A DNA stretch of 64,000 nt. It comes from Roseibium sediminis. GTDB lineage: Bacteria > Pseudomonadota > Alphaproteobacteria > Rhizobiales > Stappiaceae. The stretch lies in NCBI RefSeq assembly GCF_008711325.1, contig NZ_VXDB01000004.1, positions 124,001-188,000 on the forward strand. The letters run 5' to 3'. The notes beneath the pieces are model-generated. The model searched no databases and was not told the origin of the DNA. It worked only from the letters and a program-made list of their open reading frames with translations. Both the position numbers and the translations under genes were made by a program. Positions 1 to 64,000 of this stretch are shown one piece after another. Position 1 is the first letter of the stretch; every line of letters starts with the position of its first letter.

Positions 1-403
1 TGCTGGCCAGCAAGGCTGTCTGGATGGTTCGGTACCGTTTCGGCGTTTCGGCCAGAATGGCGGCATAGAAGATCGATGTAACTGCCAGAAAGCCGGTCAC
101 CGCGATGTAGATGACTGCATCTCCGAACTCCCTCGCCAATGGCGCTGCTGCAATCCCGCCCGTCGTATAGAGCATCATGCAGACGATAAGCGGTCCGAAC
201 TCGCGTCGCAGTCTCAAGCCACAGGCTAGCCAGACAACGGAGAGAAAGACCAGATACAGCTCATAGGGAGCAGGTTCGCGAATAACGAAACCGGAAAGGA
301 AAATGGCAAGCCAAAGCGCGCCGTTTCCAAGCGCATAGGTCGAAACGAAGTAGCCGGGGTCACCCGGATGGCGGGTGCCATATGTTTCGGCCGCAAGGGT
401 CAA
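1..403 (-). CDS. O-antigen ligase/polymerase-like membrane protein, N-terminal part (cut by window edge)
   Basis: A leftward reading frame stays open from a TTG at 403 to the window edge (about 134 codons), so the C-terminal part is missing. The TTG overlaps the TGA of the upstream sugar transferase, which implies translational coupling. The translation is strongly hydrophobic with about four membrane segments (around residues 25-45, 48-66, 72-90 and 96-118) separated by short charged turns. The position downstream of a polyprenyl sugar transferase and a glycosyltransferase fits a Wzy/O-antigen-ligase type polymerase of an exopolysaccharide locus. The diagnostic ligase domain lies outside the window, so the family is inferred from topology and context; another polytopic membrane protein is possible. 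Confidence 0.5.
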   Translation of the reverse strand, partial: MTLAAETYGTRHPGDPGYFVSTYALGNGALWLAIFLSGFVIREPAPYELYLVFLSVVWLACGLRLRREFGPLIVCMMLYTTGGIAAAPLAREFGDAVIYIAVTGFLAVTSIFYAAILAETPKRYRTIQTALLAS

Positions 404-1992
404 TACGCGTTCTCCGTGTTCAGGAGCTTGAACGGCGTCATCAGGAGGATCTTGAGGTCAAACAGGATCGACCAGTTCTCGATGTAATAGACGTCGCACT
501 CGACACGCTTCTGGATCTTCTCCGGGGTGTCCACTTCACCGCGCCAGCCATTGATCTGCGCCCATCCGGTCACACCGGGCTTCACCTTGTGGCGGGCAAA
601 GTAGCCGTCAACCACTTCATCCCAGGTCTTGTTGTCCGTATGGGCATTGACGGCGTGGGGGCGGGGGCCGACGAGCGACAGGCTGCCAGCCAGCACGTTG
701 AAGAGTTGCGGCAGCTCGTCAATCGAGGTCTTGCGGATGAACCGGCCGACGCTCGTGACGCGAGGATCGTTCTTCGTCACGACCTTCTTGGCATCCGGAT
801 CGGCCAACTCGGTATACATCGAGCGGAACTTCAGAACTTCAACGATCTCGTTGTTGAAGCCGTAGCGCTTCTGGCGGAACAGGATCGGTCCCTTGCTGTT
901 CAGCTTGATCGCAATGGCCGTCCCGATCATCACGGGGGTGAGTGCGACAAGCGCCAGTGTGGCAAAGAAGAGGTCGAACACCCGTTTGGCTACGCCGTCC
1001 CAGTCGGCGATGGGTTTGTCCACCATGTCGACAAAGGGAACCGTGCCGATGAACGATGCGCCACGGCTACGGAACCGCGCTTTGTCTGTGTGGGCTGACA
1101 GGCGAATGTCGACCGGGAGAATCCAGAGTTTGGCAAGCAGCTGCAGGACGCGCTGTTCGGCGCGCAGCGGAATGCAGACGATCAGCATGTCGACCCGAGC
1201 GCGGCGAGCAAACTCGATGAGAGAGTTGATGTTTCCAAGCTTGGGATAGCCTGCAACGACGGGAGGGGACCGGTCATTGGCGCGATCATCGAAGATGCCG
1301 CAAATGCGGATATCGTTGTCGCTCTGGGCTTCCAGCTCGTGGATCAGTTCTGCTGCCGCCGTGCCTCCGCCCACAATGACAGCGCGGCGCTCGAGGCGTC
1401 CCTGCGTCATCCAGTGGCGCACGCAGAAATAGACTCCGGTCCGGAACAACGTCATGCCGATCGCGGTGACCATGAACCAGAACCCAATCCAGTCAAGTGA
1501 CGCGACTTCGCCAAACGGTGTTGTTGTGTGCAGGCCGATCATCGTACCGAAAGCCAAGGCAACCGCGGCCAGAACACGGCCCAGCTGCGAAACACTTTGG
1601 CGCATCACCGACACCTGATAGGCATCCGCAGCCTGCATGAATGCCAGAGCCAAGAGCGTGGTAATGGCAATCACGCTGGCGAGCCGCAGATCCGTTCCAA
1701 TGACATCCAAGTAGCTGATGCCGGATCCAAGAGCACCAAATACAAGAATGCAAAGGTCGGTAAAGCGTACCGTGCCTGCCAGAACCTGCACAGAAATGCC
1801 GTCGTCGCGAAGCGAATCCGCAATTTCCTGCGCCTCCGGCGAAAGGAGGTGATCAACCTCCGGGTCGACGTTTCCGGTTTTCCATGACGGGTTTTCAACA
1901 CTCGCCTGCAGCCTGCGCTGGAGGGCCAGCGCGGGGTTGGGGGCCGGCGGTGGTGCTTTTTGATCGAGTATTTCGCGGGCTGAAATGGTCAT
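400..1992 (-). CDS. Undecaprenyl-phosphate hexose-1-phosphate transferase (WcaJ/ExoY-type initiating sugar transferase)
   Basis: This 530-residue membrane enzyme would start polysaccharide repeat-unit synthesis by transferring a sugar phosphate from a nucleotide sugar to undecaprenyl phosphate. Four N-terminal membrane helices (about residues 75-190) are followed by a Rossmann-like segment with [14 protein letters not shown] (about 205-220) and a fifth hydrophobic helix (about 340-365). The C-terminal bacterial sugar-transferase domain carries [30 protein letters not shown] and [16 protein letters not shown], which are the family catalytic blocks. Size and N-terminal helices make it WcaJ-like rather than the short ExoY form. 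It overlaps the upstream glycosyltransferase by 4 bases (ATGA). The sugar (glucose or galactose) cannot be read from the sequence. Confidence 0.93.
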
Positions 1993-3221
1993 CGGATTTG
2001 TCGTGTTTTGGCGAAATAGGATTGTGTATGCGATGCGACGTCATCGACCGCTTTATCTGTACGAGCGTCATTGCTGGGAACGGGATGACCCCTGAGCTCC
2101 TTGTAGAGATCCGTGATCCGCTCGCTCATGAGATCGGCGGAAAAGGTCTCTGCCAGACAAGAACGTAGCCCCTTGGCGGTGCGTGCCATGTCCTGGGAGT
2201 TCGACAAGGCCTGGAGCATGGCAGCGGTCAAACCGCCAAGATGCCCCGGCTCGACCAGCCGATCGGCGTATTTGCCGAAGACTTCAGGAATGCCGCCGAC
2301 ACGGGTAGCGATCAGCGGCCGTTCTGCGGCGATCGTTTCCAGAACGATATAGGGCATCGCTTCAGCGCGAGAGGGAACGACCACTGTCTTTGCAAGCTGC
2401 AAGGCCATGCGATAGGGCATGGCGCCTTGAAAGGTGACCTTCTCCTCAAGCCCATAAGTATGGACCATTCGCCGATAGCGGTCCTCATCCGGCCCTTCGC
2501 CAACGATACGTGCTGTTGGAGCGGTGCCTGTCGCGAGCTTGATGTTGTTGAGGGCCTCAATGAAGAGATCCGTGCCCTTGAGGTCACGCAACATGCCGAT
2601 GAACAGGAAGTCTACAGCGTCAGGACCAACTGAAACAGGCGAAAATTCCTCGGGCTTCAATCCGTTATAGACGACGCGGCTTGATGCGGTCGGGAGGCAG
2701 ACCTTGCTCTCGAAGGCTGCCCTTTCATAGTCCGACACGAAGACCAGACCGTCGGTCATCCGGCTGAACAGACGCTCAAGCGTGTGATAAACGCGGCCCT
2801 CGATCCGGTTTGGATCATAATGAAGGCTGCCGCCATGCGGAGAATAGAGACGCGTGACGTCCTGTCCCTTCATGCGAAGGATTGATCCGATGATGCGGCT
2901 GTAGGCGCCACCCTTGGCGCCATGACCGTGGAGGACATCGGGCTCAAGGTTGCGAACATGATTATAGAGGGCGTGTGCGGCCTTGAAATCCGCGACCGAA
3001 AGCTGGCGCTTCATTGGAAAGCGGCCAATGCCAAGGCTCAGCCGTGGACGCAACTCGTCCAGCAAGGCGTTGTCGTATGTGCTGCCCGTTGAACTGTCGC
3101 AGATCAGTCCAACTTCGTGTCCCTGATCAACCTGACATTCGGCCAGGTCCCGGATATGGCGAAAGATGCCGCCAATGGGCGATCGGACACAATGGACAAT
3201 CCGAAGCGTGTTCGTTGTCAT
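1989..3221 (-). CDS. GT4-type glycosyltransferase for exopolysaccharide synthesis
   Basis: This 410-residue cytosolic enzyme has a GT-B fold: an N-terminal Rossmann domain beginning LRIVHCVRSPIGGIFRHIRD with the glycine-rich acceptor loop, and a C-terminal GT4 domain. The C-terminal half holds DFLFIGMLRDLKGTDLFIEA, the donor loop RIVGEGPDEDRYR, and the retaining-GT signature EAMPYIVLE (E-x7-E). It lies between the export lipoprotein and the initiating sugar transferase, so it probably adds a later sugar to the lipid-linked repeat unit. The donor and acceptor are not predictable. The last 30 residues are polar and weakly conserved-looking. Translation of the sugar transferase is coupled to its 3' end. 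Confidence 0.9.
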   Translation of the reverse strand: MTTNTLRIVHCVRSPIGGIFRHIRDLAECQVDQGHEVGLICDSSTGSTYDNALLDELRPRLSLGIGRFPMKRQLSVADFKAAHALYNHVRNLEPDVLHGHGAKGGAYSRIIGSILRMKGQDVTRLYSPHGGSLHYDPNRIEGRVYHTLERLFSRMTDGLVFVSDYERAAFESKVCLPTASSRVVYNGLKPEEFSPVSVGPDAVDFLFIGMLRDLKGTDLFIEALNNIKLATGTAPTARIVGEGPDEDRYRRMVHTYGLEEKVTFQGAMPYRMALQLAKTVVVPSRAEAMPYIVLETIAAERPLIATRVGGIPEVFGKYADRLVEPGHLGGLTAAMLQALSNSQDMARTAKGLRSCLAETFSADLMSERITDLYKELRGHPVPSNDARTDKAVDDVASHTQSYFAKTRQIR

Positions 3222-3328
3222 TGCGCAGGTTCCCTGTTTCCGCCCTCGGGTCTCTTTTTGGACCTGTAGGGTTGGTTACCTGCACATTATCGAAAACAGA
3301 TGAGTCCCCGGTTAATTCCCGATACTTG

Positions 3329-3886
3329 TCAGAAATACCGTTCTCGCACGTAGATTGTGTCGCCGGGCCGGATCGGGTCCGAAATGGGAACACGTCCGTT
3401 TATGATTTCACCATTGATCTGACGGGTGACATCGACATCGGCTTGTTGCGCCCGGGTCGAGAAACCACCTGCAGTCGCGATCGCATTCTGCACCGTCATG
3501 CCGGGGACATAGTTATATTGGCCCGCGCTTTGCACCTCACCCATGACAAAGACCGGGCGATAGGTATCCACTTCAACAGAAACATCCGGATCACGCAGGT
3601 AGCCCTGCTTCAGCTTCCGGGCAATTTCGGTTGCCAGCTCTTGCTGTGTCATGCCGCGTGCTGCCACGCTGCCGATCAGGGGGAAGGAAATATATCCTGC
3701 TTGATCAATGGTATAGGTGTTGGAGAGGTCGTTTTGGCCGAACACGAGGATGCGCAGCCTGTCGCTGGAGTCCAGCTGATAGGGCTGAGTAAGGATCTCA
3801 TGAAACGCGGTGGGTGGGCGCTTGTATCCGCTGCATGCGGTCAGCAGCCCGCACACAACCAAAACAAGGAACGCGCGAAACGACAT
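3329..3886 (-). CDS. Polysaccharide export outer-membrane lipoprotein (Wza/ExoF-type)
   Basis: This 185-residue protein has a lipoprotein signal (MSFRAFLVLVVCGLLTAC, lipidated Cys18), so it should sit in the periplasmic leaflet of the outer membrane. Residues about 30-110 form the poly-export domain (YQLDSSDRLRILVFGQNDLS, with the GYISFPLIGSVAARGMT strand pair), followed by one SLBB-type repeat (about 112-165, PVFVMGEVQSAGQYNYVPGMT). It is about half the length of Wza, which has two SLBB repeats and a long C-terminal amphipathic helix, and so resembles the short alphaproteobacterial form. It is the first gene of the leftward set and is divergent from the ExoP-like gene, its expected inner-membrane partner. 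Confidence 0.92.
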   Translation of the reverse strand: MSFRAFLVLVVCGLLTACSGYKRPPTAFHEILTQPYQLDSSDRLRILVFGQNDLSNTYTIDQAGYISFPLIGSVAARGMTQQELATEIARKLKQGYLRDPDVSVEVDTYRPVFVMGEVQSAGQYNYVPGMTVQNAIATAGGFSTRAQQADVDVTRQINGEIINGRVPISDPIRPGDTIYVRERYF

Positions 3887-4083
3887 TAAAGACTCTCCAA
3901 AGATGCAAAGTCACAATCGCAATCTATGGTTAATGGGAGGTGAAGGTCTGCCTGAGGTCGATAAATTTAGCGTAAAAATTGCAGCAATAAATATTAACGC
4001 GATAATCAGTGCGGGGAGGGGGTGTTTAACTGATCGCTTACCCTATTTCGTCATAGTTGCGATGACCTCGTGGAGTTTTTGCA
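3887..4083. promoter_or_regulatory. Divergent promoter region between export lipoprotein and ExoP-like genes
   Basis: These 197 bases separate two divergent polysaccharide-export genes and must hold both promoters. The middle part (about 3960-4005) is clearly more AT-rich than the surrounding genes. I could not assign -35/-10 pairs or an operator with confidence. Confidence 0.45.
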
Positions 4084-6405
4084 ATGAGCACTGCGCGTAA
4101 CGCAGACTATGATCCTGATATGGCGCTGGACCTCGGCGGAATCGTTCGTGCGATTTTCCGCTCGTTGTTCTGGTTGTTGCCGCTCATTGTGCTTGTCTGC
4201 ATGGGCACGCTTTTTGTTCTCCAGTTCGTTCCGTCCAAATACAAGGGTGAAGCACGTCTTCTTATAGAGAGTAAGGAGTCGGAGATCCCCGGCGGGTCGC
4301 GCGGTGTTGAGGTCGAACGTGCGGTTCTGGACAGCGAAGGTGTTGCCAGCCAGGTGCAATTGCTGAAATCAGCCGATCTTGCACGCAAGGTCGTCCGCAA
4401 GCTGGATCTCGCTTCCATTGAGGAGTTCAATGCCGACAAGAGCGATAAGCTTTTTAATCGTCTGCTGATCGAGGCGGGGCTTGATCGTCAGCCGCTTCCT
4501 TCCACGGTCGAGGAACGTGTCCTCAAGCACTACTACGAGAACCTCGCGATCTATCGTCTTGAGGATTCCCGCGTCATTGCGGTCGAATATTCCGCTGAAG
4601 ACCCTCAGCTTGCAGCGCTCGTTGCCAACACCATCCTGGATGAGTACATCGCGCTGCAGTCATCGGCGAAGCGTGAAACAACGGAAGTGGCAGCATCTTC
4701 TCTGGAACCGCAGATTGCCCAGCTGGAAGATGAGGTCCGGGTAGCTCAGCAGGCCGTCGAGGATTTCCGTGCTCAGGCCGATCTCCTGATCGGCACCGAC
4801 AACGTGCCGCTGGCCCAGTCACAGCTCGCCGAGATCAGCAGCGAATATTCTTCAGCTCAGGCCTCCAAGGCAGAAGCACAGGCAAAGGCAGACCTCATTC
4901 GCGAACTTCTGAATTCCGGCGGGTCGCTTGAGACGGCTTCGGAAGTTCTGGAATCCCCGTTGATCCAGCGTCTGCGCGAGCGTCAGGTTGCCATTCAGTC
5001 GAATATCGCGGAACTCTCCATCACGCTGCTGCCGAACCATCCGCAGCTGCGCGCCCTGAACTCGCAGCTCAGCGACTATGATCGCCAGATCAGGTCCGAG
5101 GCTCGCAAGGTGCTGCAGGGATTGGAAAACAATGCAAAGGTTGCCAGTCAGCAGGCGAGGGCGCTTGAAACGCGGCTGAACGAGCTCAAGCAGGAAGCTG
5201 CGAAATCGAACGACGATCTGGTGCGCCTGAGCGAACTGCAACGCGTGGCAAATGCCAAGGCATCGCAGCTTGAATCAGTCATGGCAAAGTTCCGTGAGGC
5301 TGACACCCGGTTGCGGTCACAGGTTCTGCCTGCAGATGCGCGGATCATTTCCCGGGCCCGCGTCCCGGTCGAGGCTTATACACCCAAGGTATTTGCAACC
5401 ACGGTCATCGCCGCCCTCATCACGTTCCTGCTTGGCTGCACATTGGTATTGATGCGCGAGTTTCTGTCCGGCCGCGCCGTCCGTCAGGTTTCCTACGGTG
5501 GCCACCGTGGGGCACGTTCGTCCGAGCCGCCCGAAGTTGTTCGCCAATGGATCGAGGAAGACGAGCGCCGTGATGATCGCTCCAGACGAAGAGCACCGTC
5601 ACGAGAAGGAGCATCCGCAAGGGACAGTGCGTTCGCGCCGACCGGATACGGGTTCTATTCTGCCAGCAACTACGATTTGTCGCCCCAGCGGGGCGATCGC
5701 GCTGAAAGCCATGTCTCTGACCTGAAGCCGCAATCCGAGGCCGCACAGGATAATGGCAAACTGAGTGGTATGGCTGCCGCCCTGAAAGCTGCTGACGAAA
5801 TGATGGCTGCCGGTCCGAAGCCGACCCGCAAGAAGGATGAATACGTCCTTCCCGAAGGCCACGAGATCAATGGACGTTATGTTGTCTTGAGCGTTGATGA
5901 GCCTGATGTTTCACACGCGGTAGCCTTCGAATTGGCTCGCTCTGCCGCAATGGCCGGCAGGTCAGCGGTCTTTGTCGAGGTCTTCCCGGAAGACATCGAT
6001 CCCGATGGAGCGCCGGGCTTCTCCGATCTGGTGGCCGGTGAGGAAGTGTTTTCGAAGGTGATCTACCGGGATTCCAAAACCAATGCCCACATCATCGAGG
6101 CGGGGACAGTGCCGATCACCGATGAAATGGCAAAGGACGAACGGTTCGGTCGGGCGCTTGAGGCTCTGGCCAAGACACATGATGTCGTTGTCATTGATCT
6201 CGGGGCGATCGACGGGTCTCAGGCCAGCGCCAACATCCTTGGCTTTGCCGAGCAGGTGATCATCGGTGCAAGCTCTGATGAGTATGCGCAGGATCTTTCC
6301 GATGCCGCGAAGGTGCTGAAACTGAACACGGGCAACAAGGTCGACATTCTGTATCAGCCGAAGAAGGCCAGCGGTCGTGGACGCGGCCCCGGATACGCTG
6401 CCTGA
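4084..6405 (+). CDS. ExoP/GumC-type polysaccharide chain-length protein with degenerate tyrosine-kinase domain
   Basis: This 773-residue inner-membrane protein has the Wzz architecture: TM1 (about 24-45), a large periplasmic part with long coiled coils (about 190-400) and TM2 (about 437-460) after the proline-containing SRARVPVEAYTPK segment. It would control chain length and couple synthesis to the divergent Wza-like exporter. A low-complexity linker (about 465-590) leads to a C-terminal domain aligned with the BY-kinase/ExoP ATPase (about 593-760). The Walker A loop expected after YVVLSV is replaced by DEPDVSH (605-611) with no GKS/GKT, and the Tyr-rich C-terminal tail is absent. A Walker A'-like strand VVVIDLGAI (701-709) remains. 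The catalytic function is therefore probably lost. The ATG at 4084 begins just upstream of the hydrophobic TM1. Confidence 0.9.
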   Translation: MSTARNADYDPDMALDLGGIVRAIFRSLFWLLPLIVLVCMGTLFVLQFVPSKYKGEARLLIESKESEIPGGSRGVEVERAVLDSEGVASQVQLLKSADLARKVVRKLDLASIEEFNADKSDKLFNRLLIEAGLDRQPLPSTVEERVLKHYYENLAIYRLEDSRVIAVEYSAEDPQLAALVANTILDEYIALQSSAKRETTEVAASSLEPQIAQLEDEVRVAQQAVEDFRAQADLLIGTDNVPLAQSQLAEISSEYSSAQASKAEAQAKADLIRELLNSGGSLETASEVLESPLIQRLRERQVAIQSNIAELSITLLPNHPQLRALNSQLSDYDRQIRSEARKVLQGLENNAKVASQQARALETRLNELKQEAAKSNDDLVRLSELQRVANAKASQLESVMAKFREADTRLRSQVLPADARIISRARVPVEAYTPKVFATTVIAALITFLLGCTLVLMREFLSGRAVRQVSYGGHRGARSSEPPEVVRQWIEEDERRDDRSRRRAPSREGASARDSAFAPTGYGFYSASNYDLSPQRGDRAESHVSDLKPQSEAAQDNGKLSGMAAALKAADEMMAAGPKPTRKKDEYVLPEGHEINGRYVVLSVDEPDVSHAVAFELARSAAMAGRSAVFVEVFPEDIDPDGAPGFSDLVAGEEVFSKVIYRDSKTNAHIIEAGTVPITDEMAKDERFGRALEALAKTHDVVVIDLGAIDGSQASANILGFAEQVIIGASSDEYAQDLSDAAKVLKLNTGNKVDILYQPKKASGRGRGPGYAA

Positions 6406-6438
6406 TTTTCATCGTCGAGTGCTGGATTGGCCACAGTG

Positions 6439-7584
6439 TCAAGAGGCCTGATCGTGCCCGCGTGCCATGAGGCGCCGCGCCTTGCGAATGCCTGACCAAA
6501 GGGTCGGGGAATTGCGAACTCTCGTCTTCAGGCGGGTCTTGGCACGGTCGAGTGCAGCCACAGCTTTCCCCTTGGCAGACACGGCGAGATAACAGTCGGA
6601 CAGAGAGGCCGGTTCGGTCCAGCCATGTTTGTATCTTTCATCGCCAAGTCCGAGGTCGAGAAACCGGATGGCAGGATCAGCACACGCGTATCGGATGATT
6701 TCCATCAGCAAGACGATACCGGGGCTTTGCGGAAAGAACTCGTCATGAGCAAGGCTGTTGGCGTACCCAAACAGAGTGTCGCCTTGACGAAGGCACAGGT
6801 AGGTTGCGCGCGGTTCGTCGGCGACATCCAAGGCCCATGCCTGAAATGTGAGTCCTTCCTGATCGATTGAGGCAAGGGTCTTCAAAAATTCCTGCGATGC
6901 CTCATCCGAAAAGGCATTCGGAATACCGGTCAGGCTCTCCCGGCGTGCTCTCTGGTCGAGGAAGATATCCAGAATGGCGTTCGTCTCGCTCGGGGTTGAG
7001 CCAAGTCGCACCCTGTATCCACCAGCCTCTTCCAGTGCCCGTTTCTTGCGCTGAAGCTTCTTGCGTGTCGCCTTGCTCTGTGTCGCTTTGAAAAATGCGT
7101 CGAAATCGTCGGTCACTTCGCCGACAAAGATCATGCTGGGGCTTTGTGTCGCGGTCTCAAGAAGAAGAGGGTGTTGGCGCTCGTGCCACGTGTCTGGGAT
7201 ATTTTGAAGCGATATCAGGTTCGCACCTGTGTGCTGCGCGATGTCCGCAAGCAGCCGTTGCGCGGTTTCTCCGGTCATTTCCTGATAGAAATTCTTCGCC
7301 CACACGCCCGTATTCTGGTTTCCTTTATCTGCTCCGAGAAAGCTTAGTTCGCGGATGCCCATGCGACGTGTCAGTTGAAAAGGCAGGAGTCCAACAACTG
7401 TGCCCTCCTGCAGGATGACTGCTATCCTGCATTCCGGTACCTTGGACTTGCGGGCAGCTGCCGTGTAGGATAAACACCATCCTACTGACTGATAGGGAGA
7501 AAGTAGCGCATCGCCGGAAAGAGCGCCCCAATAGCCGGTCGCTGCCTCAACGCTCTGTTCAATCCTGATCTGGAAGCTTGTCAA
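6439..7584 (-). CDS. CelD/BcsL-type GNAT acyltransferase (FemAB-like fold)
   Basis: This 381-residue soluble protein matches the layout of the acetyltransferase family linked to cellulose and exopolysaccharide synthesis: an N-terminal alpha/beta GNAT-like half (DALLSPYQSVGWCLSYTAAA), a basic linker with KATRKKLQRKKRALEEAGG (about residues 168-186), and a C-terminal GNAT half (LFGYANSLAHDEFFPQSPGI, then RFLDLGLGDERYKHGW). The FLDLGxGDExYKxxW block is typical of the family. It may acylate a sugar residue or a lipid-linked intermediate. It converges on the ExoP-like gene with 33 bases between stops and is divergent from the polysaccharide deacetylase. Substrate and acyl donor are unknown. Confidence 0.85.
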   Translation of the reverse strand: MTSFQIRIEQSVEAATGYWGALSGDALLSPYQSVGWCLSYTAAARKSKVPECRIAVILQEGTVVGLLPFQLTRRMGIRELSFLGADKGNQNTGVWAKNFYQEMTGETAQRLLADIAQHTGANLISLQNIPDTWHERQHPLLLETATQSPSMIFVGEVTDDFDAFFKATQSKATRKKLQRKKRALEEAGGYRVRLGSTPSETNAILDIFLDQRARRESLTGIPNAFSDEASQEFLKTLASIDQEGLTFQAWALDVADEPRATYLCLRQGDTLFGYANSLAHDEFFPQSPGIVLLMEIIRYACADPAIRFLDLGLGDERYKHGWTEPASLSDCYLAVSAKGKAVAALDRAKTRLKTRVRNSPTLWSGIRKARRLMARGHDQAS

Positions 7585-7753
7585 ACTTTGCCCCGGTTAC
7601 AATTGAGGTGTACATAAGCGATGGATATTTGCCCCTTCGGTCCCGGGGGCCTTGCCGCGTTTCGACGTGAGGTGTTACCAAGGCGAATTCATCGCCAGAA
7701 GTAGCAATAATTGTTAAACATTCAGTATCATAGGATACCCCAGAGATTATCGG

Positions 7754-8863
7754 GTGAGCGAGATGGACAGACGCCACAGGGTGTTTAAAAGCGGCTTAAA
7801 ACTGCTGAATGTCAGCGGTCTTGGCCGTTTTTTGGCTCCTGTCACCCAAGGCTGTGGTGCCGTTTTCATGATGCATCACGTGCGCCCGGCATCCGACAAC
7901 GCCTTTCGGCCGAATGCCCATCTCTCCATTACGCCAGAGTTTCTGCGCTTTTCGGTCAACCGAATTCGCGAAAAGGGCTACGAGATCCTGCATCTTGATG
8001 AAGCAGTGGATCAGCTGAAGACCGGCTACGGTAGCAAGAGATATGCTGTTCTGACCTTTGACGATGGCTACCGGGATAATCTTGAAGTTGCCTATCCGGT
8101 CCTGAAGGAGCTGGACGCGCCTTTCTCTGTTTTCGTTACCAGCGGACTGATTGATCGCACCAGTGAACTCTGGTGGGTGGCAATCGAGCGCCTTGTTGCG
8201 GAAAACAGCGAGTTGGTTATCAGCGGACAGAGCGGGGAAGGGCCCATAAGTTGCGCAACGCCGGAAGAGAAAAATCGGTGCTTCGACCGTCTGATGGATA
8301 TTCTGGGCAAGGATGTTCAGGAGCCGGATCAACGTGCGATCACTCGGGCGCTGGCTGAACGTTATGGTCTGGATCTTGGTGCGCTTGCCAATGAATACAT
8401 GATGACATGGGATGAGCTGCGCGAACTGGCCGCTGATCCTTTGGTCACGATCGGGGCGCACACCCATGACCACTTTGCATTGGCGCGCTTGTCCGAGGGC
8501 GATGCCTGGGCCGATATCGACAAGGGCATGCAGCGCATTGAGCAGGAACTGGGGCTGCGGCCAAGGCATTTCGCCTATCCTTATGGAAAGGCGTTCTCAG
8601 TCTGCGATCGGGATGCCGACTATCTCGAACGGTCCGGTTTCTCGTCTGCGCTGACGACGTTCCCGGGAGTCCTGAACTCGGCCAGTGCGCGGACCCCGAT
8701 GAAACTGCCGCGCATTTCACTGAACGGCCTCTACCAGACCAGCGATATTCTCGACCAGTATCTTACAGGCGCGCCATTTGCGCTCTACAAGGCCGCCAAC
8801 TGGCTTGCGGGCGGGTTCGGGATCAAGTCGTCTTTTTCCCGCCTCTTTCCATCCACCAGATGA
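7754..8863 (+). CDS. Polysaccharide deacetylase (NodB-homology, carbohydrate esterase 4)
   Basis: This 369-residue protein carries the NodB metal-binding signatures: LTFDDGYRDN (about residues 96-105, catalytic base and metal Asp) and IGAHTHDHFALARL (about 234-247, the two metal His), then HFAYPYGK near 275. It should remove N-acetyl groups from a sugar polymer. No signal peptide is evident, so it may act on lipid-linked precursors or be exported another way. The start is a GTG at 7754, and an in-frame ATG three codons later (7763) is an alternative. The gene is divergent from the CelD-like acyltransferase, suggesting shared control of polymer decoration. Its last 41 bases overlap the opposite-strand DUF2842 gene. 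Confidence 0.9.
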   Translation: MSEMDRRHRVFKSGLKLLNVSGLGRFLAPVTQGCGAVFMMHHVRPASDNAFRPNAHLSITPEFLRFSVNRIREKGYEILHLDEAVDQLKTGYGSKRYAVLTFDDGYRDNLEVAYPVLKELDAPFSVFVTSGLIDRTSELWWVAIERLVAENSELVISGQSGEGPISCATPEEKNRCFDRLMDILGKDVQEPDQRAITRALAERYGLDLGALANEYMMTWDELRELAADPLVTIGAHTHDHFALARLSEGDAWADIDKGMQRIEQELGLRPRHFAYPYGKAFSVCDRDADYLERSGFSSALTTFPGVLNSASARTPMKLPRISLNGLYQTSDILDQYLTGAPFALYKAANWLAGGFGIKSSFSRLFPSTR

Positions 8864-9035
8864 TGGCCCCGGCCGGAATGACCCACGCCAGACCGGCAAC
8901 GGCGAAATAGGCAAACACCACCCATCCATCGGCTGTCTGCAGCGTCATGTCGCCAACCACCATGGCGATGAAGGCGTAGCTGATGACAAAGACCACCAGC
9001 AGCACCATGCCGATGAATTTCCTGAGTGAAGGCAT
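8823..9035 (-). CDS. DUF2842 family small membrane protein
   Basis: This 70-residue protein starts at an ATG (9035) with MPSLRKFIGM. It has two membrane helices (about 7-27 and 36-58) and a basic tail ending in GGKKTT. This is the compact two-helix alphaproteobacterial DUF2842 layout, and its location beside ctaA suits a respiratory-membrane neighbour, but the function is unknown. The frame is open for 55 more codons upstream, but that part is polar and unlike the family, so the internal ATG is preferred. The 3' end overlaps the polysaccharide deacetylase gene on the other strand by 41 bases. Confidence 0.75.
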   Translation of the reverse strand: MPSLRKFIGMVLLVVFVISYAFIAMVVGDMTLQTADGWVVFAYFAVAGLAWVIPAGAIIWWMERGGKKTT

Positions 9036-9159
9036 GCCTGTGTTCCTCGCGCAAATGGCCATTTCCCAGCGGTCAAGTGTCGCAAACGCAGGCTGACGAC
9101 TTGCCGATTTCCCTGTGCACCTATATCTCACCCGGTCAAAGGTCAAATCCGGGACGCGC

Positions 9160-10245
9160 ATGACAACGACTTCTGAACATACTTCAGTCACTGCAGGCAT
9201 TGCTGCATCCGATATTCAGCGCAACAGAACCCTGATCCGCTGGTGGCTCTATGCGGTTTGCGCGCTCATCCTTGCGATGGTTGTGGTCGGTGGCGCGACC
9301 CGGCTCACGGAGTCGGGCCTGTCCATCACCGAGTGGAAGCCCATCCATGGCGTCATCCCGCCGCTGAGCGAAGCCGAGTGGGAAGAAGAGCTTGAGAAAT
9401 ACCGCCAGATTCCGGAATACCAGCTGATCAACAAGGGGATGAGCCTTGAGGAGTTCAAGTTCATCTTCTGGTGGGAGTGGGGTCACAGGCTGCTGGGGCG
9501 TTTCATCGGCGTCGCCTTCTTCATCCCGATGGTCGTGTTCTGGGCGCAGGGGCGGCTGGAGCCCTGGTTGAAGCCAAGGCTTGTTTTCGGTCTTTTCCTT
9601 GGTGGTCTTCAAGGCGCGGTTGGCTGGTGGATGGTTGCCTCCGGCCTTGTCGAGCGAACCGATGTCAGCCAGTACCGCTTGGCGACCCATCTCACACTCG
9701 CGTTTTTCATATTCGCCTATCTGTTCTGGATTGCACGGCGCTTGGCGCCTCGGGAAGCGGCAACTGAAAGCGAGCGGAGGGGCCTTTTGACGGTAGGTTG
9801 GGCGTTTCTGGCGCTCGTGTTCCTGCAGCTCTTCCTTGGAGGTCTGGTGGCGGGCCTCAACGCCGGCTTCACCTTCAATACCTGGCCGCTGATGGACGGA
9901 GCCATCATCCCCGAACGTCTGTTCGTGATGGATCCCTGGTGGATCAACATGTTCGAGAACGTGAAGATGGTGCAATTCCAGCACCGGATGGTCGCCTATG
10001 CGTTGGTCGTTGCTGTCGGGTTGCTCGCCTGGAAGTCTCTGCGGGTTTCGGGACGGATGCATGTCATGCGACCGGCCTGGCATCTGGTCGGCTTCATCGG
10101 CCTGCAGGTTCTGTTTGGTATCCTGACACTGATCTGGAACGTACCGCTCAGCATCGCTCTCGTGCATCAGGGATTTGCAGTGTTCGTTCTCGCCGCCAGC
10201 ATCGACTATCTGGTGGCGCTGAAGGGCAGCTATCCGGTTCGATAA
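9160..10245 (+). CDS. ctaA: Heme A synthase (COX15/CtaA family)
   Basis: This 361-residue polytopic membrane protein oxidises the C8 methyl of heme O to a formyl group, giving heme A for aa3-type cytochrome oxidase. It has eight hydrophobic helices in two pseudo-repeats. Each repeat contains family histidines: EWGHRLLGR near residue 106 and YRLATHLTLAF near 172 in the first, QFQHRMVAY near 273 and ALVHQGFAV near 336 in the second. GGATRLTESGLSITEWKPI (about 45-63) and GGLVAGLNAGFTFNTWPLM (about 227-245) are the conserved substrate-pocket blocks. The start at 9160 (MTTTSEH) is preferred over an in-frame ATG 45 bases upstream because homologues begin shortly before the first helix. Confidence 0.95.
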   Translation: MTTTSEHTSVTAGIAASDIQRNRTLIRWWLYAVCALILAMVVVGGATRLTESGLSITEWKPIHGVIPPLSEAEWEEELEKYRQIPEYQLINKGMSLEEFKFIFWWEWGHRLLGRFIGVAFFIPMVVFWAQGRLEPWLKPRLVFGLFLGGLQGAVGWWMVASGLVERTDVSQYRLATHLTLAFFIFAYLFWIARRLAPREAATESERRGLLTVGWAFLALVFLQLFLGGLVAGLNAGFTFNTWPLMDGAIIPERLFVMDPWWINMFENVKMVQFQHRMVAYALVVAVGLLAWKSLRVSGRMHVMRPAWHLVGFIGLQVLFGILTLIWNVPLSIALVHQGFAVFVLAASIDYLVALKGSYPVR

Positions 10246-10263
10246 AAATTACAGTAGAAAATG

Positions 10264-10295
10264 AAAAAGCCCGGACAAGTGATTCCGGGCTTTTT
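10264..10295. terminator. Bidirectional rho-independent terminator between ctaA and the sulfhydrylase gene
   Basis: A perfect 12-base inverted repeat (AAAAAGCCCGGA at 10264-10275, TCCGGGCTTTTT at 10284-10295) with an 8-base loop lies between two convergent genes. The A-run on one side and T-run on the other allow termination in both directions. Confidence 0.93.
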
Positions 10296-10320
10296 GCTTT
10301 TTTGGATTTCAAAGCTGCAC

Positions 10321-11604
10321 TTAGCTTGACGCCAATGCCTGATCCAGATCGGCAATGATATCCGCGACATCTTCGAGGCCGACTGAAACACGAACCACAT
10401 CTGGGCCCGCACCGGCGGCGACCTTGTGATCGTCTTCCAGCTGGCGGTGCGTAGTCGAAGCTGGATGGATGATCAGGCTGCGTGTGTCACCGATATTGGC
10501 AAGATGGGAGAAGAGCTGGGTATTCGACACCATCTTCACACCAGCCTCGTACCCGCCTTCGACACCGAAGGTGAACACGGCGCCGGCGCCTTTCGGCATG
10601 TATTTCTGCTGCAGGCCATGGTGCGCATCACTCTCAAGGCCGGCATAGGACACCCACTTCACTTTTGGATGCGCCTGCAGGTGCTTGGCAACGGCAAGGG
10701 CGTTGTCGCAATGGCGCTGCATACGCAGCGGCAGGGTTTCGATGCCATTCAGGATCATGAAGGAGTTGAATGGCGAGATGGCCGGGCCAAGGTCACGCAG
10801 GCCAAGGACGCGGCAAGCAATCGCAAAACCGAAATTACCGAAGGTCTCGTGGATCACGAGGCCATGATACTCGTCGCGCGGCTTTGAGAGCAGGGGATAG
10901 CGGTCATTGGCAGACCAGTTGAAGGACCCGCCATCCACGATCACACCGCCCATGGACGTGCCGTGGCCTCCCATGAACTTGGTCAGCGAATGCAGCACAA
11001 TGTCCGCACCATGTTCGATCGGGCGGCAGAGGTAGGGTGTCGCCATCGTGTTGTCGACAACAAGCGGAATGCCCTTTGCCTTTGCAATGGCACTGATTCC
11101 CTCGATGTCGGTCACCACACCGCCCGGATTGGCGAGGCTTTCAATGAAGATGGCCTTGGTGTTCTCGTCGATTGCAGCTTCGAACGTGCTGAGATCGGAC
11201 GGGTCTGCCCACTTCACGTTCCAGCCGAAGCTCTTGAAGGAGTGCTTCAGCTGGTTGATCGATCCGCCGTAAAGTTTGTTGGCCGCGACGATATTATCGC
11301 CCGGCTGCATCATGGTGTGGAAGCACAGGAGCTGTGCGGAGTGTCCGGACGCGACGGCGAGGGCAGCCGTGCCGCCTTCCAGCGCTGCAACGCGTTCTTC
11401 CAGAACTGCGGTCGTGGGGTTGGTGATGCGGGTGTAGATGTTGCCGAAAGCCTGCAGACCGAACAGCGATGCGGCGTGGTCAACATCGTCAAAGACGAAG
11501 GATGTCGTCTGGTAGATCGGCGTTGCCCGCGCACCGGTGGAAGGGTCCGGCTGTGCACCAGCGTGGATGGCCAAAGTGGAAAAACCAGGAATTCCGTCAC
11601 TCAT
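10321..11604 (-). CDS. metY: O-acetylhomoserine aminocarboxypropyltransferase (O-acetylhomoserine sulfhydrylase)
   Basis: This 427-residue PLP enzyme of the Cys/Met-metabolism family makes homocysteine from O-acetylhomoserine and sulfide, for methionine synthesis. Family blocks include the N-terminal [20 protein letters not shown], the [20 protein letters not shown] substrate region, [19 protein letters not shown], and the PLP-lysine segment [18 protein letters not shown] (about residues 203-220). The length of about 430 residues and the 'NPTT' motif favour MetY over cystathionine gamma-synthase or MetZ (about 390 residues). It converges with ctaA at a shared terminator. No SAM riboswitch was recognised in the upstream region. 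Confidence 0.92.
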
Positions 11605-12369
11605 TTAGATGTCTCCGAGCTTGATCGGGCGGCATCTTGGCTGATGCCTTCCGAAAGGTCAAAGGTATGCTCCGGAATTTTAGCAAGCGCCCTCGGCGGA
11701 CGGTGATGGCATTGGCATATTCCACCCTGGTGCCGGGCAGAGCGCGAGGAGGTGGGCGAATGCAAATTCTGACCAGACATGTGCTTTGGCCTCGATTTCA
11801 AGGGCAATGCTCCCAATTGCTAATTCGAAATGCCGCTGCGTGAAGCACCTTCCGGCGGGTGTGGTGTATCAAAAATCGGCAGAAATCCTGATGGAAAAGT
11901 TAAATTAGACTTAAGTCGGCCATACCTAAGTAGGCTTGTACGCCCTGCAACTGCTGATACTAAAATTGTCCACCTTGATCATGGACCCGGCTTTCTGGGC
12001 CTGCGTGCATGGTTGATCTTTTCTGGCGTTTCGCACAAACACGCGGATGCAATTAAAGATAGGTGCAAATGATTCTATCAACCGGCATGGGGGTTTGCTG
12101 GCTGGGAAGTTTTGATCCAAGGCGTTTTCGCATTCCAACTGACCCGTAATTCCTGGGGTCTAGAAAACGTCGGAAGCCGGTGTGGGAAACCGGTAGTCAA
12201 GCGGCGGCAGGGATCAGGGCTTTAAATCGTTTTGCTCCGAACTTGTTTGGGAGCGCGACGACCCGGTGGGGATGTTTCAGCAAATAATCCAGCGTCGTCA
12301 GATGGGATTGCGGAGATTCCACGTCTCCGGTTGCACGGGGAATAAACAGGACAAAGTGGAGGAGCCTAC
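11605..12369. other. 765-base intergenic region without a convincing gene
   Basis: The gap lies between the divergently transcribed sulfhydrylase and symporter genes and must contain both promoters. Short open frames here have no plausible start, composition or motif. The stretch 11870-12070 is noticeably AT-rich and includes the perfect palindrome GACTTAAGTC at 11908-11917. No tRNA or known riboswitch was recognised. Confidence 0.6.
11900..11914. promoter_or_regulatory. CtrA-like box (TTAA-N7-TTAA)
   Basis: TTAA at 11900-11903 and TTAA at 11911-11914 are separated by exactly 7 bases, matching the core of the alphaproteobacterial cell-cycle regulator CtrA site. Roughly one such match per 65 kb is expected by chance, so this is weak evidence despite its intergenic location. 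Confidence 0.25.
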
Positions 12370-12630
12370 ATGTCCGACAACTCATCCAGTAATGCTTATT
12401 GGTCCGCCAATTTGCGTCTCATTGTGATCAGCCTCATCATATGGGCGCTGGTTTCTTTCGGGCTCGGCATCCTGCTGCGCCCTCTGGTTAGCGGCATTGC
12501 CGTTGGCGGAACCGATCTTGGTTTCTGGTTTGCCCAGCAAGGATCGATCCTGGTCTTCCTCGGGATCATCTTCTTCTATGCATGGCGCATGAACAGCCTC
12601 GACCGTGAACACGGCGTGGATGAAGAATAA
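12370..12630 (+). CDS. DUF4212 small subunit of sodium:solute symporter
   Basis: This 86-residue membrane protein begins MSDNSSSNAYWSANLRLIV and has two helices (about residues 15-38 and 50-70), ending with the polar FYAWRMNSLDREHGVDEE. The YW.xNLRL start and W-x-M-x-x-LDRE end are typical of DUF4212, the small protein encoded immediately before VC_2705-type solute symporters. It probably assists assembly or activity of the 593-residue symporter that follows 14 bases downstream. A GTGGAGGAG Shine-Dalgarno lies just upstream of the ATG at 12370. Its precise role is not established. Confidence 0.9.
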   Translation: MSDNSSSNAYWSANLRLIVISLIIWALVSFGLGILLRPLVSGIAVGGTDLGFWFAQQGSILVFLGIIFFYAWRMNSLDREHGVDEE

Positions 12631-12644
12631 GGGCAGTAGAGAAC

Positions 12645-14426
12645 ATGGATCAGTTTACCATTAACCTGCTGTTTGTGGGCGGCTCCTTTGCCCTCTACAT
12701 CGGCATCGCGATCTGGGCCCGTGCGGGTTCCACTTCCGAGTTCTACGCTGCAGGTCGCGGCGTTCACCCGGTCACCAATGGGATGGCAACGGCTGCTGAC
12801 TGGATGTCCGCTGCTTCGTTCATCTCCATGGCTGGCCTCATCGCCTTCACCGGTTACGACAACTCCACCTTCCTGATGGGTTGGACCGGCGGTTACGTGC
12901 TTCTTGCCCTGCTGCTTGCTCCGTATCTGCGCAAGTTCGGCAAGTACACCGTTTCCGAGTTCATCGGTGACCGCTACTACAGCCAGACCGCACGTATCGT
13001 GGCTGTTGTCTGCCTGATCATCGCGTCGGTAACCTACGTTATCGGTCAGATGACCGGCGTTGGCGTTGCCTTCGGTCGCTTCCTTGAAGTCAGCAACACA
13101 ACCGGCCTTCTGATCGGTGCAGCTGTCGTGTTCGCCTACGCCGTTTTCGGTGGCATGAAGGGTGTGACCTACACCCAGGTGGCTCAGTATGTCGTTCTGA
13201 TCACGGCTTACACCATTCCGGCAGTGTTCATCTCCCTGCAGCTGACTGGCAACCCGGTCCCGGCTCTTGGTCTCTTCGGTGACCATGTTGCTTCCGGCGA
13301 GCCGCTGCTGGCAAAGCTGGACGGCCTTCTGGTTGAACTGGGTTTCAACGAGTACACCACGCATAACGGTGACACGTTCAACATGGTCCTGTTCACCCTG
13401 TCGCTCATGATCGGTACTGCAGGTCTGCCGCACGTCATCATGCGCTTCTTCACCGTGCCGAAGGTGTCCGACGCTCGTTGGTCCGCTGGCTGGGCGCTGG
13501 TGTTCATCGCGCTCCTGTACCTCACCGCTCCGGCAGTTGGTGCAATGGCTCGCCTGAACATCACCGACATGATGTGGCCGAACGGCACTGCTGGTGAAGC
13601 TGTTTCCATCGAGACGATCGAAAACGATCCGAAGTACGACTGGATGCAGACCTGGCAGAAGACCGGTCTTCTCGGCTGGGAAGACAAGAACGGCGATGGC
13701 AAGATCCAGTACTACAACGACAAGGCTGAGTCCCTTCAGGCACGTGCAGAAGAAAACGGCTGGAAAGGCAACGAGCTGACCAACTTCAACCGCGACATCC
13801 TCGTTCTGGCGAACCCGGAAATTGCGAACCTGCCGGGTTGGGTTATCGGTCTCGTGGCTGCTGGTGGTCTCGCTGCTGCTCTGTCGACGGCTGCTGGTCT
13901 GTTGCTGGCAATTTCCTCCGCAGTGTCGCATGACCTTGTGAAGGGCTGGCTGAACCCGACCATCTCCGAAAAGGGCGAACTGATGTGGGCACGTGTGTCC
14001 ATGGCTGTCGCCATTGCGGTCGCAACCTATCTGGGGCTCAATCCTCCAGGCTTTGCGGCGCAAACGGTGGCTCTCGCCTTCGGTCTGGCTGCGGCCTCGA
14101 TCTTCCCGGCTCTCATGATGGGTATCTTCACCAAGGTCAACAGCCGTGGTGCGGTAGCTGGCATGATCGCAGGTATCTCCGTGACCCTAATCTACATCTT
14201 CCTGCACAAGGGTTGGCTCTTCATTCCGGACACGAACAGCTTCACCGATGCTGCTCCGTTGCTCGGCACGATCAAGTCCACCTCTTTCGGTGCGGTTGGT
14301 GCGCTGGTCAACTTCGCGGTTGCCTACTTCGTATCGAAGTCCTCCGCTCCGATCCCGGCGGACATCGAGAAGCTGGTCGAGAGCGTTCGCGTCCCGCGCG
14401 GTGCAGGTACTGCACAGGCTCACTAA
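12645..14426 (+). CDS. Sodium:solute symporter, VC_2705 subfamily (acetate/short-chain acid permease type)
   Basis: This 593-residue SSS permease has about 13 membrane helices. Family blocks are AGRGVHPVTNGMATAADWMS (about residues 36-55), the FGGMKGVTYTQVAQY segment (about 168-182) and the GGLAAALSTAAGLLLAISSA helix with its sodium-site Ser/Thr (about 407-426). It is related to ActP-type acetate carriers, but the substrate is unproven. Between helices an insertion contains DKNGDGKIQYYN (347-358), which reads like an EF-hand loop. The gene is preceded by its DUF4212 partner and followed by two terminator hairpins and a cNMP/CBS/DUF294 regulator-like gene. Codon use is very biased (frequent CTG, GGT, GTT), suggesting high expression. 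Confidence 0.92.
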   Translation: MDQFTINLLFVGGSFALYIGIAIWARAGSTSEFYAAGRGVHPVTNGMATAADWMSAASFISMAGLIAFTGYDNSTFLMGWTGGYVLLALLLAPYLRKFGKYTVSEFIGDRYYSQTARIVAVVCLIIASVTYVIGQMTGVGVAFGRFLEVSNTTGLLIGAAVVFAYAVFGGMKGVTYTQVAQYVVLITAYTIPAVFISLQLTGNPVPALGLFGDHVASGEPLLAKLDGLLVELGFNEYTTHNGDTFNMVLFTLSLMIGTAGLPHVIMRFFTVPKVSDARWSAGWALVFIALLYLTAPAVGAMARLNITDMMWPNGTAGEAVSIETIENDPKYDWMQTWQKTGLLGWEDKNGDGKIQYYNDKAESLQARAEENGWKGNELTNFNRDILVLANPEIANLPGWVIGLVAAGGLAAALSTAAGLLLAISSAVSHDLVKGWLNPTISEKGELMWARVSMAVAIAVATYLGLNPPGFAAQTVALAFGLAAASIFPALMMGIFTKVNSRGAVAGMIAGISVTLIYIFLHKGWLFIPDTNSFTDAAPLLGTIKSTSFGAVGALVNFAVAYFVSKSSAPIPADIEKLVESVRVPRGAGTAQAH

Positions 14427-14435
14427 GCCTCTATG

Positions 14436-14462
14436 GGAAGGCCGGGAAGTCGGCCTTCCTTT
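14436..14462 (+). terminator. Rho-independent terminator after the symporter gene (first hairpin)
   Basis: GGAAGGCCG (14436-14444) pairs perfectly with CGGCCTTCC (14451-14459) around a 6-base loop, followed by a short T-run. It lies 10 bases after the symporter stop codon. Confidence 0.8.
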
Positions 14463-14471
14463 CCAATCAGA

Positions 14472-14507
14472 TCCTGTCCGGTGTAAACCGGGCAGGACTT
14501 TTCTTTT
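14472..14507 (+). terminator. Second terminator hairpin upstream of the CBS/DUF294 gene
   Basis: TCCTGTCCGG (14472-14481) pairs with CCGGGCAGGA (14488-14497) with one G-U pair and a 6-base loop, followed by CTTTTCTTTT. Together with the preceding hairpin it forms a tandem terminator that probably limits read-through from the highly expressed symporter into the downstream gene. Confidence 0.82.
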
Positions 14508-14525
14508 GATTTCAGAGCGACGCCC

Positions 14526-16355
14526 ATGCCCCTGACACCTGAGCAAATCCTCGGTTTTCTGAAATCGGTTCATCCCTACGATTCCATATCCCCGGATGCT
14601 CAGTCCCGACTTGCGCGCGAGTGCAAGGTCCAGCGCGTTGAAAAAGGCACGATTGTCTACGCTCTTGGCGACGGGCTGCCCGGCCTCTACCTGATCCACG
14701 ACGGAGTGATCGAGATCCGCGACGAACACGGCGCGCCGGTCAGCCTTCTTGGTGTTCGAAATTCATTCGGTGAACGTGGCCTCATGCATGGCGGTCTGGC
14801 GGTCACGTCTGCGCAGGCCTCGGAAGACAGCACGCTGTTGATCGTGCCGGCGGACATCTTCCGCAAACTCATCGCCGAACATGACGTGATCGGACGGTTC
14901 TTTGACCGGTCAGGAAAACGCGAACCTCATCGGCGAGAGCTGGCGACGACCCGAGCCGAGACGCTTATGGCGGCAAACCCGTTCACCTGTTTGCCGGAGA
15001 CACCTGTGCAGGACGCTGCCCGCATGATGCGCGACAAGCATGTGTCGTCCCTGTGCATCACGGCGGGAGACAAGGCCCTGAAAGGCATTGTCACGGTCCG
15101 CGATTTGTCCGGCAAGGTGCTCGCGGAAGGCCTTCCGTTCAACACCCCGGTTGCGGATATCATGACGGCAGCACCGTTCACTCTCAGTCCGTCGGCTATC
15201 GGCTCGGACGTGCTGCACCTGATGATGGAACGGCGCATTGGCCATGTGCCGATTGTCGAGGGTGGCAGGCTCGTCGGCATCATCACGCAGACGGATCTCA
15301 CCCGCTATCAGGCCGTCAGCTCCGCAGATATGGTCAGCGAGATCGCCTATGCCGCATCTGCTGAGGAAATGGCCAGGGTCACCGCGCGTATTCCGAAGCT
15401 TTTGGTGCAGCTTGTGGGCGGTGGCAGTCGCCATGAAGTCGTCACGCGCCTGATCACGGATATAGCAGACACAGCAACGCGCCGCTTGCTGGCCTTGGCG
15501 GAAGAAAAGCTGGGCCCGCCGCCGGTTCCCTATCTCTGGCTAGCCTGCGGATCGCAGGGACGTCAGGAACAGACCGGCGTCAGCGATCAGGACAATTGCC
15601 TCTTTCTTGATGACGCGGTGACAGACGAGCAACGCGATGGCTATTTTGCCGATCTCGCCAAATTCGTCTCCGACGGCCTCGACACCTGCGGTTACATCTA
15701 CTGCCCCGGTGATATGATGGCGACCAATCCGCGCTGGTGCCAGCCGATGCGGGTCTGGAGATCCTATTTCGAAGGCTGGATCGCCAAGCCTGATCCGATG
15801 GCACAGATGCTCTCTTCCGTCATGTTTGACCTGCGGCCGATTGGCGGTCACCTGCCGTTGTTTGAAAACCTGCAGGAAACAACGCTGGAAGCAGCTTCAA
15901 GGAATTCGATCTTCGTCGCCCACATGATCGCCAACTCTCTGAAGCACCAGCCACCGCTTAGCCTCCTGCGCGGTCTGGCAACGATCCGGTCCGGCGAGCA
16001 CAAGAATACGCTCGACATGAAACATAATGGCGTGGTGCCTGTGGTTGACCTAGCGCGGGTTTACGCGCTTCGCGGGCGCATTGGCGCGGTGAACACGCGG
16101 GCCCGGTTGGTCGAGGCACGGGAACTCGGGCAGCTCAGTCAGTCAGGGGCAGGGGATCTTCTGGACGCCTATGACCTGATCGCCGAAACACGGCTGTTAC
16201 ATCAGGCCGAGCTGGTCAAGCAGGGCAACAAGCCAGACAACTTCCTGCTTCCGTCCAAACTGTCGGATTTCGAAAGAAGCCACCTGCGCGATGCCTTTGT
16301 GGTGGTGAAGACCATGCAATCTGCCATTGGCCACGGGACCGGCTTGCTGGGTTAA
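14526..16355 (+). CDS. cNMP-binding/CBS-pair/DUF294 nucleotidyltransferase-like signalling protein
   Basis: This 609-residue soluble protein has four parts: a cyclic-nucleotide-binding-like barrel (about residues 20-115, YALGDGLPGLYLIHDGVIEI), a CBS-domain pair (about 150-275, ending VPIVEGGRLVGIITQTDLTR), a GlnD-like DUF294 nucleotidyltransferase core with ACGSQGRQEQTGVSDQDN (about 338-355, GS and D-x-D metal residues), and the DUF294 C-terminal helical domain. By analogy with GlnD-type enzymes it may sense nucleotides and modify a partner, but no substrate is known. Genes of this type occur beside VC_2705 symporters and exonuclease-like genes, as here, so a link to carbon-source uptake or acetate metabolism is likely. 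It follows a tandem terminator, so it may have its own promoter or rely on read-through. Confidence 0.88.
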   Translation: MPLTPEQILGFLKSVHPYDSISPDAQSRLARECKVQRVEKGTIVYALGDGLPGLYLIHDGVIEIRDEHGAPVSLLGVRNSFGERGLMHGGLAVTSAQASEDSTLLIVPADIFRKLIAEHDVIGRFFDRSGKREPHRRELATTRAETLMAANPFTCLPETPVQDAARMMRDKHVSSLCITAGDKALKGIVTVRDLSGKVLAEGLPFNTPVADIMTAAPFTLSPSAIGSDVLHLMMERRIGHVPIVEGGRLVGIITQTDLTRYQAVSSADMVSEIAYAASAEEMARVTARIPKLLVQLVGGGSRHEVVTRLITDIADTATRRLLALAEEKLGPPPVPYLWLACGSQGRQEQTGVSDQDNCLFLDDAVTDEQRDGYFADLAKFVSDGLDTCGYIYCPGDMMATNPRWCQPMRVWRSYFEGWIAKPDPMAQMLSSVMFDLRPIGGHLPLFENLQETTLEAASRNSIFVAHMIANSLKHQPPLSLLRGLATIRSGEHKNTLDMKHNGVVPVVDLARVYALRGRIGAVNTRARLVEARELGQLSQSGAGDLLDAYDLIAETRLLHQAELVKQGNKPDNFLLPSKLSDFERSHLRDAFVVVKTMQSAIGHGTGLLG

Positions 16356-16516
16356 GGGCGGTATTCACCGAAAGCAAGGGTATGCAATAAAACAGACACT
16401 TGGCATGATCTGCAGATTCAAGGTGTGAAGTCGGCAGTGTCCGACTACGGTGCAAGTGGAATAACTTTCAGGACCATCGACCGCAACGGTCTCGGCCTGA
16501 AGCGGAGTGAGATGAC

Positions 16517-17038
16517 ATGTTCCTGGAATTGATCGCAACCTTCATCGCCGGTTTGGCAGCAGCCGGGGTCGTGCTGCTGGCAAACCGGGTGCTGGGCGGG
16601 CGCTTTCCCCGTTGGCTGACACCGGTTGCTGCAGGCGCAGTCATGATCGCCACAACAATCTACAGCGAATATGACTGGTTCTCCCGCACGAAAGCCACGC
16701 TGCCCGAAGGTGTGGTTGTGGCTCAAACGGTTGAGAGCAAGGCGGTTTATCGCCCATGGACCTACGTTTGGCCCTATGTCGAGCGTTTTGCGGCCGTGGA
16801 TATCGCAACAATCCGCACCCACCCCCATCATCCCGGCGTAAAGCTCGCCGAGGTCTATTTCTTCGGTCGCTGGTCGCCCATCAACGAGATGATGGTGATC
16901 ACCGACTGTCCGGGGCAAAAGCGGGCGGCGCTGGCTGATGCAATCAGTTTTGATGATGATGGCACCGTCGACGGAGCCGACTGGATCAAGGTGCCGGGAG
17001 AGGACGCCATTCTGACAACGGTGTGCGGAACGGTCTGA
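16517..17038 (+). CDS. Conserved hypothetical membrane protein of the symporter/exonuclease cluster
   Basis: This 173-residue protein has two N-terminal hydrophobic helices (about residues 2-22 and 32-50) and a soluble remainder with EYDWFSRTKATLPEGVVVAQ and TYVWPYVERFAAVDIATI (about 83-100). I do not recognise a named domain. The ATG at 16517 follows a GGAGTGAG Shine-Dalgarno. Its stop codon overlaps the start of the exonuclease gene in a TGATG arrangement, implying translational coupling and a joint membrane function with that protein. The soluble part contains two isolated Cys (near residues 140 and 170). Confidence 0.75.
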   Translation: MFLELIATFIAGLAAAGVVLLANRVLGGRFPRWLTPVAAGAVMIATTIYSEYDWFSRTKATLPEGVVVAQTVESKAVYRPWTYVWPYVERFAAVDIATIRTHPHHPGVKLAEVYFFGRWSPINEMMVITDCPGQKRAALADAISFDDDGTVDGADWIKVPGEDAILTTVCGTV

Positions 17039-18450
17039 TGCTCACCCAGCTCTCCCTCCGCCTCCGCATTTTCCTGATGTTTCTGGGACTGGCATTGGCC
17101 GGGGCGGCACTGGTGGGAGGAGCGCTTTATTGGGGGTATCAAAGGCTGGACGGGCAGGATGTCGCGTCAGCCTTTTTGTTTTCAGGCGTTGTGGCGGCCT
17201 TTGGCGTTGCAGCACTCGCTGTAATCTTTTGGCTTCTCTTCGATGAAAACGTTGCGCGCCCGATCGAGAAAATCGCCATCGCCATGCGCACCCGCGCGCA
17301 TACGGATGTGGAGGCAGCCGTGGACCTTCACGAGGCGCGCTACCTCGGTGATCTGGCGCCCGCAGTTCATGCTGTCTCCGGACTGCTGGTGAAGTCCGGT
17401 TCCGAGGTCAGGCAGGCGGGGGCGGAAGAAACGGCGAGATTGGCGGCGGAACGGGCGCATTTGGCACTGTTGCTGACAGAAATCCCGGTCGCCATCATCC
17501 TGATCAGCCCGAACCACAAGATCATCCTCTATGACGGGCAGGCGGCAGATGTGCTGGGTCAGGTACATGTCCCGCGCCTCAGCGCATCGATCTTCGACTA
17601 TTTCAATGAAGCTGACATGCGAAAGGCCCATGATCAGCTTTCCGAGACGTTGACCGAAGTGGTCAGCGAGGTGCGCTGCGCCCGGGATAACCTGTGCTTT
17701 GAACTGCGTCTGAAAAAGCTGAAACACGTGCAAGGCTACATGGTGCTGGTGGACAACACCCACGCCCGCATCACGCCCGAAGCCGAACGTCCGCTCGTCT
17801 ACGACTTTGCCTTGTCTGAGCTTGATGGTGGGCATGAGCTGGAAAACAGGCCACTGGAAAGCCTGAGTTTCACGGTTTTCGACACGGAAACCACTGGCTT
17901 GATGCCCAACAAGGACGAGATCGTCCAGATCGGCGCCGTGCGCGTGGTCAATGGCAAGATCGTGCCGGGCGAGATCATCGATCAGCTGGTCAATCCGGGC
18001 CGCAAGATCCCGCCGGCCTCAACCAAGGTGCATGGCATTTCCGATGACATGGTGATAGGCGCGCCTGATGCTGTGACCTCGGTTCGCCATTTTCATACCT
18101 TTGCCAAGGATTCCGTTATCGTCGCCCATAATGCGCCGTTTGACATGGCCTTCATGCAACGGCACGGCAAGACATCGGGCCTTGTGTGGGATCATCCGGT
18201 TCTCGACACTGTGCTGTTGTCCGCCGTGCTCTATGGAACCACGGAGAAGCATACGCTCGATGCACTCTGCGATCGTCTCGGCGTCACCATTCCGCCAGAG
18301 CTCAGGCACACAGCGCTTGGGGATGCCCGTGCAACGGCAGAAGTCCTCTGCAAGATGCTGCCGATCCTGATTTCGAAGGGTCACAAGACCTTTGGAGATA
18401 TCGTCCGTCAGACCCGCAAGCATGGCCGTCTTTTGAAGGACCTCAACTGA
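17038..18450 (+). CDS. Membrane-anchored DEDDh 3'-5' exonuclease with HAMP/PAS-like sensory region
   Basis: This 470-residue protein (ATG at 17038, overlapping the previous stop) has two membrane helices (about residues 8-30 and 43-66), a HAMP-like stretch starting DENVARPIEKIAIAMRTRAH, and a PAS-like region (LLLTEIPVAIILISPNHKII, about 140-160). The C-terminal DnaQ-type exonuclease domain has Exo I FDTETTGL (about 281-288), Exo II HNAPFDMAF (about 364-372) and Exo III HTALGDARAT (about 424-433), so all DEDDh residues are present. It should cut single-stranded DNA or RNA ends at the membrane. The sensor-nuclease combination suggests a signal-regulated function rather than replication proofreading. 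An in-frame ATG 15 bases upstream is less likely. Confidence 0.88.
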   Translation: MLTQLSLRLRIFLMFLGLALAGAALVGGALYWGYQRLDGQDVASAFLFSGVVAAFGVAALAVIFWLLFDENVARPIEKIAIAMRTRAHTDVEAAVDLHEARYLGDLAPAVHAVSGLLVKSGSEVRQAGAEETARLAAERAHLALLLTEIPVAIILISPNHKIILYDGQAADVLGQVHVPRLSASIFDYFNEADMRKAHDQLSETLTEVVSEVRCARDNLCFELRLKKLKHVQGYMVLVDNTHARITPEAERPLVYDFALSELDGGHELENRPLESLSFTVFDTETTGLMPNKDEIVQIGAVRVVNGKIVPGEIIDQLVNPGRKIPPASTKVHGISDDMVIGAPDAVTSVRHFHTFAKDSVIVAHNAPFDMAFMQRHGKTSGLVWDHPVLDTVLLSAVLYGTTEKHTLDALCDRLGVTIPPELRHTALGDARATAEVLCKMLPILISKGHKTFGDIVRQTRKHGRLLKDLN

Positions 18451-18464
18451 GTAGGGTTTGGCCT

Positions 18465-19370
18465 TTACCAACGGCAGGCGCGGCGCAGCGGCTGGAGCAG
18501 TTCCTTCAGGTTTGACGTCTCGAAGACAATCGCCTTTTCCCGGCCATCAACGACGACGTCGAACTGAAGCCGCTCGGACTGGATCCATTTCGTGATGTGC
18601 GAAATGCTGACCAGACCACGCGCTGCCATCAACACGCGGTCATTTTCCGATGTCTGCCAGATATCACGCTCGGCAATGTTTCCGTCGACACGCACTTCCA
18701 CCTGGTTCCGGCGAACTGGAGCCTCACTGGGAAGCATCAGCCGTGCGGTCGTAATGTCAGCTTCGCAAGAGAGCATCAGGATTGTCTTGCGCTCGTCTGC
18801 TGCAGCATCAGCTGGCAGTGTTTCGCCCATGGTCAGGTAAATGTTGGCGGTTCCCGGCTCCAAAGTGTCCTCCGGGCTGCGCTCCACCAAGGCTGCAGCC
18901 GCCTTTTCCGGCAGGATTGCGCCGCTTTCATCACCGAAATCCGCCGGGAGTGGCTGTTCAGCCGCCTGCCGCACATCGACAATCAGTTCCTGCAGCGTTC
19001 GAAGGCTCGGTTGCCCGACGCGCGAATAGCGGAACTGCCAGGATTGGTCGCCGGAAGGCCGTGCGTCTTCCATCTCGTGGGCAATGCGTTCCAGCGGGCC
19101 GAAGTTCTCGTATTTTGAAGGTGCGGGCGCGGAAGAGGTCTCCGGTGTCCACAGAATCGGTTTCTTTCCGGCAATGACGGATTTTGGCGTGCCAAGAAGT
19201 GCGTCGAAGCAGGCGAGGCGATCAAACCGGTCCGGTTCCTGCGTGCAGGCCTCGATTGCCTTGTCAGCAACGTCACGGGCAGAAGCCGACCCTTGGGCTG
19301 AAAGGCAAAGAGCCGTCCCCAGAAGCAGGGAGCTGAACAGCTGGCGCGAGAAGGGAGAAGCTGAGGGCAT
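18465..19370 (-). CDS. vasI: Type VI secretion-associated protein VasI/TagO
   Basis: This 301-residue protein is the last gene of the leftward type VI operon, as VCA0118 is in Vibrio cholerae. The start at 19370 (MPSASPFSRQLFSSLLLG) gives a Sec signal peptide cleaved near ASA-RD; the frame extends 26 codons upstream but without signal features. An N-terminal Cys-containing block (AIEACTQEPDRFDRLACFDALLG) and a C-terminal beta-rich region match the VasI/TagO family. TagO-type proteins work with TssA to limit or position sheath assembly at the envelope in other bacteria. The gene begins one base after the vasH stop codon and converges on the exonuclease gene, with 14 bases between stops. Confidence 0.85.
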   Translation of the reverse strand: MPSASPFSRQLFSSLLLGTALCLSAQGSASARDVADKAIEACTQEPDRFDRLACFDALLGTPKSVIAGKKPILWTPETSSAPAPSKYENFGPLERIAHEMEDARPSGDQSWQFRYSRVGQPSLRTLQELIVDVRQAAEQPLPADFGDESGAILPEKAAAALVERSPEDTLEPGTANIYLTMGETLPADAAADERKTILMLSCEADITTARLMLPSEAPVRRNQVEVRVDGNIAERDIWQTSENDRVLMAARGLVSISHITKWIQSERLQFDVVVDGREKAIVFETSNLKELLQPLRRACRW

Positions 19371-19371
19371 G

Positions 19372-20976
19372 TCAGTGTCCTTTGGGGTCCGGCTCGGTCG
19401 CATCAGTGTCGGCAGAGCCGATGCAATAGCGGGCCAGCTTGTTTGCAAGGGTGCGGCGCGGGATCTTGAGATGGGAGGCCATCAACTGGCGGTTCCCGGC
19501 AAACTGTTCGTGACAGCGGGTCAGAAGATCGCGCTCGACGAGAGCGAGGGTATCGGGCAGGCCAGAGCGACCGATCTGTGCGTCCAGTGTGGCAGCTTGC
19601 GGTTCACTTGATGCTGGGGGCTGCGTGCCCACGGCGAGCGAATGCAGGACCTCGTCAATGATGGTACCGGTTATCACCGATCCGTCCACCGCCAGAAGGG
19701 CTGCCCGGATCATGCAGTTCTGGAGTTCGCGGATATTCCCGGTGAAGGGATGCGCCTCAAGGCGCTCAAGTGCGTCATCAGACAGGAGCTTGACCGGTTG
19801 GTCCTCGCGTGCTGCCATCTCCGAGAGGAAATAGCGCGCAAGATAGGTGATATCTCCGAACCGGTCGCGAAGCGGCGGAAGCTTGAGTGTCAGCTGCGCG
19901 ATCCGGTGATAGAGGTCGGCACGAAAAGTGCCGGTTTCCACCGCCTTGCGCAGGTCCTTGTGGGTTGCCGTGATCAGGCGGAAGTCGACCTCGACCTCGG
20001 TGCGGGCACCAAGCGGACGGATCTTGCGTTCCTGCAGGACGCGCAGGAGCTTGGCCTGAAGCGATAGCGGCAGATCGCCGATCTCGTCGAGAAACAACGT
20101 GCCTCCGGACGCTTTCATCATCAGGCCTTCGCGAGCCTGATCAGCGCCGGTAAAGGCTCCTTTTTCATAGCCGAACAGCTCGCTTTCGATCAGGTTTTCA
20201 GGCAGGGCCGAGCAGTTTTCGGCAACCCATGGGCCACCGGACCGGGTCGACAGACGGTGCAGCGCGCGGGCGGCGAGTTCCTTGCCGGTTCCGGTCTCTC
20301 CCTGCACAAGAATGCAGTAGTCCCGAGTGGCATAACGGGCAATCTGGCTTCGCATTTCACTCACTTGCGCCGATGTGCCGACAAGCCTCTCTGCAAGTGC
20401 GGCATTCAGCCGGGCCCATCCTTCGGCCTGCTTTTCCTTTTGTGAAACCCGAGGTTCGTCCTTGTGTTCATAGGCATCAACCAGCGGGCGCAGTTTCAGG
20501 AATACATCGAAGAGTTCACTGAGCGCTTCGCGCACAAGCTCCATGTCACGGGGAGGCGGAGCAGAAAGGTTGGCTAGAAGAACCCCGGAGCCGGCCTTCA
20601 GCATGGAAGGCTCGCCGTCAGAACCGGGAACTTCCAGACGCAGGGCAAGCAACCAGCCGCGCGTTGCGAAAATCTGCTGGCGGAAGGTTTCCGCCGTTTC
20701 CGGGGCGCTGGGGCCTTGCGCAAACATCACCGATGTCTGAAGGGCCGCCACGACATCAGACTGTTGCCGATCCCAGCCAAGTCCGAGATCAGGCAGTTTG
20801 CCAACCGCATAGGTGCCTTCGCTTGCCAGAGGGCGAAGCGTTCGTCCTGTCGCGTCCACGACATAAAACGCAACGGACTGCGCCTCGCACAGCTCCATTG
20901 CCCCATGCGCAAGCGCTGCGTGAAGACGCGCAGAGGTCCGGGCCTCAAGAAGCGGTCGTTCCAGATTTGCGGTCAT
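19372..20976 (-). CDS. vasH: Sigma-54-dependent activator of type VI secretion (VasH)
   Basis: This 534-residue regulator has an N-terminal GAF-like sensory region (about residues 15-180), an AAA+ domain with Walker A GETGTGKE (near 224), the sigma-54-contacting GAFTGA loop (near 270) and Walker B GGTLFLDEIGDLPLS, and a C-terminal Fis-type helix-turn-helix (RQLMASHLKIPRRTLANKLA). VasH in Vibrio cholerae activates hcp operons through sigma-54, and the position between clpV and vasI is the same here. Likely targets are hcp/vgrG loci outside this window. The ATG at 20976 (MTANLERPLL) is chosen; a GTG at 20991 lies 4 bases after the clpV stop and is possible. Confidence 0.92.
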   Translation of the reverse strand: MTANLERPLLEARTSARLHAALAHGAMELCEAQSVAFYVVDATGRTLRPLASEGTYAVGKLPDLGLGWDRQQSDVVAALQTSVMFAQGPSAPETAETFRQQIFATRGWLLALRLEVPGSDGEPSMLKAGSGVLLANLSAPPPRDMELVREALSELFDVFLKLRPLVDAYEHKDEPRVSQKEKQAEGWARLNAALAERLVGTSAQVSEMRSQIARYATRDYCILVQGETGTGKELAARALHRLSTRSGGPWVAENCSALPENLIESELFGYEKGAFTGADQAREGLMMKASGGTLFLDEIGDLPLSLQAKLLRVLQERKIRPLGARTEVEVDFRLITATHKDLRKAVETGTFRADLYHRIAQLTLKLPPLRDRFGDITYLARYFLSEMAAREDQPVKLLSDDALERLEAHPFTGNIRELQNCMIRAALLAVDGSVITGTIIDEVLHSLAVGTQPPASSEPQAATLDAQIGRSGLPDTLALVERDLLTRCHEQFAGNRQLMASHLKIPRRTLANKLARYCIGSADTDATEPDPKGH

Positions 20977-20994
20977 GGTTCGGCGCAGCACAGC

Positions 20995-23694
20995 CTAAGC
21001 CTCCTGAACGGCTTCCAGACTGGGCTCCTCGTTTTCCTCCTGCCTGAGGCTGGTCTGGAAGGCAAAGCCCTTGTCTTCCTCATAGTCGACGAGAATGTCG
21101 GAGAGGGTTTCGCCGCGTTGCCCGGCTTCCAGAATTTCAAGCGAAAGGGTCGGCAGGAGCTGGCGCTGGATAACCTGATCGACAAAGCGGGCCCCGTTGG
21201 CCGATACACCACACATGGCCTGCACGCGTCCGGCCGCAGCCTCGCTGATGGTCAACGTGATCTTTTGGCTGTCCTTCAAAAGCTGGCACAGCGCATCGAG
21301 TTTCAACCCGACAATCTCTGCCATAACTTCGTCGGAGAGCGGCAGATAGACGATCGGCTCCATACGGGCCAAAAGCGCCGGCTTGAAATGCTGGGCAAAA
21401 AGCGGTTGCAAGGAGCGTCCCATGACGGCGGGCGAGGGGATCTTGCCCTCTTCGGCAGTCGCCACCCAGTTTTCGATCTGATCCGATCCGAGGTTGCTGG
21501 TGAGGAAGAAAACGACGTTCTTGCAATCAATCAGGCGGCCTTCGCCATCGGCGAGTTCCCCCTTGTCAAAGGCCTGATAAAACAGGTTCAGAACATTCGG
21601 GTCCGCTTTTTCCACCTCATCCAGCAAAACGACGGAATAGGGCTTCTTGCGAATGGCTTCGGTCAGGATGCCGCCTTCGCCATAACCGACATAGCCGGGG
21701 GGAGAACCGATCAGGCGCGAGATCGTGTGGCGTTCCTGATATTCGGACATGTTGATCGTCGTCAGGAACTGTTCCCCGCCGAACAATTGGCGGGCAACCT
21801 CCAGCGCTGTCTCGGTCTTGCCGACGCCGGAAGGTCCGGCCAGCAGGAAGACGCCAAGAGGTTGCCCCTTGCGGTGCAGATCCAGCCGGGAGGCTCGCAA
21901 CCGTTCTTCCACCGCAGCGAGGGCATGATCCTGCCCTCGAATGGTTTGTTTCATGGTTTCGCTCAGCGTCAAAAGACGCTGGTAGTCATCCTCCACCATG
22001 GAAGACACCGGAATGCCGGTCCAGTCGCCGATAACGGCGGCCACTTCCGCAGCCCCCACTTCAATGGGCACAAGCCTATCCTGTTCGCGAATGGCACCAA
22101 ACTCCCGCGTGATACGGTCAAGTTCGGCGCGGGAAAGGCTCTCAACGCCTTCTGCCTGCTCGCCGCCATTAAGGAGTGAACGTCGTTGAACAACGAGTTC
22201 GCCAGCGAGTTCGCGCTGGTGGTCCAGTCTGGAATCCAGCTCGGAGATCTCGGCAACAAGCTCACCCTCGCGGTTATCGAGATAGTTGAGGCGGTCCTGC
22301 TGGTCCTGCGGCAAGGTGCCAAGAGCCTGATCGCGCAACAGGCCAAGGCGCTCGCGCTCCAGCGCCTTTTGTTCCTGCATCAGCCGTTCCATTTCGGCCG
22401 GAAGCGAGTCGAAGCAGGCAGTGACGCGCGCGCAAGCAGTGTCGATGACGTCAATAGCCTTGTCCGGCAGCTGTCTACCGGTGATGTAGCGGGCAGAAAG
22501 CCGGGCAGCCGCCTCAAGCGCCTTTTCGGAAATGTAGACCCCGTGCGCCTTCTCATAGGACGCTTTCAAGCCGCGCAGGATGATGACTGCATCTTCCACG
22601 GTCGGTTCGTCCAGCTTCACCAGCTGGAAGCGGCGGGTGAGGGCCGGGTCTTTTTCGAAATAGGTCTTGTATTCGCTCCAGGTCGTCGCGGCGATGGTCT
22701 TGAGTTCGCCGCGGGCAAGAGCCGGTTTCAGGAGGTTGGCCGCATCCGACCCGCCCTTGTCGCCGCCCGCACCAATCAGCGTGTGGGCTTCGTCAATGAA
22801 GAGAATGATTGGATCAGGGCTGGATTTCACTTCCTCGATGACGGCCTTCAGGCGCTTTTCGAACTCACCCTTCATGGATGCGCCTGCCTGCAGGGAGCCA
22901 ACGTCGAGTCCCCAGACAGCCACGCCCTTAAGGGCCTCGGGAACATCGCCTTCGGCCACTTTCAGCGCAAAGCCCTCAGCAAGAGCCGTCTTGCCGACCC
23001 CGGCCTCGCCAACGCAGATCGGATTGTTCTTGCGCCGACGGCACAGGATCTCGATGATCTGGCGAATTTCCCGGTCGCGGCAGAAAATCGGGTCGATCTG
23101 GCCTTCGCGGGCAAGGTCGGTGAAATTCGTGCCAAAGCGGGCAAGGGCGCTGTCTCCGGACGGATCGGCACCACCTGAAGATGCGGCCCCTTGCGCCGGG
23201 ACTCCGGCATTTTGTTCTTCGACAGACCCGTTCGTAAGGCCGGCAAAACGGCGTGTCAGGTCGTCCGGCGACAGTGGAGACAGCCGGTCGTAATAGGCAA
23301 AGTCGCAATACCGTCCAAGGTCGCCGAGAATGGCGAGCAGGATTGCGCCGGAGCGAATGGCCGGTTCCTGCAGCTGAACGGAGGTGATGATCCACGCATC
23401 CTGAAGGAGATCAAGAAGCAACGGCGAGAAGGTCGGCGTGCGGTCGGACTGGGTCTGACGGAAGCGCGCAAAGGTCCGTTCCACATCTTCATGCAGATGG
23501 TCCGGGTCGACCCCGTTGTCCTTCAGGATAATCCTGACATCGGCGCCCGGCTGCTTGAGGAGAACCGACAGGAGATGCTCGACGGTCACTTCGCGGTGGG
23601 ATTTGGCAACACACACCGAGCCAGCTTCTTCGATCGCGCGGCGGGAACAGGTGTTGAGGCGGTCGATCAGGGACCGGATATCCAGTCGAGCCAT
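20995..23694 (-). CDS. tssH: Type VI secretion ATPase TssH/ClpV
   Basis: This 899-residue AAA+ unfoldase disassembles contracted TssB/TssC sheaths for recycling. An N-terminal Clp-N double repeat (RAIEEAGSVCVAKSHREVTV onward) carries the sheath-binding face. Ring 1 has GEAGVGKTA (near residue 228) and FIDEAHTLIGAGG. A coiled middle domain (about 420-520) follows. Ring 2 has GPSGVGKTE (near 619), EYQERHTISRLIGSPPGYVG and VLLDEVEKAD. Both ATP sites look intact. The ClpV-type N-terminus and the location inside a tss operon separate it from heat-shock ClpB. A 15-base gap follows tssL. Confidence 0.96.
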   Translation of the reverse strand: MARLDIRSLIDRLNTCSRRAIEEAGSVCVAKSHREVTVEHLLSVLLKQPGADVRIILKDNGVDPDHLHEDVERTFARFRQTQSDRTPTFSPLLLDLLQDAWIITSVQLQEPAIRSGAILLAILGDLGRYCDFAYYDRLSPLSPDDLTRRFAGLTNGSVEEQNAGVPAQGAASSGGADPSGDSALARFGTNFTDLAREGQIDPIFCRDREIRQIIEILCRRRKNNPICVGEAGVGKTALAEGFALKVAEGDVPEALKGVAVWGLDVGSLQAGASMKGEFEKRLKAVIEEVKSSPDPIILFIDEAHTLIGAGGDKGGSDAANLLKPALARGELKTIAATTWSEYKTYFEKDPALTRRFQLVKLDEPTVEDAVIILRGLKASYEKAHGVYISEKALEAAARLSARYITGRQLPDKAIDVIDTACARVTACFDSLPAEMERLMQEQKALERERLGLLRDQALGTLPQDQQDRLNYLDNREGELVAEISELDSRLDHQRELAGELVVQRRSLLNGGEQAEGVESLSRAELDRITREFGAIREQDRLVPIEVGAAEVAAVIGDWTGIPVSSMVEDDYQRLLTLSETMKQTIRGQDHALAAVEERLRASRLDLHRKGQPLGVFLLAGPSGVGKTETALEVARQLFGGEQFLTTINMSEYQERHTISRLIGSPPGYVGYGEGGILTEAIRKKPYSVVLLDEVEKADPNVLNLFYQAFDKGELADGEGRLIDCKNVVFFLTSNLGSDQIENWVATAEEGKIPSPAVMGRSLQPLFAQHFKPALLARMEPIVYLPLSDEVMAEIVGLKLDALCQLLKDSQKITLTISEAAAGRVQAMCGVSANGARFVDQVIQRQLLPTLSLEILEAGQRGETLSDILVDYEEDKGFAFQTSLRQEENEEPSLEAVQEA

Positions 23695-23709
23695 ATTAAA
23701 CTCCAGAAA

Positions 23710-24513
23710 TCAAAGCATGTTTTTCAACTGTTCGACGACAGTGTCGGTATATTGGTCAATCGCGTAGTAGAACCCGGCGAAAGTCGCCACACACAGACAG
23801 GCGAACACGATCCAGATGTAGGAAACCGGGGTCTGGCGGCGGATGAAGTGGACCTTGTCGAACACCTTGTCGCGGAATGAGACGAGAGTTTCCGGCGCAT
23901 CGCCGCGCTCCTTGCGGATGGCGTCGTGAACCTCGCGGATGACGTCTTCCAGCTGGGTGCGCCCGTTGTGCATCACCCGGTACTTGCCTTCAAAACCAAG
24001 GCACAGCAACAGGTAGAGGAACTCGATGAGTTCGACATATCTTGGCGGATCACGCATCAGGCGGCCGAGAACGATGAAGAACTTTTCGCCGCCCCAGGTT
24101 TCCGAATGAAAAAGGGCCAGAAGGCTGCGTTCTGACCAGTCGGATTCCTCACCCCATTTCGAGCACATCACGGCTTCGTCTATCGCCGAGCAAAGGCAAT
24201 AGCGATGGGCGAGGATCGTCGCGCGGTCATATCCTTCCCGGTGCAGTTCCAGTTCCAGTGACTCGATCTCTGCCTTGATGTCCCGGTGCAGGTGGTCGAT
24301 GTTGTTGAATTCCGACACATCCGGAATCCGGGCGATCAGGGCGAGCAACGACTGGCTGGCATCAACGATCTTGTTGACGCTGTTGCCGCGAAGCGGAAAG
24401 GCAAGCCGATTGCTCAGTTGCAGCGACGGCGGCAGACTCTTTTGCGTCGTTGCCGGGGTTGCGTCGACCGTCTTGGCCGGTTCCATTTCAAAAATGCTTG
24501 CGACCTCGTTCAT
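23710..24513 (-). CDS. tssL: Type VI membrane-complex protein TssL (DotU/IcmH family)
   Basis: This 267-residue inner-membrane protein has a cytoplasmic helical bundle (about residues 55-225) with HRYCLCSAIDEAVMCSKWGE and the FYLLLCLGFEGKYR block typical of DotU, then a single C-terminal helix (about 228-250) and a short periplasmic tail. There is no OmpA-like peptidoglycan-binding extension, so wall anchoring must come from another protein. It forms the trans-envelope complex with TssM and TssJ. The junction with tssK reads GTGATG: ATG at 24513 overlaps the tssK stop, and GTG at 24516 is an alternative start. Confidence 0.94.
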   Translation of the reverse strand: MNEVASIFEMEPAKTVDATPATTQKSLPPSLQLSNRLAFPLRGNSVNKIVDASQSLLALIARIPDVSEFNNIDHLHRDIKAEIESLELELHREGYDRATILAHRYCLCSAIDEAVMCSKWGEESDWSERSLLALFHSETWGGEKFFIVLGRLMRDPPRYVELIEFLYLLLCLGFEGKYRVMHNGRTQLEDVIREVHDAIRKERGDAPETLVSFRDKVFDKVHFIRRQTPVSYIWIVFACLCVATFAGFYYAIDQYTDTVVEQLKNML

Positions 24514-25862
24514 CACGATGACCTTTCATTTCGGATCGCCCAGAACTGCATGTCGAGATCGGGGAACGTGCCGGCGACATGGAACGCGAAGCCGCTGGCA
24601 TTGGTCATGTGTCCCCAACCGGCCGAATTCTGGTCGAGCTGGAAGTAGGTGAACCCGGCGTGGTAGGGCAGCTGCCGGGGCGGCGAGGGCAGGCGCTGCA
24701 GGACAACGCCCGGCAAGTGGAGCTGGATAAGCTCCCGGATTTTTTCGATGGACGACACCTTGGTCTGGGCAGGGAAGTCCCGCGCCAGCTTCTCAAGCTG
24801 CACGCTGGCCTTGATCGCGATGACGAAGATCGCGTTCTCCATCAGGCTGCGATCTGCAATCGGTGACGTGTAGATGCCGAATTTCTGCTTGTAGAGCGGC
24901 AGGGCAATCGCGTTGGCCTCGAAGATCGCCGTCAGGGACTGGCGTAGCGACGAGATCACCGGGTCGAAGCAGATGCGTGGCTCTTCGTGGTGATAGGCAG
25001 GCCATGGAGGTGGCATGCGCTGGTCATGGGAAAAGGTGGCGAGTTCCCCGGCAGCCTTTCCGAAGGTCATGAAAAGGTCTTTCGGATGAACGCCGGCAAT
25101 GGTCGACAAATGCCGGAACTCCGGCCACAGGCGGTTGACCGTCTGCAGCATCAGGAAGTCCGAAACATCCGATACCCCGCGCTGTCCGGGAGACCCCAGA
25201 CGTGCCGAAATCTGCCGGGCGCGCTGCTGCAGAAGACCGACGAAGTCATCAAGTACCTTCTTCAAGGTCGGCAGCGCTTCCAGATTGGACGCAGTTGGCA
25301 GGAACTCGTCATCCAGAACCAGACTGCCATCAGAACGCTTCTCGCGAATGCGGGCAATCGGCAGGCAGGTATAGGAGGAGCGGTCTTCTTCTTCCAACAT
25401 CAGCCGGACACGGTACTGGGCAACACCGACCACGAAGGGCTCGGTGTCGGCAGAGGCATTGTCACGTACTTCCTGATCGACCGACCGCATGCGGGTGTTG
25501 TCCTGCGGCTGGATGGCATCCTCGATTTCCGGGACGCCGTTCAGGCGCAGGGGCAGGGCGATATAGACCCTCTGGTCGACGATGTTGCGCGTGCTGACAT
25601 CCAGTGCGTCCGGCGGACTGGTTTCCCCCGGGATGTCCAGAATGGAACCGTCCGGGAAAACGCCCTGCGCGTGGTCAACCAGAACCTTGCCATGCAGAAG
25701 ATTCTCCAGATTGATCCGGATACGCGACAAGCCGGTCTGATACGGGTCCAGCGTGTCGGCCCGGGTCTTGACCAGATACTCCATGTATCGCTGTTGCTGC
25801 TGAAAGTGGTGGGGCTTCAAGAACAGCCCGTCCCGCCAGACAACATGGTTTCTCAATGACAT
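24513..25862 (-). CDS. tssK: Type VI baseplate protein TssK
   Basis: This 449-residue cytoplasmic protein links the baseplate (TssF/TssG) to the membrane complex (TssL/TssM). The N-terminal signature VVWRDGLFLKPHHFQQQQRY is highly characteristic of TssK, and later family segments include RARQISARLGSPGQRGVSDV and the C-terminal AGFTYFQLDQNSAGWGHM. The length is normal for the family (about 445). It is co-transcribed between tssJ and tssL, overlaps the tssL start, and follows tssJ after a 31-base gap. Confidence 0.96.
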   Translation of the reverse strand: MSLRNHVVWRDGLFLKPHHFQQQQRYMEYLVKTRADTLDPYQTGLSRIRINLENLLHGKVLVDHAQGVFPDGSILDIPGETSPPDALDVSTRNIVDQRVYIALPLRLNGVPEIEDAIQPQDNTRMRSVDQEVRDNASADTEPFVVGVAQYRVRLMLEEEDRSSYTCLPIARIREKRSDGSLVLDDEFLPTASNLEALPTLKKVLDDFVGLLQQRARQISARLGSPGQRGVSDVSDFLMLQTVNRLWPEFRHLSTIAGVHPKDLFMTFGKAAGELATFSHDQRMPPPWPAYHHEEPRICFDPVISSLRQSLTAIFEANAIALPLYKQKFGIYTSPIADRSLMENAIFVIAIKASVQLEKLARDFPAQTKVSSIEKIRELIQLHLPGVVLQRLPSPPRQLPYHAGFTYFQLDQNSAGWGHMTNASGFAFHVAGTFPDLDMQFWAIRNERSS

Positions 25863-25893
25863 TCGAAAGCGATCCTGCAGTGTTTGCGCGTAC

Positions 25894-26454
25894 TCAGCGG
25901 TGAAGGTTCGTGATGATCTTGCGGCGGTTCATGACCGCAAGAAGCTTGTAGGTTTCTCCCTTGGACTTGACGGCTTCCACCGTTCGCCAATCGACCTTGT
26001 CCGGTTCCATGTAGCCACCGGCGATGCCGATGAAGGTCGTGTCCTTTTCCAGTTCCAGTTCGTTGATTGTCTTGGATTGTCCGGGCTCCACCTGAACCTC
26101 CTTCACCTTGACAAAGGTGGTGGAGAGAACGGCCTTCGGATCGGTGACCAATGTCTCGAAATCGGCCTGAAAGAACTTGCCGTCATCGCTCAGCTGGAAG
26201 ACCCAAACGTCGATGGGAACAGATTCCCCGCCTTCGTTCCGATTGGCTCCAGTCTCGGAATAGACCGTGATGTCGACGAGCGAGGGCTGGTCCTTCGGCT
26301 CGCCAACGGGGATTTTCGGGTCCTTGATGACCTTGATCACCTTGCCCGGAATTTCCTGCGCTCCGCATCCGGGAAGCAGGCACACCAATGCGATCGCCGA
26401 CAAGACGATCAGAAACTTGAAGATACGCTGCACACCAAACCCGCTAGAGGTCAT
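25894..26454 (-). CDS. tssJ: Type VI outer-membrane lipoprotein TssJ
   Basis: This 186-residue lipoprotein starts at an ATG (26454, MTSSGFGVQRIFKF). It has a signal peptide with the lipobox LLPGC (Cys about residue 33), followed by a transthyretin-like beta sandwich (VDITVYSETGANRNEGGESV and PIDVWVFQLSDDGKFFQADF). TssJ anchors the periplasmic end of TssM to the outer membrane. The frame is open 19 codons further upstream inside tagH, but those residues are charged and precede the signal peptide, so the internal ATG is preferred, giving an 11-base overlap with tagH. Confidence 0.92.
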   Translation of the reverse strand: MTSSGFGVQRIFKFLIVLSAIALVCLLPGCGAQEIPGKVIKVIKDPKIPVGEPKDQPSLVDITVYSETGANRNEGGESVPIDVWVFQLSDDGKFFQADFETLVTDPKAVLSTTFVKVKEVQVEPGQSKTINELELEKDTTFIGIAGGYMEPDKVDWRTVEAVKSKGETYKLLAVMNRRKIITNLHR

Positions 26455-27940
26455 GAACGGACGCACTCCCGAACTGGCTTTCCAGCGTTTTGCTCCGCAT
26501 TTCGCGGTCATAAACCTGACGGAAGATTTCCCAGAACATGCGACCCAGTCCGCGCTGGCGGTCAGACTTCATCTCGCTGTAATAGTGCTGGTACATCTGC
26601 CAGTGCCATGCATCGGCATCACCGGACTTCGGCGCATGCCCCTTGTAGCGGGCGAAGCGGCGAGAAAGCTGGGCCGGAGACAACGCGCCCAGCACGGCAT
26701 CAAGGGCAGCCTCGATGGCTGTCTGGCTGGCTTCCTCATGCGCCGTGATCTGCGCAAGGCTTTCCTCGATTGCAGCGGGCGCGTTCAAATGCACCGGGCT
26801 TTGAACCAGAAACAGGTCCCGAACAGCATCACCCGGCGTCATGCCCAAACGCAGCGGATTGTCTTCTACCGGATGCAGATGGGTATCGTTGAGGCTGTTG
26901 CGGTCACCGCCCTGGCGATTGTGGATTTCCATCAGGCCGATAATGGCCGCCAGCATGGCTTCCCCGGTTTCGCGTGCAACGCGGTTTGCCTCCGGAACGC
27001 TCATGTCCGAAACCGGCAGGCCCATGGCGTTGAGGAGGGGGCGCAACACCACATGGTCGACCTGCTGATCCTCGTCAAAGTTTCCGGATTTTACGCCGTC
27101 ATGCCATTCCTCACGCGCCCGGATCTGGCTGATGCTGCGCGAGCCGGCTTGGGTCAATTCCTGCAGATAGCTGTCGAGATCCTCGCCATTCGAGGTCGGT
27201 CTTGGTCCGGAAAAATGTGCGTTCTGCGCCATCGGATCATCAAGCCCGAGACTGTCGGTGCCCTGTTGAGGCCGGATATTCAAATCGTCGATCAATGTCT
27301 TGTCATCGGACATCGAGCTTGTCCCCCGTTTGCGATCAAACAGAGCAACCGGATCCGTGCTGTCGTCTTCCAGGCTCTGTGAAACCTTGTTCAAATGTGT
27401 GATCGGATCGAGCGCTTCCTTGACGGCGCGATCCCGCGTGGCGAAAAATTCGGCCTTTTCATCATCGGCTTCGGAATAGTCGGCGAGGATCGCTTCCGCG
27501 TTCAGCTGCTCACGCCGGTCGTCGTTCTGCAGGCTTCCGGGCACGAGGGTCTCGATGGACGAGAACTGGCCCGCCCATTGTTCGCCCGGTGTCTTGCCGC
27601 CGGATGCGGACTTCTCGCTCTCCGCGATGTAGACCGAGACATTGAAATCCCCGATGTTCCACGTATCGCCATCCGAGACGGAAAAGGTCGAGCCGGGGCG
27701 CATGGGTCGGGACGAGCGATTGACGATCATCCCCTCGCGGTCGAGAGGTGTCGCGCAGAAATGGCCGTCCTGCTGGAAGATCTTGACGTGGAAGTCCGCC
27801 ACCGATCCGGCCCGGTCCATCAGCTGCCAGTCGGCATCGGGAGCCGAGCCTATGACGCCACCGCTTGCTTCGAAAACCGAAGTCGCGGCGATACCACTTT
27901 CCAGATTGGTCGTATTGTTGACGGCGAGGATCATTTTCAT
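26444..27940 (-). CDS. tagH: Type VI FHA-domain protein TagH (Fha/ImpI type) with degenerate FHA motif
   Basis: This 498-residue cytoplasmic protein has an N-terminal FHA fold (about residues 15-105) and a C-terminal TagH/ImpI helical domain (about 330-490, with SPAQLSRRFARYKG and HWQMYQHYYSEMKSDRQRGL), joined by a long acidic linker. In the FHA part, the Gly-Arg that contacts phosphothreonine is Gly31-Ser32, and the Ser-Arg-x-His motif reads Ala-Asp-Phe-His (48-51). Phosphopeptide binding is therefore doubtful. No PpkA kinase or PppA phosphatase gene accompanies it. The position between tssG and tssJ matches VCA0112 of Vibrio cholerae. It likely has a structural or scaffolding role in assembly. 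Confidence 0.9.
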   Translation of the reverse strand: MKMILAVNNTTNLESGIAATSVFEASGGVIGSAPDADWQLMDRAGSVADFHVKIFQQDGHFCATPLDREGMIVNRSSRPMRPGSTFSVSDGDTWNIGDFNVSVYIAESEKSASGGKTPGEQWAGQFSSIETLVPGSLQNDDRREQLNAEAILADYSEADDEKAEFFATRDRAVKEALDPITHLNKVSQSLEDDSTDPVALFDRKRGTSSMSDDKTLIDDLNIRPQQGTDSLGLDDPMAQNAHFSGPRPTSNGEDLDSYLQELTQAGSRSISQIRAREEWHDGVKSGNFDEDQQVDHVVLRPLLNAMGLPVSDMSVPEANRVARETGEAMLAAIIGLMEIHNRQGGDRNSLNDTHLHPVEDNPLRLGMTPGDAVRDLFLVQSPVHLNAPAAIEESLAQITAHEEASQTAIEAALDAVLGALSPAQLSRRFARYKGHAPKSGDADAWHWQMYQHYYSEMKSDRQRGLGRMFWEIFRQVYDREMRSKTLESQFGSASVHDL

Positions 27941-27950
27941 GGCAGCCTCC

Positions 27951-29045
27951 TCACAATCGTGCCGTGATCAGCACATCACGCTGACCGGCATCTCCGGAGC
28001 CAAGAAAGGAAGACCAACCGAGGTGGCCTTCATCGGAATCTGACAAGTCGAGCGGCCGTGCCTGACGGGGGGCAAGGCCCAGCTTGATGTCGTAAGCATG
28101 CTGGTCTCGAAGCATGAACTCGATCAGTTGCTTGAGCGCCGCATGGTCCTTGCCACTCGGCAGGAAGTCCTGGAACCGCTCAAAGCTGAGGTTCTTCAGA
28201 TAGATGTTGAACTTGCTGGCAATGTCGGGAACCCGGTCACCGATAACGACGTTCTCGCCGAGCTGGAAATTCTGTGTCCCGAGTGCCGAGCGTTGGTTCA
28301 GGGGAATGTCCACTTTGCGCTGGATCCATTCCTCCACTTCCACATCCTCGTGAAAGAAGGCATGGGCTACCACGCTCGCAACCACCTGCGGCGAGCGGTT
28401 TCTGGAGGCCAGAATGCCTGTAAAGGTCAGAAGTCGGGCCCAGTTGATCGAAGAGGTGTCCCGTGCTTCCCGATCCGCCAGCCCGAATACGCAGAACATG
28501 TTCTGCGAGAAGTTGTCCTGCGCCTCCGGCTGATAGCGCACGTAGTAACGATACTTGCGCATCGTGCGGTGCATCAGGCCGATCAACCGGTTATGGAAGA
28601 AGTCGAAAAAGCCCTTCAGGAGAGAGCCTTCCGCGTCATAGCGGGCAATCGTTTCCTGATAGTAGGAGGGTAGGGGCGAGTTTGCTCCGTGTAGCCCCAA
28701 AAAGGCAACTTCCAGCTGGAACGGCTGGGCGAGTTCGGCATTGGAAGTGCCGTTCAGCTTGATATCCGACGGAAAGTCAGGAACCGGACCATTGCCGCTC
28801 TTGTGATCTGTGTTCGGTGAGAGCGGCAGCTCGATGCGATTGATGTCGGAAATCGGAAAACCGAGGCGGTGATCGACCGAAAAGAAGATCTTTTCGTCAG
28901 ACGGCAACAGGTGGCTCCCCACTTCGTTGCCGCCGTCATAAAGGCGCTGAATATGCTCCACCGCCTGGAAAAACGACCAGGTGCGGGCATCCTGGACCAA
29001 ACGGTCCGTCAGATAATCGGCTGCCGACCGATTTTCGCTGGCCAT
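27951..29045 (-). CDS. tssG: Type VI baseplate protein TssG
   Basis: This 364-residue cytoplasmic baseplate protein complexes with TssF (two copies) and TssK. The N-terminal block TWSFFQAVEHIQRLYDGG (about residues 22-39) and the segment QLEVAFLGLHGANSPLPSYY (about 105-124) are family hallmarks, as is FFDFFHNRLIGLMHRTMRKY (about 140-160). The start at 29045 (MASENRSA) overlaps the end of tssF by 37 bases, so the two are probably translationally coupled. The length is within the usual range (about 330-370). Confidence 0.95.
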   Translation of the reverse strand: MASENRSAADYLTDRLVQDARTWSFFQAVEHIQRLYDGGNEVGSHLLPSDEKIFFSVDHRLGFPISDINRIELPLSPNTDHKSGNGPVPDFPSDIKLNGTSNAELAQPFQLEVAFLGLHGANSPLPSYYQETIARYDAEGSLLKGFFDFFHNRLIGLMHRTMRKYRYYVRYQPEAQDNFSQNMFCVFGLADREARDTSSINWARLLTFTGILASRNRSPQVVASVVAHAFFHEDVEVEEWIQRKVDIPLNQRSALGTQNFQLGENVVIGDRVPDIASKFNIYLKNLSFERFQDFLPSGKDHAALKQLIEFMLRDQHAYDIKLGLAPRQARPLDLSDSDEGHLGWSSFLGSGDAGQRDVLITARL

Positions 29046-30787
29046 TGGTACACCTCGTTGTTTTCCGCGCCCTCAACGATCAGCTCGTGAAACGAGTTGA
29101 TGCTGGCATAGAGCGTGAAGAATTCGGCAAGAACACTCGCAAACAGGTACATGTCGCCTTCGCTCTGAAAGGCGGATTCCTGCAGTTTCATAGTGGACAG
29201 AAGCCCGCGCACCGGTTGGCCGCGGAACAGTTTGTCAAAGGGTTTCGTGTGGATGGACAACAGGCCGCTCAACCGGCGCTGGCTGGTCCTTTCGGCCCGC
29301 CGGTCCGCCTGAGCCTGAAAATCGTAAACCGCCAGAACCGCGCTCAATGCATCCTTGTCGAGAAGTGAGACATAATTCAGCGACAGGTTGGAAATCATGT
29401 TCCAGTACAAGCTGCCGTCGAGCGGCGGAAACACCGGAGGGGTCGGTTGGTCGAGGTTCCTGAACTGGGCGTAGGCTGGCGTATCCTCGGTCGGCACGCA
29501 TATGTCACCCCCGCCAAGCTCGTGGGCGTGAGACGCATTAAAGCAGGTCAGTTCGGCTGACAGAACTTCATGGTCAGGCACGACAGGGGAATTGTCATGC
29601 CGCACGAAGGATAGCAGGTGATCCATGCCAGCGCCCTGCAGCGCCTCACGCATTCTGAGCCTGTAGTAAATCTGCTTCAGACCCTGTGCCCGTTCCACCT
29701 CGTGATGGAAGGACTCAAATGGCGGATAGTCCCGAAGATGCGATCCGGTTTTCGGATCCTCTATCGATCGCCAGCTCATCACACGGTCCACCGAGAAGAT
29801 GTTCATGGTCTTCTTGGCGTTGGAGGAGGGGCGCAGCGGGTAATGCAGCCGGCGATGATTGATCATCATCGGCTCAGCGTCATGACTGAAGAGATTGACC
29901 GCAGGCGTGCAATAGAGCCGCACTGTCCCCGGACGCACCTTGATGTCCGGCGGAAGAGGGCGCTCGAAGCGCACAGTGATACGGAACCCAAGCGCATCCG
30001 ATTGGGCGAACAGCCGACCAAGGTCGAGCAGGTCGAAACAGAGGAACTTTGCCGGAAAGACAAAATATTCCCGCAAGAGCCGATAGCCCTCATAGGCGGC
30101 ATTTCCGGCAGACAGCATTGCCTCGTTCGGGGAAAATCCACCCGGCCTGATCAGATCCTTCGGTAGACGGAAGGAAGGTCCGGATCCGTTTTCCCCCGTT
30201 GGCGTGATTTCGACGGAGGAAAGGTATCGACCGAACCACAGATAAAGTGTCTGTGCGGTGACCTCGTCGCCGGAAAACCAGAGACGCAGGTTCTTCAGGT
30301 CGATCTTCGACAGTGGCAAGCCCGACAGCGTTTCCAGATCGATGTGCAGCGTGGTCGACTGACGGGAGCGTTCGATTGTCTGACGTTCGATCTCAAGCGG
30401 ATAGATCTCCACGTCCGATGTCGTCTTGAACGGACACACGACGCCGTCAACCGGGCGAGAGAGGATCTCCGTATGGCGAGGAACAACCTGACGTTCTGTG
30501 ATTGCCTTTTCGATCGGCGCCAGTTTCATCATGGTCGAAGACGGGAAGGGGCGCAGGAAATTCGGCAGCAGAAGGTTCAGGACCGAATGGGTCAGTTCCG
30601 GCAGCTCGTCATCCAGCTTTTCCCGAAGCTTGGATGTCAGAAAGGCAAAGCCTTCCAGAATGCGTTCGACATCAGGGTCGGTCGAGCGCTCCGACAGATA
30701 CTTGACGAGCTTCGGATTGCTTTCGGAGAACATCCGACCGCTTTCCCGAAGGTATGTAAGCTCGTCCTGAAAGTATCGTGATCTCAC
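29009..30787 (-). CDS. tssF: Type VI baseplate protein TssF
   Basis: This 592-residue protein is the largest wedge component of the baseplate. It starts with the family signature RYFQDELTYLRESGRMFSES (residues 4-23), continues with DPDVERILEGFAFLTSKLRE and LLLPNFLRPFPSSTMMK, and has the GYRLLREYFVFPAKFLCFDL block (about 232-251). The start codon is a GTG at 30787, fixed by the conserved N-terminus. A 54-base gap separates it from tssE, and it overlaps tssG by 37 bases. No unusual insertions were noted. Confidence 0.95.
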   Translation of the reverse strand: MRSRYFQDELTYLRESGRMFSESNPKLVKYLSERSTDPDVERILEGFAFLTSKLREKLDDELPELTHSVLNLLLPNFLRPFPSSTMMKLAPIEKAITERQVVPRHTEILSRPVDGVVCPFKTTSDVEIYPLEIERQTIERSRQSTTLHIDLETLSGLPLSKIDLKNLRLWFSGDEVTAQTLYLWFGRYLSSVEITPTGENGSGPSFRLPKDLIRPGGFSPNEAMLSAGNAAYEGYRLLREYFVFPAKFLCFDLLDLGRLFAQSDALGFRITVRFERPLPPDIKVRPGTVRLYCTPAVNLFSHDAEPMMINHRRLHYPLRPSSNAKKTMNIFSVDRVMSWRSIEDPKTGSHLRDYPPFESFHHEVERAQGLKQIYYRLRMREALQGAGMDHLLSFVRHDNSPVVPDHEVLSAELTCFNASHAHELGGGDICVPTEDTPAYAQFRNLDQPTPPVFPPLDGSLYWNMISNLSLNYVSLLDKDALSAVLAVYDFQAQADRRAERTSQRRLSGLLSIHTKPFDKLFRGQPVRGLLSTMKLQESAFQSEGDMYLFASVLAEFFTLYASINSFHELIVEGAENNEVYQWPAKIGRQPII

Positions 30788-30841
30788 GTGTCAAAACCAT
30801 CCCGAATACCGGCTTCGGGCCCTGAAATTAGCGTCTTAAAT

Positions 30842-31303
30842 CTAGCGAATATGGGCGGCGCGCCCGTCCCGCATGAGCAGGTCGATCTGAACAAGTTCCT
30901 TGTTGTTTCCGGCCGGGACGTCGGCAACGATCCGGAAGTTCAGGTCAAGCGGACGGTCGGGGTCTTTTGAGCACTCGACGGTTCGGACCCGAACACGTGG
31001 TTCGTACCGGTCAATGCAGCGCCGAATAGAGGCCGCGATGTGCTGGGTCAGGTCGTTGGATTCCACGGAGGAGACGTTGAAATCGACCAGCCCAAGCTCC
31101 GGGGCAGAGGCTGCGCCGCCCTCGCGGGCATTCAACAGGCGCAGCAAATGCCGTTTGATCGACCGCACGGTGCCCTGGACTTCTGTCCCCGTGCTGTCGA
31201 CCGACCGGTCCTCTTCATCAAGGACCAGTCGTTCAAACAGGCTGCCGGCCGCAGCGCGGTTCCGGCTATTCCATACCTCGGTCGTGTCCGTTCTCCGTCT
31301 CAC
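30842..31303 (-). CDS. tssE: Type VI baseplate protein TssE (gp25-like)
   Basis: This protein of about 153 residues is related to phage T4 gp25 and helps start sheath polymerisation on the baseplate. Conserved segments are SLFERLVLDEEDRS, the RSIKRHLLRLLNAREGGA helix, and the EPRVRVRT edge strand with its family Arg residues near the C-terminus. The start is uncertain: GTG at 31303 follows a GGGGGATG Shine-Dalgarno, while TTG at 31321 would overlap the tssC stop codon. I prefer 31303 on ribosome-site spacing. Length is normal for the family (about 140-160). Confidence 0.9.
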   Translation of the reverse strand: MRRRTDTTEVWNSRNRAAAGSLFERLVLDEEDRSVDSTGTEVQGTVRSIKRHLLRLLNAREGGAASAPELGLVDFNVSSVESNDLTQHIAASIRRCIDRYEPRVRVRTVECSKDPDRPLDLNFRIVADVPAGNNKELVQIDLLMRDGRAAHIR

Positions 31304-31317
31304 GACACATCCCCCGA

Positions 31318-32811
31318 TCAATCATCCTTGTCGAGCTTGCCGACAAGTGAGAGTTCGAAGTTGGCACCCATGTATTTGAAGTGCGGACGCACCTTCAGGG
31401 AAACCTGGTACCAGCCCGGATCGCCCTCGACATCCGATACTTCCACTTGCGCTGCGCGCAGCGGGCGGCGGGAGCGAACGTCCTGCGGCGGGTTTTCCTG
31501 ATCGGCCACATACTGCTTGAGCCAGGTGTTGAGCTCGCGCTCAAGGTCTTCCTTCTCTTTCCAGCTGCCGATCTGCTCGCGCTGCAGCACCTTGATGTAG
31601 TGTGCCAAGCGGTTGATGATCATCATGTAGGGAAGCTGGGTACCAAGCTTGTAGTTGGTCTCCGCTGCCTTGCCTTCCTTGGTGTTCTGGAAGATCTTCG
31701 GCTTTTGGGCAGAGTTCGCGGAGAAGAAGGCCGCGTTGTCGGATCCCTTGCGCATGGTCAGCGCGATGAAACCTTCTTCCGCCAGCTCGTATTCGCGCCG
31801 GTCGGTGATCAGGATTTCAGTCGGGATCTTTTCTTCCAGCTGGCCAAACGCTTCATAAACGTGGACTGGAAGATCATACACGGCGCCGCCAGACAGCGGG
31901 CCGATGATGTTCGGGCACCAACGGTACTTGGCAAAGGACTCCGTCAGGCGAGTTGCCATCAGGAAAGACGTGTTGCCCCAAAGATAGTTGTCATGATCCT
32001 TGGTGACATTCTCGTTGTAGACGAATGACTTGATCGGATTCTCTTCCGCGTCATACGGCATCCGCAGCAGGAAGCGCGGGCAGGTTAGGCCCACATAGCG
32101 GGAATCTTCGCTCTGGCGGAAGCCCATCCATTTGCGATAGCGCGGGCCCTCGTAAATCGAGAACAGGTCCTTTTGCGCCGGAAGGTCGACATAGTCGTCG
32201 ACATCGAACATCTGTGGGGCGGCGGCTGCAATGAACGGGGCATGCGCCATCGCACCCACAGCGGCGACATACTGGAGGAGTTTTATGTCGCGTGCACCTG
32301 GGCCGAAGTCGTAATTGGCAATCATCGCGCCAACCGGCTCACCGCCAAACTGGCCGTATCCGGAAGCATAGACATGCTTGTATAGACCGGACTGAACCAC
32401 TTCGGGGCTTGTCTCGAAGTCCTCCAGAAGCTTGTCTTTGGATACTGAAATAATGTCGATCTTGATGTTTTCACGGAAGTCCGTGCGATCCACCAGCAGT
32501 TTCAGGCCGCGCCATGCAGATTCGAGCTCCTGAAAGCTCTTGTCGTGCATGATTTCGTCGATCTGAAGTGACACCTTTTCGTCCAGCTGGGCGATCATCT
32601 GGTCTACGAGCACGCGGTTGATGCGCTCGCCTGGCTTGCGGCTGGAAATCATGTCCGCGATGAAGGCTTCAACGCCCCGCCGCGCTATGGAATAGCTTTC
32701 AGAATCATCCGGCTGGATGCGTGTCTCTTCCATGATCTGGTCGAGAAGCGATACATGCGCAGCATCGCCTGTCCGCGGAGCAGTTGCCGCGGCCGAGCCT
32801 GTCTGTGTCAT
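31318..32811 (-). CDS. tssC: Type VI sheath large subunit TssC (VipB)
   Basis: This 497-residue sheath protein assembles with TssB into the contractile tube around Hcp. Family blocks include SLQIDEIMHDKSFQELESAW (near residues 75-95), KLLVDRTDFRENIKIDII, GEPVGAMIANYDFGPG and the C-terminal RSRRPLRAAQVEVSDVEGDP (near 445-465). The start at 32811 (MTQTGSAAATAP) has an AGAGAG ribosome site, and the 12 upstream in-frame codons are not part of the conserved protein. The N-terminus should carry the linker that passes to the neighbouring protomer. It lies 73 bases downstream of tssB. Confidence 0.97.
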   Translation of the reverse strand: MTQTGSAAATAPRTGDAAHVSLLDQIMEETRIQPDDSESYSIARRGVEAFIADMISSRKPGERINRVLVDQMIAQLDEKVSLQIDEIMHDKSFQELESAWRGLKLLVDRTDFRENIKIDIISVSKDKLLEDFETSPEVVQSGLYKHVYASGYGQFGGEPVGAMIANYDFGPGARDIKLLQYVAAVGAMAHAPFIAAAAPQMFDVDDYVDLPAQKDLFSIYEGPRYRKWMGFRQSEDSRYVGLTCPRFLLRMPYDAEENPIKSFVYNENVTKDHDNYLWGNTSFLMATRLTESFAKYRWCPNIIGPLSGGAVYDLPVHVYEAFGQLEEKIPTEILITDRREYELAEEGFIALTMRKGSDNAAFFSANSAQKPKIFQNTKEGKAAETNYKLGTQLPYMMIINRLAHYIKVLQREQIGSWKEKEDLERELNTWLKQYVADQENPPQDVRSRRPLRAAQVEVSDVEGDPGWYQVSLKVRPHFKYMGANFELSLVGKLDKDD

Positions 32812-32884
32812 TTCTGTACTCTCTCTCAAGTGCCGAAACCGGCGCAATTATTTGGGTTTGGGCAGCCCCGCAGGGCCGCCAAAA

Positions 32885-33514
32885 TCAGCTATTCAAATCA
32901 GGGCGGGCGCCGTCTTCGTCTGCATCTGCAGAGGGGGCTGATGTACCGTCACCCTCAGGTGCTTCGCCGTTATCGGATGCAGCGGCCCCATTCAGGTATT
33001 GGCCGCGTTTCGCGTTGTCGGCGCGTGTTTCAATGCTCTGCAGCTCTTCAATCAGCTTCTGGCGGGAATCCTCGTCTTCGAGGATCTGTTCCAGGCGCTT
33101 GCGAAAGGCAGGGATGTTTCCGAGCGGTCCCTTGAGCGCAACCAGCGCTTCGCGCAGTTCGATCAGACGTTCGAGTTCCGGGACCTGCTTGACGATTTCG
33201 TCCGGAGAAAAATCCTTGAGGCCCTTGAATTTCAGATTGACCGTCAGTCGAGCGTCTTCATCGTCAGATAGGGTGTTCTTGACGTTGAGTTCACGCGAAA
33301 GCCCTGCTTCCTGCATGACAGAATTGAAGGTGTTCTTGTCGACGGAAAGGACGTCCCGTTCTTCCAGCGGCGTATCGTCCTCGCGGCCAAGATAGTCGCC
33401 GAGCATGACCAAACGCAGCGGCAGTTCCACCTCTTCCTGCTGATCACCGGTTGCAGGCACGTAACGGATGTTGATCCGCTCCTTGGGAGCAACTGAGCCT
33501 TCTTTTCCGGCCAT
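32885..33514 (-). CDS. tssB: Type VI sheath small subunit TssB (VipA) with acidic C-terminal tail
   Basis: This 209-residue protein is the first gene of the leftward operon and pairs with TssC in the sheath. It starts at ATG 33514 (MAGKEGSVAPKERINIRY) behind a strong GAGGAGG Shine-Dalgarno. The conserved core includes ELPLRLVMLGDYLGREDDTP, FKGLKDFSPDEIVKQVPEL and LRLIELREAL-like helices. TssB is usually about 165-180 residues; here the C-terminus extends by some 35 residues of low-complexity acidic sequence (NGEAPEGDGTSAPSADADED). That tail would lie on the sheath surface near the ClpV recycling face. Confidence 0.96.
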   Translation of the reverse strand: MAGKEGSVAPKERINIRYVPATGDQQEEVELPLRLVMLGDYLGREDDTPLEERDVLSVDKNTFNSVMQEAGLSRELNVKNTLSDDEDARLTVNLKFKGLKDFSPDEIVKQVPELERLIELREALVALKGPLGNIPAFRKRLEQILEDEDSRQKLIEELQSIETRADNAKRGQYLNGAAASDNGEAPEGDGTSAPSADADEDGARPDLNS

Positions 33515-33805
33515 TTGAAACCTCCTCAATAAATTCCGGAACGTTCTCGTGCACTACCGGAAATTGGTAGCCGTCTAACGACCGGTTATGAAAACGAATT
33601 TGTTTCTGAGGTTTTCAATACCTCAAGATGCCGAAGCGGCAATCATGTTGAATTGCATAACAGTATGTTGTTGTCATTGACAAGCCTAATGTCGACATAT
33701 AATCGGAAATAAATTGATAAATAAAACCATGTTGCAACTGTCACTAGATTCAGGGTTGCATGCGGTTTTTCTTGGCTTTGACTCAATATTGGTGGGTATT
33801 TCTCC
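33515..33805. promoter_or_regulatory. Divergent regulatory region of the type VI cluster (tssB/tssM)
   Basis: These 291 AT-rich bases hold the promoters of the leftward tssB operon and the rightward tssM-tssA operon. I looked for a sigma-54 site with GG and GC dinucleotides 10 bases apart and found none on either strand, although the operon encodes a sigma-54 activator. Confidence 0.6.
33677..33703 (+). promoter_or_regulatory. Candidate sigma-70 promoter for tssM
   Basis: TTGACA (33677-33682) and TATAAT (33698-33703) are both perfect consensus hexamers, but the spacer is 15 bases instead of 17. They lie about 100 bases upstream of the tssM ATG, in an AT-rich intergenic stretch. Confidence 0.4.
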
Positions 33806-36800
33806 ATGATTTCGAGCGTTGTTTCGAAGATATTTGGCTTTCTGAAGAAATTTGTGCTCAGTATATGGTCAGCAGTCAGATCCTATTTGTTTGCAAGTTT
33901 TGTATTCACTCTCTTTGTATGCATTGCGATCTGGTTCCTTGGCCCAAAGATTGCAATCTCCGGTTACAGACCTCTCGAGCCTGTTACTTTCCGACTTGTG
34001 GCGATCAGTGCCGCGATTTTTATCTGGGGCCTCAACAATCTGGTCACCGAGTTCTATCGAAAGCGGAAGCAGGAGCGGGAAGCCCAAAAAAAGCAGGAAG
34101 ACAAGCCGCGCGATCCCATGAAGGAGCGGATCAGCGCCTTCGAACAGTCGTTTCGAAACGCGATGGCGACCATCCGTACCAGTTGGCTGGGCATGGATGG
34201 CTGCAAGGGGAGCCGCGATTCCCTCTACGCTTTGCCGTGGTATGTGGTGCTCGGTTTTCCAGCGGCCGGAAAGACGTCGTTGATCGTCGAATCCGATCTG
34301 AAATTCCCGCTCGCCCATCTCTTTTCGCAGGAGGACGCCAAGCAGGTTTCCGAAACGCAGGACGTGGACTACTGGGTCACAGATGATGCGATTCTTTTTG
34401 ACGTCGCCGGTCAAATCCTGACGCATCAGCGAAGCAGTCTTTCCGACAATGTCCTCGATGTATCGGCATTGCTCTGGCAGAAATTCCTTGGCCTTCTTCA
34501 GGAGTACCGTCCGCGCAGGCCGATCAACGGAGCCATCGTCTGCATCGATGTCCTTGATCTCATTCAGTCTTCCCCTGAGGTGCGCGACAACAAGGCGGCG
34601 CTTCTTCATGCGCGTCTAGTGGAGATGTCCGAAGCGCTTGGAACGCGTTACACGGTCCATGTTCTGGTAACAAAGGTTGATCTGCTCGACGGTTTCAACG
34701 AGTTCGTAGCAGGGCTGCCACAAAGCCAGCGGCAGGAACCGTTCGGCTTCTCGTTCGACCTCCAGCCGGAAAGCTCTGCCAACGCGTGGATGGAGGAATT
34801 TGCCAAGGCCTATGACGCGTTTCTTGATCGCGTCAACGACCAGATGCTCGACCGCATTGTCGATCAGAGGTCCACAATGGCGCGGCGCAAGCTCTACACC
34901 TTTTCCCGTCAGCTGGCCGGTCTGCGCGACCTGCTGAACGAGTTCCTGACCACAAGCCTGCATCAGGACAAGTTCTCCACCGCGCCTCAGGTGCGGGGCG
35001 TGTTCATGACGTCGAGCCGTCAGGAGGCCGTGCCCTTCAACGCGGTTCTGACAGCCGCATCCCAGAAATACGAAATCCGTACGCCTGTGCTCTCCGTTCA
35101 CAACGGATATTCCCGCAACTTCTTCGCCAGCGATCTCCTGAAGACGGTCGTTTTCCGGGAAGCCGGGCTCGCCGGGGACAATGTTCGCATCGAGCGGGCG
35201 AAAAAGCTCAAGTTCGCAGTGTCCGCTGCAGCAGCCTCGGTGCTTTTTGTCGGCTTCACCGGGTTCTACTGGCTCGCATACACCAACAACCGGGCGAAAG
35301 CTGACGAAGTTGTTGATATCGCCAAGGGGTTCCAGGAGATTCGCGGTCAGAATGCTGATGTCAGCGGCGAGACGGCAGGCGCTGTATTCCTGCCTCCGCT
35401 GAACTCGCTGAAATCGGCTGCCGGGATCTTCGGCAACTACCGCGACTGGAACGCGATCAGTTCTGCGGCGACCCTTTATCAGGGACGAAAGATCGGACCG
35501 GAAATCGAGAAATCCTATGTCGCACTGCTCGACAAGGCCTTTCTGCCCGACATCGGCTCGCATGTGCATCAACGCATTGACAAACTGGGCAAGGTGAAGG
35601 CAACCAAGGACAGCGACGAGCGGTTGGAAGCCCTGCGCATCTACCTGATGCTCGGCGACAAGGAGCGGCGCAACAATACCCTGGTTGAAGGCTGGGTAGG
35701 TGAAGTCTGGCAGAACGATTTCACGGGGGACAGCAAGACGCAGGCCGAACTGCAGGACCACCTCAATTTCGCGATTGAAACGGTGGGGCTGGAAACGCAG
35801 CTGGACGACGTCATGGTTCAGGCCGCTCAAGCGGACTTGCGTGAAGTCCCGCGAGACCTGCGGCTATACCGCAATATCGAGCAGCTGGGCGACCGCCAGC
35901 TTGTGACACCGGTTAATCTGCGGAACGATATCGGCCCAGCTTACAACATCATATTCGAAGCTGGCAGCAAAGCCGGGCAGCAGGCAGAACCTGTTGAAGT
36001 CAAACCCTTCTTCACCAAGGATGCCTTCCTTGAGTTCTTCATCAAGCAAAATGACACATTGTCGGTTGTTGCGGTTGAAGATGCTTGGGTGGCGGGTGAG
36101 CGAGAAACGGTCAGCTACTCGCCAAAGGATCTGGAGACGTTCCGTCGCAAGGTCGCCGGGCGCTATGCAACCAACTACATCACCGCGTGGTCCGACGCCC
36201 TGAATGCACTCGACATGGTGGATTTCGAGAATGTCGATCAGGCGGTTGACGTACTTGAGCAGATCACCGGCCCGGAAAATCCTTTTGGCCGTCTCTTGGG
36301 GCGGGTAAAGGACGAAACCGAGGTCTATGAGGAAAAGCTGGTCGAGCTTGAGGCAAATCAGGCAACTGACGCGGAATTGCCGTTTGATCTCAACCGGGAG
36401 CAGGGCCTGCGCATCCGCCGTGCGTTCTTCCGCCTCAACGACGTTGGGACCGCTGGCGAAAACGAGAAGGCCTATCTGGAAGACCTCCAGACAGCACTTG
36501 ATCGCCTCTACGAGTATTTAAAGGAAATCCGGCAGGCTGGCGAGCGGTCCGGCGAGGTTGCCCTGACCAAGGCGAAGGCCCGTATCAAGCTGGAAGGTGA
36601 TGATCCGATCTACGTCATCAAGCGGCTTGGCGTGGATCTTCCCGAACCTCTCAATCGCTTCTTCGAGAAGATCGCCGACCAGAGCTGGAAGGTGGTGCTG
36701 AAGAAGTCCAAGGAAGAGCTGCAGCGCGGCTGGAACGACGAGGTTTATGCCGAGTACAATCTCAGCCTTGCGACCCGTTATCCATTCACGACAGATGCTC

Positions 36801-37408
36801 GCGAGGAAGTCCCGCTTCAGGATTTCGAGGCGTTCTTCGGACCCGGCGGCAAGATCGAAAAGTTCTACGAAGACAATCTGGTGCTTTTCGTGGACGAGGG
36901 GACCGGCGAGCCGCGCACAATCGATGGGCGCAGTCTGGTCATCAACAGAACATTCCTGACGCAGCTGAAAAAGGCGCTTGACCTGCGCAAGCACTATTTT
37001 GCCAGCGATGGCACGCTTGGCATCAGCTACACCATTGAACCGCAAAATCTTTCTGGAAAATTCCGCCGTGCCGTGATGAATGTCGAAGGACAGATCATCT
37101 CCTACACCCACGGACCCCGCCGTCCGATCCGGGTGATCTGGCCGAACGAATTGTCCAAGCAGGCTGAAAGCAAGCTGACCGTTTTCCCGGCGGGCAGGGA
37201 TCGTCCTCAAACGGTCTCGTTCACGGGGCCATGGTCCGGTTTCCGCCTGCTGGATTCAGGAACGGTAACCAATTTCACCGGCAACGGGACGGTCGTTCGC
37301 TTCGACATTGGTGGAGCCAGTGCAAGCTATGTCGTGGTGCAGGAAGGGCAGAAGAATCCGGCAGGCCAAAGCCCTCTGACCGATCTTGTCCTGCCAGCCC
37401 GGATGTAG
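33806..37408 (+). CDS. tssM: Type VI membrane-complex protein TssM (IcmF/VasK)
   Basis: This 1200-residue inner-membrane protein spans the periplasm to contact TssJ. Two N-terminal helices (about residues 18-45 and 61-83) bracket a short periplasmic turn. The cytoplasmic NTPase-like domain has Walker A GFPAAGKTSL (near 149-158), DVAGQIL in place of the DxxG switch, and TKVDLLDGF as the nucleotide-specificity motif. A third helix (about 469-495) precedes the large periplasmic ImcF-related and C-terminal beta domains, where WPNELSKQAESKLTVFP and VSFTGPWSGFRLLDSGTV are typical. It starts a rightward operon with tssA, divergent from tssB. The NTP-binding loop looks intact. Confidence 0.95.
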   Translation: MISSVVSKIFGFLKKFVLSIWSAVRSYLFASFVFTLFVCIAIWFLGPKIAISGYRPLEPVTFRLVAISAAIFIWGLNNLVTEFYRKRKQEREAQKKQEDKPRDPMKERISAFEQSFRNAMATIRTSWLGMDGCKGSRDSLYALPWYVVLGFPAAGKTSLIVESDLKFPLAHLFSQEDAKQVSETQDVDYWVTDDAILFDVAGQILTHQRSSLSDNVLDVSALLWQKFLGLLQEYRPRRPINGAIVCIDVLDLIQSSPEVRDNKAALLHARLVEMSEALGTRYTVHVLVTKVDLLDGFNEFVAGLPQSQRQEPFGFSFDLQPESSANAWMEEFAKAYDAFLDRVNDQMLDRIVDQRSTMARRKLYTFSRQLAGLRDLLNEFLTTSLHQDKFSTAPQVRGVFMTSSRQEAVPFNAVLTAASQKYEIRTPVLSVHNGYSRNFFASDLLKTVVFREAGLAGDNVRIERAKKLKFAVSAAAASVLFVGFTGFYWLAYTNNRAKADEVVDIAKGFQEIRGQNADVSGETAGAVFLPPLNSLKSAAGIFGNYRDWNAISSAATLYQGRKIGPEIEKSYVALLDKAFLPDIGSHVHQRIDKLGKVKATKDSDERLEALRIYLMLGDKERRNNTLVEGWVGEVWQNDFTGDSKTQAELQDHLNFAIETVGLETQLDDVMVQAAQADLREVPRDLRLYRNIEQLGDRQLVTPVNLRNDIGPAYNIIFEAGSKAGQQAEPVEVKPFFTKDAFLEFFIKQNDTLSVVAVEDAWVAGERETVSYSPKDLETFRRKVAGRYATNYITAWSDALNALDMVDFENVDQAVDVLEQITGPENPFGRLLGRVKDETEVYEEKLVELEANQATDAELPFDLNREQGLRIRRAFFRLNDVGTAGENEKAYLEDLQTALDRLYEYLKEIRQAGERSGEVALTKAKARIKLEGDDPIYVIKRLGVDLPEPLNRFFEKIADQSWKVVLKKSKEELQRGWNDEVYAEYNLSLATRYPFTTDAREEVPLQDFEAFFGPGGKIEKFYEDNLVLFVDEGTGEPRTIDGRSLVINRTFLTQLKKALDLRKHYFASDGTLGISYTIEPQNLSGKFRRAVMNVEGQIISYTHGPRRPIRVIWPNELSKQAESKLTVFPAGRDRPQTVSFTGPWSGFRLLDSGTVTNFTGNGTVVRFDIGGASASYVVVQEGQKNPAGQSPLTDLVLPARM

Positions 37409-37413
37409 TTGAT

Positions 37414-38907
37414 ATGGCAAAGACAGCGGCGACGAAGGACGCGGAAAAGAGCTCAAGGTCGGCCAAACCTGCCAAGGTTGAGGAGACGGGTGCGACCGAT
37501 CCGTTTGTCGACGCTGTCAGGGCCAATCTGTCCGCTCCGTCATCGCGGGATCTGGAGGACGAGCCGCGTTTTGATGTCGTCGACGATGCCTTGATGAAGC
37601 GCGGGACACTGGCCCACGGGTCCATTGACTGGTCTGAAGTTCAGGAGGCCGCCCTCGATCTTCTGAAGGTCAAGGCCAAGGATTTGCGGCTGGTTGAAGC
37701 CATGTGCCTATCGCTCACCCAGAACCCGACGCGCGAAACCTTCCTGTCCGCATTTCAAGGGCTGCTTGCTTTCCTTGATCTCGACCCGGCCACACGCCAG
37801 CCAGCCAATCAGAAGCAGTTCGAAACTCAGCTCGGGCGCGTTGTAGGCAATCTGTCTCGCAAGGACCTTCCGGGTCCTGATGGGGAGCTGAAGGCGGATT
37901 TGACATCTGCTCTTGGTGCCTTGGCCAGTCACGAACTGATCCGTGCCGCAGGGCTCGGAAAGTCCTTTGCCGACATGCGCGCCCGGCTGGATCTGGAAGT
38001 TGAGAAGGTGGCAGGCGACAGGCCGTCGGAGGCCGGAAAACCCGTCCAGAAGGCTGCCGTGAACTCCCCCGCAATTGCTGCTCAAGCGGCGTCGGACAAG
38101 GGAGGGGATGCCGCGAAAGAAACGGACTGGCGCGCGCTCAAGCGGTCTGCCGGAGAAATTGCAGATATCCTCTTTGATCTCGACCCAACTGCTCCCGTGT
38201 CCTACCAGCTTCGGCGGACCGTCACATGGGGCGACATCACGGCCAGCCCGCCCATTCGCGAAGGCAACAAGACCATCGTTCCACCGGTGGCCGTCGACAC
38301 GGTTGATCGCTACAGTCTGGCGCTTTCAAGTGGTACGGTTGACCGCGACGTGGTGAAACGCCTTGAACGTACCTTGCAGTCCATGCCGTTCTGGCTGGAT
38401 GGGCATAAGTTGGCCGCAGACTTTGCAGCTCTCGCCGGGCGAAAGGCGGTCCAAGAAGCAATCCTGGCAGATCTTTCCCGCCTCCTGAAGAGATTTCCGG
38501 AGCTGGCAGACCTTGAATTTGCAGACGGAACGCCGCTTGCGTCTCAAGAGACGTTAAACGCGCTCGAAGGGACATCTCGACTGGGAGCCGAAGATGACGA
38601 AGGGGCGGAAAGCTCGCAGCCTTCTAAAGAAAATCCGCTTCCTGCACCTGCCGATCTCTCCCGCCTCGTCTCCGGTGAGGGCGAGGCCGAAAGCTGGAAC
38701 CGCACCTTCCGCAATGCGCGGTCACCCCGGACGCGGACTCTCATGGAAATCGATGTTCTGGAGCAACTGTCCGGCGCAGGTCTTTTCAGCCTTGCTGCCG
38801 ATCAGGCAGGCCGTCTGAAGGATTGGGCCAAAGGCCATTCCATTGCCGAATGGGACCCGGAAATCGTCGCGCGGCTAGATGCCCTGAACAACCGAAGCGG
38901 GAAATGA
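37414..38907 (+). CDS. tssA: Type VI protein TssA (VasJ-like, ImpA N-terminal domain)
   Basis: This 497-residue cytoplasmic protein begins at ATG 37414, five bases after the tssM stop; an open extension upstream lies inside tssM and is not used. The ImpA-type N-terminal domain (about residues 60-180) contains IDWSEVQEAALDLLKVKAKD and LRLVEAMCLSLTQNP. A middle domain and an Ala/Lys-rich linker lead to a C-terminal VasJ-like region with SWNRTFRNARSPRTRTLMEI (about 426-445). TssA caps the baseplate and coordinates tail tube and sheath growth. Pairing with TagO (vasI in the other operon) fits the long-sheath class. The linker (about 210-240) is probably flexible. Confidence 0.9.
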   Translation: MAKTAATKDAEKSSRSAKPAKVEETGATDPFVDAVRANLSAPSSRDLEDEPRFDVVDDALMKRGTLAHGSIDWSEVQEAALDLLKVKAKDLRLVEAMCLSLTQNPTRETFLSAFQGLLAFLDLDPATRQPANQKQFETQLGRVVGNLSRKDLPGPDGELKADLTSALGALASHELIRAAGLGKSFADMRARLDLEVEKVAGDRPSEAGKPVQKAAVNSPAIAAQAASDKGGDAAKETDWRALKRSAGEIADILFDLDPTAPVSYQLRRTVTWGDITASPPIREGNKTIVPPVAVDTVDRYSLALSSGTVDRDVVKRLERTLQSMPFWLDGHKLAADFAALAGRKAVQEAILADLSRLLKRFPELADLEFADGTPLASQETLNALEGTSRLGAEDDEGAESSQPSKENPLPAPADLSRLVSGEGEAESWNRTFRNARSPRTRTLMEIDVLEQLSGAGLFSLAADQAGRLKDWAKGHSIAEWDPEIVARLDALNNRSGK

Positions 38908-39001
38908 AGACCTGACCTTCTGTTGAGGGGAGCTGGTCCGGCATGACGCATGGGTCGAACAAGGACGACCCGAGTTGCAGTTTACCGGCTTTGCAGACAA
39001 T

Positions 39002-39036
39002 ACTGACTGGGCATTTTTTCCAACCGGTCAGTTTTT
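39002..39036 (+). terminator. Terminator-like hairpin immediately before the LysR start codon
   Basis: ACTGACTGG (39002-39010) pairs with CCGGTCAGT (39024-39032) with one G-U pair, followed by TTTTT. It would stop tssM-tssA transcription. Unusually, the T-run ends only 4 bases before the ATG of the downstream regulator, so the same bases could instead be a regulatory hairpin or operator. Confidence 0.6.
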
Positions 39037-39039
39037 CCC

Positions 39040-39966
39040 ATGCAATTGAAGCAGCTTGAAGTGTTTGACGCCATTGTCCGATCCGGCTCCGTCTCTGCGG
39101 CAGCGCGTGAAATGGGCATGACGCAGTCGGCTGTCAGCAAGATCCTGGCCCGATTTGAGGAAGAGCTCGGCTACGAGGTTTTCTATCGCCAGAACGGCAA
39201 GCTGTTGCCATCGCCACGGGCGTCTTCAGTGCTTGAAAGGGTGCGCCGTGTGCTCGAAGCGGTCTCGTCCCTGCGCGAGGTCCGCGACGACCGGGAAGAT
39301 GCAAGCCAACGGATCATGAAGCTTGTAACCGTGCCCAGTCTGGCGCACGCGGTCATTCCGATGGTGCTGAATCAATTTGACAAGTACCACCCGCAAGTCC
39401 GTGTTTTATTTGACGTTCGCACGACACAGGCGACCATCGACATGATGATCCGGCAAGCGGCCGACTTCGCTCTGGTCACGTTGCCGGTTTCTCACCCAAC
39501 GCTGTCCGTCAAGCCTCTATATCGCTCGACAAGCCACTGCTGTTTGCTCAAATCCCATCCGCTCGCGGCCAAGGATCACATAACGGCGGAGGACCTGATC
39601 GGCGAGCCACTCATCCTCCTGTCCGCTCGCCAGCCGACGCGCCAACAGATTGATGAAGCCTTCCGGCGCAAGGGGATCAAGCCCGTGATCCGGGTGGAGA
39701 CCGCAAATGTTCTTTCCGCGTGCAAATGCGCGGAGCAGGGTTTGGGTGTCGCCATCGTCAACGCTTTGATGGCCGGATACTCGGACAGTTCCAATGTGGT
39801 GATCCGTCCCTTTTCATCCGAGATTTTTCACACGCTTGCGTTGGTGGAAGTGGCGGGTGTCGAGCGCAAGCCGGAGGTCGACAGTTTCCTGAAATGCCTC
39901 CAGAAAAGCGTTGAGCACATGTGTGCCACTACCGGTCTGGAAGTCGATACCCTTGGCAATCCCTGA
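39040..39966 (+). CDS. LysR-family regulator of the peptide/conjugate uptake operon
   Basis: This 308-residue LTTR has an N-terminal winged helix-turn-helix (residues 1-60, SVSAAAREMGMTQSAVSKIL) and a C-terminal periplasmic-binding-like effector domain (about 92-295). The sequence begins at the canonical LysR start MQLKQLEVFDAIV, but no Shine-Dalgarno precedes the ATG, and a terminator-like hairpin ends 4 bases before it. It is transcribed in the same direction as the ABC importer genes 96 bases downstream and probably controls them through the palindrome at 39971. The effector is presumably the imported compound or a breakdown product. The domain resembles regulators of amino-acid and opine catabolism, though this is not decisive. 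Confidence 0.9.
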   Translation: MQLKQLEVFDAIVRSGSVSAAAREMGMTQSAVSKILARFEEELGYEVFYRQNGKLLPSPRASSVLERVRRVLEAVSSLREVRDDREDASQRIMKLVTVPSLAHAVIPMVLNQFDKYHPQVRVLFDVRTTQATIDMMIRQAADFALVTLPVSHPTLSVKPLYRSTSHCCLLKSHPLAAKDHITAEDLIGEPLILLSARQPTRQQIDEAFRRKGIKPVIRVETANVLSACKCAEQGLGVAIVNALMAGYSDSSNVVIRPFSSEIFHTLALVEVAGVERKPEVDSFLKCLQKSVEHMCATTGLEVDTLGNP

Positions 39967-39970
39967 GCGG

Positions 39971-39987
39971 TATTCCGTGTGGGAATA
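39971..39987. promoter_or_regulatory. Candidate LysR operator upstream of the ABC importer operon
   Basis: TATTCC (39971-39976) and GGAATA (39982-39987) form a perfect inverted repeat with 5 bases between, and a T-N11-A arrangement (39973 and 39985) fits the LTTR recognition motif. It lies between the regulator stop and the importer genes. Confidence 0.45.
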
Positions 39988-40062
39988 GGGTTTTCCGATT
40001 GTGAATACAGTTGAATTTCGGATTTCCGTCTCTGAAACTCCCTGAAAAATACGGAGGTGGAG

Positions 40063-41673
40063 ATGAAATACGGAATTTGGACGCTGGCCCTTGCTACCGG
40101 TCTTGCGGTCGGAAGTTCGGCAGTAAACGCCGAAACCTTGACCGCAGGCTTCGCATCGGAGCCAAGCTCGGTCGACCCGCTCTATCACAACCTTGGACCG
40201 AACAATGCGCTGCGCAAGCACATGTTCGAAGCTCTGGTTGGCGAAGACGAGAATCTGGCCATCGTTCCGATGCTGGCCGTGAGCTGGAGCAACCCGGACC
40301 CACTCACATGGGAGTTCAAGCTTCGTGAAGGCGTGAAGTTCCATGATGGCGGCGACTTCACTTCGCGTGATTTCCTTTACACCGCCTGCCGCATTCCCAA
40401 TGTGCCGAACAGCCCATCGTCCATGGCAGGCTTCACAAAGACCGCCGAGACAATCACGGCCCCCGATTCTCACACGATCCGGGTGACGACGGCAGCACCA
40501 TATCCGCTGCTGCTGAGCGATTTTGCCAGCTTCGGCGTGGTGTCTGCGAGCGCCAACGGGCACGATGGTCCGGTAACCTATAGCAAGGACGGTTGCGAGG
40601 GCATCGCCTCCTATCCGCCCTCAGAAGATTACAATTCCGGCAAGGCGGCCATTGGAACCGGTCCGTTCAAGTTTGCCAGCTTTGTTCCCGGTGATCGCAT
40701 CACCATGACCCGCAATGACGGGTATTGGGGCGACAAGCCGTATTGGGATGAGATCGTGATCCGCCCGATCACCAACAGCGGTGCCCGTGTTGCCGCTCTT
40801 TTGGCCGGCGACGTGGACATCATCGAAAAGCCGCCAGTGCAGGATCTTGAGCGTCTCAAGTCCGATCCTGCGGTCAACGTGGTCGAAGGCCCTTCCTCGC
40901 GTGTTATCTATCTGCATTTCGATCATGAAGGCGAGCCAAGCCCGGGCATCACCGGAACCAACGACAAGAACCCGCTCAAGGACATCCGAGTCCGCAAGGC
41001 CATGTCGCTGGCAATCGACCGCAAGCTGATTGTGGATCGCATCATGGGCGGTCAGGCTGTTGTGGCCCGCCAGCTGGTGCCGGACTTCATGCGTGGCGTT
41101 GATCCGGAAATCGCTCTGGAAGAGCCGAATGCGGAAGAAGCCAAGCGCCTTCTGGCTGAAGCCGGATATCCGGACGGATTCAACCTTGTGCTGGGCACGC
41201 CGAATGATCGTTACATCAACGATTCCAAGATTGCTCAGGCCGTGGCGCAGATGTTCACCCGCGTTGGCATCAAGACCGAGATTGACGCAATGACTGCCAG
41301 CGTCTTCTTCTCGCGCCGCAATGGGTATGAGTTCTCGCTCTACCTGGCCGGATGGGGCGCATCAGGTGCCGGCATGGCATCTCCGCTCCGCGCTCTGGTC
41401 GCAACCCAGAACAAGGACAAGGGACTGGGCGGCACCAACCGTGGTCGTTACTCGAATGCCGCGCTTGATGCGGAAATCGAAGCCGCTCTGGCAACCGTTG
41501 ATCCGGCAGAACACGATGCCGCCCTTCGCCGGGCCAGCAAGATCGTGGTGGATGACGTGGCAATCCTGCCGCTGCATTTCGAAGTCACCCCGTGGGCTCT
41601 GCGCGCAGGTTTGACAACGACGCCGCGGGCAGACCAGCACACCGTTCTGACGACGGTCCGTCCTGCCAACTAA
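40063..41673 (+). CDS. ABC importer substrate-binding protein (family 5, dipeptide/opine type)
   Basis: This 536-residue periplasmic protein starts at ATG 40063 behind a GGAGGTGG ribosome site, with a Sec signal MKYGIWTLALATGLAVGSSA cleaved near VNA-ET. SBP family 5 features follow: SVDPLYHNLGPNNALRKHMF, FKLREGVKFHDGGDFTSRD (about residues 84-102), GTGPFKFASFVPGDRITMTR (about 201-220), and VRKAMSLAIDRKLIVDRIMG (about 312-331). It delivers ligand to the two permeases encoded next. Clustering with a gamma-glutamyltransferase-family enzyme and an aminoacyl amidohydrolase suggests glutamyl or acyl-amino-acid conjugates rather than general peptides. Two strong hairpins follow the gene. Confidence 0.93.
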   Translation: MKYGIWTLALATGLAVGSSAVNAETLTAGFASEPSSVDPLYHNLGPNNALRKHMFEALVGEDENLAIVPMLAVSWSNPDPLTWEFKLREGVKFHDGGDFTSRDFLYTACRIPNVPNSPSSMAGFTKTAETITAPDSHTIRVTTAAPYPLLLSDFASFGVVSASANGHDGPVTYSKDGCEGIASYPPSEDYNSGKAAIGTGPFKFASFVPGDRITMTRNDGYWGDKPYWDEIVIRPITNSGARVAALLAGDVDIIEKPPVQDLERLKSDPAVNVVEGPSSRVIYLHFDHEGEPSPGITGTNDKNPLKDIRVRKAMSLAIDRKLIVDRIMGGQAVVARQLVPDFMRGVDPEIALEEPNAEEAKRLLAEAGYPDGFNLVLGTPNDRYINDSKIAQAVAQMFTRVGIKTEIDAMTASVFFSRRNGYEFSLYLAGWGASGAGMASPLRALVATQNKDKGLGGTNRGRYSNAALDAEIEAALATVDPAEHDAALRRASKIVVDDVAILPLHFEVTPWALRAGLTTTPRADQHTVLTTVRPAN

Positions 41674-41734
41674 CTCAGCGGGCGCGAGATCGGAATCGAT
41701 TGAGCGCCCAAAGCTGATCGATCCAGCAGTGAAC

Positions 41735-41811
41735 GAGCATCGTTGGGCGTTTCTACCAAAACGCCCGATGCTCTGGGGCCAAGCTCTTCGGGCCGGGGTT
41801 TTCCCGGCCCG
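41735..41811 (+). repeat. Two intercistronic hairpins between binding-protein and permease genes
   Basis: Hairpin 1 (41735-41773) pairs GAGCATCG..GGGCGTTT with AAACGCCC..GATGCTC with a small bulge and a 6-base loop. Hairpin 2 (41789-41811) has the perfect 9-base stem CGGGCCGGG/CCCGGCCCG. Neither is followed by a strong T-run. Such structures typically protect the binding-protein mRNA 3' end, giving more binding protein than permease. Confidence 0.7.
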
Positions 41812-41830
41812 TCCCAACCGGACCTGATTC

Positions 41831-42808
41831 ATGCTTGCATATCTCATTCGCCGTCTCGGCCAGTCGTTTCTGGTCATGGCGGTCATGGCTACAATTGTGT
41901 TTTTCGGACTGTATATGGTCGGAAATCCGATCGATCTGCTGATCAATCCGGAAGACGATCTTGCCGCTCAGGAAGAGGCGATCCGCCGTCTTGGGCTGGA
42001 TCAGCCCGTCTATATTCAGTTTCTCCAGTTTCTGAAGGGTGTTGCCACCGGCAATCTCGGTGTTTCTTTCGTTCACAACACGCCGGCACTGGAACTGATC
42101 CTCTCCCGTCTTCCGGCCACGCTTGAGCTTGCATTCTTTGCAATGCTGTTCGCGGTGCTGATCGGAATTCCGCTGGGCATGTTTGCAGGTCTTTACCCGA
42201 AGTCCCCCGGAAGCCGCATCATCATGGGGGGATCGATCATCGGCTTTTCGACGCCGAATTTCTGGCAGGGGCTGATGTTGATCATGTTGTTTGCCGTGTT
42301 CTGGCGCGTTCTGCCGTCTGGCGGGCGAGGGGAAACGACGGAACTCTTCGGTGTTCCCGTCAGTTTTCTGACCCTCGACGGCCTGAAGCATCTCATCCTG
42401 CCCGCGCTCAATCTCGCCATCTTCAAGATTTCCCTGGTCATACGCTTGTCCCGAGCGGGGACGGCGGAAGTCTCCCTTCAGGACTACGTGAAATATGCAA
42501 GGGCGAGGGGGCTTTCCGAAAAGCGGGTCGTCGGAGTGCATATCCTGAAGAACATTCTCATTCCGGTTGTCACTGTCCTTGGATTGGAGCTGGGCAACGT
42601 CATCGCTTTTGCAGTGGTCACTGAAACCGTCTTCGCCTGGCCGGGCATCGGCAAACTTCTCATCGACAGCATCGGACTTTTGGATCGCCCCGTGGTGGTC
42701 GCCTACATGATGCTGACAGTCTTTATGTTCGTAATGATCAATTTCTTCGTAGACATGGCCTATTCAATGTTGGATCCGCGCATTCGGATCAAGGCAGGCA
42801 AGGCATGA
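41831..42808 (+). CDS. ABC importer permease (DppB/OppB type)
   Basis: This 325-residue inner-membrane permease has six helices: an N-terminal one (LIRRLGQSFLVMAVMATIVF), then the core from about residue 96. It shows the typical N-terminal LAAQEEAIRRLGLDQPVYIQ domain and the EAA loop YVKYARARGLSEKRVVGVHI (about residues 218-237), which contacts the ATPases. It forms a heterodimer with the next gene product, whose start overlaps this stop codon by 4 bases (ATGA). The hairpins 5' of it suggest lower expression than the binding protein. Confidence 0.94.
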   Translation: MLAYLIRRLGQSFLVMAVMATIVFFGLYMVGNPIDLLINPEDDLAAQEEAIRRLGLDQPVYIQFLQFLKGVATGNLGVSFVHNTPALELILSRLPATLELAFFAMLFAVLIGIPLGMFAGLYPKSPGSRIIMGGSIIGFSTPNFWQGLMLIMLFAVFWRVLPSGGRGETTELFGVPVSFLTLDGLKHLILPALNLAIFKISLVIRLSRAGTAEVSLQDYVKYARARGLSEKRVVGVHILKNILIPVVTVLGLELGNVIAFAVVTETVFAWPGIGKLLIDSIGLLDRPVVVAYMMLTVFMFVMINFFVDMAYSMLDPRIRIKAGKA

Positions 42809-43692
42809 GCACCATTCCTGTCGAAAGCCCGTTCAAGCGGTTTGCCGAAGACTTCTTCAGCAGTCCGACAGCCGTCATCGCCGGTTTCGGGGTTCTCGTG
42901 ATCGCGTGTCTTGCGATCTTCGCTGGACCGATTTCTCCGCAAAATCCGTATGATCTTGCAGAGATCAACATCATGGACGGCAGCTTGCCTCCGGGATCTG
43001 TCGGTTTTGATGGCTTCTACTATCTGCTCGGCACGGACGAGCAGGGCCGTGACATGCTGTCGGCCATGATCTACGGCCTCAGGATTTCCCTGTCGGTGAG
43101 CCTGATTGCCGTGGGAAGCGCGGTTTTTATCGGAATGAGCCTTGGAATGCTGGCAGCCTGGGCCGGGGGACGGATCGAGTCCCTCATCATGCGGGCCGTT
43201 GATATCCAGCTGTCTTTCCCGACACTGCTGGTGGCGCTGCTGTTGCTCGCCATTCTCGGCAAGGGTGTCGACAAGGTGATCATTGCGCTGGTGCTGGTCC
43301 AGTGGGCCTATTTCGCCAGAACCGTCCGTGCGGCAGCGCTCGTTGAGATCCGCAAGGATTATGTCATGGCGGCCCGCTGCCTTGCGCTTCATCCAATGCG
43401 GATCCTGTTTGGCCATGTGATGCCGAACTGCCTGCCGCCGATCATTGTCATTGCCACGGTTCAGGTCGCCAACGCGATTGCGATCGAAGCGTCGCTGTCC
43501 TTCCTCGGGGTGGGCGTGCCAATCACCGAACCCTCGCTTGGCCTGCTGATCTCCAACGGGTTTGGCTACCTGCTGTCGGGGCGCTACTGGATCAGCTTTT
43601 ATCCCGGCGTGATGCTGCTGGTGACACTGGTCTGCATCAATGTCGTGGGCGACCACATTCGTGAAATCCTGAATCCGAGGACAAAGAAATGA
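42805..43692 (+). CDS. ABC importer permease (DppC/OppC type)
   Basis: This 295-residue permease is the partner of the DppB-type protein. It has a short N-terminal helix (TAVIAGFGVLVIACLAIFAG), a periplasmic loop with GTDEQGRDMLSAMIYGLRIS (about residues 75-94, the OppC hallmark), five further helices, and the EAA loop VEIRKDYVMAARCLALHPMR (about 180-200). The C-terminal segment, ending GVMLLVTLVCINVVGDHIRE, matches the family. It overlaps both neighbours by 4 bases, so the operon is tightly coupled. Confidence 0.94.
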   Translation: MSTIPVESPFKRFAEDFFSSPTAVIAGFGVLVIACLAIFAGPISPQNPYDLAEINIMDGSLPPGSVGFDGFYYLLGTDEQGRDMLSAMIYGLRISLSVSLIAVGSAVFIGMSLGMLAAWAGGRIESLIMRAVDIQLSFPTLLVALLLLAILGKGVDKVIIALVLVQWAYFARTVRAAALVEIRKDYVMAARCLALHPMRILFGHVMPNCLPPIIVIATVQVANAIAIEASLSFLGVGVPITEPSLGLLISNGFGYLLSGRYWISFYPGVMLLVTLVCINVVGDHIREILNPRTKK

Positions 43693-44666
43693 CCGCGCCG
43701 GTACTCTCTGTCCGCAACCTTGTCACCGAGTTCGATACGCGTGCGGGCACTCTTCGGGCTGTGAACAATGTCAGCTTCGATGTTCAGCCGGGAGAAGTTC
43801 TCGGCATTGTCGGGGAGTCCGGGTCCGGCAAGACCATCACCGGTTTTTCCATCATGCAGTTGCTCGACCAACCCGGGAAAGTGAAATCCGGCGAAATCCT
43901 GCTGAACGGCAAGGACCTGAACAAGGAAGATTCGAGAGAGCTTCGTAAGTTGCGTGGCGACCGGATCGCGATGATCTTTCAGGACCCAATGATGACACTG
44001 AACCCGGTCCTGCGCATCGACACGCAGATGATCGAGACCATTCAGGCGCATCGCAACGTTTCCAAGGCAGAGGCACGCCAGATTGCTGAAGACGCTCTTG
44101 CACAGGTCGGAATTCCGTCACCTGCGGAGCGGCTGAAGACCTATCCGCACGAAATGTCCGGAGGCATGCGCCAGCGCGTGGTGATTGCCATTGCCTTGAT
44201 GTTGGAGCCGGACCTGATCATTGCTGACGAGCCGACAACGGCGCTCGATGTCACGATCCAGTCCCAGATTCTCTATGAAATGCAGCGGCTTTTGAGTGAC
44301 CGCAACATGGGACTGATCTGGATCACACACGATCTGACCGTGGTTGCCGGTCTCGCCCACAAGGTGGCTGTGATGTATGCAGGCCGTATTGTCGAATACG
44401 GCTCTGTGAACGAACTACTTGATGCTCCGGCGCATCCCTATACCCGGGGCCTGATCGATTCCATTCCCAGCAACGCCTCCCATGGCAAACGCTTGACCCA
44501 GATCCCGGGCATGACGCCCAGTCTGCTCAATCTTGGCGACGGCTGCCCCTTCCGGCCGCGCTGCTCGAAGGCAACGGATGCCTGTGCCGTTGATCCGGAC
44601 GAACACACACTCAGCGAGGGACATTGGGTGCGGTGCCACAATCCTGTTCTGGAGGCAAAGGGATGA
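43689..44666 (+). CDS. ABC importer ATP-binding protein (DppD/OppD type)
   Basis: This 325-residue ATPase has Walker A GESGSGKT (near residue 40), a Q-loop in [11 protein letters not shown], the signature MSGGMRQRV (about 155-163), Walker [13 protein letters not shown] and the switch His in ITHDL. The C-terminal oligopeptide-transporter extension carries the Cys residues [14 protein letters not shown] and later C, which bind an Fe-S cluster in DppD-type proteins. It dimerises with the following ATPase at the permease pair. Start and stop both overlap neighbours by 4 bases. Confidence 0.95.
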
Positions 44667-45667
44667 CACCACTCCTGCAGCTCAAGGGCCTCACGAAGCG
44701 CTATGTCAACGAGCCGGACACGGCCGAAAAGATCGCCAACATGCTTGGCGCGAACTACAAGGAAACCGTTGTTCGGGCGGTCTCCGGTGTGGATCTGGAA
44801 ATCCAGCCCGGAGAAGTGCTGGGGCTTGTAGGGGAGAGCGGTTGTGGCAAGTCGACACTGGGCCGAATGGTCGCCGGTGTCGAGCGGGCCACATCCGGAG
44901 ACATACTTTACAACGGCACAGCTATCGCCGACATGACCACGGCGCAGCGTCGGCGGTATGATCTGGACGTCCAGATGATCTTCCAGGATCCGTTTGCCAG
45001 CCTCAATCCACGTTTGCGCGTGGAAAAGATTGTCGGTGAGGCACCGGTTGCGCACGGTCTGATCAAGGCATCAGACCGCCGCGACTATGTCGCCAATCTC
45101 ATGGAAAAAGTCGGGCTCGGCCCGGACTACATGCAGCGCTATCCCCACCAGTTTTCCGGTGGCCAGCGCCAGCGCATCGGCATCGCCCGCGCGTTGGCCG
45201 TCAAGCCGAAGCTGATCGTCTGTGATGAGGCGATTTCCGCGCTCGACGTTTCCATTCAGGCACAGATCCTGAACCTGTTCATGGATCTGAAAGACGAGTT
45301 CCAGCTGACCTACCTGTTCATCAGCCATGATCTTGGAGCGGTCGAACACATCTCCGATCGGATTGCCATTATGTATCTGGGCCGGGTCGTGGAGATGGGC
45401 AAGTCTGAGAACATCTTTGCCGGCCCGATCCATCCCTATACGACGGCGCTCCTGGAAGAAGCGCCGAGGCTTGATCGCAGAAAGCAGGAGTTTGCGCCGA
45501 TCAAGGGGGAAATCCCGTCGCCGCTCAATCCGCCGCCCGGGTGCACGTTCCACCCAAGATGCCCATTGGCAGTGCAGGCCTGCCGCGAACAGGTTCCCGT
45601 GCTTGAAAGTCATCCGGATGGCCGCGTCGCCGCTTGTCTGGTGCGCCAACCGGCCGAGGTGGAATGA
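44663..45667 (+). CDS. ABC importer ATP-binding protein (DppF/OppF type)
   Basis: This 334-residue ATPase starts at ATG 44663, overlapping the previous stop (ATGA); 13 upstream in-frame codons belong to the preceding gene. It has Walker [10 protein letters not shown] (near residue 54), [20 protein letters not shown], the signature [15 protein letters not shown], Walker [13 protein letters not shown] and ISHDL. The C-terminal Cys block [14 protein letters not shown] matches the OppF group. A non-standard insertion near the N-terminus ([19 protein letters not shown]) precedes the first strand. Its stop overlaps the start of the gamma-glutamyltransferase-like gene, binding uptake to hydrolysis. 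Confidence 0.95.
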
Positions 45668-47322
45668 TGGCAGGCTTTTCGGCAAAGGGAGGCGGCGGAG
45701 CTTCCGAAGGCGATCCCGCTTCGGATGATCTGGTGGCAAGCCTCCAGAACCGCACGAGCCTTGGTTTGCCGCGGCATGTTCAGTCAGTTGAAGGAAGATA
45801 CGGCGCTGTTGCTTGCGGCAGTCCGCATGCCGTCCGCATTGGCCTTGATCTCCTGAAGTCCGGCGGCAGCGCTGCCGATGCGGCTGTCGGGATGGCCTGC
45901 GCGATGATGGTCGCCGACCCGGTCAATTGTTCTCCGGCAGGGCGTGGGCATGTCCTCTATCGGCAAGATGGAGAAGAACCGCACGCGATCAACGGGACGA
46001 CGCGAGCGCCGGAACATGTGCGGGAAGGAGCGGCACCAATTCCTCTGCCGGGGATCGTCGGAGCATTGCTTCATCTGCACGGAAAAAGCGGCAGGCTTTC
46101 CCTTCAAACGATCCTGCAGCCGGTTATCGAGCTGGCCGAAACCGGCTTTGAGGTGCCCGATGAACTGGCTCAGATCTGGGCTGTTCGGGCTGGAGACCTG
46201 AGGGACGAAGACGCGCGCAACTGGTATCTTCCCGGCGGAAAAATTCCGGTCGCAGGTGATATTTTCTGCCACGCTGGTCTGGCGCTTTTCTTCAGGGAAC
46301 TGGCGGCGACGGGCAAAGACCCTTTCACGAATATCGAGTTTGTATCCGGTTTCTGCGAGCGGAACGCCTCCAAGGGGCTGACCTGGTCGGATAAGGATGT
46401 CTGGCACATTTTCCCAAGAGAGGGCGAGGTTGTCAGGCTTGCCGAAGAGGACTGGGAACTTGTCAGCATTGGCCGTCAGGGTTGGGGCCATACATTGCTC
46501 CAGATTACGGCACTGAACCAATGGGCCAAACGGGCGGGGCATTCCGGCGCGGCTCTTGAACTTGCGGAGCTTATGGCCATCGCACAAGCGTTTGATGACC
46601 GCCCGCAGCACCTTCGTTCACTCAAGCCGAAATCAAGTCCGATCCCCTTTGAGGACCTTCTCGACAGGGCGCTTTTCGCTGAAGCCGAGGCTTGGCGAAA
46701 TGTACGTTCGGCGCTGTCCGGGGAGCTGGACAAGGGCGATATTGCGAATATCGCGCCGGGGATGGATCGAGGCGTTCTTGGAGTGGCTTCTGAAGAGCGT
46801 GACACGACCCATATGAGCGTGATTGATGCAAGCGGACTGCAAGTATCCATAACCCAGTCCATCGGACCGCATTTTGGAGCTCGGGTGGTCGATCCGAAAT
46901 ACGGCATTCTCTTCGGGCATTCCTACCGGATGGAGTTCGATCCGGTTCCTCTCGCAGAAGACGTAACCGAACAGTGCCCGTCCTTGCTCAGAAAGGGCGA
47001 TGCTGTTTATGCGCTGGGTGGTGCGGGAAGCGAGCGCATTCCGGGAGCGGTTGCAAATGTCGTCAGGCATCTGATCGCAGGCGACAATCTTGCGAGCGCT
47101 ATGTGTCAGCCAAGGGCCAACTGGGTTGGCCCGCTCGTGCGGCTGCATGTCGATGCTCCAAAGTCGCTGCTTGAGAAGCTGCAACACGCTGGAATCAATA
47201 CGGAAATAACGGACCGTGGTCCCGTTGACCATCTGGGCATCGTACACGCTGTCGGGCGGTGCGGGGCGAGTTTTGAAGCTTCCGCAGACCCTGCTTATGC
47301 AGGGGCGGCAGGCGTGTGTTAA
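45664..47322 (+). CDS. Gamma-glutamyltransferase-family (Ntn) hydrolase, cytoplasmic
   Basis: This 552-residue Ntn-hydrolase is normally processed into two subunits. The expected nucleophile is Thr381 in RDTTHMSVIDASG, so the small subunit would begin there. GSPHAVRIGLDLLKSGGSAADAAVG (about residues 48-71) and GGAGSERIPGAVANVV (about 449-464) are family blocks, although the usual glycine-rich GGGGF segment is replaced by SPAGRGHVLY and the GGPGG-type loop is altered. There is no signal peptide, unlike secreted GGT, so it probably acts on an imported substrate in the cytoplasm. Translation is coupled to the importer (ATGA at 45664). Substrate could be gamma-glutamyl or another acyl-amino-acid conjugate. 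Confidence 0.85.
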   Translation: MMAGFSAKGGGGASEGDPASDDLVASLQNRTSLGLPRHVQSVEGRYGAVACGSPHAVRIGLDLLKSGGSAADAAVGMACAMMVADPVNCSPAGRGHVLYRQDGEEPHAINGTTRAPEHVREGAAPIPLPGIVGALLHLHGKSGRLSLQTILQPVIELAETGFEVPDELAQIWAVRAGDLRDEDARNWYLPGGKIPVAGDIFCHAGLALFFRELAATGKDPFTNIEFVSGFCERNASKGLTWSDKDVWHIFPREGEVVRLAEEDWELVSIGRQGWGHTLLQITALNQWAKRAGHSGAALELAELMAIAQAFDDRPQHLRSLKPKSSPIPFEDLLDRALFAEAEAWRNVRSALSGELDKGDIANIAPGMDRGVLGVASEERDTTHMSVIDASGLQVSITQSIGPHFGARVVDPKYGILFGHSYRMEFDPVPLAEDVTEQCPSLLRKGDAVYALGGAGSERIPGAVANVVRHLIAGDNLASAMCQPRANWVGPLVRLHVDAPKSLLEKLQHAGINTEITDRGPVDHLGIVHAVGRCGASFEASADPAYAGAAGVC

Positions 47323-47343
47323 GTGCGATTTTGGAGGTAAGAA

Positions 47344-48768
47344 GTGAAAAATACGGATCGTGTCTGGGATTTGGTTGATACACGCCGGGAAGACTATATC
47401 GGTCTTTCCGACCGGGTCTTCGATGTGCCGGAAATCGCTTATACGGAGTTCAAATCCGTCGCCGAGCACAAGCTGATGCTGGAGCAGGAAGGTTTCCGGA
47501 TTACCGAAAATGTAGCTGGCATCCCCACGGCCATCATCGGTGAAGCGGGTGACGAAGGGCCGGTCATCGCCATCCTCGGCGAATTCGATGCCTTGCCTGA
47601 ACTGGGGCAGGTCGCAGGCTCAGCCGAGCACCAGCCGGTGGTTCCCGGTGGTCCCGGCCATGGCTGCGGGCATAACCTCTTGGGAGCTGCCGCGCTCTGC
47701 GCTGCTGCTGCCGTCAAGGACTACCTTGCCGAGCGTGGGATCAAGGGACGGGTGCGCTACTACGGTTGTCCGGCGGAAGAAGGTGGCGCCGCAAAAGCGT
47801 TCATGGTGCGGGCTGGATATTTCAATGATGTCGATGCTGCCATTTCTTGGCATCCGTCGACATTCACCGCTGTCAACGAGGCAAAGTCACTGGCAAACAC
47901 CCGGATCGACTTCACCTTTCACGGCAAGGCGGCGCATGCAGCGGGCGCGCCGGATCTTGGTCGAAGCGCGCTCGATGCAGTCGAATTGATGAATGTCGGC
48001 GTCAACTACATGCGTGAACACATGCCCGACGACGCACGTATTCACTACGCCTATCTGGATGCCGGCGGGATTGCGCCGAACGTTGTTCAGGCCCGCGCAA
48101 CTGTGCGCCAGTTGATCCGTGCACGGAACCTCAAACAACTGCGCGGTCTGGTCGAGCGGGTGCGCAAGATCGCAGAAGGTGCGGCGTTGATGACCGAAAC
48201 TCGGGTCGAAACCCGCGTTGTCAGCGGTGTGTCCAATCTGATCGGCAACCGGCCCCTTGAAGAAGCCATGCAACGGAGCCTCGAAAGGCTTGGTGCGCCA
48301 CAATTCGACGACGCTGACAAGGCATTCGCCAACAAGATCCGCAAAACCCTCAGCGACGACAATATTGCGACGTCCTTCCGCCGCATTGGCGTTGAGGTCG
48401 ACCCCGATCTTGCGCTGTGCGACTTCTTTGCGCCGCTGGATCGGCAGGGAGATGGTGGCGAAGGCTCCACGGATGTTGGCGATGTCAGCTGGGCAGTCCC
48501 GACGGTACAGGCGAGGGTCGCAACATGTGCAGTTGGAACACCCTTCCATTCCTGGCAACTGACGGCACAGGGCAAGTCCCCCGCCGCCCACAAGGGCATG
48601 CTGCACGCAGCCAAGATCATGGCTGGTACCGCCGTCGAACTTTTCGAAGATGCACCGACACTGGCGGCCGCCATTGAAAGCCACAAGAAGGCACTCGAGC
48701 GCGATCCTTATATGTGTCCGATTCCGGATGATGTTGATCCGCCGCTCAAGGCGATGAGCAACCAGTAA
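47344..48768 (+). CDS. M20-family amidohydrolase (AbgB-like aminobenzoyl-glutamate hydrolase type)
   Basis: This 474-residue zinc-type amidohydrolase has GTG at 47344 behind a TGGAGG site. Metal-ligand motifs of the M20D group are present: GHGCGHNLLGAAAL (about residues 101-114), CPAEEGGAAKAFMV (about 142-155) and ISWHPSTF. The dimerisation domain contains HGKAAHAAGAPDLGRSALDA. AbgB in E. coli splits p-aminobenzoyl-glutamate, and related enzymes cut N-acyl amino acids. Here it is the last gene of an operon with a peptide-type importer and a GGT-family enzyme. The exact substrate is inferred, not shown. Confidence 0.88.
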   Translation: MKNTDRVWDLVDTRREDYIGLSDRVFDVPEIAYTEFKSVAEHKLMLEQEGFRITENVAGIPTAIIGEAGDEGPVIAILGEFDALPELGQVAGSAEHQPVVPGGPGHGCGHNLLGAAALCAAAAVKDYLAERGIKGRVRYYGCPAEEGGAAKAFMVRAGYFNDVDAAISWHPSTFTAVNEAKSLANTRIDFTFHGKAAHAAGAPDLGRSALDAVELMNVGVNYMREHMPDDARIHYAYLDAGGIAPNVVQARATVRQLIRARNLKQLRGLVERVRKIAEGAALMTETRVETRVVSGVSNLIGNRPLEEAMQRSLERLGAPQFDDADKAFANKIRKTLSDDNIATSFRRIGVEVDPDLALCDFFAPLDRQGDGGEGSTDVGDVSWAVPTVQARVATCAVGTPFHSWQLTAQGKSPAAHKGMLHAAKIMAGTAVELFEDAPTLAAAIESHKKALERDPYMCPIPDDVDPPLKAMSNQ

Positions 48769-48815
48769 GCGACCAAATCCAGCCGGTCTCCACCCGGCGG
48801 GAAAGAACAAAGAAA

Positions 48816-48853
48816 CAAAGCAGAATCAACGCGCCAAGCGTGGTTCTGCTTTG
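48816..48853 (+). terminator. Hairpin between the amidohydrolase gene and moeA
   Basis: CAAAGCAGAA (48816-48825) pairs perfectly with TTCTGCTTTG (48844-48853), with a further short stem inside. The downstream bases are A/T-rich (TAAATT) but lack a clean T-run, so it may be a weak terminator or a processing structure. Confidence 0.5.
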
Positions 48854-48920
48854 TAAATTCAGGCTGCTTGCGGTAGGGTCGGGGCCTTGGTTCACGACAC
48901 TTTGACGTCAGGCTTGCCTC

Positions 48921-50180
48921 ATGAAAAATCCGGCTCATCCCGACTGCTGCGATCACCTGGAAAGCGGCAGGCTTTTCCAGGTGGAAGAGACGGTGGCGCA
49001 GGCCGTAGCGCTCTCAACCCGCATTCAGGGAACCGAGGATGTGCTCCTCAGCGAGGCGGTTGGGCGCGTAAGTGCCGGGGACACGGTCTCGCTGTTTGCC
49101 TTGCCGCTGCACGATCATTCGGCTGTTGACGGCTATGCGCTAGGCGCAAGCGGGGGCGGAGAGTTTCAGATCGTCGGTCGGAGGATTGCGGGCGATAGCT
49201 CTAAACTTGAGATCGGAGCTTCGCAAGCCGTGCGCATCATGACCGGAGCGCCCATTCCCAAGGGGGCGCAATGTGTCGTCATGCAGGAACATGCAAGTGT
49301 TGCTGGCGACAGGGTGAAACCTGATTTCGAGGTGCCGGAGGGCGATAACATCCGGCGCGCGGGTGAAGACGTTCAGGCATTCGACATTCTGGTCAAGGCG
49401 GGGACCCGGCTGGATGCACGTCACGCCGCCATTCTGACCGCCAGCGGCTATCAGCGCATCAGTGTGGCGCGAAAGGTGAAAATCGCTCTGCTTTCAACGG
49501 GTAACGAGCTTCTGGATGCCGGAACGGGTATTGGGTCGGGGCAGATTTTCGACACCAACAGGCCGATGCTGAAAGCACTGCTGTCCACGCGAAATGTCGA
49601 AGTGACGGATCTCGGCATCGTTCGCGACAGTCAGGAACAGATTGTCTCCGCACTGGCGGAAGCGGCAAAAAACCACGATCTGATCATCACGTCCGGTGGG
49701 GTTTCAGTCGGCGAGGAAGATCATCTGAAAGCTGCCGTGGTTTCGGCTGGCGGTGAAATCACCAGCTGGCGCATGGCCATCAAGCCCGGCAAACCGATTG
49801 CCCTCGGCAAGATCGAAAAGGCTGTCTATCTGGGGCTTCCGGGCAATCCGTTGGCATGCTTCGTCGACTACCTGCTTGTCGGGCGTCCCATTCTCGATGC
49901 TCTGACTGGTGCTGCCCATCGTGCCCCTCTGGTTCAGCAGGCACGCGCGGCATTTTCCTGGAGTCGTCGGGCTGGCCGCAGGGAGTTCTTCCCCTGCAAC
50001 ATCGTCGGGCGGACGGACGAAGGATTGCCTTTGCTGGAAAAAACCGGCCGGGCCGGATCTGCACGCCTGACACCCCTGATCGAGGCCGATGGTCTGGGCG
50101 TAGTCGCCGCCGACTGCACCGAGGTCCAACCCGGCGGGATCTTGCAGTTCTACCCGTTCCGGGCAGACATGGGCCTTTGA
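48921..50180 (+). CDS. moeA: Molybdopterin molybdenumtransferase MoeA
   Basis: This 419-residue enzyme inserts molybdate into adenylylated molybdopterin, giving Mo cofactor. It has HDHSAVDGYALGAS (about residues 63-76; a variant of the usual NSAMDGYA with His and Val substitutions), VRIMTGAPIPKGAQCVVMQE (about 108-127), the MoCF_biosynth domain with LLSTGNELLD, FDTNRPML and TSGGVSVGEEDH (about 257-268), and GLPGNPLACFVDYLL. It is immediately beyond the nap operon on the opposite strand, so it probably supplies cofactor for the molybdoenzyme NapA. Whether it is the only moeA copy cannot be judged from the window. Confidence 0.93.
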   Translation: MKNPAHPDCCDHLESGRLFQVEETVAQAVALSTRIQGTEDVLLSEAVGRVSAGDTVSLFALPLHDHSAVDGYALGASGGGEFQIVGRRIAGDSSKLEIGASQAVRIMTGAPIPKGAQCVVMQEHASVAGDRVKPDFEVPEGDNIRRAGEDVQAFDILVKAGTRLDARHAAILTASGYQRISVARKVKIALLSTGNELLDAGTGIGSGQIFDTNRPMLKALLSTRNVEVTDLGIVRDSQEQIVSALAEAAKNHDLIITSGGVSVGEEDHLKAAVVSAGGEITSWRMAIKPGKPIALGKIEKAVYLGLPGNPLACFVDYLLVGRPILDALTGAAHRAPLVQQARAAFSWSRRAGRREFFPCNIVGRTDEGLPLLEKTGRAGSARLTPLIEADGLGVVAADCTEVQPGGILQFYPFRADMGL

Positions 50181-50224
50181 CCCAATAGGCGCGGGCAGTT
50201 CGCCCGCGACCATGTTGTGAAACG

Positions 50225-50491
50225 TCAGGCTGTTGCGCCCTTGTGACGAATGGCGCAGCCGACACTGGCCGCAAGCACCCCGATCACGATGGCAACGCCA
50301 AGGTCGATCATGTCGACACTGGAGAAGTGAAATCCTGCAAAGATCAGGGATTTCATAATGCCGACGACTGCGCCCATGACGGCTGCAAGCATCCAATTGC
50401 GGGTCATCATGCCAAGCGCAAGGCCAAGGATGCCGGGAAAACTCAGGATATTGCCGCCGATGGTTCCCAGAAGATCAAGAAATCCAAGCAT
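50225..50491 (-). CDS. Small conserved membrane protein downstream of napC
   Basis: This 88-residue protein has three hydrophobic helices (about residues 3-22, 29-53 and 62-82) with glycine-rich helix faces (GTIGGNILSFPGILGLALG and VMGAVVGIMKSLIFAGFH). I do not recognise a family. It begins 72 bases after napC, in the same direction, and may be the last gene of the nap operon. It converges with moeA across a short intercistronic hairpin (50190-50208, CGCGGGC/GCCCGCG). Function unknown. Confidence 0.7.
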   Translation of the reverse strand: MLGFLDLLGTIGGNILSFPGILGLALGMMTRNWMLAAVMGAVVGIMKSLIFAGFHFSSVDMIDLGVAIVIGVLAASVGCAIRHKGATA

Positions 50492-50562
50492 TGTGCACCT
50501 TTCTTCAGACCGCCGGTCTGATTGCCAGCCCCCTTGGAGAGGCTGGCTTCAAACGGTCCGGA

Positions 50563-51264
50563 TTACTTCGGCAGTCCGCCGACATAGGTTTGAATTGCAG
50601 CCACATCAGCATTGTGCGGGGTTGCCTTGCCATTGCTGGCCTGAAGGTCTTCAACCACGCTGCGGTACTGTTCCAGATAACCTTCGGGAAGGGCATGGGC
50701 GATGCCTTGATGGCAATCAATACAGGTCATCTTGTTGTCGATGGCTCGCTGGTGCTCACTGGCCGCCCGGGTTTCCTGAATGGTGAAGTCCATGTACTCG
50801 AAAGAGTGGCAGTTGCGGCATTCGCGGCTGTCCGATGCCTTCATCTTCTTCCAGACCTGAGCGGCCATGGCAAGACGATGTTCTTCGTATTTTTCCGGAG
50901 TGGAAATCGTGCCGACCAGCTCGTGATAGACGTCCTTCACGGCAATGATCTTGGCTTTCACCTTATGCTGCCATTCATGCGGAACGTGGCAGTCGGAGCA
51001 GATCGCACGCACACCGGAGTGGTTGTTATAGTGGATCGTCTCCCGATATTCGCCAAGGTTGGTCTCCATCGTGTGGCAGGAAACGCAGAACTCCTCCGTG
51101 TTGGTGAGTTCAAGGCTCCAGTTGAAACCACCCCAGAAGATGATCCCGCCGAGAAAACCGGAGATCAGAATGAAGCCGAGGCTGAAGGCTGAAGCCGGGC
51201 TCCAGAAGCCGTTCCACAGTCTGCGCAGGAGCCCTTGTTTCGGGCCGCCATTTGTATCTGACAT
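50563..51264 (-). CDS. napC: Tetraheme cytochrome c NapC (NapC/NirT family)
   Basis: This 233-residue membrane-anchored cytochrome passes electrons from quinol to periplasmic nitrate reductase. One N-terminal helix (about residues 18-42, AFSLGFILISGFLGGIIFWG) is followed by four CxxCH heme sites: CVSCH, CSDCH, CRNCH and CIDCH. EFCVSCHTMETNLGEYRETI shows the Met/His pattern expected for the first heme. The gene follows napB after 23 bases, at the end of napFDAGHB. The napC type together with napGH suggests two alternative electron routes to NapAB. Confidence 0.95.
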   Translation of the reverse strand: MSDTNGGPKQGLLRRLWNGFWSPASAFSLGFILISGFLGGIIFWGGFNWSLELTNTEEFCVSCHTMETNLGEYRETIHYNNHSGVRAICSDCHVPHEWQHKVKAKIIAVKDVYHELVGTISTPEKYEEHRLAMAAQVWKKMKASDSRECRNCHSFEYMDFTIQETRAASEHQRAIDNKMTCIDCHQGIAHALPEGYLEQYRSVVEDLQASNGKATPHNADVAAIQTYVGGLPK

Positions 51265-51287
51265 TGTCTTGTGTCCCCCGATCGAAC

Positions 51288-51731
51288 TCAGCGCTCGGCG
51301 CTGGAGGGAAGGAAGTCATTGCCGACGAGTTCCGGCGCGTTGACTTGCGGCACATGGCACTGGTTGCAGAACCATCTGGTTCCGGCAACCGTATCGAGCT
51401 GGCGGCCTTCGCGGTCGAGATAGTGGGTCATCGACAAGGTGGGGGCCCGGCGCTCACCGGCAACGGTCCAGTCGTGACAGCTCAGGCACTGGTTCGTGCG
51501 CTTGTCGATCTGGTATTGCTCAATCGCATGCGGGATGAGCGGCGGTTGCTGGCGATAGTTGCGGGTCAAGCGTCCCTCGACCTGCTTGTGGACCTCATCC
51601 ACCGCACGCAGGTCTTCGATTTCAGTTCCCCGCAAGCTATGTACGCCGCCGGAAGACTGTGCAATGGCCAGACCCGCCAGGAGCGTCGAGATTGCTAGGA
51701 TTGGTATTCCTACAAGGACCGGCAGTTTCAT
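51288..51731 (-). CDS. napB: Nitrate reductase diheme cytochrome c NapB
   Basis: This 147-residue protein is the electron-transfer subunit of periplasmic nitrate reductase. It has a Sec signal peptide (MKLPVLVGIPILAISTLLAG, cleaved near AIA-QS) and two CxxCH sites, CLSCH (about residue 84) and CNQCH (about 124). PPLIPHAIEQYQIDKRTNQC and MTHYLDREGR contribute the distal axial histidines of the family. It lies between napH and napC in the leftward operon, 21 bases from napH. Confidence 0.95.
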   Translation of the reverse strand: MKLPVLVGIPILAISTLLAGLAIAQSSGGVHSLRGTEIEDLRAVDEVHKQVEGRLTRNYRQQPPLIPHAIEQYQIDKRTNQCLSCHDWTVAGERRAPTLSMTHYLDREGRQLDTVAGTRWFCNQCHVPQVNAPELVGNDFLPSSAER

Positions 51732-51752
51732 CTCTCTTCTCCGTTGTTCCGT

Positions 51753-52664
51753 TCAAACGGCTTGTTTGGTAGGGGCCGCACCAGAGGGGGCGGCAATATC
51801 GTTGTGGGCGTTGTCAAAGCGGTGCGTGAAGGCAAAGACGTCGACAGCGCAGACATCGATGCAGCGCCCGCAATTGGTGCAGTCGGACGAAAGGATCAGC
51901 GGTGTGCTGCCCTTTGCACCTTTCAAGGCTGGCGAAATAACGTGGTTTTCCGGGCAGACGGCATAACAGTCCATGCAATCGTCACAGGCCGACCGTTTTG
52001 CTGCGGTAACGCGAAGCACGCTTGCCGTGCCTACAAGGCCGTAAAAGGCGCCAACCGGGCACAGGCGACCGCACCAGCCACGTCGCGATACGAGCAAATC
52101 GAACAGGAGGACGCACAGGACCAGCATCCAGGCAAACCCCATTCCGAAGACAAGGCCGCGATGAAGGGCTGTAATCGGGTTCACCAGCTCCCAGGCGATG
52201 GTTCCGGAAAGGGCGCTTGCTCCAAGAACGCCGACCAAAAGCCAGAGCCGCGTAGACTTCTTGGGTTGCCAGCCCTTGGGCAAGCCAAGTCTGACATGTA
52301 GCCAATGGGCTGCGTCGGTCACCGGGTTGATCGGGCAAACCCACGAGCAATAGGTCCGGCCACCGACAAGCGCATAAACCGTAACAACGATAATGGCGCC
52401 GGTAACCGCGGTCAGTTCCGGCAAATGCCCGGCAATGATCGACTGGATCAGAACAAGAGGGTCGGTCAGCGGCAGGACGTCGAATGTGCGCGAACTGGCA
52501 AGCGTGCCTTCCACCCACCAGATCCCGAACCAGGGACCGAGCAGGAACAATCCAAGAAAGAATGCCTGAGACAGTCGGCGCAGGATCAAGAAGCGATTTG
52601 CCTTGAGCCAGCCCTTGACTTGAATGGCTTCTGCCCCGACAGGCAGGGAGGAGGACGCACTCAT
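51753..52664 (-). CDS. napH: Quinol dehydrogenase membrane component NapH
   Basis: This 303-residue ferredoxin-type membrane protein has four helices (about residues 28-48, 80-100, 140-160 and 170-195). It has Cys pairs in CSWVCPINP and GRLCPVG, facing the cytoplasm, and two C-terminal [4Fe-4S] sites, [12 protein letters not shown] (about 228-239) and [14 protein letters not shown] (about 262-275). With NapG it oxidises quinol and feeds NapAB independently of NapC. The start overlaps the napG stop by 4 bases (ATGA). Confidence 0.95.
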
Positions 52665-53479
52665 TGGCTGCTCCCCGGCAACTTGAAGGCGGGCTCGAAA
52701 GCACCCGGATCAGACGAAACTGAGGGAAGGCCGTCTGGCATCCGGTCCGGCAAATCGATGATGCCGTCGACCAGGGGTGCGCCCTTGCGTTCCTTTTCTT
52801 CCCAGCCTTTCAGATAGTGCTCGGCGGAAGACCCGCGCGCCAGCCGGATGGGCAGGACCTTGATGGCCGCCTCCGGCAAAACGCAGCTCTTCTCGCACTT
52901 TCCGCAGCCGGTGCATTTGTCGGCATAAACGGTCGGGGCAAAGATGGCGTGTTTGCCGGAGCGGTTATTGTGAGAGAGTTCCAGCGTGATCGCTTCGTCG
53001 ATCACCGGGCATACCCGGTAGCAGACGTCGCAGCGCAGTCCGAGGAAATTCAGGCAGTTTTCCTGATCCACCAGAACAGCGGTGCCCATGCGGGCTTCGT
53101 CAATGCGTGTGAGGTCCGGATCAAGCGCACCCGTCGGACAGGCCGCCACACAGGGTATGTCATCACACATTTCGCAGGGGACATCCCGCGCCGTGAAGAA
53201 CGGGCTTCCCGTGGCCGGACCGTCTTCACCCAGCTCGGCAAGTTTTAGGGTGTCATAAGGGCAATCGCGAACGCATAGACCACAGCGTACGCAAGCCGAC
53301 AGAAAGGCTTCCTCGGCAAGTGCCCCCGGCGGGCGAAGGGCTTCCGCCGGAAGGGCCTTAGCGTCACTCGCCAAGTAGGCCAGCGCCGAGCCAGCCAAAA
53401 GACAGCCACCTGCAGCTCGCGCCGTATCCGTGAGGAAACGGCGGCGTTCTGGTGAGATGGGCTTTCCGGTGGCTGACAT
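52661..53479 (-). CDS. napG: Ferredoxin-type protein NapG
   Basis: This 272-residue periplasmic iron-sulfur protein has a Tat signal peptide with twin arginines ([17 protein letters not shown]) and four [4Fe-4S] Cys groups: [35 protein letters not shown] and [11 protein letters not shown]. It accepts electrons from the membrane protein NapH and passes them to NapAB. The operon order (napA, then G, H, B) is consistent. The C-terminal 60 residues lack Cys and look like a surface extension. Confidence 0.94.
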
Positions 53480-53500
53480 TGCTGGCTACCTTGGCTCTGC

Positions 53501-55993
53501 TCAGGCTCGCTCGACCTTGCAGGCGCACTTCTTGAAGTCCGTCTCCTTGGAAAGCGGGCAGGTGGCATCAAGGGTCAGCTTGTTGATGAGCTGGCCTTCA
53601 TCGAACCACGGCACGAACACGAGGCCGCGCGGCGGCTTGTTGCGTCCGCGGGTTTCCACACGGCTCAGCATTTCCCCGCGACGAGTGGAGATGAGGATCT
53701 CCTGTCCACGGCGAACACCGCGATCTCGTGCGTCGTCCGGGTGCATGAACACCATGGCGGAGGGAACAGCTCGGTGAAGTTCGGGAACCCGACGGGTCAT
53801 GGAACCCGAATGCCAATGCTCCAGCACGCGGCCCGTGCAGAGCCACAGATCAAACTCGGCATCCGGAACCTCCGGAGCGTGTTCGAACGGAGCAAAGATG
53901 ATGTTCGCCCGGCCATCCGGCTTGCCGTAGAACTCCACGCCCTTGCCTTCGCCGACATAAGGGTCATAGCCCTCGCGGAAACGGTACAGCGTTTCCTTTC
54001 CGTCTACGACCGGCCAGCGAAGCCCGCGTGCTTTGTGGTAGGTTTCGAACGGTGCCAGATCGTGCGCTTTCCCACGCCCGAAGTCTGCATATTCCTCGAA
54101 AAGGCCCTTTTGAATGTAGAAGCCGAAGTGTTTGGCTTCATCGTTGTTAAAGCCTTCAGCTGTTTCCGTCAGCGGATATTTGTTGACCTTGCCGTTTTCG
54201 AACAGAACCTCGTAGACCGTCTTTCCTGCAAACTCCGGTTTTGCGGCAATAAGCTCTGCGCCCCAAGCTTCCTCAACGGTGAAGCGCTTGGAGAATTCCA
54301 TCAGCTGCCAAAGGTCGGACTTTGCCTCGCCCGGAGCATCCACCTGCTGACGCCAGAACTGGGTGCGGCGTTCCGCATTGCCATAGGCGCCTTCCTTTTC
54401 AACCCACATCGCTGTCGGCAGGATCAGGTCCGCAGCCATCGCAGTCACGGTCGGATAGGGATCGGAAACGGTGATGAAGTTTTCCGGGTTGCGGTAACCG
54501 GGAAAGCCTTCCTCGTTCATGTTCGGGGCGGCCTGCATGTTGTTGTTGCACATCACCCAATAAGCGTTCAGTTCGCCATCCTTGAGTTTTCTGTGCTGCA
54601 GGACCGCATGGTAACCCGGTTTCGGCGGAATGGTGCCTGCCGGGATGTTCCATGCCTTTTCACAGATCTCGCGGTGTTTGTCGCTGGTAACCACCATGTC
54701 CGCCGGCAGGCGATGGGCAAAGGTACCGACTTCGCGAGCCGTTCCACAGGCTGAGGGCTGACCTGTCAGGGAGAAGGGTGAGTTGCCCGGTTCCGAGATC
54801 TTACCGGTCAGAAGGTGGACGTTGTACATCAGGCCGTTCACCCAGGAGCCGCGGGTGTGCTGGTTGAAGCCCATGGTCCACAGCGACATGACCTTGCGGT
54901 TCGGGTCGGCGTACTGGCGGGCAAGGCGTTCCAGTTGCTCTGCCGGAACACCGGAGATTTCCGAAGCCTTTTCAACGGTGTACTCGGCAACGGATGCCGC
55001 ATACTCGTCGAACGTCATGTCGGACATCTTGCCGGAGTTCGGGTTGGCCGCCGCTTCCTGAAGCGGATGGTTGTCGCGCAGCCCATAACCGATATCGGTG
55101 TCAGCGCGCTTGAAGTTGACATGAGCGTTGACGAAGTCCCAGTTCACCGCGTCGTTCTGGATGATGTAGTTGGCGATGTAGTTGAGGATCGCCAGATCGC
55201 TCTGGGGTGTGAAGACCATGCCGTTGTCGGCCAGTTCAAAGGACCGGTGCTCGTAGGTCGACAGAACGTGGACTTCGCAGCCTTCCTTGGTCAGCCGGGT
55301 ATCGGTCAGGCGGGACCACAGGATCGGGTGCATTTCCGCCATGTTCGAGCCCCACAGAACGAACGTGTCGGCATGCTCGAAGTCGTCATAGCAGCCCATC
55401 GGCTCATCAATGCCGAAGGCGCGCATGAAACCAACCACGGCAGACGCCATGCAGTGACGTGCGTTCGGATCAATGTTGTTGGAGCGCAGGCCTGCCTTCA
55501 TGAACTTGGCGGCTGCATAGCCTTCCCAGACGGTCCACTGGCCGGAGCCGAACATGCCAACGGAAGTCGGGCCCTTCTTGGCGAGCGCTTCTTTCCATTT
55601 CTCGGCCATTATGTCGAAGGCTTCGTCCCAGCTCACAGGCTCGAAATCGCCATTCTTGTCGTAGACGCCATTGGTCTTGCGCAAGAGCGGCGTTGTCAGG
55701 CGGTCCTTGCCGTACATGATCTTGGACAGGAAATAGCCCTTGATGCAGTTCAGCCCCCGGTTCACCGGAGCATCGGGATCACCTTGTGTGGCGACGACCC
55801 GGCCATTTTTCGTGCCGACAAGCACGGAGCACCCGGTGCCGCAGAAGCGACACGGGGCCTTGTCCCAACGGATGTCGGATGTTTGTGCTTGCGCCATTAC
55901 CGGCGCGGTTTTCAGCGTGAGGCCAGCAGCTGCCGCTGTGGTCGTGGCCGCAGTGGCCTTTAGAAAGGAGCGGCGGGATTCCGAGATGGTCAT
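53501..55993 (-). CDS. napA: Periplasmic nitrate reductase catalytic subunit NapA
   Basis: This 830-residue molybdoenzyme reduces nitrate to nitrite in the periplasm. It has a Tat signal ([13 protein letters not shown]), a [4Fe-4S] site at Cys48, 51, 55 and 83 (CRFCGTGCS and LNCIKG), and the molybdenum-ligating Cys181 in [12 protein letters not shown]. Bis-MGD binding blocks include [15 protein letters not shown] and [20 protein letters not shown] near the C-terminus. The length matches the family (about 830). It starts one base after the napD stop. NapD is the chaperone for its Tat signal, and the adjacent moeA serves its cofactor. Confidence 0.97.
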
Positions 55994-55994
55994 G

Positions 55995-56270
55995 TCAGGC
56001 CTCCGACATTATGGGAGTTGCGCAATCAACCGGCTGCGACAGGTCTTCGAAGTGGTGATAGGTGAGGGTGACCGAAATCACACCGGGGATCTGGTGGATG
56101 GCCATAATCAGCTCTGATGCGAGGGAAGTATCCGTATCCTCGACGACGACGACAAACCGTCCGTCTTCGCCATCTGCGTGAATTTCGGCTCCGCCCAGCG
56201 CCTCAATGGCATGCCGGACCGTGCTCGCCGTCTCCGCAGAGGCGTGCACGAGGCAACCGCAGATATTCAT
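55995..56270 (-). CDS. napD: NapA signal-peptide chaperone NapD
   Basis: This 91-residue cytoplasmic protein binds the NapA Tat signal so that export waits until cofactor loading is complete. It has a ferredoxin-like alpha/beta fold with [20 protein letters not shown] (residues 2-21) and the edge strand [13 protein letters not shown] (about 65-77), both typical. The start overlaps the napF stop by 4 bases, and the napA ATG follows its stop by one base, so napF, napD and napA translation is coupled. A perfect FNR-type box lies about 90 bases upstream, within napF. Confidence 0.94.
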
Positions 56271-56779
56271 GTTGTATCTCCCTCAGACGGCGGTCTTCTT
56301 CTGGTGAATCGGATAGCCGACGCCGGGCAGGACTGTGCGCATGCGCCGCACCCTATACATTGATCTAAATCAAAAATCGGCATCGATTTACCGTGCGGCA
56401 AAACCTGAAACCGGATGGCTCTTGCATCGCAGGTATCTTCACAGCTGCGGCACATGACGCTGTTGAGAGACAGGCAAGTGTTAGAAATTTCAGCTTTCCA
56501 GTCCCAGTCTGCAACGTTGTCTGCGACAAGAGCTGCCGTTGGACAGGCGCGCGCGCAGTCGCCGCAGAAGGTGCATTCTCCTTTGGAGAAGTCGATCGTC
56601 GGGCGGTTATCTGGCCCACGGACGATGATGCCTTCAGGGCACGCGTCCACGCAGGCTGCGCAGCCATCGCAAAGGCGCGCAAAGTCCTGCGATGCACCGG
56701 GTGGGCGCATTACCTCGTGGTCGGTTTCCTGAAATCTGCCTCTCAGGAAATTTCTTCGGCTGGGAGCAGAAAGCGGCAT
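56267..56779 (-). CDS. napF: Ferredoxin-type accessory protein NapF
   Basis: This 170-residue cytoplasmic protein starts at ATG 56779 (MPLSAPSRRNFLRGRF). It has four Cys clusters: CDGCAACVDACP, CTFCGDCARACP, a CRSCEDTCD site, and CIGCGACAQSCP near the C-terminus. NapF is thought to help assemble or reactivate the NapA iron-sulfur centre. It is the first gene of napFDAGHBC, as no napE was found. A 31-codon open extension upstream is not conserved-looking. A TTA leucine codon in the 3' part creates a perfect FNR-like palindrome (56360-56373). Confidence 0.92.
   Translation of the reverse strand: MPLSAPSRRNFLRGRFQETDHEVMRPPGASQDFARLCDGCAACVDACPEGIIVRGPDNRPTIDFSKGECTFCGDCARACPTAALVADNVADWDWKAEISNTCLSLNSVMCRSCEDTCDARAIRFQVLPHGKSMPIFDLDQCIGCGACAQSCPASAIRFTRRRPPSEGDTT
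56360..56373. promoter_or_regulatory. Perfect FNR/DNR-type box inside napF
   Basis: TTGAT-CTAA-ATCAA at 56360-56373 matches the FNR-family consensus TTGAT-N4-ATCAA at all ten defined bases. It lies in the coding sequence of napF, centred about 97 bases before the napD start. It could form an internal promoter for napDAGHBC, or be coincidental. Confidence 0.45.
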
Positions 56780-56898
56780 TGCGCTATCCTCTCGTCTGGC
56801 TACCTGAACAAGGGGGATCTTGAAATCGTTCCCGCATGGCAGGTCCGGCAAGTCCCTTGTTCCTGCGCGCAACCTAGTTTTCGAGGAGATTTCTTTCC

Positions 56899-56912
56899 TT
56901 GCGTTAGATCAA
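56899..56912 (-). promoter_or_regulatory. FNR/NnrR-type box of the nap promoter
   Basis: On the minus strand this reads TTGAT-CTAA-CGCAA, matching the FNR-family consensus at 8 of 10 bases and the relaxed TTG-N8-CAA form fully. A TAGGTT hexamer at 56876-56871 would be a -10 box if the site is centred at -41.5, putting the transcript start near 56864, about 85 bases before napF. Confidence 0.55.
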
Positions 56913-56986
56913 TGAAATCACCCTATTGCGTCTATTGTGGAAATAGCCTGCCTGACACAAGCAATCACCGGTGCTATGCCTGTCAC

Positions 56987-57868
56987 ATGAAGATACGCAA
57001 TCTCGACACCTTCTATTGGGTCGCCAGCCTAGGCAGTTTTCGCTCTGCCGCGCAGAAGCTGAACCTGACCCAGCCGGCCATAACCGCACGCATTCAGGTG
57101 CTGGAACAGGACTTGGGTACGGAAGTGTTCGTACGAGATACCCGCAGTGCGGAGCTGACACCGGCAGGGAAGCGTTTGCTGCCTTATGCCGAGCGTTTGA
57201 TGGAGCTGGACTACGCGGTTATCAACGCCTTCTCCGACAGCGCTACCGTCGAGCAGACAGTTCGTTTGGGCGCATCGGAGTCGATCGTCAGCAGCTGGTT
57301 GCCCGACTTTCTGACCGAATATTCCAGAACGAGACCGAAGCTGAATTTTGACCTGACCGTTGACGCAAGCAATCACTTGCGCAATGCGCTGGTATCTCGG
57401 GAAATCGACCTGGCCTTTCTCATGGGCCCGATTGCCGAGGCCAGCATCAAGAACCTTGATCTGTGTGAGTATGAGATGGTGCTGGCCGCTGCGCCCGAAC
57501 TGGCCGCCCAACGGGAGTTCTGGAGCGTGGAAGAAATCGCCCGCCAGACGGTGGTCACCTTTTCGGCTAGTTCCAGACCCCACCGACAACTGCGCGAGCT
57601 GCTGACGCAACACACACTGGGGCAGGTGAATATCACCGGATCGGCCTCTTTGGGGGCTATCGTTCGTCTGGGGCGTGCAGGCTACGGCATATGCGCTCTG
57701 CCGCGATCCATCATCCACTCGGAGTTGGAAGAGGGCAGCCTTGTGTTGCTCAATTCCAACCTGAAGGTTGCCCCAATCGCGTTCACGGCGAGTTATGTTT
57801 CCGGGGCTGCAAACGGCGCGCTTGTTGAGGAAATTGCCAGCGCTGTTCTGCGGTATCTCGGAAAGTAA
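56987..57868 (+). CDS. LysR-family regulator of the DUF1445/TRAP operon
   Basis: This 293-residue regulator starts at ATG 56987 (MKIRNLDTFYWVAS), the canonical LTTR start; a longer open frame upstream runs antisense through napF and is not used. It has the helix-turn-helix FRSAAQKLNLTQPAITARIQ (residues 18-37) and a C-terminal effector domain with SASSRPHRQLRELL. It is divergent from napF and 88 bases upstream of the DUF1445 gene on the same strand, so the TRAP operon is the likely target. A T-N11-A type palindrome (57883-57907) lies in that gap. No link to nitrate is evident in the protein. Confidence 0.9.
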   Translation: MKIRNLDTFYWVASLGSFRSAAQKLNLTQPAITARIQVLEQDLGTEVFVRDTRSAELTPAGKRLLPYAERLMELDYAVINAFSDSATVEQTVRLGASESIVSSWLPDFLTEYSRTRPKLNFDLTVDASNHLRNALVSREIDLAFLMGPIAEASIKNLDLCEYEMVLAAAPELAAQREFWSVEEIARQTVVTFSASSRPHRQLRELLTQHTLGQVNITGSASLGAIVRLGRAGYGICALPRSIIHSELEEGSLVLLNSNLKVAPIAFTASYVSGAANGALVEEIASAVLRYLGK

Positions 57869-57882
57869 GATAAAAAATTTCT

Positions 57883-57907
57883 ATCGGATATGAAAAAATA
57901 ATTCGAT
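57883..57907. promoter_or_regulatory. Candidate LysR operator for the DUF1445/TRAP operon
   Basis: ATCGGAT (57883-57889) and ATTCGAT (57901-57907) form a 7-base inverted repeat with one mismatch and exactly 11 bases between, giving the LTTR T-N11-A motif. The gap is very AT-rich and precedes the first gene of the operon by 49 bases. Confidence 0.5.
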
Positions 57908-57956
57908 TTGATTTATATTGAGATTTCTACTTCCCTAGGTGTACTGGGAGGCAGAT

Positions 57957-58805
57957 GTGCTCAATAACAACAAGTTCAAGACTGGACAGGATCTGCGTGC
58001 GGAAGTACGCGCCGGTCGTTTCAGCGGCCAGACAGCCGGGCAGGCCCCGAATTTCCTGCAAGGCAATGTCGTCATTCTCCCTTTGAGATATGCGCAGGAC
58101 TTCATGCTCTATTGCGCAAACAATCCCAAGCCATGTCCCGTCATCGGCGTATCCGGGGTGGGGGACCCAACTCTTCCCGATCTTGGTAATATCGACATCC
58201 GCACCGACATTCCGAGATATCGGTTGTTCCGGGAAGGGCATCTGGAAGGCGAGACCACCGATATCCGTGAGTTCTGGCGCGATGATCTGGTTGCCTTTGT
58301 CCTTGGCTGTTCCTTCACCTTCGAGGAAGCCCTGATCCAGAACGGCTATGCTGTCCGCCATATCGAGGCAGGACAGAATGTGCCGATGTTCCGCACCAAT
58401 ATCGAGACCATGCCAGGCGGTATCTTCAGCGGCCCGCTGGTGGTTACCATGCGTTCCTATCCGGAAAGCCAGATCCCCGACATCTATGAGCTATCCGCGC
58501 AGTATCCACACGCGCATGGCACGCCGATCTATTGGGGAGACCCGGAGGTCATCGGGATCAGCGATCTGATGAAGCCGGACTATGGCGATCCGATGGGCGT
58601 TCCGGAGGGCGAGGTGCCCGTATTCTGGGCCTGCGGAGTGACCCCACAGGCGGCGATTGACAGCGCCAAACCCGATTTTTGCATGACCCACGCCCCGGGC
58701 TGCATGCTGGTGACAGATGTGCCGTCCATGCAGGCCCCGAAGGTGAACCTTTCCATTTCGCAATTTTGGCAAACAGATCAACAAATGCATCAACTGGGAG
58801 AATGA
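57957..58805 (+). CDS. DUF1445 putative hydro-lyase (YcsI/UPF0317 family)
   Basis: This 282-residue soluble protein starts at GTG 57957 behind GGGAGG; an upstream in-frame GTG (57939) lacks a ribosome site. Family blocks are RAEVRAGRFSGQTAGQAPNF (about residues 14-33), AFVLGCSFTFEEAL (about 107-120), and THAPGCMLVTDV at the C-terminus. DUF1445 members are annotated as hydro-lyases and are related to one domain of the eukaryotic D-glutamate cyclase protein, but the reaction for this member is unknown. It is the first gene of an operon with a TRAP importer (stop overlaps the next frame) and a DUF2848 protein. Confidence 0.88.
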   Translation: MLNNNKFKTGQDLRAEVRAGRFSGQTAGQAPNFLQGNVVILPLRYAQDFMLYCANNPKPCPVIGVSGVGDPTLPDLGNIDIRTDIPRYRLFREGHLEGETTDIREFWRDDLVAFVLGCSFTFEEALIQNGYAVRHIEAGQNVPMFRTNIETMPGGIFSGPLVVTMRSYPESQIPDIYELSAQYPHAHGTPIYWGDPEVIGISDLMKPDYGDPMGVPEGEVPVFWACGVTPQAAIDSAKPDFCMTHAPGCMLVTDVPSMQAPKVNLSISQFWQTDQQMHQLGE

Positions 58806-58807
58806 AC

Positions 58808-59845
58808 ATGAAAAGAACAGTATTGGCCCTCGCTGGTACGGCCCTGATGACCCTGCCGGTCGCCGCAGAAGACCTGTCGGTCGTCGGCAGCTGGTCCAGC
58901 CTGCCGCTGCACAAGCAGTTTGAAGCGCCGTTCTGGTCGGAAAAGCTGCCTGCGGCCTCCGGCGGCAGCATCAATGTGAACCTGACCACGCACAATCAAA
59001 TGAACCTCGGCATTGCCGACGTTTTCCGTCTTCTGGGGGATGGCGTCTATGACGTCGGCATGACTGTGGCCGACTATGCGGTAGCCGATGCACCGGAGCT
59101 GGAAGGTCTTGATGTTCCGCTTCTCGCCCTGACGGCCGACGATGCCCGCAAGATGGTCGATGCAGCCCGCCCGATGGTGGAGGACATCTTCAAGACGCGC
59201 TTCAACAGCCATGTTCTTGCCATCGCGCCATATCCGCCGCAGGTCGTGTTCTGCAACAAGGAAGTGACAAACCTTGATGGCCTGAAAGGCCTGAAGGTTC
59301 GCGCATCCGGCCGCATGACTGCAAAGTTCCTTGAAGCGCTGGGCGCAGAAGGCGTCAATGTCAGCTTCTCTGAAGTTCCAGGTGCTCTGCAGAAGGGGGT
59401 TGTCGATTGCGCTGTCACCGGTGCAGGTTCGGGCTACAGCGCCGGTTGGTGGGAAGTTTCCACGCATCTTCTGCCGATCCCGCTCGGCGGCTGGGACTCC
59501 GTTGTCACCGCGATCAACCTCGACAAGTGGAACGGTATGTCCGCAGACAGCCAGAAGCTTATTCAGGACTCCATCGCTGCCGACTTTGAAGATCCGGCAT
59601 GGAGCGTTGCTCAAGGGGCGCTTGCAAACGACATTTCCTGCCTCACTGGCAAAGGCGAATGCACTTCTGGTGAAAGCCGCTCCATGACGCTGGTCGAAGT
59701 TTCCGATGCCGACTTCCAGCACGCCCGGACCATTCTCGTCGAGCAGGTTCTTCCCGAGTGGGCAGAACGCGCAGGTGGCGACTGGGTCAAGCGCTGGAAT
59801 GAGTCCGTCGGTCAGGCCGTCGGCGTAACCATCGCTGCCAAGTAA
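58808..59845 (+). CDS. TRAP transporter substrate-binding protein (DctP family)
   Basis: This 345-residue periplasmic protein has a signal peptide (MKRTVLALAGTALMTLPVAA, cleaved before ED). It has the DctP fold with VSFSEVPGALQKGVVDCAVT (about residues 181-200; the segment before the ligand-binding region) and LKGLKVRASGRMTAKFLEAL (about 159-178), which includes the conserved Arg for carboxylate binding. GGGAG lies 7 bases before ATG 58808, so this start is preferred over ATG 58802, which overlaps the DUF1445 stop. The ligand is likely a carboxylic acid; its identity is unknown. A Cys pair (near residues 278 and 284) may form a disulfide. Confidence 0.93.
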   Translation: MKRTVLALAGTALMTLPVAAEDLSVVGSWSSLPLHKQFEAPFWSEKLPAASGGSINVNLTTHNQMNLGIADVFRLLGDGVYDVGMTVADYAVADAPELEGLDVPLLALTADDARKMVDAARPMVEDIFKTRFNSHVLAIAPYPPQVVFCNKEVTNLDGLKGLKVRASGRMTAKFLEALGAEGVNVSFSEVPGALQKGVVDCAVTGAGSGYSAGWWEVSTHLLPIPLGGWDSVVTAINLDKWNGMSADSQKLIQDSIAADFEDPAWSVAQGALANDISCLTGKGECTSGESRSMTLVEVSDADFQHARTILVEQVLPEWAERAGGDWVKRWNESVGQAVGVTIAAK

Positions 59846-59873
59846 GCGCAACAAGAATAGGGAGACGACCTCG

Positions 59874-60422
59874 ATGGCTCTGAAGGTCTTAGCCTTGATG
59901 AAACGGCTCAATCGCTTTGTGGCGATGCTGATAGGTATCGTGCTGCTGGCATGTGTTGTTTTCATTCTTGCAGAGATTGTCGTGCGCCAGTTGGGGTCGT
60001 CCCTCGGCGGTACGGATGAAATCAGCGGATATGTGATGGCTATCGTGACGTCCTGGGGCATGGGATTTGCCCTGCTGGAGCTGTCGCATGTTCGCATCGA
60101 CATCATTCGTGCCCAGGTCAACAAGGTCGGCAAGGCGATGTTCGACCTCTTGGCCATGAGCGTTCTGACAACCACGGTGACCGTTGTCGCCTTCAGGTGC
60201 TGGCCTGTGGTTGAGCGCTCGCTCATCAATGGATCGCGCGCAAACACGCCTCTGGAGACGCCCCTGGCGCTCGTCCAGATCCCGTGGTTCGCCGGTTGGC
60301 TCTGGTTCGCCATAGTGTCCATCGTCACGCTGCTTGCTGCCATTTACCTCGTGCTTCGCGGTGAGTTTGCTGAATCCGAAGCTGCCATCGGTGCCTTTGT
60401 TGAAGAGGGGAATGTGCAATGA
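59874..60422 (+). CDS. TRAP transporter small permease (DctQ family)
   Basis: This 182-residue membrane protein has four helices (about residues 13-40, 50-70, 88-108 and 130-155). TDEISGYVMAIVTSWGMGFA and the helix ending LLELSHVRIDIIRAQ are typical DctQ segments. It supports the large permease. It starts 28 bases after the binding-protein gene with a GGAGACG site, and its stop overlaps the DctM start by 4 bases (ATGA). Confidence 0.93.
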   Translation: MALKVLALMKRLNRFVAMLIGIVLLACVVFILAEIVVRQLGSSLGGTDEISGYVMAIVTSWGMGFALLELSHVRIDIIRAQVNKVGKAMFDLLAMSVLTTTVTVVAFRCWPVVERSLINGSRANTPLETPLALVQIPWFAGWLWFAIVSIVTLLAAIYLVLRGEFAESEAAIGAFVEEGNVQ

Positions 60423-61705
60423 TCGGCGCTATCTCCATCGGTCTGCTGGCATTGCTGACCCTTTCCATCCCCGTTGGCATTGTGCTCTTCCTTCTGGGTT
60501 TTGGAGTTGATGCCTTTTTCAGCCCGTTTCCGCTGACCAAGGGCCTCGGAAACCTTGTCTGGTCAACGTCCAACAATGCGACCCTGATCGCCATTCCGTT
60601 CTTCGTGTTGCTGGGGGAAATTCTGGTCCGCAGCGGCATTGCAACGCGGACATATGAGGCGCTGGATCGCTGGGTGTCGTGGATGCCGGGCGGGCTTGTG
60701 CATGCCAATGTGGCAACCTCCACCATGTTCTCGGCAATCTCGGGATCGTCCGTTGCAACGGCAGCGACGGTTGCGACCGTTGCCATGCCGCAGGCCGAAA
60801 GGCTGGGTTACGACCCGAAACTCTTTTCCGGCGCGATTGCCGCAGGCGGAACGCTTGGCATCATGATCCCGCCCTCGATCAACCTGATCGTCTATGGCTT
60901 TTTGACCCAGTCCTCGATCCCGCAGCTCTTTCTGGCGGGGCTCTTGCCGGGGCTGTTGCTTGCAGCCGGGTTCATGGCCGTCACTGCATTGATCTGTGTC
61001 GTCAGGCCGGATCTCGGGGGAACACGGCGGGTGTTCCCGATCGGTGAAATGCTTCGTGCCTTGATCCAGCTGGTGCCGATCATTCTTCTCTTCGGCGCAA
61101 TCATCGGCACGATCTACCGCGGATGGGCAACCCCAACCGAAGCGGCGGCCGTCGGGGTCGCAGGCGCCCTTGTCATTGCTGCCTATTTCGGCGGTGTTTC
61201 GATCAAGATGGTAAGCGAAAGCGTGGTTGGCACGATCAAGATCACGTCCATGATCATGTTGATCGTGATCGGCGCGTCGTTCCTGAATTTCACCCTCGCG
61301 TCAGCAGGCCTCGGTGCTGAACTCAAGAACATGTTGGACGGTCTCGGACTTTCCCCGCTGATGACCATTCTGGTGGTTGTCGTGATCTACATCGTGCTCG
61401 GCTTCTTCATCGAAACCCTGTCTTTGATGGTGGTGACGATCCCGATCATCGTGCCTCTGGTTCTGGCACAGGGCTATGACGTGATCTGGTTCGGGATCCT
61501 GATGATTGTCCTGATCGAAATGGCGTTGATTTCGCCCCCGGTAGGCCTCAATCTCTATGTGGTGCAGGGCGCGCGCAAGGGCGGAAAACTCAGCGAAGTC
61601 ATGCTTGGCGTCATTCCCTATGTCATTGCCATGTTGGTAATGGTCGCCGCATTGATCGCCTTTCCGCAGATCGCGTTGTTCCTGCCATCAGCGCTTGGCG
61701 GGTGA
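60419..61705 (+). CDS. TRAP transporter large permease (DctM family)
   Basis: This 428-residue permease drives sodium-coupled uptake of the ligand delivered by the DctP protein. It has about 11-12 helices. SAISGSSVATAATVATVAMPQ (about residues 103-123) contains the Ser/Gly-rich re-entrant hairpin, and PPSINLIVYGFLTQ and the second GFFIETLSLMVVTIPIIVPL element are family hallmarks. It overlaps dctQ by 4 bases. The downstream DUF2848 gene begins 6 bases after its stop, extending the operon. Confidence 0.95.
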   Translation: MIGAISIGLLALLTLSIPVGIVLFLLGFGVDAFFSPFPLTKGLGNLVWSTSNNATLIAIPFFVLLGEILVRSGIATRTYEALDRWVSWMPGGLVHANVATSTMFSAISGSSVATAATVATVAMPQAERLGYDPKLFSGAIAAGGTLGIMIPPSINLIVYGFLTQSSIPQLFLAGLLPGLLLAAGFMAVTALICVVRPDLGGTRRVFPIGEMLRALIQLVPIILLFGAIIGTIYRGWATPTEAAAVGVAGALVIAAYFGGVSIKMVSESVVGTIKITSMIMLIVIGASFLNFTLASAGLGAELKNMLDGLGLSPLMTILVVVVIYIVLGFFIETLSLMVVTIPIIVPLVLAQGYDVIWFGILMIVLIEMALISPPVGLNLYVVQGARKGGKLSEVMLGVIPYVIAMLVMVAALIAFPQIALFLPSALGG

Positions 61706-61711
61706 TCTATC

Positions 61712-62365
61712 ATGCGGTTTTCGACGGTCGGCGGACCAAAAGACATTGATATCGCGCAACTTGTCGTGGCCGGTTGGACCGGCCGCGATGTTTCAGCGGT
61801 TCAGCACCATATTGATGAATTGGCGGAAATCGGCGTAAAGCCACCTTCCAAGGTGCCGCTTTTCTACAAAACCTCAAGATCGCTGCTGACACGGGAAACC
61901 GAGATCGAGGTTGTGGGGTCGGCAACATCTGGAGAGGTCGAACCTCTCCTTCTTCGTGCAAATGGAGATCTCTGGCTCGGTCTTGCCTCTGATCATACGG
62001 ATCGGGAACTGGAGGCGTATTCTGTAGCCGCGTCCAAGCAGGCGTGTCCAAAACCGGTTGCCCGTGCGTTGTGGCAGTTTTCCGAGGTGGAAGGCCATCT
62101 TGACGAGTTGATCCTGCGCTGCTGTATCGAGGAAAACGGCAGGTGGGTGCTCTATCAGGAAGGGACGCTCGCCCGAATAAGGCCGCTGCCCGAGCTCCTG
62201 AAAAGCGCAGAACTCCAGGACGGTGGCGCCATGTTGTGCGGCACTCTTGGTGCCATTGGCGGAGTTAGGCCGGCGACCAGCTATCTCATGGAACTGGTTG
62301 ACGAAAAGCTGGGCCGCGCGCTTGAACTGTCCTACTCGGTGAAAACACTGCCGATTGTAGAGTAG
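61712..62365 (+). CDS. DUF2848 protein (fumarylacetoacetase-like fold)
   Basis: This 217-residue protein matches the DUF2848 family, which is related to fumarylacetoacetate hydrolases. Recognised blocks are IDELAEIGVKPPSKVPLFYK (about residues 31-50), GDLWLGLASDHTDRELEAYS (about 79-98) with DHTDR as a likely active-site loop, and GAMLCGTLGAIGGVRPATSY near the C-terminus. It probably hydrolyses or rearranges a carboxylate imported by the adjacent TRAP system, together with the DUF1445 protein. It converges on the toxin gene with only 4 bases between stops. Confidence 0.88.
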   Translation: MRFSTVGGPKDIDIAQLVVAGWTGRDVSAVQHHIDELAEIGVKPPSKVPLFYKTSRSLLTRETEIEVVGSATSGEVEPLLLRANGDLWLGLASDHTDRELEAYSVAASKQACPKPVARALWQFSEVEGHLDELILRCCIEENGRWVLYQEGTLARIRPLPELLKSAELQDGGAMLCGTLGAIGGVRPATSYLMELVDEKLGRALELSYSVKTLPIVE

Positions 62366-62369
62366 GTGA

Positions 62370-62957
62370 TCAGTAAACCAGATCCTGAACATAGACGGTC
62401 CTGATCCAGTCCGGCAGGAGAGGGAGTGCGGACACGAGCCGGCCCTTCGCAAAGACAAGGCACTGGCTGGGTGGCTGGTTCAGGTTCGAATTGTCAAACA
62501 CCATGCCACGATCTGCCTGCAGAACTGCTTCGCGGATGAGGGATGCACTTCGCGTATAGCGCGCCCGAATCTTTTCCTCCGGAACCGTATGACCACCTTC
62601 ATCGACACGCGCCGACACACGGGCGACGGATAAGTCCGGCGAGTTCACGCTGACATGCATGACTATGACGGTATATCCAGATTGTCGTGCCGCACTGATC
62701 AGGTCCAGTTTTGAAGGATGCGAGAAGACAGTTTCGGTCACGAAGTCGCGGTGTTGAGCGATGAACTCCGCGCGGCGGCTTTCCGCGATGCGCGCAGCTT
62801 CATAAGAGGCGGCCGGGGCTGGGTCCTTCAACTCATCCCGCTGAATGATGTCTGCATTGATAAACGGACCCGCGAAGCAGGGGGCGACGCGGGTCTGGTA
62901 AAGGGTCGTCTTGCCGGATCCGTTCGGACCGGCGAGCAGGATCATGGTTGGGCTCAT
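62370..62957 (-). CDS. Zeta-type toxin kinase (P-loop NTPase)
   Basis: This 195-residue P-loop protein has Walker A GPNGSGKTT (residues 10-18), FINADIIQRDELK after the first helix, and the family segment GGHTVPEEKIRARYTRS (about 125-141), which carries the Arg/Lys residues that contact nucleotide. FVTETVFSHPSKLDLISAAR resembles the lid region. Zeta/PezT enzymes phosphorylate UDP-sugars and block cell-wall synthesis; short members like this may have other targets. The start overlaps the antitoxin stop by 4 bases. Its partner is ParD-like rather than the epsilon protein usual for zeta toxins. Confidence 0.88.
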   Translation of the reverse strand: MSPTMILLAGPNGSGKTTLYQTRVAPCFAGPFINADIIQRDELKDPAPAASYEAARIAESRRAEFIAQHRDFVTETVFSHPSKLDLISAARQSGYTVIVMHVSVNSPDLSVARVSARVDEGGHTVPEEKIRARYTRSASLIREAVLQADRGMVFDNSNLNQPPSQCLVFAKGRLVSALPLLPDWIRTVYVQDLVY

Positions 62958-63310
62958 GCCTTGGACGGGGCGTCCGCGCGAACCAGATTGCCGGACGCAT
63001 CAAGCCCGACGCCAAGACCAAGTTGGCGGCGGTTCTTGAAAAAGGCTTCTTCTTCCGGACCCGGCTGTGCCATCTTTGCGGTAAAGCTGTCGAGCCAGAC
63101 ATCCTTTTCCTCGTCGGTCAGCGCGGTGGTTTCCATTTCGCCTGACAAGACGGAGGTAATCCGGGATTGATCGAAATTCCCGGACTTTTCAATGGCGCGT
63201 CCTATGCGCAGCCAATGGGTGATCTGCCCGGCCACAGACCGGCTCTGCAGTTCACTCTCGCGCCGAACAAGCGCCATCACATCATCACTCAGCTTCACGG
63301 ATTGAGCCAT
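62954..63310 (-). CDS. ParD-like family antitoxin
   Basis: This 118-residue protein starts at ATG 63310 with MAQSVKLSDDVMALVRRE. The N-terminal ParD-like region (residues 1-45, RSVAGQITHWLRIGRAIEKS) would bind DNA, and the acidic C-terminal half (TALTDEEKDVWLDSFTAKMA) is suited to wrap the toxin. It overlaps the toxin gene by 4 bases, the usual antitoxin-first order. It should repress its own promoter at the inverted repeat located 22 bases upstream. Another 35 upstream codons stay open but overlap the promoter and operator and are not used. Confidence 0.88.
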   Translation of the reverse strand: MAQSVKLSDDVMALVRRESELQSRSVAGQITHWLRIGRAIEKSGNFDQSRITSVLSGEMETTALTDEEKDVWLDSFTAKMAQPGPEEEAFFKNRRQLGLGVGLDASGNLVRADAPSKA

Positions 63311-63332
63311 GTCACGACCTCCATTTGCATGA

Positions 63333-63361
63333 AAGGTAGCAATTTGCCACCTTCTTGTCAA
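63333..63361 (-). promoter_or_regulatory. Promoter and overlapping operator of the toxin-antitoxin operon
   Basis: On the minus strand a perfect TTGACA (63361-63356) is followed after 17 bases by TACCTT (63338-63333) with an extended TG. The interval contains a 10-base inverted repeat with one mismatch, AAGGTGGCAA (minus, 63353-63344) and TTGCTACCTT (63342-63333), separated by one base, overlapping the -10. This is the classic layout for autorepression by the antitoxin. Confidence 0.75.
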
Positions 63362-63399
63362 TTTCCCTGAGTGGTCAGCCGAGAGAGCTTCCTGACAGC

Positions 63400-63433
63400 A
63401 AAAAGAACCCGCCAATCTGGGGAGACTGGCGGG
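63400..63433 (-). terminator. Rho-independent terminator for the leftward dehydrogenase gene
   Basis: On the minus strand CCCGCCA (63433-63427) pairs with TGGCGGG (63414-63408), with an inner TCT/AGA stem and a CCCC loop, followed by the T-rich TTCTTTTTGC. It lies about 130 bases downstream of the dehydrogenase stop and upstream of the toxin-antitoxin promoter, insulating the two units. Confidence 0.85.
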
Positions 63434-63562
63434 GTGAGGTTATCGGTTGCGGGCAACCCATGAACGGGTTGTTGGAATAGTAGCAATGGATATGACCAGT
63501 GACCGGTTGGGGGAGCTGCCGTTATCTGTCAGAGGTGAGCCATCAGATGCGGCAGCCCGGGG

Positions 63563-64000
63563 TCACCAGGCTATACCTGTGTAGTCTGCTGATGATGGGG
63601 CCTCCTTTGTTATGCGGACGAGGTCAAGGACAGTTGCCTTTTCCTTCTTGGATTTCAGGTAGTCTTCAATTCCCGGAATCTTCTGGGAAATGACGATCAC
63701 GTCAGCGTCTTCGATTGCAGAGGCCGGTGTCTTTTTGAGCATTTCGGGCAACGTATCGACGACGTCCTTTAGGTGTGGGGCTGCGTACTGCATGTAGTTG
63801 AATTGCATGGCGATGCGCGGGCTCGGTTCGATGGCCGGGTCATAGGCGCTGATTTCAAGTCCCTCCTTCTTGAGCGCGGAGATGACTTCCAGGATGGGGC
63901 TTTCGCGCAGATCATCTGTGCCGGGCTTGAAGGCGATGCCGATGACAGACACCTTCTTTGCTCCGGACTTGCGGACCAGTTCGATCGCGTTTTCGATCTG
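63563..64000 (-). CDS. Nucleotide-sugar dehydrogenase (GDP-mannose/UDP-glucose 6-dehydrogenase family), C-terminal part
   Basis: The leftward frame is open from the window edge to a stop at 63563, so only the last 145 residues are seen. The sequence VSVIGIAFKPGTDDLRESPI is the highly conserved NAD-binding C-terminal domain of UDP-glucose and GDP-mannose 6-dehydrogenases, preceded by the helix IENAIELVRKSGAKK. The rest forms the C-terminal Rossmann half. Such enzymes make uronic-acid nucleotide sugars for polysaccharides (UDP-glucuronate or GDP-mannuronate). The length and spacing look more like the GDP-mannose (AlgD) type, but the nucleotide cannot be settled from the C-terminus alone. Confidence 0.88.
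   Translation of the reverse strand, partial: QIENAIELVRKSGAKKVSVIGIAFKPGTDDLRESPILEVISALKKEGLEISAYDPAIEPSPRIAMQFNYMQYAAPHLKDVVDTLPEMLKKTPASAIEDADVIVISQKIPGIEDYLKSKKEKATVLDLVRITKEAPSSADYTGIAW

Follow-up and report, generated by a model that had tools for sequence, protein, structure and literature searches.

Current models of PCP-2 polysaccharide exporters require a phosphorylation cycle. The active PCP-2a kinases S. meliloti ExoP and E. coli Wzc share their domain order and fold with the polysaccharide co-polymerase (PCP) described here; ExoP, however, carries DEGKS, IDAD and a Tyr-bearing tail, all three of which are missing from this protein. PCPs joined to a BY pseudokinase, SMc01795 of S. 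meliloti among them, are listed in PMC12004946, which cites Cuthbertson et al. 2009, and the class is therefore a known one, to which we add a further member and an order-wide survey. In the account given in PMC12004946, EcpK, which acts with EpsV in the Wzx/Wzy pathway of Myxococcus xanthus, has a BY-kinase fold, lacks both the Walker motifs and the Tyr tail, and is proposed to be a phosphorylation-independent scaffold. The same source pairs the Caulobacter pseudokinase HfsB with the PCP HfsA for a polar polysaccharide adhesin. EcpK and HfsB are stand-alone proteins, whereas here the domain and the PCP are encoded by a single ORF; unlike EcpK, this domain retains the Asp of Walker B. The architecture is that of the SMc01795 type, a PCP-2 and a motif-poor BY-kinase domain without GKS in one chain and in the same gene order, with a clade-specific loop and tail as the differences. 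We conclude that this is the PCP of a UPP-type adhesin locus, and that its BY-kinase-fold domain is most likely a non-catalytic scaffold.

The protein lies in a window of 64,000 nucleotides from Roseibium sediminis, the whole stretch of DNA that was analysed. The 773-aa ORF (4084..6405, + strand), a PCP of the 2a type joined to a BY pseudokinase domain, matched Wzz at 3.4e-8, over the cut-off; the GNVR match (9.3e-4) was under Pfam's cut-off, and the TIGR01005 match (2.6e-86, 290 bits) was under that model's cut-off of 411.7. Two hydrophobic TM segments (about residues 19-52 and 434-462; 4138..5469, +) were found in hydropathy windows and border the periplasmic Wzz/GNVR and coiled part, as in PCP-2 proteins. 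A cytoplasmic linker of variable length follows (5491..5871, +), and then the BY-kinase-fold pseudokinase domain at about residues 597-757 (5872..6354, +). Landmarks of the domain are GRYVVLSV from residue 597, DEPDVSH from residue 605 (nucleotide 5896), GFSDLVAG from residue 645 and VVVIDLG from residue 701.

The genes encoded alongside are likewise those expected around a PCP-2. An undecaprenyl-phosphate glucose phosphotransferase (PHPT) of the WcaJ/HfsE/UppE type (400..1992, - strand) scored 460 bits with TIGR03023, over the cut-off, and 351 bits with HfsE, under that model's cut-off of 750. Profile searches also identified a GT4 glycosyltransferase (1989..3221, -), an OPX outer-membrane export protein (Poly_export/SLBB; 3329..3886, -) that is of the UppC type by position and family, an Acetyltransf_6 (GNAT) protein (6439..7584, -) and a polysaccharide deacetylase (7754..8863, +). 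In the 18 loci checked for neighbours, an OPX gene adjoined the PCP gene in 17, a PHPT gene was nearby in 16 and COX15 was present in 16. Judged by family and gene order rather than against Agrobacterium sequences, the uppC-type OPX and uppE-type PHPT neighbours mark the locus as the conserved UPP (unipolar polysaccharide) adhesin type, and the polymer made by the Roseibium locus is presumably a UPP. The hfs and upp genes are treated as distinct clusters in PMC12727192.

In S. meliloti Ak57 a matching gene order surrounds LZK74_22825, which has no GKS and is 38% identical to this PCP over residues 12-470; by its position rather than its tag, LZK74_22825 is probably SMc01795. The initial annotation had called the protein ExoP-like. 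That holds in the general sense, but the S. meliloti ortholog is the PCP of the upp locus, ExoP keeps its GKS, and the present protein goes with the UPP/SMc01795-type locus, not with the succinoglycan (ExoP) group. As a side observation, CP090106.1 (L066), the 3.7 Mb S. meliloti record that contains LZK74_22825, is labelled pSymB but carries rplM/rpsI and looks like a chromosome.

Over its last 181 residues the protein matched BY-kinase models weakly but consistently: E=3.1e-5 with TIGR01007 and E=1e-5 with TIGR01005, each far under the family cut-off, and E=2.6e-4 with BceF in the PDB. The Pfam AAA_31 match of the domain (E=0.047) was under its cut-off. An AF2 model of residues 579-773, made from nine sequences, was of moderate quality (mean pLDDT 73, pTM 0.74), and the remaining four models scored 52-61. 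When this model was searched with Foldseek, the best 50 rows were all BY-kinase chains (Wzc, CapAB, BceF, VpsO, Etk), with a best E-value of 1.9e-8, values of about 2e-8 to Wzc and CapAB, and TM scores by query length of about 0.6-0.7. VIA comparisons, which cover structures ranked by Foldseek, matched VpsO at Z 17.3 over 179 residues (rmsd 3.2) and Wzc at Z 16.4 over 184 residues (rmsd 5.0); MinD/ParA-type ATPases followed from Z 14.0 downward, and BceF had Z 12.9. As far as a model of moderate quality can show, the BY-kinase fold is kept, and the first assignment of the C-terminal domain to the BY-kinase type agrees with both kinds of match.

The catalytic motifs were compared with S. meliloti ExoP (L067), where an alignment without gaps placed SALPDEGKSIIAANFAALLAASGK over SVDEPDVSHAVAFELARSAAMAGR; this pairing was made by eye, and a MAFFT alignment agrees with it over the loop. 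The GKS triad of Walker A reads VSH within DEPDVSH (residues 605-611; 5896..5916, +), and many Roseibium orthologs have LSH there. IDAD of Walker A' is replaced by VEVF, so that VFVEVF (residues 629-634; 5968..5985, +) stands in place of hhhDxD and the DxD is lost. The Walker B strand VVVIDLG (residues 701-707; 6184..6204, +) retains its Asp. Of the last 30 residues two are Tyr (757 and 771), which form no cluster, and the chain ends in Ala-Ala (6397..6402, +) where the Tyr-rich tail would stand. The initial annotation had placed DEPDVSH in the position of the phosphate loop, had noted the missing tyrosine cluster and had proposed that the fold was kept and catalysis lost. The first two points were borne out; the third stands for the predicted fold and for the loop, and extends to Walker A', but not to the Walker B Asp, which survives.

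The retained Asp, and a Lys found at the P-loop site in two of 118 relatives, could be taken to mean that the domain is still an active ATPase or kinase that uses an unusual or displaced nucleotide-binding loop. A regex search of the entire 773-aa protein found neither [GAS]xxxxGK[ST] nor any GK[ST], and a P-loop shifted to another place was rejected on this basis. Loop, Walker A' and Tyr tail are all gone from this protein, and the Walker-A-like regex matches seen in four of the 118 relatives all sit away from the P-loop position. We consider continued catalysis by this domain highly improbable.

The survey began with 141 proteins; we left out three that were interrupted by a contig end and eight whose last 150 residues duplicated those of another protein, which gave 130 unique orthologs. 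Those exceeding 650 aa, 118 in number, went into the alignment; they span 34 family codes and four named loci, and 57 of them are from the same family as R. sediminis (f1). Of the remaining 12, all shorter, three (L112, L144 and L145) seem to be truncated or broken in frame and not true domain-less proteins. A GK[S/T] triad at the P-loop site was found in 0/118 aligned orthologs, two of which say little (L111, probably frame-broken, and L126, gapped at the site). Of the 118, 11 retained DxD and 72 the Asp of Walker B. The two with Lys at the site (L093 and L106) lack the flanking Gly and Ser/Thr, and both keep DxD. Seven P-loop kinases in the alignment carry all these motifs. Tyr residues in the last 30 positions averaged 0.26 in the 130 orthologs versus 3-9 in 17 P-loop PCP kinases, ExoP included, which were classed as active by motif alone. 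Neither chance nor a sequencing artefact is a likely explanation, since orthologs share the altered loop; they share the open frame too, and a frameshift or assembly error is therefore unlikely as well. One ortholog, L098 (G123:C14), has a near-intact loop (GQGRTT) together with IDAD and is a possible intermediate between an active and a dead domain.

All 87 genomes of the family had a match to the PCP, although G020 and G027 matched at E 1e-21 to 1e-23 only, probably through paralogs; in the order-level sample 108 of 150 genomes matched at E<=1e-45. A rapidly built tree of 88 rows, some of them long, from which L111 was omitted, has a branch (SH-aLRT 100) that separates 78 orthologs (70 with a dead domain, 8 domain-less) from nine P-loop PCPs and the own-genome paralog. 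The motif loss is old and common to orthologs sampled across the order rather than peculiar to this protein. Some relatives may nevertheless bind nucleotide, given the Walker B Asp in 72/118 and the Lys with DxD in L093 and L106.

Ten close pairs within the genus gave domain dN/dS values of 0.008-0.120; the periplasmic part gave 0.010-0.063 and the fast-evolving linker 0.133-0.330. In seven of the ten pairs the domain was below the periplasmic part. Across nine sequences, 65 of the 195 residues of the domain stretch were invariant. Such strong purifying selection implies that the domain is kept for something. A decaying remnant without function was judged very unlikely from these dN/dS values and from the invariant residues, even though several lineages have discarded the domain and kept most of its neighbours. 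PCPs without it, about 470-550 aa long, were found in the family groups f41, f34, f12 and f9, some of the short ORFs being uncertain as domain-less cases, and its absence took at least three changes on the tree. At three f41/f34 loci (L176, L177, L181) the domain was missing and most neighbours were kept. Since several lineages do without it, the domain cannot be a universal requirement.

A search for the GNAT gene found it at 12 of 15 loci with the domain and at 0/3 without it. This distribution, and a conserved clade-specific loop (LSH, EVFPE, YRD) that resembles a binding site, would fit a domain regulated by another ligand or partner, such as a c-di-GMP effector or the neighbouring GNAT protein, instead of a plain scaffold. 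The three domain-less loci, however, represent two lineages only, the binding is putative and the link to c-di-GMP is conjectural; we regard regulation of this kind as doubtful.

A separate BY-kinase acting in trans was rejected after a search of the R. sediminis genome, in which no TIGR01007 match was over the NCBIfam cut-off. Besides the domain itself there were five matches: MinD (the best, 59.7 bits), RepA and ApbC, which were over the cut-offs of their own models, and two ParA-like proteins, which were under theirs. The TIGR01007 cut-off is a strict one, passed in 8 of the 87 family genomes, with 19 further places scoring 75-107 bits. The genome has four matches to the low-molecular-weight phosphatase model LMWPc, three of them over the cut-off.

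On the model of EcpK and HfsB, a phosphorylation-independent scaffold role in PCP assembly is the most likely function of the domain. In the proposed mechanism, the pair of TM helices, together with the periplasmic part, would work with a Wzy polymerase and with the OPX exporter encoded by the neighbouring gene. The cytoplasmic domain, a BY-kinase fold without the normal ATP-binding loop and Tyr tail, would hold and time the PCP ring through contacts with subunits or partners, with no need of phosphorylation; the same has been proposed for EcpK/EpsV and HfsB/HfsA. That ATP is no longer bound, that a ring is assembled and that the domain is a scaffold are our inferences. The earlier suggestion of a structural or regulatory pseudokinase in polymer export fits the fold of the model, the motif loss, the purifying selection and the export neighbourhood. 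Relatives sampled across the order seem to operate this conserved adhesin locus with no phosphorylation cycle, and some of them have dispensed with the domain. Set against active PCPs, these natural variants, in which the domain is dead, near-intact or absent, may indicate what the kinase fold does besides catalysis.

The Ala-Ala end of the protein was conserved among its orthologs. It was present in 95 of the 130 unique orthologs, with Ala at position -1 in 116 and at -2 in 102, while at -3 no residue exceeded 24; the AA ends use all 16 codon combinations. In crude ORF sets, this gene was the only one in the window to end so (0/46 others), and 1/78 ORFs flanking eight loci did. All four domain-less f41 PCPs also end in Ala-Ala. 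According to PMC4433202, CtrA of Caulobacter is marked for proteolysis by its terminal alanines, and S. meliloti CtrA is probably similar. As a speculation, the Ala-Ala of the PCP is a possible proteolysis signal, and regulated proteolysis through it (a ClpXP-type signal) might have replaced control by phosphorylation. We hold this replacement to be unlikely. The signal is putative; Ala-Ala was the majority end in only 41 of 72 genus groups and was found in 0/3 domain-less f34 proteins. The GKS-bearing S. meliloti ExoP ends in Ala-Ala as well, which weakens a strict link between this end and kinase loss. The C-terminus nevertheless offers a testable alternative control signal. A fuller version, in which kinase control was lost early across the order, the domain was kept as a pure scaffold and Ala-Ala proteolysis now controls the ring, is improbable; if true, turnover and not phosphorylation would set ring disassembly, and some lineages could have discarded the kinase fold and retained the Ala-Ala. 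Among the titles and abstract openings searched, no report of an order-wide loss or of the Ala-Ala end was found.

The sole other PCP match in the R. sediminis genome is a 694-aa protein (L002, G000:C23:88481-89818) whose C-terminal part has no Walker A. This second PCP is present in 17 of 45 genomes of the genus, with Walker A in 0/15 copies inspected. NCBIfam matched only its PCP part, and the C-terminal part would be of the BY-kinase fold by its pattern of residues. In the tree it lies, on a long branch, on the side of the P-loop PCPs, which suggests a second, independent loss.
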